Below, piece by piece: positions 1 to 27,899 of a stretch of DNA of 27,899 bases; within the stretch, counting starts at the first letter, position 1, and every line of letters begins with the position of its first letter. This stretch comes from a virus, in the IMG/VR virus record IMGVR_UViG_3300046529_000313, positions 1 to 27,899 of that record; one strand, written 5' to 3'. The notes beneath the pieces are model-generated. The model searched no databases and was not told the DNA's origin. It saw nothing but the letters and a program-made list of their open reading frames with translations. The translations under genes and the position numbers were made by a program.

Positions 1-1212
1 CTTTGCATTATCGACAGTCATGTCCTGACGCAATAACTCGAGCCCTTCCAGATAAGTCTCACGATTGAAAAAACATCCCTTGAGAACTGACCAGTCGGAG
101 AATTTCTGAACCGGAGTAGCTCGTTCGTATATCGTTTCCACAAAATCACGTCCGCAACACATCATCTTGACGAGAGTAACATCTGCAGTCTGCGATCGTG
201 TTGCCCACGCCATGGACGGCCTTGGTGCCCAGAATGTACGGCTCTCGTGCATTGCCGTAATGGCCTGACCCATGTAATTGAGAGAATAGAAAAACCTTGG
301 CTTATACTGATCAAGCCACGTCATATAGAACGACACCCAAGTATCGCTCATCTCCTGCATTGATCCGACATTAATAACCAGATCGCTCATGGCTGTGTAT
401 TCGTGCAGCCTGCCGATCGGCACAAGAACAATGCGCGTTCCGGGATCTTTTCCTTCCCAGTATCCTATGTCGTCGCCCAGTTCAGCCCTTAAGCAAACTT
501 CCGAATAAAATAGTGACTCTGGCAGATCGACGATGACGTAGCGCCGAATCTTTGCCGTCTTGTTTATCATCCAGAGGCGAGCCAGAGCGCCATAGCCGCC
601 ACCAATCTCAAGTATCCTGTCAAGCATTGGTACGTCTTCCTGACATCGGAACATGATCCGCATGTGCCAGTAGAAGACGTTACTTGTCAGTCTCTTCTCC
701 CCGTAACACCAGTGCAGTGTGTCTGGAATTGACTTTACATTGTCATGCAGACTGAATTGAGTTTCCAGCCTGTGCGGAAATTCCTCATTCACAAGCTTTT
801 CGAATATCAGAAACTCAGACTTGCGTGGCTTGGCTGGTTCCCTGTGATCAAACGGTATCTTCGCCTGCGCATAATGAAGAACGTCACGGCATGTCGTGAA
901 CTGCTTTGTGTTCTCGTAGAAAGACTTCGACCATTCCAGCCATCGCGAATCCAGACATCCATCTATATCAACGACCGGAGGATCTAGTAATCGTGCAGCC
1001 TCCAGATGCCTTCTGGCATCGGATAGAATTGTTTCGTCCCTGCCATCCCTTGGATCGCTTGCAATTGCCTCTGCCATCCACTTTTCATGCGATGCCTCAG
1101 AGTCATTGAACTTATTGCGGGCAACTGCTTCCTTCTCATAGAAGGCATCCATGTCTTCGTCATCGGCGAGCATGTAACGGTCGCCGGTATGATCGGAAAC
1201 GGCAACCTTCAC
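1..1212 (-). CDS. Putative sugar O-methyltransferase (3' end outside window)
   Basis: The frame is open from a GTG at 1212 to the window edge (404 codons, no stop), so the C-terminus is missing. The segment LEIGGGYGALARLW, near residue 201, is a Rossmann SAM-binding motif I, followed by an acidic strand end (VIVDLPES). This pattern resembles the 'putative sugar O-methyltransferase' family found in O-antigen and capsule clusters, which methylates sugar hydroxyls of surface glycans. The first 60 residues are acidic and unlike the rest. The start overlaps the previous stop as GTGA, so translation is probably coupled. Its place next to an isomerase, a kinase/nucleotidyltransferase and a glycosyltransferase supports a glycan role. 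The methyltransferase call is fairly firm; the substrate is inferred. Confidence 0.75.
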   Translation of the reverse strand, partial: MKVAVSDHTGDRYMLADDEDMDAFYEKEAVARNKFNDSEASHEKWMAEAIASDPRDGRDETILSDARRHLEAARLLDPPVVDIDGCLDSRWLEWSKSFYENTKQFTTCRDVLHYAQAKIPFDHREPAKPRKSEFLIFEKLVNEEFPHRLETQFSLHDNVKSIPDTLHWCYGEKRLTSNVFYWHMRIMFRCQEDVPMLDRILEIGGGYGALARLWMINKTAKIRRYVIVDLPESLFYSEVCLRAELGDDIGYWEGKDPGTRIVLVPIGRLHEYTAMSDLVINVGSMQEMSDTWVSFYMTWLDQYKPRFFYSLNYMGQAITAMHESRTFWAPRPSMAWATRSQTADVTLVKMMCCGRDFVETIYERATPVQKFSDWSVLKGCFFNRETYLEGLELLRQDMTVDNAK

Positions 1213-1412
1213 AGTTTTTGTCTTTCTTCCTTGGTCATGTGCATACGGAGCTTTGAGTCGTCGCCTTTGTTTTCCTTGAACACCTCGACCCACTTACCCG
1301 GCATCAAGGCGCGAAGCAGTCTCTCATACTGCAGCATTGATGCACCCTGTACATCAGCAGGTATGTCAGATCCAAACTTGATGACGACGTGAAGAGGATG
1401 ATCAAGCGCCAT
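1209..1412 (-). CDS. Small protein of unknown function in glycan cassette
   Basis: A 67-residue protein. The ATG at 1412 is chosen because it sits just inside the 3' end of the isomerase gene (11-bp overlap); a longer frame from 1436 would overlap more. The sequence begins MALDHPLHVVIKFGSD and ends with a charged tail (MTKEERQKL). It has no membrane segment and no motif I recognise. Its stop overlaps the next GTG start by four bases, so it sits in a translationally coupled chain between the SIS isomerase and the sugar methyltransferase. Confidence 0.65.
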   Translation of the reverse strand: MALDHPLHVVIKFGSDIPADVQGASMLQYERLLRALMPGKWVEVFKENKGDDSKLRMHMTKEERQKL

Positions 1413-1947
1413 CGATAACCTCAAACAGAAAATCATGCAGGATGGCTAGGTGAACATTCTCGACAACGCCATAGCTGTGCGAGGGAACGTAGAAATTCAC
1501 TCCACCCTTGCCGCGAATTTTATTATCAGGCTCAAACCCGCTCAACGTAACCACATTCATGTGCAGGCTACATGCCGTGTCGACGGCCCTTACGATGCTT
1601 GAACTGTTTCCTGAACTGGATATGGCAAACAAAACGTCTCCAAGCCTGCCATGGCTCATCATTGGCACCCTGAACACGCTGTCATAGCCAATATCGTTAC
1701 TGATGCATGTCAATGACGCGGGATCATTGAAGCATAGCGTGGGCAAACCACCATTCTTCTGATAGTCCGCTGCCATATGGCTGGCGATCGATGCAGACCC
1801 TCCATTGCCTATGAAGATAAGCCTCGCACCGTGCGGACCAGCTGTGTCTCTCGCCATCTTGAGATAACCAGCCACAGACCCGTAGCCGTGTTCCTCGACC
1901 TCGACATGCTCCAGCGCGGATACGATGTCGTTATAGAATTGTCTCAT
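1402..1947 (-). CDS. SIS-domain isomerase, phosphoheptose isomerase (GmhA)-like
   Basis: A 181-residue single SIS domain, close to the usual GmhA length (about 190). The phosphosugar loop GNGGSAS is at residues 47-53 and the second Ser-rich loop SSSGNS at 110-115. GmhA converts sedoheptulose 7-phosphate to heptose 7-phosphate, the first step of ADP-heptose synthesis. Aligned by eye to E. coli GmhA, the catalytic His180 corresponds to His171 here, while Glu65 corresponds to Asp61. The paralogue DiaA lacks these residues, so a catalytic isomerase is more likely than a DiaA-type scaffold. The start overlaps the stop of the HldE-like gene (ATGA), which supplies the expected next pathway steps. 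A related ketose-phosphate substrate is possible. Confidence 0.82.
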   Translation of the reverse strand: MRQFYNDIVSALEHVEVEEHGYGSVAGYLKMARDTAGPHGARLIFIGNGGSASIASHMAADYQKNGGLPTLCFNDPASLTCISNDIGYDSVFRVPMMSHGRLGDVLFAISSSGNSSSIVRAVDTACSLHMNVVTLSGFEPDNKIRGKGGVNFYVPSHSYGVVENVHLAILHDFLFEVIDGA

Positions 1948-3362
1948 GCCAAGAGCGCCTCGACAGTCTGTATGATTTCCTGACGGTTTACATGCCGCCG
2001 ATGACCTACGATCGATGTCTTGATCGCTCCTGCTATATTCCCAACGAATGCAGCCATTTGAACCGGCAGACCAGTTGCTACCAGAGGCGCACTAACCGCC
2101 ATAACGGCATCACCGGCACCCATCGTATCAATTCCCCCAGACACAAATGCTGGTGCAAGACCGGCACCCTTGAGATCCATCCACCTAGACCCAAACTTGC
2201 CGTGCGTTACGACCATCTGGTTGCACCCGGTAAGGCCGCGCAATCTCTCAATAACAATATCGATGGGATCTATCTGCATACCAGCAGCAAGTCTTGCCTC
2301 TGGATCATCAATGCATATGAATTTTGGCTTTAGATACTTGGTGACAGTATTAAAACCGTAATTCCCTGCATTGCTTTGCGAATTAACCGCGAGAAAACGC
2401 GCCCACTCAAGAGTGTCACGCTCCTTCACTTCCAGAAGACCATGCCCAAAGTCCATCGCAATGACGACATCAGATCCTGCAACCACTTCACTAAGTTGCT
2501 CCTGAAACTTCCTTCTCCTGACGCTGGAGAGGCACAATCTCTGCTGCGAGTAGACATCGAAGATCTTCCTGTTGAAGTCCTTGTCGACGTATCGCGTCTT
2601 CTTGACGTATTCGGTCGGTGAAATTCCCTCGGAGAACTTCCATTCACCATGTTTGCTTGCGGCAATCGCGCCGCCCTCGAATTGCTCGCATCCAACCTCT
2701 ACTACGGCAAGCATCATCTCCTTGGATGATTTGCCAAGACCCTGCACATACCGGTATTCGTCGACGATCGTCTCGCCGACAAACGATATTCTCAGCTTGT
2801 CTGCCTCGTCGAATGCCGCAAGTATGGCGCTCCTGAAATCAAGATTCTTTGCATGCTCCAGATACTTGACCACGTCCTCGGAGAACATCTCCGATTTCAG
2901 GATTGCACTTGACGATAGCTTCTCTGTGTCTGTGACCACGAGCCTGCCCCCCACTGACTCCACGGCCATTCTTTCAAGATCCAGCCCTGCATCATTGCTG
3001 CCTTTGTAATCGATTCCCTTGACGTAGATGGCGGGTTTGATTCGAGAAATGACTTCCACTGCAGATGGGCTGGAATTAATGACGACCTCATCAACGCATG
3101 ATAATGCCTTAATGGCTGCCGCCCTCTGCTCTGCTGTGAACCTTGGCCGTCCAAGTCCCTTGTCGACATATTTGTCATCCGTAATGCTCACTACAAGACG
3201 ATCGCCAAGCTTTCTGGCTTCCTGCAAATGCCTGATGTGACCGACATGCAATAGATCGAAGCAGCCGTGCGCAAGGACCGTGCGCGGTGCCGTGACGAGA
3301 TGGTCGACAGACCAGACGCCGTTCAAGACCTCTTGCGCGGTTCCCACCACGCCCTCGCGCAA
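1944..3362 (-). CDS. HldE-like bifunctional nucleotidyltransferase/sugar kinase, reversed domain order
   Basis: A 472-residue two-domain protein. Residues 25-130 form a cytidylyltransferase-like nucleotidyltransferase with HGCFDLLHVGH (HxGH at 39-42) and FTAEQR at 75-80. Residues 190-470 form a PfkB/ribokinase-type kinase with a GG element at 230-231, MDFGHGLL near 303-310 and the anion hole DTMGAGD at 412-418 (Asp418 as probable base). E. coli HldE has the kinase first and the nucleotidyltransferase second, so the order here is inverted. The family phosphorylates heptose 7-phosphate and activates heptose 1-phosphate to a nucleotide sugar. The start is TTG at 3362; GTGs 12-15 bases downstream are alternatives, all ahead of the first domain. 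Translation is coupled to the SIS gene. No phosphatase (GmhB) or epimerase (HldD) gene is visible. Confidence 0.82.
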   Translation of the reverse strand: MREGVVGTAQEVLNGVWSVDHLVTAPRTVLAHGCFDLLHVGHIRHLQEARKLGDRLVVSITDDKYVDKGLGRPRFTAEQRAAAIKALSCVDEVVINSSPSAVEVISRIKPAIYVKGIDYKGSNDAGLDLERMAVESVGGRLVVTDTEKLSSSAILKSEMFSEDVVKYLEHAKNLDFRSAILAAFDEADKLRISFVGETIVDEYRYVQGLGKSSKEMMLAVVEVGCEQFEGGAIAASKHGEWKFSEGISPTEYVKKTRYVDKDFNRKIFDVYSQQRLCLSSVRRRKFQEQLSEVVAGSDVVIAMDFGHGLLEVKERDTLEWARFLAVNSQSNAGNYGFNTVTKYLKPKFICIDDPEARLAAGMQIDPIDIVIERLRGLTGCNQMVVTHGKFGSRWMDLKGAGLAPAFVSGGIDTMGAGDAVMAVSAPLVATGLPVQMAAFVGNIAGAIKTSIVGHRRHVNRQEIIQTVEALLA

Positions 3363-3478
3363 CCATTTGGCAAATCTTCTGACTTTAATTCCACATCAGA
3401 AGCGTCTTCCCATCCATTAAGGTTTTTAGCGGCAACCTTTGCCGCAATCTCTGCAATTTCCCTCATTGATAACATCAT
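3323..3478 (-). CDS. Possible 51-residue protein between glycosyltransferase and HldE-like genes
   Basis: A short frame starting at an ATG that overlaps the glycosyltransferase stop (ATGA at 3478-3475) and running 40 bases into the HldE-like gene. It would encode an Ala/Lys-rich helix (AEIAAKVAAKN) followed by a Trp- and Arg-containing tail. No family is recognised. It fills what would otherwise be the only gap of about 110 bases in this coupled gene chain, which is the main argument for it. The alternative is a non-coding spacer. Confidence 0.45.
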   Translation of the reverse strand: MMLSMREIAEIAAKVAAKNLNGWEDASDVELKSEDLPNGCARAWWEPRKRS

Positions 3479-4380
3479 GCAAACGCCTGCTTCAGTGCCG
3501 GTATGCTCGTCGGTGGCGTCAGAATACGCTGGAATGCATTGGCCAAGGCTGGATCATATCCGGGATCAGCAAATATCGCAGGCAGCATGTCCATGGCTCT
3601 CTTCTTCAAGCGAATATAACGAGGATCTTTCATGTTCATGGATGTTGATGGCATCGAGCGCACATGATCATTGAGAATGATCGATCGCTGGTCGATCATA
3701 GAGAAATTCGCTGCCAACATGTTTTTGCGCCAGTCATCATCGGAAAGGGCAACCAGAACCTTCATGGCCTCGGAGTGCCTTACCCTATAGCAGGCATCAA
3801 AAAAAGTCGCCCACCAAGCAGGCTCACGCATTTCCTGTGTCGGTGCAGCACGGCTCTGATCGGTTCTATGGCCGCCATAAGCAATGCGACCAATCATCTT
3901 GCCGATGTCGTCCGTCCAGTGATCACAGAACCAGTACGGAAAATAATCAGGCTGGATATATCCCAGCAGATCCACCAGCTTTCTCGTCATTGATAGCGAA
4001 CCGGTAAAACTCAGGTTGGCCATGTTGGCGTAGACAAAGCCAATTCCGTCAGGAAACCTCTTCGCCGCCTCTAGGATCTTGTCGTCGTATCCGGGTGTTA
4101 CGTACGGATCGTCGTCAGCCGCTACCGTGTAGACATCGGCTGGAAGCGTCATCGCCCTGTTCCACTTTGCAGCAATCGTATCCTCGCGCTGCTGCACGTT
4201 GATCAGAACACGTTCGTGGATTTTCTGCTGTACGAGGTAGTCATATGGTGCCGGATCATCGTGATCCAGCTGAACCTGCATGACTGTCTCTTTGTTCGTC
4301 CAGTTTGCTACTGATTTTCTGATTGTATCGCAGAGTAACTCGGGGCGACCGCGTGTCGCCAGCGAGATGACAAGCTTCAT
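3475..4380 (-). CDS. Glycosyltransferase, GT-A fold-like
   Basis: A 301-residue protein beginning MKLVISLATRGRPELL, the start of a GT-A nucleotide-binding fold. An acidic cluster AADDD is at about residues 87-91, in the place of the metal-binding DXD motif after the WNRAM segment (typical order: conserved Trp-Asn-x-Gly/Ala, then DDD). The middle contains aromatic stretches (PDYFPYWFCDHWTDD) and the C-terminus is helical. It probably transfers a sugar from a nucleotide donor to a surface or virion acceptor. The start overlaps the upstream stop by ATGA. Together with the downstream sugar-activation genes it makes a small glycan cassette. Donor and acceptor cannot be deduced. Confidence 0.7.
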   Translation of the reverse strand: MKLVISLATRGRPELLCDTIRKSVANWTNKETVMQVQLDHDDPAPYDYLVQQKIHERVLINVQQREDTIAAKWNRAMTLPADVYTVAADDDPYVTPGYDDKILEAAKRFPDGIGFVYANMANLSFTGSLSMTRKLVDLLGYIQPDYFPYWFCDHWTDDIGKMIGRIAYGGHRTDQSRAAPTQEMREPAWWATFFDACYRVRHSEAMKVLVALSDDDWRKNMLAANFSMIDQRSIILNDHVRSMPSTSMNMKDPRYIRLKKRAMDMLPAIFADPGYDPALANAFQRILTPPTSIPALKQAFA

Positions 4381-5144
4381 TCACCCGGCTCCGCTAGCTT
4401 GTGTGACGGGGCTGGAGCATCCAGTGCCCGGTCGATCGACATGCGAATATCGCCACCAGTACCGCGATATTGCTTTCCCATCTCAAAACCGTCACCCATG
4501 CTCTTGCGCAAACCGGAAAGCTTGAGAGACTCGTTTCGATCAGAGATCAATTGCTTTGCAAGACGCAATTCTTCGGCGCGAGCCTGATTTCCCATCTCTT
4601 CAGGACGCTCCTCAAGCCGCATGCCTCCGCGAACAATCTCACCCTTTGCACCCGGCTGTATGAGAATTCCTGCATGCCTTTCGGCAGGAACAGATCGCCA
4701 TCCGCTTTGATACATGTACTGCATCTGGTCGCGGGCGATATCGTTATTTCCAGTTACAGAAACAGTATTCCACTGATATTCCCAGCCTTTTGGTATCATA
4801 CTATTTGGCACATCGAACTGATCATGCGAGTGAAGATTGCCGCGAGTAAGAACCTCGCCGCCGCGACCAATAAACTCAGTCCTGCCATTGGAGCGAACAG
4901 GAATGGCTCTGGCCGCAGCGACGGGCTCTGCAGGGGAGGCAACACCCTGCACACCCTCATTAAACTTGTCAGCTAACTTCTTCTCGATCTCTTCGCGTTG
5001 CGCTGCTTGCATTGCTGCATACCCATCATCGGCTGGCTGCTGTACCTCCGCTGCACGTTTTGCAGCCTTGGCCGCTCTGGCCTTTTCTAGATTGGCACCG
5101 CGTACCTGCTTGATGTCTGTGGTCTTCTGGATTTCGTCTTCCAT
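4377..5144 (-). CDS. Phage protein of unknown function, probable virion/head-associated
   Basis: A 255-residue protein. The ATG at 5144 is chosen because GAGG lies eight bases upstream and it starts just after the preceding stop; a frame open to 5318 would overlap that gene by 170 bases. The N-terminal third is rich in Ala, Lys and Glu and predicted helical. The middle has an aromatic segment (PKGWEYQWNTVSVTGN) and WRSVPAERHAG; the C-terminus has a Gly-rich GTGGDIRMSIDR. I do not recognise a family. Its position right after the scaffold-like gene suggests a head-completion or minor virion role; this is inference. Confidence 0.72.
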   Translation of the reverse strand: MEDEIQKTTDIKQVRGANLEKARAAKAAKRAAEVQQPADDGYAAMQAAQREEIEKKLADKFNEGVQGVASPAEPVAAARAIPVRSNGRTEFIGRGGEVLTRGNLHSHDQFDVPNSMIPKGWEYQWNTVSVTGNNDIARDQMQYMYQSGWRSVPAERHAGILIQPGAKGEIVRGGMRLEERPEEMGNQARAEELRLAKQLISDRNESLKLSGLRKSMGDGFEMGKQYRGTGGDIRMSIDRALDAPAPSHKLAEPGE

Positions 5145-5151
5145 GACAACC

Positions 5152-6144
5152 TCACTGCGTGTCGTAGGTGCGGTCGTATTGACCGGATGCTTCCATTGCT
5201 CTCTTGCGGCGGGCGAATTCCTCAACACCGATCGGATCGCCCTTCTTGAACCGCTTTTTCCCTGTCGGATCGTCATAATTCCAGATGTGAGTACCGTCGA
5301 CTGCTGCCGCTGCCTCAAAGGCCCGCAGCGTCACTATCTTCTTTTCCACGGCACCACCTGATCCAGCTGATCCATTCACTGGAGCCACCGCACGTTGCGC
5401 CTGTTTCTTCGGCTGCTCCGCACCCGGCCTTCGAACATCGTCGCCCTCCGTCACCGGAGCTTCTGCCTTCCTGATCCCGATAAATTTCTCAACATGCTCG
5501 AAATAAGCCGCCGTATCCGGTGTCAGACCCTCCGCAACGGCATCATGATGACCGGCGGTAAGCTTGGCATTCTTCCTGCCATCGAGGATGTATTCCTTGT
5601 GCTCTCGCAGCCACTTTGCTGTCGGCTCAGAACGGTTAGCAACGTACGACTCGACGATGTCGACCGGAGATGATGGCGCATCCCGTCTAGGCGCATTCTT
5701 TCTCGCCTCGATATTCGATTTTGCTTCATCGTAAGTGCGCAAATCAATGCGGGCCTGATTCATTCGATCGGCTGCGTCGACCTCTGCCTCTGCGTCTCCG
5801 CTTTGTTTTGCTGCGAGCACATCGCGTTTTGCGGTATCGAGCGCAGCCTGTGCGCCAGCCAATGCTGTCGTAATTGTATCCAGATTGGACGATGTCGCTG
5901 CCTCACGAGCCGCCTGTACTTCACGTCTCGCAACTGCTGCTGCATTCTCTGCCTCCGTAGCGCGGACTAATGCAGCATCTCTAGCCTCCTGATCGGCCTT
6001 CGACCTTGCCTCAAGTTCCTTGTACTGCTCCGATAAATCCTTGACCGGATCTTTCGTGGCAGCAGGCTCAACAGGATCAGGATCGATCTTGATAATTACA
6101 TCAGGGAGACTGTCGGAAGTCGGCACATTCGGTTCTTCTGGCAT
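5152..6144 (-). CDS. Coiled-coil scaffold-like head assembly protein
   Basis: A 330-residue protein with an acidic N-terminus (residues 1-35), then about 100 residues of Ala/Glu/Lys/Arg-rich heptad-like sequence (about 35-135). A more folded C-terminal part ends in FKKGDPIGVEEFARRKRAMEA. Length, charge pattern and position after portal and co-chaperonin fit a scaffolding protein, which organises capsid subunits during prohead assembly. The start is ATG 6144, preceded by GGGAGG with a five-base spacer; a GTG one codon earlier is less likely. A major capsid gene would normally follow soon, but none is seen before the window edge. Confidence 0.6.
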   Translation of the reverse strand: MPEEPNVPTSDSLPDVIIKIDPDPVEPAATKDPVKDLSEQYKELEARSKADQEARDAALVRATEAENAAAVARREVQAAREAATSSNLDTITTALAGAQAALDTAKRDVLAAKQSGDAEAEVDAADRMNQARIDLRTYDEAKSNIEARKNAPRRDAPSSPVDIVESYVANRSEPTAKWLREHKEYILDGRKNAKLTAGHHDAVAEGLTPDTAAYFEHVEKFIGIRKAEAPVTEGDDVRRPGAEQPKKQAQRAVAPVNGSAGSGGAVEKKIVTLRAFEAAAAVDGTHIWNYDDPTGKKRFKKGDPIGVEEFARRKRAMEASGQYDRTYDTQ

Positions 6145-6154
6145 CACATCCTCC

Positions 6155-6583
6155 CTAGTAAATCAGGGACGGATCTCTTACCCGTCCCTTGATGAGAACA
6201 TCCTCGATCCACCTGCATGACAGACCGTCGTTGCTCGTTCCTGTATGATCCTTGATGAACATTTCAGAGCCGTCACTTGGCCGGAAGACCACCCAGTCTC
6301 CAACCTCGATGGTAATGCCGCCAAACTTGGCTGCGCTGTCGTCCTTGAAGGCTAGAGGGCCAATCTTCAAAACGAGAAAAACCTTTCCCTGATACCTAGA
6401 CTCTGCCAGCGATCGATCCGACAGGATAATCCCACCCTTTGTTCTCTCCGGAGGAATGTATGTCGCCACCAGAACGCTATTGTGAAACACCTCGTAATCC
6501 GTAAGAGGACCGGCAGCATCAAACAAAGCCTTGCGCGGATCGCGGCTCGCGGCCTGCGCAATAGAACGCAAATTGGCTCTCAT
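6155..6583 (-). CDS. GroES-like phage co-chaperonin
   Basis: A 142-residue protein. Residues 34-110 match the GroES beta-barrel by eye: an initial strand (SVLVATYIPPERT), a mobile-loop-like TKGGIIL at 48-54, the strand YQGKVFLVLKIGP at 64-76, and VGDWVVFRPSDG at 94-105, the counterpart of GroES 'VGDIVIFNDGYG'. It has an extra N-terminal helix and a 30-residue C-terminal extension containing a Trp and Cys. Phage co-chaperonins (T4 gp31 is the classic case) replace or assist host GroES with GroEL in folding capsid protein. Its place between portal and scaffold-like genes fits that role. The start overlaps the previous stop as ATGA. Confidence 0.8.
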   Translation of the reverse strand: MRANLRSIAQAASRDPRKALFDAAGPLTDYEVFHNSVLVATYIPPERTKGGIILSDRSLAESRYQGKVFLVLKIGPLAFKDDSAAKFGGITIEVGDWVVFRPSDGSEMFIKDHTGTSNDGLSCRWIEDVLIKGRVRDPSLIY

Positions 6584-6801
6584 TTTCTCTCCGCTTTTTC
6601 CATTTCGTCACAGAACTCAAGTGCCTGTTTCAATCCCTCAATCATGCCGAGACGCTCCTTGTAGTCAGCCCAGTCTTTTACATAAGGGCTGGCAATCTGT
6701 ATCGACATGTCGTCAATGCGGGCCATAAGCATCTTGCGTATCGAGCGCACCTGATGCGGTGGCTCGATCGCAAACGTACGGAATGCAGCAGGATCAGCCA
6801 C
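6580..6801 (-). CDS. Small helical protein of unknown function
   Basis: A 73-residue, mostly helical protein with no Cys motif or membrane segment. The last 20 residues are strongly charged (EFCDEMEKAERK). It overlaps the Gly/Pro-rich gene upstream by eight bases and the GroES-like gene by four, so it belongs to the late head operon. Function is unknown; a small head or assembly factor is the default guess from position only. Confidence 0.75.
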   Translation of the reverse strand: MADPAAFRTFAIEPPHQVRSIRKMLMARIDDMSIQIASPYVKDWADYKERLGMIEGLKQALEFCDEMEKAERK

Positions 6802-7597
6802 GAGGATCTCTCGTGGGGTTCATGGCCTTGCGTGTGGCACCGCCATAACCTGACTTCTCTGCTCTCCTCATCTTCTGCAGTTTTGCTACGCCGCCCATCG
6901 AGCCGCCGATGAACTTCGGACCCATCTGGCCCTTTGCCTTGGAGTAAATGGGACCGCCTGTTGCTTTTGTAACAACAGCATCGCGACCGATATTCTGCGT
7001 ATCCGACTTGTTCGACGGATAACTTTTCTGAATGCCGGTGCGGCCTTTGCCAATACCTGCATTCGATGAGTCCTCAGACGACATCGACATGGCCGATACC
7101 TTGCCGCCTCTCTTGCGAGGCATTCCCGGAGGAGGAACGCCCGGTGGCATGCCCGGTACGCCGGGAGGACCGCCCATTGGGCCGGGAGGAGGAGGTGCCG
7201 CGCCCATCGGGGGACGCGGAGGCATCGGAGGTGGTGCGCCGGGAGGAGCCCCAGCCGCAACGCCGGGAATCATGGGAGGATGCATGGGCATCGTGGGTGC
7301 CGGTGGATGCTGGCCGCCAACAATCACATTGACCGTGTGGCCTGATTTCTTCTTGCCGCCACCTTTCTTGAGCCTGCCACCAAATGCACGGGCAGGACGA
7401 TCGGATCTTGCAGTCACCTTGCCGCCGGTAGCTCGCATGATGTTCTTCTTTGCGAGAGAGCCAATCAATGTCTGCTGCTTGGATACTGCATCTGCAGCGC
7501 CACCACTCGCCATTCCACCACCACATGCCTTTGTGATGTCCGCAACCCGGCTGCGCTGAACCTTGTGGTCACGCAGATGGTTCATTGGATGTGCCAT
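6794..7597 (-). CDS. Gly/Pro/Met-rich basic phage protein
   Basis: A 267-residue protein from the ATG at 7597, which begins one base after the previous gene's stop. The first 80 residues are basic with repeated RxGGK/KKGG motifs (about 50-80). Residues about 95-165 are a collagen-like low-complexity tract of Pro, Gly, Met and Ala. The C-terminal third is again basic with TGG and GGSMGG motifs. No known domain is seen. The composition suggests a disordered, nucleic-acid-contacting or structural protein made late. The antisense strand also has a long open frame here, which I treat as a by-product of the GC-rich Pro/Gly codons. Confidence 0.75.
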   Translation of the reverse strand: MAHPMNHLRDHKVQRSRVADITKACGGGMASGGAADAVSKQQTLIGSLAKKNIMRATGGKVTARSDRPARAFGGRLKKGGGKKKSGHTVNVIVGGQHPPAPTMPMHPPMIPGVAAGAPPGAPPPMPPRPPMGAAPPPPGPMGGPPGVPGMPPGVPPPGMPRKRGGKVSAMSMSSEDSSNAGIGKGRTGIQKSYPSNKSDTQNIGRDAVVTKATGGPIYSKAKGQMGPKFIGGSMGGVAKLQKMRRAEKSGYGGATRKAMNPTRDPRG

Positions 7598-7598
7598 G

Positions 7599-7787
7599 TT
7601 ATTTTCTTCCTTTTTCCACATAGGTGGCTTCGTCGATGGCGGACCTGTCGCCTCCGCTGTAGCGAACGGTAGCCGCATTATCTCTCTTCTCGCAGTCTTC
7701 AGAGGCCGGTTTCACAACATACTTCTGCAAGCCATCAAGCCACTTCGGTCCATTGTTCTTGTCGTAGATCTTGTACGGATTTGGCAT
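7599..7787 (-). CDS. Small protein of unknown function after portal
   Basis: A 62-residue, charged protein starting MPNPYKIYDKNNGPKWLDGL. Its ATG overlaps the portal stop (TAATG), and it ends one base before the next start region. No recognised motif or membrane segment. The position in the late operon suggests a virion or assembly role. Confidence 0.75.
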   Translation of the reverse strand: MPNPYKIYDKNNGPKWLDGLQKYVVKPASEDCEKRDNAATVRYSGGDRSAIDEATYVEKGRK

Positions 7788-10156
7788 TATTTTTTTCCTT
7801 TTGGTGCTGCTGGCGTCGGCGGGTTCAGTGCCTCGTGGGTTCTGATCGCAATATCAGCCGCATCCTTCTGCGCTTGGCGAGCGTGGTCAGCAATGCCAAG
7901 AGCATGATCGCGGTCTGCCGTCTGACTTTCGAGTTGATGCTGTGCCACACCAAGTCCATGTTCCCTGTCCGCTTGTTGCTGGTTGTGCTGATGCTCACGA
8001 TCGGCCTGTCCCGCAGCCACGCCATGCTTGACCAACTCGAGCCCCTGCTTCTGCTGTTCTCTTATTCCAGCCTGCTGCTCAAGATGCATCTTGCCTTGCA
8101 TGGCAACATCGTCACGTCTTTCCTGCGACTTTATCTTGTCCTGATCGGCCTGATGGATGATCAGTTCTTTCGTAATGTCGGCGTCCTTGATATCCTTCTG
8201 CGTCTGCAGTTCTTGAGCCTTCAATTGGTTCTTTGAACTGTCGCCCTGTGCATCAGCCTGCAGCTTGCCAACCTTGGCATTCACATCTGCCATCTTTGCA
8301 TTGGCCGTGATCAATTTGGCCTGATCGTCCGGAGACGTCTGCTGCGGAGGCGCGGCTACAACAAGACCCACCGGATCTTCCTTCATTGCCGCCAATACCC
8401 TGCGCAATACCTCGTCGGGATCTAGCCTAGGCGCAAATTGCGGCATGGCACTCAACTGAACCAATCCCAATGCCTTTGCCACACGATGTACATGGCTCGG
8501 TACGTTGGGATCTGAAACCGGAACCAGCTGGCAGGTATCTAAAGCCTGAATAAGTTTAGCTCCATCCCAGAAATCTGGCGGGCAATCCTTGTTGTTTGTC
8601 CAGAAGTCTTCCGGATTGCGCCTGAACAACTTTATCAGCAATCCAAATTCTTCCGTCTGCGCCGTATGCATGCCCTTGTGAGCGGCAGACATGACCTTCG
8701 TCGCCTGCTCGACTTGCGCCAGCATCGTGCCAACCGGAATATTAGCCAGCCCCTCACCGGCAGGAACCTCCGCGCTCGCACCCAATGCGCGACACTGCTC
8801 CGTCACCTTGTCGATCAGTGCAAGCAATCCGGGAGTGACGTCTTTGTAAGGAAGGCCAGTCACGATCTGGTTTATCGGCTGTCCGTTGCATTCAACAGGC
8901 TCGAATTGTCCCGGTGCCAATCTAAACGTCGCTGAATTCTGCCTGCCTCCAAGCTTCGCCATCAACCCAGCCGGAAAATTCGCAAACATGCCTGCATCGA
9001 GGGCTTCCCGCCAAGCCGCCGTCATGGCCATGGACGCATTGCCAAGGATATTGAGCATCCCCGTTCCATAAAATCCGGGCCCCGGCACATACGGGTAGCG
9101 AACATACATCGTCTGACGTTCGCATTCCTCGTCCTCCTCTTCCCAGTCCCTCGTAATAGAGAGGATTTCTCTCGTATCCTTGTCCAATGTCACGAGATAC
9201 GGAATAGGAATGCCTTCATCCTCGAATTTACCCGGAGCGTACTCCGGAATATCCAGTTCGCACTGCGATTCCCAGATCGTATATGGCTGATCTTCAGGCC
9301 TTGTCGGCTTTGATACTCCCTGAATTGTTGCGATCTTCTCCGTCACCACGTTGGGCATGGGAGTAGGCTGCGTAAGAGTAGTGTCCCTGTATACCCCAAG
9401 CAATTTCATCCGTTTGAACACACTTGGTCGCATCGGGATCTGGTGCGTAATCCTCGCGCAGGCACTCAAATCCTTTGTAGCATCCGATACGATCAGATCC
9501 TTGGCATCGACACTCTCTGAAACAGGTCGTCTGCGCATCGGACATCGGTACACCTTCTTGAAGCCTGATCCCCTGAAATAAGTCCCCCACAAAAGCATAT
9601 GCGAAGTATCCGGATAGTATTCCTTCGCCGTCTTGGTGAGATAATGATTGAAACCACGCTCAAGAGCCTCCGCAAGTTCGTCCTCACCCTTCGTCTCCGT
9701 CCCGTCATCCTTGATCTTGGCCGGTCCATTTGCTGGCAACAACTCGGCCTGAGAATTCGCCCATCCCTTCAATACGGCCTCAAGCAATAGCGGGTTTGTC
9801 ACCCTGCTCATGCCCTCGACCATGTCGTCGACGCCAGATGCCGGTGCCTGCAATTTAATGCCCAGAACATCCATGCCGCGAGCCGTCGTCTGCAGCCATT
9901 CCTGACGTGACTGATCATCGGCCTCGATCGCCGAGAACAGATCGTTGGCGATAACGCCAAGAGCAACGCTGTCCATGTCCTCGGCTAGGTTCTTGTACCA
10001 GCCATTGTCGTCATCGGCATCCTTGGATTTCTTCTTTGCATCGAGGTGAACAACGACGCCTCCGTCCCCCTGCTGCTCCGTCACCGTCCCTGTTTCGGGA
10101 TTGACGTGAACAGTTTCGTCGTCGTCTTCTATGACGATCTTGATTGGATCAGCCAT
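7787..10156 (-). CDS. Portal protein with long His/Gln-rich C-terminal tail
   Basis: A 789-residue protein. It is the large gene following TerL; its size, a portal-like middle (VRYPYVPGPGFYGTGMLN, then a long helix-rich part) and its genome position identify the dodecameric portal ring of a podovirus-like phage, through which DNA enters the head. From about residue 620 on it is a Gln/Ala/Asp/His-rich coiled coil with three near-repeats of ADREH/ADRDH, ending in a Pro/Lys tail. The ATG at 10156 is chosen because GGAAGG lies seven bases upstream; ATGs at 10159 and 10162 and a frame open to 10174 are alternatives. The coiled tail could form a barrel or contact internal core proteins; this is inference. 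Confidence 0.83.
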   Translation of the reverse strand: MADPIKIVIEDDDETVHVNPETGTVTEQQGDGGVVVHLDAKKKSKDADDDNGWYKNLAEDMDSVALGVIANDLFSAIEADDQSRQEWLQTTARGMDVLGIKLQAPASGVDDMVEGMSRVTNPLLLEAVLKGWANSQAELLPANGPAKIKDDGTETKGEDELAEALERGFNHYLTKTAKEYYPDTSHMLLWGTYFRGSGFKKVYRCPMRRRPVSESVDAKDLIVSDATKDLSACARITHQIPMRPSVFKRMKLLGVYRDTTLTQPTPMPNVVTEKIATIQGVSKPTRPEDQPYTIWESQCELDIPEYAPGKFEDEGIPIPYLVTLDKDTREILSITRDWEEEDEECERQTMYVRYPYVPGPGFYGTGMLNILGNASMAMTAAWREALDAGMFANFPAGLMAKLGGRQNSATFRLAPGQFEPVECNGQPINQIVTGLPYKDVTPGLLALIDKVTEQCRALGASAEVPAGEGLANIPVGTMLAQVEQATKVMSAAHKGMHTAQTEEFGLLIKLFRRNPEDFWTNNKDCPPDFWDGAKLIQALDTCQLVPVSDPNVPSHVHRVAKALGLVQLSAMPQFAPRLDPDEVLRRVLAAMKEDPVGLVVAAPPQQTSPDDQAKLITANAKMADVNAKVGKLQADAQGDSSKNQLKAQELQTQKDIKDADITKELIIHQADQDKIKSQERRDDVAMQGKMHLEQQAGIREQQKQGLELVKHGVAAGQADREHQHNQQQADREHGLGVAQHQLESQTADRDHALGIADHARQAQKDAADIAIRTHEALNPPTPAAPKGKK

Positions 10157-10256
10157 CATCATCCCTTCCGTCATCCCACAGCATATATGCCATCACGATC
10201 ATCGACGGCAGCATTACCGTGCTCACACCCACCAACCACCACTTCCACCAATTCAA
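10149..10256 (-). CDS. Tiny single-span membrane protein (35 residues)
   Basis: A TTG-initiated frame between two coupled genes. It starts two bases after the preceding stop (10258) and ends overlapping the portal start. The product begins MNWWKWWLVGVSTVMLP, has about 18 hydrophobic residues and ends in the acidic tail DDGRDDDG. A Trp-rich interface, one membrane span and an acidic end make a plausible small membrane protein. No clear Shine-Dalgarno is seen, so translation would depend on coupling. Confidence 0.45.
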   Translation of the reverse strand: MNWWKWWLVGVSTVMLPSMIVMAYMLWDDGRDDDG

Positions 10257-10257
10257 T

Positions 10258-10554
10258 TTATTTCAACCACTCCGCTGCCTTCTGGCTTCCTGCCTTCTCG
10301 ACAGTTTCGAGAATGGCAAGCTTGAGACTATCGCACCCCATGTTCAAATCAGCTGCCTGACGCCCTGCCATGACATGGGCATAGCCACCCTTCATGCAAG
10401 CCACGATGCCAACCGATGTGATCTCGCCAGCCAATGCCTGCGCCAATGTTTCCTTGCACAGTTCGATGACCGCGATCTGGTCCTCTGATAGCTTCGGCTT
10501 TGCGCCGATGATCTTGCTTCCAGCACCATTCGTTCCGTAAAGACTACTTGTCAT
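10258..10554 (-). CDS. Small phage protein of unknown function
   Basis: A 98-residue protein from the ATG at 10554, which overlaps the upstream stop (TGATG); a longer frame would begin at 10569. The centre is a helix-rich stretch (SEDQIAVIELCKETLAQALAGE) followed by a Gly-rich turn, and the C-terminus ends KAAEWLK. No motif is recognised. It lies in the chain between TerL and portal. Confidence 0.68.
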   Translation of the reverse strand: MTSSLYGTNGAGSKIIGAKPKLSEDQIAVIELCKETLAQALAGEITSVGIVACMKGGYAHVMAGRQAADLNMGCDSLKLAILETVEKAGSQKAAEWLK

Positions 10555-10700
10555 CACCACATATTCCACGGTGGCCTGTTATGATGCGGATCATTCGGAT
10601 CGCCACCAGCCCACCCGAATTCGTAAAACGCCCAGACTATCACCATGGCGATAAACACCAAAGCGGCAATCCGCATCTCAAGTGTAACATGTGTGATCAT
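10554..10700 (-). CDS. Small single-span membrane protein (48 residues)
   Basis: The ATG at 10700 overlaps the stop of a tiny upstream frame (ATGA). A GTG-started version from 10736 is possible but less well placed. The product has one hydrophobic span (RIAALVFIAMVIVWAFYEFG) and a hydrophilic Pro/His/Trp-rich tail (DPNDPHHNRPPWNMW). Such late-operon membrane peptides may act in lysis or host takeover, but nothing specific identifies this one. Confidence 0.55.
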   Translation of the reverse strand: MITHVTLEMRIAALVFIAMVIVWAFYEFGWAGGDPNDPHHNRPPWNMW

Positions 10701-10789
10701 CTGGTGGACCGTCGCAGCCCCATGAAACTTCCGCACACAACTGGGGGGTCAAGAACGGAAGAAGCCACAACGGCCCGCCACATGATCAT
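10697..10789 (-). CDS. Possible 30-residue ORF bridging two coupled genes
   Basis: An ATG overlapping the stop of the 69-residue gene (ATGA at 10789) opens a 30-codon frame that ends overlapping the next ATG (ATGA at 10700). The product (MIMWRAVVASSVLDPP...) is weakly hydrophobic with a basic end. The double overlap is the only evidence; it would keep ribosomes moving across an otherwise untranslated 85-base gap. Confidence 0.38.
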   Translation of the reverse strand: MIMWRAVVASSVLDPPVVCGSFMGLRRSTR

Positions 10790-10995
10790 TCGTCTACGAG
10801 CGGTACATCACGCCATTCAATATCTGTCTCATTCATCGTAATCCACTTCTGCTGCAGGATCTTTCCACGCGGAACGCGATGAACGAAACGCAGGTTAGCC
10901 GTGATGTAAAAAGTCTTCGTGCCTTCCTTCGGAGGATCAGAAGGCTTCCATGTCGGATCGAATTCACCAACTAACCGTTTTCGATCTTCGCTCAT
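10786..10995 (-). CDS. Small protein of unknown function after large terminase
   Basis: A 69-residue protein whose ATG overlaps the TerL stop by four bases. It begins MSEDRKRLVGEFDPTWKPSD and has a short beta-like core (TFYITANLRFVHRVPRGK). No Cys motif, no membrane span and no recognised family. It is probably a late-operon accessory. Confidence 0.72.
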   Translation of the reverse strand: MSEDRKRLVGEFDPTWKPSDPPKEGTKTFYITANLRFVHRVPRGKILQQKWITMNETDIEWRDVPLVDE

Positions 10996-12689
10996 ACCGG
11001 ATACAGAGCCTTCTCTTTCGGTTTCAGTTTAATCGCCTCGTGCTCCTGATGCAGGACTTCCTCATCAGTCGGGGCATGACCGTTATCTCTCAACCACTTC
11101 ACGGCCTGTGTCGCACTGTCCGTCAGATCCTTGTACTTGCCATTCGGAAACACGGCCATTTCCTGAATGACCATGTCGCTCCAGTCACGAACCGGAGCAT
11201 ACACCCCCAGATTGGAAAACACAGCCTGTACACCCGTCGCCCTCGCCACCTTGTCACCCTTGACCGGGCATAACTGTGTGTTCCAGTCCTGCATGCCATA
11301 GCGGTTTCGCAACTCCTGCGCAGCACTGATGCCGCTCGCCTTGGCCTCTATCAACAGCTTGTCGACCTTGAAACGCTCGCAGGTATGCTGAACCCACTCC
11401 ATAAGGCCCCATGTTTCCTGAGTTCTTCGATTGTATTGCTGCTTGGTTTCCCCGGCCAAGTATGGCGTACGCACTCCCGAGAACTCCAGATGCTTCCGCC
11501 AAGCATTGACCAGCATCAATCTCCTTTTGCCCTCCAGATGCCACACGCCCCATACCGTCATGCCGGTAGGATCATTCATTTCATTCTGGGTAAAGGCACT
11601 GTCGACCGATGCAATAATCAGATCGAACATCGGAAACTTGCCGTCCACGCCTTCCCATACCTGCCACCACGCGCTCTTGAATATACCACCACCGCGAGGC
11701 GCGGGAGACTGCTGGTACTGACCGGCCCACTTGTATGGACCGCCTTCCTTCTTCAGTCTCTGTATGACCTCCAGTGGAAATCTCTCATCCCATGCCGGTT
11801 CTAGATCACACCCATCGAGATCAGCAACGTCAAGACGGGGGTCGATCCAGCCGATGGCCGTTTCGATGGCTTGCCCCTCATCATTGAAGGCGCGGCTGAT
11901 GTCGTATTCCATCGGAACCATGAGGTGACAGTAGTCAAGCCCAAGCGAAAGAATTGCGCCGCTGACGTCATCTTCGTGAACCCTCTGCATGATGATGATG
12001 ATGGCACCGCGCTTCATGTCATTGAGACGATCGCTCATCGACTCACGAAACCACCTCACAGTTTCTGTTCGTACGATATCGCTCTCTGCTTCTTTAACAT
12101 TGTGCGGGTCGTCAAGAATGACACGATCACCACGCTCGCCAGTACCAACACCGCCAACAGAACTAGCAAGCTTCCAGCCCTTTCTCGTATTTGTAACAAG
12201 CGTGTCGCCCTTTTTGACGATCTTGACCTTGGTGCCATATAAATCCCTGAACTGAATGCTGGTGACCAGATCACCAAACCGCCTGTTGTCTCGTTCTGTT
12301 AATGAGGCGCTGTAAGAGAACGTCACGTACCGTAAATGGCTTTTGCCTGCACACGCCCATTCCCATGCTGGCCAGAACACATCGACAAGAAGGCTTTTGC
12401 AAAAGCCGGGTGGCACATTGATCAGAAGCCTTCTGATCTCTCCGTATGTTACGGCCTCCAGATGCTCGCATATCGCCTCCATCGGCCAGCCCGGAACCAT
12501 CGGGCTCTCAGGCTCAAGGATGTGCCAGAAGTATTTGACGAATGCATAAAGGCCGCCAACCCACTCGCCCGTCTCTTTGTCGCGATAGCCGCGCTGGCAC
12601 TGCTCTGCCCTGTGCTGTCGAGCCACATACTTCGATAGCATCTCGGCGTATTCGACGTGTGCCTTACGCTGCTGCGGATCTAACTGCAT
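10992..12689 (-). CDS. terL: Terminase large subunit
   Basis: A 565-residue packaging motor with two domains. The ATPase domain has a Walker A-like NVPPGFCKS at 91-99 and Walker B RVILDD at 189-194, preceded by SSVGGVGTGERGD as in many large terminases. The C-terminal RNase H-like nuclease has the acidic residues expected: SVDSAF (Asp363), LLIEAK (Glu448) and KDLTDSATQA (Asp521/Asp524). It cuts concatemeric DNA and drives it through the portal using ATP. Length is in the usual range. The residue before the Walker A lysine is Cys rather than Gly. The start overlaps the preceding tiny ORF as TAATG. Confidence 0.95.
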   Translation of the reverse strand: MQLDPQQRKAHVEYAEMLSKYVARQHRAEQCQRGYRDKETGEWVGGLYAFVKYFWHILEPESPMVPGWPMEAICEHLEAVTYGEIRRLLINVPPGFCKSLLVDVFWPAWEWACAGKSHLRYVTFSYSASLTERDNRRFGDLVTSIQFRDLYGTKVKIVKKGDTLVTNTRKGWKLASSVGGVGTGERGDRVILDDPHNVKEAESDIVRTETVRWFRESMSDRLNDMKRGAIIIIMQRVHEDDVSGAILSLGLDYCHLMVPMEYDISRAFNDEGQAIETAIGWIDPRLDVADLDGCDLEPAWDERFPLEVIQRLKKEGGPYKWAGQYQQSPAPRGGGIFKSAWWQVWEGVDGKFPMFDLIIASVDSAFTQNEMNDPTGMTVWGVWHLEGKRRLMLVNAWRKHLEFSGVRTPYLAGETKQQYNRRTQETWGLMEWVQHTCERFKVDKLLIEAKASGISAAQELRNRYGMQDWNTQLCPVKGDKVARATGVQAVFSNLGVYAPVRDWSDMVIQEMAVFPNGKYKDLTDSATQAVKWLRDNGHAPTDEEVLHQEHEAIKLKPKEKALYPV

Positions 12690-12778
12690 TATCGCGGCAT
12701 ATTCTCTTCATTCGCCAGCACCAGCAGACACACCACGAACATAGCAATGCATACAGCGTAGAATACCGTGACGTCCAT
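12689..12778 (-). CDS. Tiny membrane peptide (29 residues) upstream of terL
   Basis: A 29-codon frame joined at both ends by TAATG overlaps: to the 83-residue gene upstream and to terL downstream. The product, from MDVTVFYAVCIAMF onward, is almost entirely hydrophobic with an acidic end (NEENMPR). The double coupling makes it likely to be translated. Function unknown. Confidence 0.6.
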   Translation of the reverse strand: MDVTVFYAVCIAMFVVCLLVLANEENMPR

Positions 12779-13029
12779 TACCGTTCTTTCCAGTACGGAA
12801 ATGGCGGACCATCGTGCGGTCCCGGTTGCTCGACAGTTGTTTCATACCGAGGCTCAAGATCACCACGCACATATTGCCGGATCAATTCCAACTCCCTGTC
12901 TGGCCATTGCTTCTGAACACCATTGAGTTGGAAGACTGTACATAGCCGCTCGATGGCCGCCTCACAGCGTTTGATCCGTTCTTCTGCATTTATAACATGG
13001 TGCATTGCTAAATTTGCAGTGTCTGTCAT
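12778..13029 (-). CDS. Small protein of unknown function
   Basis: An 83-residue protein from the ATG at 13029 that overlaps the SGNH lipoprotein stop (ATGA); a longer frame to 13158 would overlap that gene heavily. The N-terminal 35 residues form a charged helix with two Cys (RCEAAIERLC). The C-terminus is Pro- and acid-rich (EQPGPHDGPPFPYWKER). No recognised family. Confidence 0.65.
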   Translation of the reverse strand: MTDTANLAMHHVINAEERIKRCEAAIERLCTVFQLNGVQKQWPDRELELIRQYVRGDLEPRYETTVEQPGPHDGPPFPYWKER

Positions 13030-13601
13030 GGCGTCAGTATCCTGCTCACTATCGCCGAATAACCCGCTCCATTCGGATGCAAGCCATCCAGCGTCAATCC
13101 AACCATCGAACCCGTCTGTGCCACCAATTGCGGATGACAATTTGCATGCGCTGCACATACCGCATTGAGCCTAGCCACTACGGCATCAATCTTCATGTTG
13201 TTCAGTGGACTGCCGGGTAACGTAGTGGCTAGTTGCACTTCATCCAGCTGAATAATGCCGAGAAAGAATATCGTGATGGCAGGCGAGATAGCACTGAGCA
13301 TATTCACATAGTCGGAAACGATCGTATCCGGATCATCCAGATTATTGATCCCGCCTTCCAGCAACAGCAATTGCGTACCAGCCGGGATTGTCCCAACTCG
13401 AGCCGCTATCTGCGTCGATGTCTGCTGGCCAATACCTAGATTGACTGCAGTGTTGAATGGTGGCGCAAGACTTGGCTGGAACGGAGCCATGAGGCTGATG
13501 ACACTGTCACCAAGCATGGCGAAGTTTGATGATGATTGCTGCTTGTCATTGCAGCCAGCCAATACGATCGCGAGCGCAAGAAGGCTATTGCGGATTATCA
13601 T
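13026..13601 (-). CDS. SGNH/GDSL-family hydrolase, predicted lipoprotein
   Basis: A 191-residue protein from the ATG at 13601. It starts with a lipoprotein signal: MIIRNSLLALAIVLAGC, with lipobox LAG and Cys17. The SGNH blocks are visible: GDSV at 31-34 (Ser33 nucleophile), LGIGQQTS near 55-62 (block II Gly), GINN at 84-87 (block III) and DGLHPN at 172-177 (Asp172, His175). The family hydrolyses esters such as O-acetyl groups on glycans and lipids. Export and lipidation would put it at the host envelope. A role in de-acetylating surface polysaccharide, changing receptors or aiding lysis is inference. It sits between the two terminase genes with overlaps on both sides. Confidence 0.82.
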   Translation of the reverse strand: MIIRNSLLALAIVLAGCNDKQQSSSNFAMLGDSVISLMAPFQPSLAPPFNTAVNLGIGQQTSTQIAARVGTIPAGTQLLLLEGGINNLDDPDTIVSDYVNMLSAISPAITIFFLGIIQLDEVQLATTLPGSPLNNMKIDAVVARLNAVCAAHANCHPQLVAQTGSMVGLTLDGLHPNGAGYSAIVSRILTP

Positions 13602-13740
13602 CGCGCAACTTCTCTGCCAATGCCTGCAATGCCCATTCGATCTCCTCAAGCTTGCGAACAATGTCTGCATTACCCGGTGTCTGAAATACATTGCTGGCCC
13701 TATGCCGCGTAATGCCTTCCAATATTTCCTGATAGGTCAT
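13585..13740 (-). CDS. Small helical protein (51 residues)
   Basis: The ATG at 13740 overlaps the upstream stop (ATGA), and the frame ends 17 bases inside the lipoprotein gene. The product begins MTYQEILEGITRHRASN and has a charged amphipathic helix (VRKLEEIEWALQALAEKL). No recognised family. The frame is in step with the coupled gene chain. Confidence 0.6.
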   Translation of the reverse strand: MTYQEILEGITRHRASNVFQTPGNADIVRKLEEIEWALQALAEKLRDDNPQ

Positions 13741-13946
13741 GACCGCGCCCAATTCGGCAGCAAACCAGTCTTGCCAATCTTGGACACCTCAACAAATGTC
13801 CCCGGCTTTTGCTTGGCGCTATTGCAGAGTGCTGCCACCTGAGAATGAAATGCGACGGCCTCATCGTGCGTACTAAATACTGCCGTCAGTACGACCCTGT
13901 TCTCGTTGTCCTTGCCGGTGGAGATCGAGAGATTCAGTTCGTTCAT
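13737..13946 (-). CDS. Small protein of unknown function overlapping the Tat-like gene
   Basis: A 69-residue protein from the ATG at 13946, chosen because GGAG lies about eight bases upstream. A longer frame to 14120 would lie wholly over another gene. It begins MNELNLSISTGKDNENRVVL and alternates strand-like and helix-like stretches. It overlaps the previous gene by 74 bases, more than usual here, which lowers confidence slightly. Confidence 0.6.
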   Translation of the reverse strand: MNELNLSISTGKDNENRVVLTAVFSTHDEAVAFHSQVAALCNSAKQKPGTFVEVSKIGKTGLLPNWARS

Positions 13947-14142
13947 CCATGCGCTCCATGACTTCCTTAAACGAGTGCCACCGATCACCAAGAAAGATGT
14001 GCCCGGTATTGGGGCTGACGTCGCCGATGAATGGCCTTCCGTAGAATTGTTTGTCATCAGCAACAAATTGTATGGCAGGCAGAATTGGTATGGCTGCAGC
14101 AACCACAGCAGCAGATCCAAGCAACAATTCGCGCCGGTTCAC
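13873..14142 (-). CDS. Exported protein with Tat-like N-terminus
   Basis: An 89-residue protein from a GTG at 14142 that overlaps the upstream stop (GTGA). The N-terminus reads MNRRELLLGSAAVVAAAIP, a twin-arginine followed by a hydrophobic run, like a short Tat or Sec signal. The mature part has a Trp and charged helices (FKEVMERMDERTESLDLH). No family is recognised. Being next to an SGNH lipoprotein, it may be a second envelope-targeted product. Confidence 0.6.
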   Translation of the reverse strand: MNRRELLLGSAAVVAAAIPILPAIQFVADDKQFYGRPFIGDVSPNTGHIFLGDRWHSFKEVMERMDERTESLDLHRQGQREQGRTDGSI

Positions 14143-14384
14143 TTCTTAGCCCTCCAACGCTTTTGCGCTTGAGCCTTTGCCTTTCGGCGAGCCGCGCATA
14201 CCGGGCATGTAAACTTTGCAGCCGCAATAGTCGGCTGTGGGGTCGAGGCCTGAGATTTCTTTTTGGAAGGCAATATGCGTGGCGTAATCTTGGTGGCATC
14301 GGATGCAACAGAAACCGATGAGGTCGCCGCCGGACACGCTCCCCAATGCCTGTCTCCGCATAGCCTGCATTTTGGCGCTTCCAT
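14139..14384 (-). CDS. Small Cys-rich, zinc-finger-like protein
   Basis: An 81-residue protein with two Cys clusters: CRLCGDRHWGAC at residues 6-17 and CPVCAARRK at about 60-68, then a very basic tail (KAKAQAQKRWRAKK). The pattern fits a small zinc-binding, possibly nucleic-acid-binding phage protein. The end overlaps the next GTG. The ATG is directly adjacent to the triple palindrome at 14385-14420, and the only Shine-Dalgarno-like sequence (GGTAGAG) lies inside it. An overlapping frame at 14146-14370 also contains Cys but fits the gene chain less well. Confidence 0.6.
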   Translation of the reverse strand: MEAPKCRLCGDRHWGACPAATSSVSVASDATKITPRILPSKKKSQASTPQPTIAAAKFTCPVCAARRKAKAQAQKRWRAKK

Positions 14385-14420
14385 GTAGTCTCTACCGTAG
14401 ATGCTACATGTAGATACTAC
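14385..14420. repeat. Three tandem 11-bp palindromes GTAGNNNCTAC
   Basis: Between the small-terminase stop and the next start lie three units: GTAGTCTCTAC (14385-14395), GTAGATGCTAC (14397-14407) and GTAGATACTAC (14410-14420), spaced by one and two bases. Each is a perfect inverted repeat around a variable 3-base centre. They cover the ribosome-binding region of the Cys-rich gene, so they could be a protein operator, a translational operator or a packaging-related site. The start positions have a period of 12-13 bases. Confidence 0.75.
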
Positions 14421-14887
14421 GCTTCGCCCTCATTATCAACCACCAGCCGGGGCCCGACACCGATCTCCTGCCCCTTCTTTTCGATCTCGCGCAGCAACTC
14501 TTCATCCGTCATGCCATCAAATGCACCAGCATCACCAACCTCACGCCGATCGATAATGAGCCCTAATATGCGGGCCTTTCCAATCGATGCTGATACCGCA
14601 GCAGAAGTCTGCTTGTTTTCGAGAGCGATCGTTCGCGCTTCATCGAGTTCGGCCAGCAGCATTTCCCTTGTGTATAGGATTTCCGTTGTGGTCTTTTGCA
14701 GTGTGTTATCTGCACGTTTTTCCAGTAATTCGGCTATTCTGTTTTGAACTTCTGTTTTCTGTTTTAGCGACGATGAATTGCCTTTATTCCGTTTGTATCC
14801 TGCCTTTACATATGCTGCATCCTGACCAACTCCAGCTGCAATATTCTGGGCGAAAATTTCATATTTTGGATTGCGTAGTGCTGGCAT
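14417..14887 (-). CDS. terS: Terminase small subunit
   Basis: A 156-residue protein. The N-terminal part (residues 5-55: NPKYEIFAQNIAAGVGQDAAYVKAG, then NSSSLKQKTEVQNRIAELLE) is the helix-turn-helix arrangement of small terminases of the Terminase_2 type. The middle is a helical oligomerisation region and the C-terminus is acidic (VVDNEGEA), suited to contact TerL. It recognises the packaging start on phage DNA. Here it is separated from terL by about 1.7 kb of small genes, whereas the two are usually adjacent. Confidence 0.83.
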   Translation of the reverse strand: MPALRNPKYEIFAQNIAAGVGQDAAYVKAGYKRNKGNSSSLKQKTEVQNRIAELLEKRADNTLQKTTTEILYTREMLLAELDEARTIALENKQTSAAVSASIGKARILGLIIDRREVGDAGAFDGMTDEELLREIEKKGQEIGVGPRLVVDNEGEA

Positions 14888-14889
14888 CT

Positions 14890-15081
14890 CTACACCCGGC
14901 TAAACATAGCATCGGCTGGCTCTAATATTGGCTCGTCTTTTACTTCGATTGTTTTCAAGCCAATCCACACATCTGAACTACATAACTGTGTGGCCTCAAA
15001 TCGAGCCTTGTCCTCGCTGAAATATGCAGACACCTCTTCAATCATCTGATCTTTCTGGCGAAGAATAATCCAGACTTTCAT
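14890..15081 (-). CDS. Small protein of unknown function
   Basis: A 63-residue protein beginning MKVWIILRQKDQMIEEVSAYF, with alternating strand and helix character and no Cys cluster or membrane span. It overlaps the preceding gene by four bases and ends two bases before terS. The pattern of a short strand, an acidic helix and a conserved-looking 'Glu-Ala-Thr' turn resembles other small phage accessory proteins in this window. Confidence 0.7.
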   Translation of the reverse strand: MKVWIILRQKDQMIEEVSAYFSEDKARFEATQLCSSDVWIGLKTIEVKDEPILEPADAMFSRV

Positions 15082-15272
15082 GGCCCCAGCCTGTCGATGA
15101 CATTCGCTGCTATTGTCTGCAAACTATCATTAGATCCGTCATCGTCATTCGCCGCATCTGCAATTGCGCTGATCATGTTTGATACATCATTTGCCATCCT
15201 GCCGGGTGGCAATTGGCGCAATTTCTGTCGAGCGGCTACCAGTCTGGCTAATACGATTGGTCTTACCGGCAT
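15078..15272 (-). CDS. Small protein of unknown function
   Basis: A 64-residue protein from the ATG at 15272, which lies ten bases inside the upstream gene; the frame is open to 15317. It has a basic N-terminal helix (LVAARQKLRQLP), a Gly-Arg turn and a C-terminal Asp-rich helix. No recognised family. It ends with an ATGA overlap to the next gene. Confidence 0.6.
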   Translation of the reverse strand: MPVRPIVLARLVAARQKLRQLPPGRMANDVSNMISAIADAANDDDGSNDSLQTIAANVIDRLGP

Positions 15273-15490
15273 AACTTGTCCCAGTTCATGCGAGGCTTCT
15301 GTCCCCGCCTGCGCCATGCCTCATTGAGCCTGTGCGCCAGTAGCCAAACATTGAGCCCGTTTTCGACCATGTAGGCTCGATATAAGCTGCGGGCCGCAAC
15401 CTGTTGTCGATAATTGCGACCCGCTTGCGACTGCACCGGGGGCGGTGTGGATCGCAACTGTGTAGGCAATGCTTCGCAATCGTAGGACAT
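15263..15490 (-). CDS. Small basic protein of unknown function
   Basis: A 75-residue protein from the ATG at 15490, preceded by GGGACGGA at good spacing; an in-frame ATG at 15520 has no such site. It is rich in Arg, Gln and Trp (AWRRRGQKPRMNWDKLCR) and may bind nucleic acid. It follows the NusG-like gene after a gap of 59 bases and is probably the second gene of the late operon. Confidence 0.6.
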   Translation of the reverse strand: MSYDCEALPTQLRSTPPPVQSQAGRNYRQQVAARSLYRAYMVENGLNVWLLAHRLNEAWRRRGQKPRMNWDKLCR

Positions 15491-15549
15491 CGATCCGTCC
15501 CGGATAGAGGACAAGAGCATGGAATGCCAACTCGCCTCAAGTTTTGGAT

Positions 15550-16053
15550 TTATCGAGTGATTCGAGTATGCCGTGTTTTCTCGAACGATTCAATTGCGAT
15601 GGCAACAGGCATGGCAAAACCATCCACTTCCATGATTAAATCGTTGCCCCTAATCGATACGACCCGCAACGATTTACCGTCCAGAGCACCATCATGGATA
15701 TCGAAACGACCGCCGATCAGTTTATAGAGAATGTCCTTTGTTTCATCATAGTGACCTAGAGCCTCCTTGCGTCTGATGTAGTCTATTTCTGTCTCCCTGA
15801 TTGTCAGGGGCTCGCCGCATGCATCAACGAAACCAAATACACGATGATCGCGGCGCACAAGATCGTACACGCTATCTCTAAGATCCATATCGACCAGTAT
15901 GTAGCCGGGGATGAGCGGATAAGATCTTTTTTCACGTTTGCGACCTCGACGTTTTTTCCAGATGATGCGCTTTGGAACATAGGCTTGTACGCCTATTTTA
16001 TCTGCAATCTTGTCCTCTGCAGATGAGAAGCAGGCCAGTGCATACCATGGCAT
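15550..16053 (-). CDS. NusG-like transcription factor (NGN plus KOW-like domain)
   Basis: A 167-residue protein, close to the usual length of NusG-family proteins. The NGN domain spans residues 2-95: it opens MPWYALACFSSAEDKIADKI and contains the hallmark YPLIPGYILVDMD at 45-57. A C-terminal domain from about 112 (GGRFDIHDGALDGKSLRVV) has the KOW-like turn and strands up to FEK at 157-159. NusG paralogues such as RfaH and LoaP ride on RNA polymerase and suppress pausing or termination over specific operons. As the first gene of a 16-kb operon it is a strong candidate late-transcription antiterminator. The basic loop WKKRRGRKREKR at 32-43 is unusual. No Shine-Dalgarno is close to the ATG. Confidence 0.83.
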   Translation of the reverse strand: MPWYALACFSSAEDKIADKIGVQAYVPKRIIWKKRRGRKREKRSYPLIPGYILVDMDLRDSVYDLVRRDHRVFGFVDACGEPLTIRETEIDYIRRKEALGHYDETKDILYKLIGGRFDIHDGALDGKSLRVVSIRGNDLIMEVDGFAMPVAIAIESFEKTRHTRITR

Positions 16054-16124
16054 GAATATACCGCTTCCCTTTAGGGAAAAAACACACTACGCTTGTGTCA
16101 GCTACATGACAACTGGGGGATAAA
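16054..16124. promoter_or_regulatory. Divergent control region between late operon and rightward cluster
   Basis: This 71-base gap separates the NusG-like gene (minus) from a rightward gene (plus). It contains an inverted repeat TTCCC-TTTA-GGGAA at about 16065-16078 and a possible minus-strand promoter, TTGTCA-17-TAGTGT. TATATT lies immediately before the NusG-like ATG; if used as -10 the mRNA would be leaderless. On the plus strand the leader CAACTGGGG (16110-16118) precedes ATG 16125. Both promoters must lie here; exact start points are not determinable by eye. Confidence 0.55.
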
Positions 16125-16628
16125 ATGACACCACAAGAAATCGCAAGAAATCTTAGCACACAACAACGACAGTGCCTCATAGATCATGCGCCGGGTCCAC
16201 AGCCATTTCTCGCGGTAGGTGACACAGGCACAAATGGATTACGCGCAACCAAGCAGTCTTTAATCTCTCTCAAGCTTTTATGCCCCACAGGAAGCCACAT
16301 CAATCCCAGACCATCAGAGTTAAATCTGACCTCATTGGGTCAAGAGGTTGTCTGTATTCTTCTGGGTAAAATGATAGATTCTCTGGTCAGTTCCGGGTTC
16401 TTAGACCCATTAACCGCTCGTAAAGTCTTTGCCGCTATTGATGAAGCCTCCTTAGTCAGACGAAGAGGGAAGCCATCAAAATGCACAGAGAAAAACATGC
16501 CCTACCATGCGGTTGCCACACCAGCGGAAGGCCCTGCCCAGAGCATCACCCGCGACCGTGTCGCCACAATTATGCTTCTGAGTCTGCTGAAAAACCCAAT
16601 CATTCCTGCCACAGAAGACTCTCGATAA
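16125..16628 (+). CDS. Possible winged-helix-like phage protein
   Basis: A 167-residue frame preceded by the ACTGGGGGA leader. The N-terminus (MTPQEIARNLSTQQRQCLID) followed by ATKQSLISLKLLCP and LTSLGQEVVCILLG reads like a small winged-helix fold seen in phage early proteins: helix, helix, then a wing ending in 'T..G..V..IL'. The last 50 residues overlap another frame that looks more protein-like, so the true C-terminus may be shorter or the overlap genuine. The fold call is tentative. Confidence 0.55.
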   Translation: MTPQEIARNLSTQQRQCLIDHAPGPQPFLAVGDTGTNGLRATKQSLISLKLLCPTGSHINPRPSELNLTSLGQEVVCILLGKMIDSLVSSGFLDPLTARKVFAAIDEASLVRRRGKPSKCTEKNMPYHAVATPAEGPAQSITRDRVATIMLLSLLKNPIIPATEDSR

Positions 16629-16720
16629 GAGACGTCCTGATTGAGGCTTCAGCCCTTACCTCTCTAGCCCTCTTCCTCGGTAGCCTCTTCATCTGGCTGT
16701 CTATCCTTGGAACTTCCTGA
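16481..16720 (+). CDS. Cys/His-rich small membrane protein
   Basis: A 79-residue frame overlapping the previous one by 148 bases. Its N-terminus has a dense Cys/His pattern (CGCHTSGRPCPEHHPRPCRH at residues 10-29) like short phage zinc-binding sequences, and the C-terminus has one clear membrane span (SALTSLALFLGSLFIWLSI). GAGGG lies about 11 bases before the ATG. Composition favours this frame as real; the large overlap is unusual for this genome and could reflect a frameshift in the neighbour. Confidence 0.5.
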   Translation: MHREKHALPCGCHTSGRPCPEHHPRPCRHNYASESAEKPNHSCHRRLSIRDVLIEASALTSLALFLGSLFIWLSILGTS

Positions 16721-16762
16721 CATCTGGCTGCGTTCCTCTCAGTTCGGGCAATGGAGGGCGCT

Positions 16763-17014
16763 ATGTGCTTCTCATTGGGTTGGCTTGAGAGCCTGCTCAT
16801 CAACATCATCATTGTTGTTGCCGTCGTTGCAATTCTTCGGCTGCTGATACCTTGGGTCTTCAGCATGCTCGGTGTCGATGGCGGAATCCTTCTGCAGATT
16901 ATCAACATTGTTGTGTGGGCGATCGTGGCAATCTTTGTGATCTATGTGGCGTTCGCCCTGATCAGTTGCCTGATTGGTGGTGGCGCGTCACTATCTCTCA
17001 TGCCACATCGATGA
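16763..17014 (+). CDS. Small two-span membrane protein
   Basis: An 83-residue protein from the ATG at 16763, which has GGAGGG upstream (an in-frame ATG at 16751 lies before that site). It opens MCFSLGWLESLLINIIIVVA, with spans at about residues 9-32 and 41-73 separated by a Gly-containing turn, and ends with a Gly/Ser-rich basic tail. I recall similar short proteins from phages and prophages of Alphaproteobacteria. The function is unknown; a holin-like or superinfection role is only a guess. Confidence 0.72.
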   Translation: MCFSLGWLESLLINIIIVVAVVAILRLLIPWVFSMLGVDGGILLQIINIVVWAIVAIFVIYVAFALISCLIGGGASLSLMPHR

Positions 17015-17124
17015 CGCCAAACAAAATGATATTGACCGCGATGCTTGTCTGCATCGCGGTCTTTGTTGGCGTGTATTTTAGTGGTGTGTGGAATTGCTGC
17101 GATCTTACGCTGATAGGCCAGTGA
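17011..17124 (+). CDS. Tiny single-span membrane protein (37 residues)
   Basis: The ATG overlaps the previous stop (ATGA). The product has one hydrophobic span (MILTAMLVCIAVFVGVYFSG) and a short tail with adjacent Cys residues (NCCDLTLIG). It ends 20 bases inside the 3' end of the convergent minus-strand gene. It is probably translated with the two-span membrane protein as a pair. Confidence 0.62.
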   Translation: MTPNKMILTAMLVCIAVFVGVYFSGVWNCCDLTLIGQ

Positions 17125-17329
17125 TTGGTGTATCTTTCATTCCACCACCAAACAAACTGAAATTGAAGAACCGCAAAACTTGGCCTTTGTATTGTGGATT
17201 CTTTTGTGCCTCGTAAGCCTTGTCAATTGCATCGGCATAGTAGTCGCCTTCATAGATAACAGCGACGGGTGGCTTGTCTGGCCTCTTTACGTAAGCAGGA
17301 GCAACTATGTGAACTACGAATTGTCCCAT
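17105..17329 (-). CDS. Small accessory protein, last gene of leftward array
   Basis: A 74-residue protein preceded by the leader CAACTGGGGAATTAAA. It begins MGQFVVHIVAPAYVKRP, with strand-strand-helix character (VAVIYEGDYYADAIDKAYEAQ), then a short strand and Gly turn. Its layout (beta hairpin, then an Ala-rich helix) resembles its neighbours at 17364-18265. It is convergent with the membrane protein at 17011-17124, with overlapping ends. Function unknown. Confidence 0.7.
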   Translation of the reverse strand: MGQFVVHIVAPAYVKRPDKPPVAVIYEGDYYADAIDKAYEAQKNPQYKGQVLRFFNFSLFGGGMKDTPITGLSA

Positions 17330-17363
17330 TTTAATTCCCCAGTTGTTTGACGTTTGTAAGGTG

Positions 17364-17564
17364 TTAGTGACTAACTAGTGTTTTTACGAATTGCTCATGT
17401 AGTAGCTTGAAAAACTCTTTAGTGGCAGCGGCCTTTGTTGGATGCCATTGGGTAACAATGGAGCCATTTCCCGCGCGCCATTCTCCGCGCCCGTAGATAT
17501 ATTCTGGCCCGTTCCAATAGTTGCTTCGGATCGAAAGCCATTTTGCGTATTGCATCGCTTCCAT
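17364..17564 (-). CDS. Small accessory protein of unknown function
   Basis: A 66-residue protein beginning MEAMQYAKWLSIRSNYWNGP, rich in Trp and Tyr in strand-like stretches, then the helix TKAAATKEFFKLLHEQF. Its leader contains CACATATCCCCTA and GATAGGAC upstream of the ATG, parts of which recur before the next gene. Probably one of a set of short early host-interaction proteins. No family is recognised. Confidence 0.68.
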   Translation of the reverse strand: MEAMQYAKWLSIRSNYWNGPEYIYGRGEWRAGNGSIVTQWHPTKAAATKEFFKLLHEQFVKTLVSH

Positions 17565-17579
17565 GGTGTTTGTCCTATC

Positions 17580-17597
17580 TAGGGGATATGTGACTAA
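17580..17597. repeat. Leader repeat TAGGGGATATGTGRCTAA, copy 1
   Basis: An 18-base sequence upstream of the 66-residue gene; it recurs at 17821-17838 with one mismatch upstream of the 65-residue gene. The core CATATCCCC (minus strand) also occurs at 23126-23134. It may be a promoter element or regulator-binding site. Confidence 0.6.
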
Positions 17598-17791
17598 GCG
17601 TGGGTTCCGATTAAGTCTGAATTTAACTTGTAACTCTCCGCAGCCTTTTGGGCAGATTCCTTGGTTTTATATCGGTGGTTTATCACTGCCTTCCGGCTGT
17701 AAACGAGTCCGTTAGCCATATATTCCCGATAGACTACCCAAGCCCCATGATTCGCTCTGACGTTTATCTCTACCGTGTCTGGTTTTCGCAT
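17594..17791 (-). CDS. Small accessory protein of unknown function
   Basis: A 65-residue protein. It opens MRKPDTVEINVRANHGAWVV, a beta hairpin with Trp and Tyr, then RYKTKESAQKAAESYKL, an Ala-rich helix starting after a Thr-Lys-Glu cap. AGGACGGAG lies within 20 bases of the ATG, inside a 24-base leader shared with the next gene upstream. Similar in layout to its neighbours; possibly distant paralogues. Confidence 0.7.
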   Translation of the reverse strand: MRKPDTVEINVRANHGAWVVYREYMANGLVYSRKAVINHRYKTKESAQKAAESYKLNSDLIGTHA

Positions 17792-17794
17792 TCC

Positions 17795-17818
17795 TCTATC
17801 TCCGTCCTATATGGTTGA
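17795..17818. repeat. 24-base leader repeat, copy 1
   Basis: This stretch before the 65-residue gene is identical over 24 bases to 18063-18086 before the 74-residue gene. Read on the minus strand it contains CCATATAGGACGGAGATAGA, which includes the likely Shine-Dalgarno region. The identity in an otherwise divergent pair suggests gene duplication with retained leader, or selection on the leader. Confidence 0.8.
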
Positions 17819-17820
17819 CG

Positions 17821-17838
17821 TAGGGGATATGTGGCTAA
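17821..17838. repeat. Leader repeat TAGGGGATATGTGRCTAA, copy 2
   Basis: Second copy of the element at 17580-17597, again just upstream (minus-strand sense) of a short gene's leader, here separated from the 24-base repeat by two bases. Confidence 0.6.
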
Positions 17839-18059
17839 CAGTGCGAAAGCATCATTGGGGCGATTGATTTTATGTTGCGGTACTCGCCGCCAAGCATGAC
17901 ATAGGTTCCCGGTTTTAGATTTTTACTGCTTGTGCACCAGCGAAGTCCGTTGTCACCAGTTGTCATAAATCGACCCATGGCATCAGAAGTCTTAAAATTC
18001 TTAATTGTCAGTCTCTCATGACCCAACGGACCTGAGAACTTTTCGATCTTTAGGTTCAT
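17835..18059 (-). CDS. Small accessory protein of unknown function
   Basis: A 74-residue protein preceded by the duplicated 24-base leader. It begins MNLKIEKFSGPLGHERLTIK and looks mainly beta (LRWCTSSKNLKPGTYVMLGGEY), without the Ala-rich helix of its neighbours. No known motif. It belongs to the leftward array of short genes that each carry their own leader rather than overlapping starts. Confidence 0.68.
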   Translation of the reverse strand: MNLKIEKFSGPLGHERLTIKNFKTSDAMGRFMTTGDNGLRWCTSSKNLKPGTYVMLGGEYRNIKSIAPMMLSHC

Positions 18060-18062
18060 TTT

Positions 18063-18086
18063 TCTATCTCCGTCCTATATGGTTGA
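18063..18086. repeat. 24-base leader repeat, copy 2
   Basis: Second copy of the 17795-17818 element, directly upstream of the ATG at 18059 with the same spacing to the start (within one base). See that entry. Confidence 0.8.
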
Positions 18087-18094
18087 TTAGTGCT

Positions 18095-18265
18095 CTAGCG
18101 CACGGCTTTGCTTTCAGCTTTAGCGAGTGCCTTTTCGGCCGTCTCTTTGCTGTCGAATATGTTTAGAACGCGCCAGATCTCGACATTGCCAGTGGACGTG
18201 CCATCGAAGCGCTCAAATGCCCAAGTATGGCAGAGGTCGGGGCGTATGCGGAATTTCCGTTTCAT
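18095..18265 (-). CDS. Small accessory protein of unknown function
   Basis: A 56-residue basic protein from the ATG at 18265, chosen for the GGAG site nine bases upstream; a longer frame to 18298 exists. It begins MKRKFRIRPDLCHTWAFERF, continues with a strand (VEIWRVLNIF) and ends with the helix DSKETAEKALAKAESKAVR. The strand plus 'S/T-K-E-x-A' helix pattern matches the genes at 17364 and 17594. It is the first gene behind the operator-bearing promoter at 18295-18325. Confidence 0.68.
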   Translation of the reverse strand: MKRKFRIRPDLCHTWAFERFDGTSTGNVEIWRVLNIFDSKETAEKALAKAESKAVR

Positions 18266-18294
18266 GTCATTGCTCCATAATGAGATAACAGTGA

Positions 18295-18325
18295 ACAAGG
18301 TAGGGTTTTTACCCTACCTTGTCAA
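18295..18325 (-). promoter_or_regulatory. Promoter with 12-bp inverted-repeat operator in the spacer
   Basis: On the minus strand TTGACA (18320-18325) is followed after 17 bases by TACCTT (18297-18302). The whole interval is a perfect inverted repeat: ACAAGGTAGGGT (18295-18306), four-base loop, ACCCTACCTTGT (18311-18322). A regulator bound here would block RNA polymerase. The element overlaps the stop of the Cys-rich gene upstream and reads into the short-gene array. As a terminator it would lack a T-tract, so an operator is preferred. Confidence 0.6.
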
Positions 18326-18986
18326 TATCTATCTTGGTGTAGAATTCGTCCTGTGCGGCACTGTATGCAACGCTATTTCGACGACCAAAACCCTTCGCAT
18401 AGATGTCGGCGACGATCGAAAGCGCACGACCTTCCGGGGCATTACCGTTCCGGATTTCCTGTGCGATAGAAGCGCAGAAATCGCCATACGAACCGTCTAG
18501 GACCGGCAGGACGAACGCCCAGCGATTGGCGGTAGATTGGCGCACGATGGCGGCAGCCGCCTCCCGTTCTGTACGAGCCTTGGCCTCTGCCTCTAGGCGG
18601 GGGGCATTAGCGATCAACCATGCCTTGCGATTAATCTCCCGGCGAGCATCTGCCTTGGCGCGGCGCTGATCTCTCAGGATCTTTGCAGCCGCTATCTTGA
18701 CGGAATCACCTAGAGCCTTGTCACGGGTCTTGTCGACACACTCAGAACCGACTGCAAACTTCTTTCCGTCAGATGAAGTGCAAACGAAATTGTGCATCAG
18801 GGGCATGCCACAATGATTGCAGACGCCAAGCGGAATATCTCGGGGCAGACTGCGAAGAGCCGCATTGTACGCCTCTGGATTCTGCTCTGCCAGCGATGGC
18901 GACGGCAGGCTGGCAACATACAGAAACCGAAATGGGCCGAGGCCGAGGCCTGAAGCTTCAAATGGGTGCATGGCTGTTTTCTCCAT
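18309..18986 (-). CDS. Cys-motif phage protein with basic helical middle
   Basis: A 225-residue protein from the ATG at 18986 (an ATG at 18971 has GGAG upstream and is the main alternative). The segment GVCNHCGMPLMHNFVCTSSD, then KKFAVGSECV (Cys56, Cys59, Cys69, Cys83), is a zinc-ribbon-like module I associate with phage proteins of unknown function. Residues about 95-150 are a long Arg/Ala/Glu helix. The C-terminal part (NGNAPEGRALSIVADIYAK) looks folded. It has its own strong promoter at 18993-19022. A nucleic-acid-linked early role is likely but unproven. Confidence 0.72.
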   Translation of the reverse strand: MEKTAMHPFEASGLGLGPFRFLYVASLPSPSLAEQNPEAYNAALRSLPRDIPLGVCNHCGMPLMHNFVCTSSDGKKFAVGSECVDKTRDKALGDSVKIAAAKILRDQRRAKADARREINRKAWLIANAPRLEAEAKARTEREAAAAIVRQSTANRWAFVLPVLDGSYGDFCASIAQEIRNGNAPEGRALSIVADIYAKGFGRRNSVAYSAAQDEFYTKIDIDKVG

Positions 18987-18992
18987 GCCCAG

Positions 18993-19022
18993 AATATAGG
19001 GTAATTCCCCTATGCCTGTCAA
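18993..19022 (-). promoter_or_regulatory. Strong sigma70-like promoter with spacer operator
   Basis: On the minus strand a consensus TTGACA (19017-19022) is followed by TATATT (18993-18998) after 18 bases, or CTATAT after 17. Between and overlapping them is the inverted repeat ATAGGG-GAATTA-CCCTAT (18996-19013). It sits immediately after the stop of the upstream 80-residue gene and drives the Cys-motif gene at 18309-18986. The operator resembles those at 18295 and 23160. Confidence 0.72.
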
Positions 19023-19265
19023 CTACCCTTTTTTTATTGCAGTGCCGTTCTCAAAGGCCTCTATTAGCTGCAGTGCAGCATTGGCCATGCGCTGATACTT
19101 TGGGGTTATCGGACCCACCCCCCTCCAGCCCAATTCGTCCAGACGATTTCGTGCGGCCATAGGCCGTGGTTCGTCAAACGTGGTCCCGGCTACATCCGAT
19201 AGGGTCGAGGTGATTAAACTCACCAGTGGGCTCGGCAAGGGCAAATCGTCAGTTGGGTCAGACAT
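19023..19265 (-). CDS. Small protein of unknown function
   Basis: An 80-residue protein beginning MSDPTDDLPLPSPLVSLITS. It has an acidic Pro-rich start, a central basic stretch and a C-terminal helix (MANAALQLIEAFENG). It overlaps the upstream 75-residue gene by eight bases. No recognised motif. It ends at the promoter of the next gene, so this may be the end of the helicase-containing transcript. Confidence 0.68.
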   Translation of the reverse strand: MSDPTDDLPLPSPLVSLITSTLSDVAGTTFDEPRPMAARNRLDELGWRGVGPITPKYQRMANAALQLIEAFENGTAIKKG

Positions 19266-19485
19266 GCTGTCCCTTTCCCTTCATAGCCTTCCTGATCCGC
19301 TCTTGGTTGTCCCTTACAAACTGCAATGTCTTCAGGGCTGGCAATAGCTCTGGCACATCAAAGTCAGATATCGCCGCAACCATGGCCTCGATCTGCGCCT
19401 CTATCGGCACCGTGCGACACACTGCGTCCTGAAGGGCCGTGATGCAATCATTGCAGGCGCATCCTGCCTTGTGACTAGAGAGCAT
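19258..19485 (-). CDS. Small Cys-containing protein of unknown function
   Basis: A 75-residue protein with Cys at residues 9, 11, 14 and 23 (GCACNDC near the start), then helices (FVRDNQERIRKAMKG). The N-terminal Cys cluster could hold a metal. It overlaps the helicase gene by 11 bases and is likely co-translated with it. Confidence 0.68.
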   Translation of the reverse strand: MLSSHKAGCACNDCITALQDAVCRTVPIEAQIEAMVAAISDFDVPELLPALKTLQFVRDNQERIRKAMKGKGQHV

Positions 19486-20995
19486 CGATCACCCTCCTGT
19501 CGATGGTGCCGTGTTTTTTCTTGGCCATGGCGTATGCGATCAGTCTGGACTGAACGTAGCCGCGGATCTCTGATGATGGTTCTCTCGGCTCAGTGAGGCG
19601 AAATGAATTCGGCCAGACACCGAATTTCGTTTTAAATTGTTGGGCGGCCCATCCTGATTTATATCCGCGCTCGATGGCGATGTAGAGAAAACCTGCGTAC
19701 CAGATTTCCTTATCGCTCATTGTGTACTGACGTTTCTGTCCCGGCTTCCACCGATGGCTCGAGCCGTTGACCTCAATCAACTCGCCATCATGTTCTATAA
19801 CTCCACATGCTGGCCGCATATCCGCACCGCAATGCGTACAGACCTTCAATCCATGCGCCACGATCGCTGTACATTTTGGACACTCGCGCGGGAGTTTTCT
19901 TTTCTGGATGATCTCCGCTGCCTTCGGCTTCGGCTTTCCGTCGTCAAGTTCATCCCAATGAATATCAGTAACAAACCCCAACTTCTGAGTTGTGTCTGTG
20001 TGATCAAGAATTATCGCGTGTCTCTTTCCTTCTGCGGTACGGAGAGAACGGCCAATAATCTGTTGATACAACATCTCTGATTTTGTTGGTCGAGCAAGGA
20101 TAAGGCACCGGACGTCCCAATCCGTTCCAGTCGTTAGCGTACCTACGTTCGCTACGATCTGATATTCTCCATTGTGAAACTTGCGTTTGATCTCGCGCCG
20201 CTCGTCTGCCTTCGTTCTTGCGTCCTGATATCCGCATGTGATCCCTGCCTCCACAAATCTATCGCGGATCATTTCCGCATGTGCGCAATCTACTCCGTAG
20301 CAAAGCGTCTTGTCCTTCCCCCACTGTTTTTTCCAAGTGTCGACGATGTCGGCAGTCAGTGATCCTTTCTGCATCGCTGCGCTGAGTTGTCCTTCGTGAT
20401 AATCCCCCGCAACCAGTTTGACACCGGACAGATCAGGATGACCCGTGGCAAACACCTTGAACGGCGACAGCTTACCATCCCTGATCAAATCTTCTGTCGT
20501 CGATACCGTAAGCAACGTCTGGAAATATTTTCCCAGACCTTTCGTACCGGGCGTTGCACTCAGTCCGATAAACGGCACCGACTGCCACGCCGGATCTTGC
20601 AACCACTGTTTATGGAATTCGTGAAGAACGTGCACCTCATCGAAGATCACAACCTGTGCCTTTGGATATGATCCACGGCTCTTCAAAGTTTGAATGCTGC
20701 AAATCTGCACCGGCTTCGACCAATCTGTCATGACGTGATCTGCCTGAATAATCCCTACGTCCTTGATGCCTTCATCGTAGAAGGACTCGAGGGTTTGATC
20801 GATCAGGCTCAGATTGCTGACGACAAATGCCAGCCTGTTATTCTTGCGCTGGGCTCCCTCGACGATGGCAGCCGAGATAAGGGTTTTACCGGCACCAGTA
20901 GGTGCTGAGAGAACCACTCGCTTCACGCCTTGGCCGATCGTCTGCTTGAGGGCAGTCAACGCCTCTTGCTGATGTGGCCATAACTCACGCTTCAT
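19475..20995 (-). CDS. SF2 DEAD/H-type helicase with C-terminal zinc finger
   Basis: A 506-residue helicase. N-terminal WPHQQEAL at 6-13; motif I APTGAGKT at 31-38; motif II DEVH at 119-122; motif III SATPG at 146-150; motif V GTLTTGTDWD at 285-294; motif VI QQIIGRSLRT at 311-320. A zinc-ribbon CPKC...CTHCG lies at 372-390, followed by a 110-residue basic C-terminal domain. This organisation matches phage helicases of the UvsW/RecG-like or replication-associated DEAD type, which unwind or remodel branched DNA using ATP. The start overlaps the HTH gene (ATGA), and a DUF1376 gene lies just beyond, so a replication/recombination module is likely. Confidence 0.9.
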   Translation of the reverse strand: MKRELWPHQQEALTALKQTIGQGVKRVVLSAPTGAGKTLISAAIVEGAQRKNNRLAFVVSNLSLIDQTLESFYDEGIKDVGIIQADHVMTDWSKPVQICSIQTLKSRGSYPKAQVVIFDEVHVLHEFHKQWLQDPAWQSVPFIGLSATPGTKGLGKYFQTLLTVSTTEDLIRDGKLSPFKVFATGHPDLSGVKLVAGDYHEGQLSAAMQKGSLTADIVDTWKKQWGKDKTLCYGVDCAHAEMIRDRFVEAGITCGYQDARTKADERREIKRKFHNGEYQIVANVGTLTTGTDWDVRCLILARPTKSEMLYQQIIGRSLRTAEGKRHAIILDHTDTTQKLGFVTDIHWDELDDGKPKPKAAEIIQKRKLPRECPKCTAIVAHGLKVCTHCGADMRPACGVIEHDGELIEVNGSSHRWKPGQKRQYTMSDKEIWYAGFLYIAIERGYKSGWAAQQFKTKFGVWPNSFRLTEPREPSSEIRGYVQSRLIAYAMAKKKHGTIDRRVIDAL

Positions 20996-21294
20996 TTTGT
21001 AGCCCCCAGTTTGGATATACGCTTCGCAAACCTTTCCACGATTTCCATTGCTCGCAAACGTGACACGCCGATCCTTGCACCGATTTCTGTAAATGTTTTA
21101 TTTTCTGAGCGAAGCAGCCACGCATACTCCGCTCGCGCTCGTGAGCGAATTATCTTCATCTGTTTCTTTGGCGGACGGCCACTCTGAATCTCTCTACCCT
21201 CCTTACTTCTTTCTCGGATGCCTCTTTCTTTTTGTGGTTGTGGTTTCCTCACGAGGTGCATTGCATGTGCTCTGCATGTGCTCTGCATGTGCAT
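20992..21294 (-). CDS. Basic HTH DNA-binding protein
   Basis: A 100-residue protein. The C-terminal 50 residues read as a sigma-region-4-like helix-turn-helix: FTEIGARIGVSRLRAMEIVERFAKR, preceded by a basic stretch (GRPPKKQMKIIRSRARAEYAW). The start is uncertain: ATG 21294 lies just after the upstream stop, while in-frame ATGs at 21288, 21261 and 21159 are alternatives. The N-terminal coding sequence lies in an 11-bp tandem repeat. It probably binds DNA next to the helicase, for example at the phage origin or an early promoter. Confidence 0.62.
   Translation of the reverse strand: MHMQSTCRAHAMHLVRKPQPQKERGIRERSKEGREIQSGRPPKKQMKIIRSRARAEYAWLLRSENKTFTEIGARIGVSRLRAMEIVERFAKRISKLGATK
21262..21294. 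repeat. 11-bp tandem repeat TGCATGTGCTC, three units
   Basis: Three units (two exact, third with two changes) cover the 5' end of the HTH gene. Because 11 is not a multiple of three, each unit places its ATG (minus strand) in a different reading frame, so a change of copy number would alter which ATG is in frame. Confidence 0.7.
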
Positions 21295-21296
21295 GA

Positions 21297-21671
21297 CTAC
21301 CTGTCCTTGTCTTTTGGAAATGGCACAACCGTTCCCTGAGAACGTCGTCGAGCCCAACCCTTGAGGGCGTTATTCTGACGGCTGGCTATGTACTGGTGCG
21401 CCTCAGCAAGTTCTGCATCGATGCGCTTGTGTCTCCATCCCGGCTGAAACATAGAAGCGTAGATGTGGCGTTCCGACTTCCATTGGGCCTCTGTGGCCAT
21501 GGCAATACGCGCCAACTGCTTTTCGTCAGTCGGGAGCCGCCCCTTTGTCCAGTATTCAGCAATGAGGAGAAGGTAGGAGCCGTGCTGAGATCTAGTCAGA
21601 CCGCGTGTATCGAGGAAATAATCAGCCCAATACAGTGGCATCCACAGTGGTTTGTCTTCTTTTTTACGCAT
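21297..21671 (-). CDS. DUF1376 (YdaU-like) phage replication-associated protein
   Basis: A 124-residue protein from the ATG at 21671, which is preceded by GGTGGGTGA; a GTG at 21680 is less likely. The signature is clear: PLYWADYFLDTRGLTRSQHG, then SYLLLIAEYWTKGRLP, LARIAMATEAQW and a GW-HKRIDAELAEA segment, as in DUF1376/YdaU proteins. These occur beside phage replication initiators and resemble the N-terminal domain of replisome-organiser proteins. Its position upstream of an HTH protein and helicase suggests that the three work together in starting phage replication; DnaC-like or DnaB-like loaders are not seen. Confidence 0.82.
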   Translation of the reverse strand: MRKKEDKPLWMPLYWADYFLDTRGLTRSQHGSYLLLIAEYWTKGRLPTDEKQLARIAMATEAQWKSERHIYASMFQPGWRHKRIDAELAEAHQYIASRQNNALKGWARRRSQGTVVPFPKDKDR

Positions 21672-21749
21672 GTCACCCACCAGACATAGTGGGTAAGGGG
21701 TATTGAAACCTATTATTGGGAATGATAGTTACAGCATTAGTCATGGCCG

Positions 21750-21777
21750 CTCCATCGGTCGTGGCGAACCGGTGGAG
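21750..21777. other. Stem-loop 1 of a duplicated hairpin pair
   Basis: CTCCATCGGT (21750-21759) pairs with ACCGGTGGAG (21768-21777) over ten positions with one G-U, eight-base loop. Its upper part repeats that of the hairpin at 21799-21831, while the lower part differs with compensating bases. An alternative hairpin, CGGTGG (21770-21775) with CCACCG (21783-21788), would compete with it. The 21681-21842 gap between the DUF1376 and methyltransferase genes contains no convincing gene. Confidence 0.6.
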
Positions 21778-21798
21778 GGAAACCACCGTAAGCCTATT

Positions 21799-21831
21799 AA
21801 AGAGCCATCGGTGCGAATCCGGTGGCTCTTT
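21799..21831. terminator. Bidirectional terminator-like hairpin
   Basis: A 13-bp stem (A799-T831 down to G811-C819, one G-U) closes a seven-base loop TGCGAAT, with A-rich and T-rich flanks on both strands. On the minus strand it starts 12 bases after the methyltransferase stop and is followed by TTTAAT; on the plus strand by TTTTCT. It probably ends the 23.1-21.8 kb transcript. The stem and loop dimensions also match a tRNA acceptor/T-arm minihelix, but no rest of a tRNA is present. Confidence 0.55.
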
Positions 21832-21842
21832 TCTATGATAGC

Positions 21843-22376
21843 CTACTCGTAGTGATACGCAATAGTTGGCGGGCCCGAGTGTTTCCAATCCCAGACATAC
21901 CAAGCATGGTTTTCGGATGGCGCTTCGCGGATTCCGTCAACTCTCTTAAACCAGACAATACGTCGAGTGAGGATGATCTTTTTCCTAAAGGGCTGACAGG
22001 CACCAAACAAATAATTTCTACCTTTAGCCGCATCGAAATTGATTGGCAGGAGCATAATCACAATACCCTTCTCTCGTGCGGTCAGGGAGAGAGCATGATT
22101 GATAAATTTCTCTGCCAGCAGAAATGGCGGATTAGTTATAATGGCTGCGGACGTCTCATTCGGCATTTTTAAAAAATCATAACCAGTTTCGATATCGGTA
22201 GACACAACGTCTTTATCATATGCGGCTAATACATCCGTAATCTTTCCGCTTCCACACGCCGGTTCCCACACGCTGGTAATATTTCTAATGTGTGGAATAA
22301 GAGCCTCAGTAACCCAGTGAGGCGTCTCGTACAGGTCGCGCGGCTGACGCGCATACTCACTGTTGCGTTGGGACAT
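21843..22376 (-). CDS. DNA adenine methyltransferase-like protein (class I SAM)
   Basis: A 177-residue protein from the ATG at 22376, which overlaps the GcrA-like stop (TAATG). It has SAM motif I VWEPACGSGKI at about 37-46 and the catalytic motif TNPPF at 81-85, the N/DPPY/F signature of N6-adenine (or N4-cytosine) DNA methyltransferases. No target-recognition domain is evident beyond residue 110, as in compact phage enzymes. It could protect phage DNA from host restriction or alter methylation-dependent gene control. Its tight coupling to a GcrA-like gene is notable, because host GcrA acts with methylated promoters. The target sequence is unknown. Confidence 0.8.
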   Translation of the reverse strand: MSQRNSEYARQPRDLYETPHWVTEALIPHIRNITSVWEPACGSGKITDVLAAYDKDVVSTDIETGYDFLKMPNETSAAIITNPPFLLAEKFINHALSLTAREKGIVIMLLPINFDAAKGRNYLFGACQPFRKKIILTRRIVWFKRVDGIREAPSENHAWYVWDWKHSGPPTIAYHYE

Positions 22377-22855
22377 TATCGTCTCGTATTTGGAACGAAG
22401 CATCGATCAGAGTGGTGCTTGCAGTATGGTGTGTGCTCTGTCTTTGGGGCACCACAGAAAAAGAAATCTGGCTGCGACGGATCGCCAACCGGAAACCGGC
22501 AATCGAACATACCGATGGTCATCACAGTCTTTCTCTGTGGGATCGGGATCTCCGTATCTGCTGGTGCTGGCGTCATGTCGAGTTCTTCGATGTAGGCTTC
22601 TATAGGATGCGATCGTGCAAAATGCAGACGCTCTTTCTTGCGCTCTACTTTTGCCGTGTGATTGGTGTGGTTGCCGCCGTTTGGCTTGTTTCTCTTGAGC
22701 CCGATGCGGCTGCACTTGCCGATCACGGCATTGCGGTTAAGACCGTGACCTAGTTTGGTTGCTATGGCTGAGAATGCCAGATTGTCTGCGAAGAGTTTTT
22801 TCATTTCGTCGAGCAGATTTGGAAACGTAGTCCACACACTTTGTGTGATAGGCAT
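22376..22855 (-). CDS. GcrA-like cell-cycle regulator homologue
   Basis: A 159-residue protein. The N-terminal HTH (LLDEMKKLFADNLAFSAIAT, then NRNAVIGKCSRIGLKR, residues 14-55) matches the GcrA pattern 'RNAVIGK..RLGL'. The C-terminus has the second conserved module, CRFPVGDPSQPDFFFCGA at 119-136 and YCKHHSDRC at 144-152. In Caulobacter and relatives GcrA binds RNA polymerase sigma70 and methylated promoters to control cell-cycle genes. A phage copy could redirect or titrate this. The leader ACCGGGGATTGAA precedes the ATG. No GANTC site is seen in the main promoters of this window. Confidence 0.88.
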   Translation of the reverse strand: MPITQSVWTTFPNLLDEMKKLFADNLAFSAIATKLGHGLNRNAVIGKCSRIGLKRNKPNGGNHTNHTAKVERKKERLHFARSHPIEAYIEELDMTPAPADTEIPIPQRKTVMTIGMFDCRFPVGDPSQPDFFFCGAPKTEHTPYCKHHSDRCFVPNTRR

Positions 22856-22878
22856 TTCAATCCCCGGTTGGTTTGTTG

Positions 22879-23121
22879 TTAATCGTGAAGCTTGATTGGC
22901 GGCATAGGAATAGTTTCAGGCCAGTGATCCTCGAACCATTGCATGATCTCATCGTATTTTTTGGTGGTGACTGAGATTTTCCCGCGAGAATAGTTCTTGA
23001 GAAAATACATATCGCCGCGAATCAATCTCGACAAAGTCGCCAGCTTGATGCCTCGCTCTTTCGCAAAGGCCTTGGCAAGACGAACAATGTTATCCCGCAT
23101 TACAGGGCTGATTTGTTTCAT
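22879..23121 (-). CDS. Small HTH-type regulator-like protein
   Basis: An 80-residue protein: basic N-terminus (MRDNIVRLAKAFAKERGIKLATLSRLIRG), then KKYDEIMQWFEDHWPE at about residues 53-68. I associate this layout with short putative DNA-binding proteins in Rhizobiales phages. It lies directly across the divergent region from the early rightward operon, the place of a Cro- or repressor-like regulator. It may bind the TAGG-N6-CCTA operator at 23160-23173; this is inference from position. Confidence 0.68.
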   Translation of the reverse strand: MKQISPVMRDNIVRLAKAFAKERGIKLATLSRLIRGDMYFLKNYSRGKISVTTKKYDEIMQWFEDHWPETIPMPPIKLHD

Positions 23122-23227
23122 AGTGCATATCCCCTAGCTTAAAACACGCTTGTGGGCAATAGGAAATTACCTACTTGCCAACGGTGGATTTACCCTATAT
23201 AAGGACAATCTCAACTGGGGAATGCAA
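23122..23227. promoter_or_regulatory. Divergent early promoter/operator region
   Basis: This 106-base gap separates the leftward regulator from the rightward recombination operon. Plus strand: TTGCCA (23175-23180) with TATAAG (23198-23203) at 17 bases, or TATATA at 15. An upstream TTGTGG (23150-23155) precedes an operator TAGG-AAATTA-CCTA (23160-23173), itself flanked by GGCAA and TTGCC. CATATCCCC (23126-23134) lies next to the regulator start. The leader CAACTGGGG (23212-23220) precedes ATG 23228. The arrangement resembles a phage early switch. Confidence 0.65.
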
Positions 23228-23470
23228 ATGATCCTTCCAACCATTCACTTAAACGGGACATCCCGTGAAAGCCTTCTTGAGGGCTATCAAGAAGCCATCG
23301 ACGCACTAGTCGAGGCTGGCCGCAAGGTTGCAGCCGCAGGACCAAATGGTCGCGACTACTATGTGCAGGGAAACAAGGCATTCCCTCAAGCGATGGATGA
23401 GCACGAGGCTCGCCTGACCAAAATCCGCAAAGTCATTCTTGAACTAGAAGCGATTGCGGTGTCGCTATGA
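23228..23470 (+). CDS. Conserved small early phage protein of unknown function
   Basis: An 80-residue protein from ATG 23228, preceded by GGGGA at good spacing (ATG 23222 lies too close). It begins MILPTIHLNGTSRESLLEGY, then the helix AIDALVEAGRKVAAAG, PNGRDYYVQG, and a long C-terminal helix with DEHEARL. I recall this type from early regions of alphaproteobacterial phages, often ahead of recombination genes. It is the first gene of the rightward operon. Function unknown. Confidence 0.75.
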   Translation: MILPTIHLNGTSRESLLEGYQEAIDALVEAGRKVAAAGPNGRDYYVQGNKAFPQAMDEHEARLTKIRKVILELEAIAVSL

Positions 23471-23637
23471 AAACAGTCTTTGAATGGACGGCCCTCGCGA
23501 CATGGGCAGTCATCTTGGGTGCGTCACTTATGTATGGCACCCTGTCAGCAATCAATGTGATCTACCGTCCTGAGATCAGAGCGATCGATAAGATACAGGA
23601 CCGTTTTCCGCACAGGGTGGCATATGGCATTAACTAA
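23467..23637 (+). CDS. Small single-span membrane protein (56 residues)
   Basis: The ATG overlaps the previous stop (ATGA), and the frame ends 14 bases inside the exonuclease gene. One hydrophobic span (TALATWAVILGASLMYGTLS) is followed by a charged tail (RPEIRAIDKIQDRFPHRV). This is a plausible early membrane protein of unknown role. Confidence 0.62.
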   Translation: MKTVFEWTALATWAVILGASLMYGTLSAINVIYRPEIRAIDKIQDRFPHRVAYGIN

Positions 23638-24424
23638 AAAACAACTCGCAGCCCGTGAAGGCAAGGTGACGGCATCTTTCGTCCCGGCTCTCATGGCTGG
23701 CAATAAAGAAAAGATCATGTCCGAGTGGCGTATGCTCGTTGGTGATCCGACACATGTCCCTGAAGATTTGTCCTTCAGTTGGCCGGTTCAGTTTGGGTCA
23801 TTCATCGAGCCGTTTGCGTTGGATTGGTATTCGAGGAAGAACCGTGTGCGATTGTCGCGCCGAGGTGAGGTGGTCAACCATCCGGATCTTTCACATGTTT
23901 GCTGCACACTGGATGCGTACGATGATGAACGCCACAACGTCATCGACTGCAAGGCACCGGGGCAGTGGCGTAAGCTTGATGAAGTGATCCAGTATTACAC
24001 ACCGCAGATGATCGTACAGAGGCAGTGTGTAGTCGGTGCCTTGCAGGCTTCCTTGCTTATCGTACATGGCGGTTCAGAGCCACAGGAATATCCCGTCGAT
24101 ATCGATCCTGAATACGAGAAAACCGTTTGGGAACGCATCGCCCAGTTCTGGAAATGCGTCGAGGACATGACGCCTCCATTCGACATCGAGCCGTCTCTTG
24201 CGCCCGTCGTTCCCATCAAAACGTATGACATGTCTACCGACAATTATTGGTGCAATGAGGCTGGCATCTGGCTTGAGAATCGCAATGCTGCAAAAATATA
24301 TGAATCCGCAGCTAAGAACATCAAGGCCCTAGTACCAGCAGATGGCATCATCGCCAAGGGTGGCGGAATCACAGTTTCCCGTAACAAGGCGGGCAGCCTT
24401 TCAATAAAAGAGGAAAGCAAATGA
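23624..24424 (+). CDS. YqaJ-type viral recombinase exonuclease
   Basis: A 266-residue PD-(D/E)XK nuclease. REGKVTAS at 11-18, GSFIEPFALDWYSRKN at 58-73 (Glu62), TLDAYDDE at 95-102 (Asp97), IDCKAPGQW at 107-115 (Asp108, Lys110) and YYTPQMIVQRQC at 124-135 follow the YqaJ/lambda-exonuclease-like order. Such enzymes resect dsDNA ends 5' to 3' for single-strand annealing. It is translationally coupled (ATGA) to the Bet/RecT gene, the usual two-component partner. The last 60 residues extend beyond the nuclease core. Confidence 0.88.
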   Translation: MALTKKQLAAREGKVTASFVPALMAGNKEKIMSEWRMLVGDPTHVPEDLSFSWPVQFGSFIEPFALDWYSRKNRVRLSRRGEVVNHPDLSHVCCTLDAYDDERHNVIDCKAPGQWRKLDEVIQYYTPQMIVQRQCVVGALQASLLIVHGGSEPQEYPVDIDPEYEKTVWERIAQFWKCVEDMTPPFDIEPSLAPVVPIKTYDMSTDNYWCNEAGIWLENRNAAKIYESAAKNIKALVPADGIIAKGGGITVSRNKAGSLSIKEESK

Positions 24425-25293
24425 GCAATATAGCAACCATAGCAAGACAAGCACCCATGAGAGTGTTTGACGAGGATCAGGTTGATCTGATCAAGCGCAC
24501 TATCTGTAAGGGCGCATCTGATGATGAACTGAAACTGTTCATGTATCAGGCAGAGCGCACTGGCCTCGATCCTCTGGCTCGTCAGATCTACGCAGTAAAA
24601 CGATGGGATGCGATGTCTGGGCGCGAAGTGATGTCCATTCAGACGTCGATCGACGGGTTTCGTCTGGTTGCCCAGCGATCAGGAGAATATGGCGGTCAGG
24701 TCGGACCATTCTGGTGCGGCAAGGACGGCAAGTGGAAGGACGTATGGATCTCCAAAGACCATCCAGTTGCGGCCCGTGTCGGCATCTGGCGTGAAGGTTT
24801 CAAGGAACCATGCTGGGGTGTTGCCCGCTTTGACGCATATGCCCAGCGCAAGAAAGACAAAACCCTTACCCGTATGTGGGAATCCATGGGTGATGTCATG
24901 ATTGCCAAATGTGCCGAGGCGTTGGGGCTGAGAAAAGCCTTTCCGCAAGAATTGTCTGGCCTCTACACCAGCGATGAGATGGATCAGTCTATTACTGAGA
25001 CAACGTCAAAGCCTGTCGAGCCTGCAAAGATTGCGCCCAAGCAAATTGAGGCACCACACGATCCCGACACCGGAGAGATTAAACCACCGCATCCAATTTC
25101 AGCACCCCATAAAGAGGACAGCCAAGATCCTGATTGGATTGGGTACGGCAGTCTTATCCTTGCGGCAATTAAAACCGCAAAGGACAAGAACGAAATTGAT
25201 GAGTGGCTAGATCAGAACAATCACAATCTGACAGCCATGGAGACAGACGCACCCAAGGTCTATAAGCGCCTGATGTCGGCTATCGGCAAATGA
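24421..25293 (+). CDS. bet: Bet/RecT-family single-strand annealing protein
   Basis: A 290-residue protein. The Red-beta/RecT core spans about residues 15-190: KLFMYQAERTGLDPLARQIY at 38-57, SIQTSIDGFRLVAQ at 72-85, and later GDVMIAKCAEALGLRKAFP. It anneals complementary single strands exposed by the partner exonuclease. A linker follows (about 190-235, Pro- and acid-rich), then a 55-residue helical tail that may contact host SSB or the replisome. The start overlaps the exonuclease stop by four bases. Confidence 0.9.
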   Translation: MSNIATIARQAPMRVFDEDQVDLIKRTICKGASDDELKLFMYQAERTGLDPLARQIYAVKRWDAMSGREVMSIQTSIDGFRLVAQRSGEYGGQVGPFWCGKDGKWKDVWISKDHPVAARVGIWREGFKEPCWGVARFDAYAQRKKDKTLTRMWESMGDVMIAKCAEALGLRKAFPQELSGLYTSDEMDQSITETTSKPVEPAKIAPKQIEAPHDPDTGEIKPPHPISAPHKEDSQDPDWIGYGSLILAAIKTAKDKNEIDEWLDQNNHNLTAMETDAPKVYKRLMSAIGK

Positions 25294-25733
25294 CCAAATC
25301 CATCTGGCAACGAAATGGCAATACGGCGGTTCCCGTGGGTCAGGAATCTCTGGATGCCCTGCATTGCCATCCCGATGGGAAAGAATTCATTGCAGAGACA
25401 CGAGGCGCAAGAAATCTGAACCAACTCCGCATGTTCTGGGCTCTATGCCAGATCGTTGCCGAGAACGATCCAAAGGTTTCCACCAAGGATGTCGCCAAAC
25501 GAAACATCCTGTGGGCACTCAATTACGTCAGTCTGTGGATTGACCGCAGCGAAAAGGCCCATGTTGAAACCGCATCAATAGCCTTCGAGTCCATGACGCA
25601 GGAGGAGTTTAATCCGTTCTTCCAGAGAGCCATTGAATTGATTTGCAGTTGGCTTGGTACGGCACCAGAAGAGATCCGAAAGAAAGTGGAAGAAATAACT
25701 AACCCGGCAAAGGGACACCAATGGCGAGACTGA
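25290..25733 (+). CDS. DUF1367-like phage recombination-associated protein
   Basis: A 147-residue protein with ARNLNQLRMFWALCQIVAEN at about 40-59 and AFESMTQEEFNPFFQRAIEL near 98-117, the layout of DUF1367/NinB-like proteins. These sit beside phage recombination genes and may help in Holliday-junction or single-strand DNA handling. The ATG overlaps the bet stop (ATGA). The DUF1367 rather than NinB call is tentative. Confidence 0.68.
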   Translation: MTKSIWQRNGNTAVPVGQESLDALHCHPDGKEFIAETRGARNLNQLRMFWALCQIVAENDPKVSTKDVAKRNILWALNYVSLWIDRSEKAHVETASIAFESMTQEEFNPFFQRAIELICSWLGTAPEEIRKKVEEITNPAKGHQWRD

Positions 25734-26206
25734 TCAGGCCATATATTCCGCTGGATGTTCGCATTCGGGTAATCGAGCGGCAGCTAATGAAAAAAGGTGC
25801 TTACAACTACTGGGACAGGAACATAATCGAATCTCGCTTTCCTAAAATGAGGGAAAGATTGTTTGCAATGCTATCGATTATGTTTGAAGGAGAGGTGCAT
25901 CTAGATCATGATCCTGCTCTGGAAAACCGTGTGAAAGTTTTTGACAACAACGGTAGACTTGTTGGGTACCAGCCGGATGCCAATGATCCAGAATATCTCG
26001 TATATCGAAACAAGCATGACCACCACATCAAAACAAATGTTCGTGGAGACGGAGCGCAATATCCAGACAGGGTTTTGGCAAATCGCGAGCGAAAACGGAA
26101 TCGCAAAAAGGTGAAACGCAAGTGGCCATCTAGGCCGTTTCAGAAGAAAAAGAAACTAACACTTTCTGCACGACTTGCAGCACTGAATTTACTCAACAGA
26201 CACTAA
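25721..26206 (+). CDS. HNH-like endonuclease
   Basis: A 161-residue protein with LDHDPALENRV at about 61-71 and DANDPEYLVYRNKHDHHIKT at 86-105. The order His-Asp...Asn...His fits the HNH-like nucleases of Rhizobiales phages that I recall as 'DHDPAL...NDPRY..W....H..KT'. The N-terminus is helical and basic, and the C-terminal 50 residues are Lys/Arg-rich (RKKVKRKWPSRPFQKKKK), so it binds nucleic acid. It could nick DNA in recombination or packaging. No zinc Cys pairs are seen. Confidence 0.68.
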   Translation: MARLIRPYIPLDVRIRVIERQLMKKGAYNYWDRNIIESRFPKMRERLFAMLSIMFEGEVHLDHDPALENRVKVFDNNGRLVGYQPDANDPEYLVYRNKHDHHIKTNVRGDGAQYPDRVLANRERKRNRKKVKRKWPSRPFQKKKKLTLSARLAALNLLNRH

Positions 26207-26228
26207 CGACTGATATAGGAAAAACACG

Positions 26229-26465
26229 ATGAAAAAGAAAACCATCCACGAAGTTGAAATGCCTGCGTATCAACTTGGTAATTGGGCTTGGGCTCGCATG
26301 CAGGATCTCATGGACAATGGGCTTGCAAGCAGAGAGCAGATCGACCCAGAGGATGTAAACGAGGCCGAATGCCTCTTGCAGTTCAAGCGAGCGATAGCCG
26401 AGAGGGCCGACGCCATCGTTATTAAGTTGTTCTATGAAAACCCTCCAGCCGTCGCAGTGGACTAG
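26229..26465 (+). CDS. Small acidic protein of unknown function
   Basis: A 78-residue protein preceded by AGGAAA. It begins MKKKTIHEVEMPAYQLGNWA and has two acidic helices (EDVNEAECLLQFKRAIAERA). No motif recognised. It is the first gene after the HNH gene and leads into a run of tiny ORFs. Confidence 0.7.
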   Translation: MKKKTIHEVEMPAYQLGNWAWARMQDLMDNGLASREQIDPEDVNEAECLLQFKRAIAERADAIVIKLFYENPPAVAVD

Positions 26466-26468
26466 ACA

Positions 26469-26537
26469 ATGCACGAAGTCTGGCTTTCGACAGCAAACAT
26501 ATCAGCGTCGCTGGCCTTTGTCCTATCGCTGATATGA
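26469..26537 (+). CDS. Tiny hydrophobic ORF (22 residues)
   Basis: The ATG lies three bases after the previous stop and the frame ends by ATGA overlap with the next tiny ORF. The product is mostly hydrophobic (TANISASLAFVLSLI). There is no clear ribosome-binding site. Weak candidate. Confidence 0.38.
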   Translation: MHEVWLSTANISASLAFVLSLI

Positions 26538-26608
26538 GCGTCGGGGATTGGATGCTGCTGGTTTGGATGGTTGCCCTGACCGGCTTTTGGGTTGGGGTTA
26601 GAACTTAG
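26534..26608 (+). CDS. Tiny single-span membrane ORF (24 residues)
   Basis: Starts by ATGA overlap with the 22-residue ORF and ends just before a strong Shine-Dalgarno. Trp-rich span (WMLLVWMVALTGFWVG). Probably a membrane peptide if translated. Confidence 0.42.
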   Translation: MSVGDWMLLVWMVALTGFWVGVRT

Positions 26609-26617
26609 GAGGGCTAA

Positions 26618-26695
26618 GTGACGTTCAGAGTTGAAATCTGGGTCTGCATATCCCACTGGGGATATCATCCCTATCCGTCACAGTGGAGAGGTTAG
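26618..26695 (+). CDS. Tiny GTG-initiated ORF (25 residues)
   Basis: Preceded by GGAGGG with ideal spacing to GTG 26618. It would encode a short Trp/Tyr-rich peptide (WVCISHWGYHPYPSQW). The coding sequence contains the ATATCCC-actg-GGGATAT palindrome at 26648-26665, so it may be a leader peptide over a regulatory site. Confidence 0.42.
   Translation: MTFRVEIWVCISHWGYHPYPSQWRG
26648..26665. promoter_or_regulatory. Operator-like perfect inverted repeat
   Basis: ATATCCC and GGGATAT separated by ACTG form an 18-base perfect palindrome. The half-site matches the CATATCCCC elements at 17582-17590, 17823-17831 and 23126-23134. It lies inside a tiny ORF and 35 bases before the next ATG. Confidence 0.62.
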
Positions 26696-26699
26696 CGAC

Positions 26700-26801
26700 A
26701 TGCAGCACGATTCACACGTTCAAGAGTGGGCTTTTTGGCAGTGGGCCAACAAACTCGGGTTCCACTATCTATCTCGCAGGTTGGCGTATCTGCGCCCTTA
26801 A
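26700..26801 (+). CDS. Tiny ORF (33 residues)
   Basis: ATG 26700 follows GGAGAGG by nine bases. The product starts MQHDSHVQEWAFWQWANKLG and is amphipathic and Trp-rich, ending basic (RRLAYLRP). An overlapping frame from a GTG at 26683 reads into the next gene and is less likely. Confidence 0.45.
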   Translation: MQHDSHVQEWAFWQWANKLGFHYLSRRLAYLRP

Positions 26802-26811
26802 GGAACAACCG

Positions 26812-27000
26812 ATGGATATTCCTATTTTAACTGCGGAAGAAGGTGCGGTCTTGCTCCATGCCAAGAATCGGGAGCTTAAGGCCGAGATCGCGTGGCTGCA
26901 GGCTGCGCTAGAGGAAATAGCTCACCACTACATCGACAGCGAACTTGCCTCGCGGGAGAAGCGCGGAATGGCGCAACGTGCGCTTACCGCCGCGAAATGA
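26812..27000 (+). CDS. Small coiled-coil protein (62 residues)
   Basis: ATG 26812 has GGAA nine bases upstream. It begins MDIPILTAEEGAVLLHAKNR and continues as a charged helix to the end, likely a short coiled coil. It is coupled to the next gene by ATGA. Function unknown. Confidence 0.6.
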   Translation: MDIPILTAEEGAVLLHAKNRELKAEIAWLQAALEEIAHHYIDSELASREKRGMAQRALTAAK

Positions 27001-27227
27001 GCAACAGCATGAAACCGGATGATAAAGAAGTCATCACAGCCCTTGAGCATCATATAAGCCGCCAGAGGGCCGAGATTGAGGGTCTTGTCTTGGGCCTCAA
27101 GACCTATGGTTGCCACACGTTTGATTGCGCCCTGCCAGACACGCACGGGGAAAAGCCGTGTAGCTGCGGGTGGTCTGAGGCCATTGGCAGGGTAATGACC
27201 GATTACAAAGACCTATATGGCCCTTGA
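26997..27227 (+). CDS. Small Cys-containing protein
   Basis: A 76-residue protein starting by ATGA overlap. The N-terminal half is helical. The C-terminal half has Cys/His residues CHTFDCALPDTHGEKPCSCGW, a possible metal site. It ends near the TTG-initiated gene. Small early protein of unknown role. Confidence 0.65.
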   Translation: MSNSMKPDDKEVITALEHHISRQRAEIEGLVLGLKTYGCHTFDCALPDTHGEKPCSCGWSEAIGRVMTDYKDLYGP

Positions 27228-27244
27228 GTGAACAGGAGGATGAA

Positions 27245-27427
27245 TTGACACTTAGAAAAGAGATCGAAGAACTTCTAAATCGCCACAGCATGGAAAATGT
27301 CTGCGACACGCCAGACTTCATCCTCGCCCACTATCTTGACGATTGCCTGCGGGCATTTCAAACCGCAACCCTCCAAAGAGAGGATTGGTATGGCCGCAAA
27401 AAAGAGCCAGCCGTCCTAGATGGCTAG
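27245..27427 (+). CDS. Small early protein of unknown function
   Basis: A 60-residue protein from TTG 27245, chosen because AGGAGG lies five bases upstream; an in-frame TTG at 27224 overlaps the previous stop. It begins MTLRKEIEELLNRHSMENVC, then TPDFILAHYLDDCLRAF and REDWYGRK, a pattern I recall from phage early regions. Its stop codon lies at the base of the structured stretch at 27427-27580. Confidence 0.68.
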   Translation: MTLRKEIEELLNRHSMENVCDTPDFILAHYLDDCLRAFQTATLQREDWYGRKKEPAVLDG

Positions 27428-27580
27428 TATGCGCCCTACACTGCGGGATTGATGGCAAAGTAGCCGAAGCTCCGCCGATGGAAGAATTGAACGGGTAAAG
27501 CCGCGCCACAACGGAGCACCGTAGATGGTTGTAAGTCCAGCAGGCGAGTACGAACCGGACTCACAGTGTAGGGCGGATAC
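27427..27580 (+). ncRNA. Candidate structured RNA closed by a long stem
   Basis: This gap of about 180 bases between two genes contains no convincing ORF. Its ends, GTATGCGCCCTACACTG (27427-27443) and CAGTGTAGGGCGGATAC (27564-27580), pair over 4 bp, one mismatch and 12 perfect bp. Inside, GCTCCG (27469-27474) pairs with CGGAGC (27512-27517), AGTCC (27534-27538) with GGACT (27557-27561), and GGC with GCC at 27454-27465, giving a multibranched fold of about 154 nt. It does not match hammerhead, tRNA or group I core elements. Strand is assumed from the flanking genes. Confidence 0.6.
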
Positions 27581-27606
27581 GTGTCGGATATGAGCAGGAG
27601 GGAGAA

Positions 27607-27765
27607 ATGGGTGCCCTGAAGGTGACAATTAGGCCAGACGCATTTCTTATGTCTGATGCAGAAGTTCTGGAACAAATTGAACTAGCCAAATCGTATGGCC
27701 GTCCAGATTGGGCTGTTGAAATTAAGAAAAAGAACGACGAAAGAAAAAAGGCAGTTGGTCGCTAA
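27607..27765 (+). CDS. Small basic protein (52 residues)
   Basis: ATG 27607 is preceded by AGGAGGGAGAA. The product starts MGALKVTIRPDAFLMSDAEV, with a strand then a helix, and ends in a Lys-rich tail (IKKKNDERKKAVGR). It lies directly after the structured RNA, which could regulate it. Function unknown. Confidence 0.62.
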   Translation: MGALKVTIRPDAFLMSDAEVLEQIELAKSYGRPDWAVEIKKKNDERKKAVGR

Positions 27766-27780
27766 TCGGAAGGATGTGAC

Positions 27781-27899
27781 ATGCAGATAGAAATATCGGA
27801 TGATTGGTTGCTGGCGTTTTGCGGCGCTCAGGCTGGCGGTGACAAAAGTGACATAGCAGCAGCAGTCAAAAACTATCTATACGGTCAACCGGCGACAGC
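27781..27899 (+). CDS. Partial ORF at the window edge
   Basis: ATG 27781 has GGAAGGATG upstream and the frame is open to the end of the window (39 codons). It begins MQIEISDDWLLAFCGAQAGG and is acidic at first, then Lys-containing. The C-terminus and function are unknown. Confidence 0.5.
   Translation, partial: MQIEISDDWLLAFCGAQAGGDKSDIAAAVKNYLYGQPAT

Follow-up and report, generated by a model that had tools for sequence, protein, structure and literature searches.

A candidate cis-acting structured RNA between early genes of a probable alphaproteobacterial phage

The packaging RNA (pRNA) of phi29-type packaging motors is a phage RNA with paired ends. The putRNA of phage HK022 belongs to an early operon, where it acts on RNA polymerase in antitermination; it measures about 70 nt, forms a pair of stem-loops, and is found a short way downstream of the early promoters (PMC9378689). 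The target of LoaP is a small UNCG-type hairpin in the 5' leader of an operon (PMC12691694). GOLLD and ROOL are ornate phage-encoded RNAs whose function is unknown (PMC12286853).

Here, we compare with these systems a 154-nt element found in an IMG/VR record that is linear and 27,899 bp long; “the window” below is this entire record. Our preferred reading, which we hold tentatively and which may well prove wrong, is that the early mRNA of an alphaproteobacterial phage, read from the plus strand, contains the element as a structured RNA domain acting in cis.

A structured gap in a tight gene cluster

The minus strand of the record carries genes for a terminase (phrog_38), a protein resembling phage portal/head-to-tail connecting proteins, a helicase, and others; the plus strand carries those for a RecE-like exonuclease, RecT, and NinB/Orf together with small genes. 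Within the minus-strand block there is also a gene for a protein with a Cpn10 (GroES-like) domain (6155-6583, E 1.9e-6). Since the phage encodes a GcrA-family protein (Table 1) and close relatives of its RecT occur in Devosia, Pelagibacterium, and Hyphomonas, its host is probably alphaproteobacterial.

The early genes upstream of the element mostly overlap one another, by 1-13 nt. The element takes up 154 of the 179 nt between its flanking ORFs, both of them on the plus strand. Its first nucleotide doubles as the last base of the 67-aa gene's stop codon (27425-27427), and after its final nucleotide 26 nt remain before the 52-aa ORF begins; homologue searches found no relative of this ORF. The only other large gap in the early cluster (26466-26682) holds small ORFs, including one of 24 codons. 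That a 179-nt gap has been kept among mostly overlapping genes, and that 154 nt of it are the element, is a first reason to favor the cis-acting reading. A first-pass annotation, made from the letters of the DNA, had described this gap as having no convincing ORF, and the description stands: none of the ORFs that overlap the element reaches the cut-off for a Pfam or PHROG family, no coding signal is seen, and a coding role on either strand was set aside.

The same annotation had proposed a closing stem of 17 positions, with 12 perfect base pairs plus 4 across a mismatch, and both sequence and fold bear it out. The stem, P1, opens with GUAU (4 bp), passes one mismatch, and continues through 12 perfect base pairs. 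On the minus strand, the predicted structure is a five-way junction of P1 (14+4 bp) and hairpins P2 to P5. When P2 is taken by itself, it can lengthen to 12 bp, using 4 nt that belong to the innermost part of P1.

Table 1. Positions of the element, its predicted helices, and genes referred to in the text
Feature	Position	Strand	Basis or remark
Whole structured element	27427..27580	. (either)	Folds on plus (z -4.05) and minus (z -6.85); fills most of the gap
P1 left arm, GTAT G CGCCCTACACTG	27427..27443	.	Sequence and fold
P1 right arm, CAGTGTAGGGCG G ATAC	27564..27580	.	Sequence and fold
Hairpin P2, 8 bp (27554-27561 with 27534-27541)	27534..27561	-	Predicted fold
Hairpin P3, ACC AUCUAC GGU	27518..27529	-	Predicted fold
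Long hairpin P4, GCUCCGUUGUGG ... CCAUCGGCGGAGC; inner stem 27491-27504	27469..27517	-	Predicted fold
Hairpin P5, GGC UACUUU GCC; plus reading GGC AAAGUA GCC	27454..27465	-	Predicted folds, both strands
Upstream gene, 67 aa, phrog_31227 family	27224..27427	+	E 3.5e-12; relatives found
Downstream ORF, 52 aa	27607..27765	+	Ribosome-binding-like AGGAGGGAG just upstream
GcrA-family cell-cycle regulator	22376-22855	-	Pfam GcrA E 1.1e-27; adjoins DNA methyltransferase-like gene 21843-22403
Phage-encoded NusG paralogue	15550..16053	-	Pfam NusG E 7.1e-18

Fold strength and the choice of strand

Taken whole, the element folds at -61.1 kcal/mol on the plus strand (z -4.05) and at -69.5 kcal/mol on the minus strand (z -6.85), in each case beating 200/200 dinucleotide shuffles. 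The plus-strand value counts in favor of the cis-acting reading. A scan of the whole record (about 506-508 windows) gave two outliers, one at 27427 on the minus strand (z -6.9) and one at 16941 on the plus strand (z -7.8). Across ~425 kb of this record and related phage DNA, four loci reach a z of about -6.8 or lower, or ~1 per 100 kb, which makes the fold rare without being unique; the strongly folding loci that were inspected in this DNA are mainly sets of local hairpins.

Three of these loci can be described briefly. The strongest RNA fold of the record (16941-17094, plus strand, z about -7.8) lies in a region of apparent membrane-protein ORFs (16751-17124, plus strand; 87 aa at 16751-17014 and a 33-codon ORF from 17025), itself inside the minus-strand gene block. 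Two further strong folds, again mainly hairpin sets, are found in related phage contigs at L118:9701-9854 (plus strand, z -7.0) and L125:1351-1504 (minus strand, z -6.8).

We kept the two 17-nt arms and shuffled the 120-nt interior 300 times. On the plus strand, 129/300 shuffles fold as well as the element (z -0.14), and the “at least three further helices” that had been annotated on this strand are thus not confirmed as stated. The case illustrates how, on a given strand, the closing stem may supply all the excess stability of an apparently convincing fold. On the minus strand, the interior retains a z of -3.35, with 1/300 shuffles as low. The minus-strand structure is also unusually well defined, having a frequency of 0.206 (0/300 shuffles) and an ensemble distance of 6.9 (2/300).

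These results bear directly on the reading that the gap is a neutral or decayed spacer holding no functional RNA, in which the inverted repeat and the good minus-strand fold arose by chance or mutation. Comparable folds recur in the ~425 kb, one of them (16941, plus strand) overlapping an apparent membrane-protein ORF; the plus-strand interior is no better than its shuffles; further 12-bp perfect inverted repeats are present in the record; and our searches, given below, found no homologue, promoter, or terminator. Such a spacer would, however, have to place a 12+4 bp stem precisely where a tight gene cluster has its single true gap, and it sits poorly with an exceptionally well-defined minus-strand structure and with both strands outfolding every dinucleotide shuffle. 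On balance, we judge this explanation somewhat unlikely.

The plus-strand interior, which adds nothing beyond the closing stem, and the far better folding of the minus strand also weaken the cis-acting reading, and the strand of the element is contested: folding points to minus, whereas base composition and gene context point to plus. The plus strand had been assumed in the first-pass annotation; composition and context side with that assumption and the folding statistics against it. Read on the plus strand, the element has a purine fraction of 0.597, and 44 of the 58 unpaired bases of its fold are A or G, a composition that fits a structured RNA and so favors the cis-acting reading on this strand. 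Elsewhere on the plus strand the purine fraction is 0.545 in the early genes and 0.597 in 27607-27899, and because such purine loading is normal for plus-strand coding DNA here, it would be expected equally of a neutral spacer. Read on the minus strand, the element has no unpaired G (unpaired bases U24, C18, and A12).

To calibrate both cues, we took 26 cobalamin riboswitches and 12 RNase P RNAs, 38 known RNAs in all, from genomes in the order of one alphaproteobacterial genome (G011), with a purine fraction above 0.5 taken to mark the sense strand. Composition picked the right strand in 35/38 cases and folding in 30/38. The wrong strand was never ahead by 2.8 z or more (0/38), and no true sense strand fell below a purine fraction of 0.447; each strand reading of the element therefore has one feature outside the calibration set.

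The rival on the minus strand would be a discrete noncoding RNA of 154 nt, folded as a five-helix junction. It would be antisense to the early genes and probably act in trans through protein binding. The whole-element and interior z values given above speak for it, as do the well-defined structure, in which 50/50 pairs exceed a probability of 0.5 (mean 0.95), and the calibration, in which no wrong strand led by so much. Six of its pairs are G-U, which on the plus strand would read as C-A; choosing the minus-strand fold, however, favors G-U pairs by construction. Against it, the composition is atypical of a structured RNA, the transcript would run antisense within a plus-strand operon, and on the minus strand the element has neither a sigma70-like promoter a short way upstream nor a terminator a short way downstream. 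We think such an RNA unlikely. Because the flanking genes lie on the plus strand and neither a promoter nor a terminator was found close by on the minus strand, we modestly prefer plus as the RNA strand, and the same context, with the lack of a minus-strand promoter close upstream, supports the cis-acting reading.

A further explanation is that the element works as DNA: a miniature mobile element with terminal inverted repeats, a DNA hairpin, or a protein-binding site. The 17-bp near-perfect terminal repeats, the 154-bp length, the noncoding interior, and the intergenic position are all in keeping with this, and the element does fold as single-stranded DNA (z -3.4 on plus, -3.0 on minus). A miniature inverted-repeat element present in multiple copies is rejected, since the arm pair is single in the window and a scan of 84,980 species genomes did not find its exact pattern; save for one partial match, no second copy of an arm occurs in the window at up to 2 mismatches. 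No target-site duplication is visible at the ends, where the flanks TA|GTAT and ATAC|GT differ. A DNA element is, in our view, very unlikely.

Homologues and known RNA classes

The first-pass annotation had matched the element to none of the RNA classes considered, and Rfam agrees: a covariance-model search of Rfam 15 returned nothing at the gathering cut-off and nothing at E values up to 10 on either strand. On this evidence, the element appears to belong to no Rfam 15 family, HEARO included. Several identities were also tried individually. HEARO/omega RNA (RF02033) gives no match at E up to 10, and the adjoining 52-aa ORF has no HNH match of the IscB/IsrB type, the contig ending 319 nt after the element. 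Hammerhead, twister, and pistol ribozymes were rejected, there being no CUGANGA core or pistol string and only a lone CCCGC on the minus strand that has no Rfam match. For an HDV-like nested double pseudoknot, there were eight weak descriptor matches on the minus strand and none on the plus strand, with no Rfam HDV match. The element does not fit the ARAGORN model of a tRNA or tmRNA, and by eye its ends lack the core-site pattern of an integron attC site.

Of the covariance searches that had been called for, first of Rfam and then with a custom model seeded from homologous phages, the second took the form of a single-sequence covariance model of the element, which yielded only chance-level matches and no homologue set. 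This holds for ~3.2 Mb of loci adjoining relatives of RecT, the portal, and the 67-aa protein, for whole prokaryote genomes (sets of 7, 397, 385, and 398, partly overlapping), and for 50 viral records. When the element and its flanks were compared by blastn with phages, plasmids, and Escherichia coli genomes, nothing useful emerged, and in IMG/VR exact internal motifs gave either nothing or AT-rich chance matches. BLAST against the 385 genomes returned four matches of 22-30 nt, which had no support from the covariance model and were judged to be chance. A 22-nt match in a 51-kb relative was likewise discarded, as its surroundings do not match.

The nearest relatives located come from IMG samples 3300046508 to 3300047444. 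A near-identical contig reaches only as far as window position 15501, and a relative whose portal protein is 73% identical (L344-L346) provides no comparable syntenic site because it matches mainly at late genes. In the 634-kb genome of an uncultured phage (LR745206, L018, about 1770-1950), the 67-aa protein has a homologue, and behind it lies a long, imperfect inverted repeat similar to the attC site of an integron. By every route tried, then, the element appears to be an orphan represented by a single sequence. A lone fold of this kind does not yet make up a class, and with no homologue there is no covariation, which weakens the cis-acting reading.

Proposed action and comparison with known systems

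Under the cis-acting reading, the nascent plus-strand transcript would fold into an autonomous domain closed by P1, and this domain would act on its own transcript. In the most specific form of the proposal, it would be an operon-internal element acting on elongating RNA polymerase in the manner of HK022 putRNA, perhaps together with the phage NusG paralogue; alternatively, it may serve in the processing or stabilization of the polycistronic mRNA. We infer that the element has a function, that it is read from plus, and how it acts; the identities that the first-pass annotation had suggested, a ribozyme or a riboswitch-like leader for the 52-aa ORF, are likewise conjectural.

The closest NCBIfam models to the NusG paralogue are UpxY, NusG, LoaP, and RfaH, all below cut-off, and a tblastn search of 50,697 phage records gave no match to it. 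It is a possible partner for an RNA acting on transcription, and its presence in the same phage, with putRNA as a phage precedent, favors the cis-acting reading, even if its link to the element is conjectural. Nothing ties the paralogue to the site, which weakens the reading, and any downstream terminators would be invisible because the contig ends so soon after the element.

If the element is functional, an alphaproteobacterial phage that has its own NusG paralogue would carry a class of phage RNA missing from the catalogues, and an RNA-plus-NusG antitermination system in a phage would become directly testable. We regard it as rather unlikely, however, that the element stands for an undescribed class of phage structured RNA absent from RNA catalogues, whether as a plus-strand antitermination element working with the NusG paralogue or as a compact five-helix RNA on the minus strand.

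Like phi29-type pRNA, the element has paired ends, but it has no Rfam match and this phage has a large terminase of the phrog_38 type. GOLLD and ROOL are far larger (GOLLD members often >800 nt), often lie near tRNA islands, and are catalogued in Rfam, whereas the element has no Rfam match and no tRNA is found here. HEARO/omega RNA, likewise compact, structured, and of broadly similar size, belongs to mobile elements; the element differs in having no RF02033 match and, in its adjoining 52-aa ORF, no HNH match. With LoaP and the RfaH-type NusG paralogues that have RNA or DNA targets, the resemblance lies in the phage NusG paralogue and its weak UpxY/LoaP/RfaH matches; LoaP, however, uses a UNCG-type hairpin in a 5' leader, and no such link was found for the element. 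HK022 putRNA differs from the element, which is 154 nt long, multibranched, and deep in its gene cluster, and has no sequence link to putRNA; what the two would share is the proposed mode of action and their nature as structured RNAs within the early operon of a phage.
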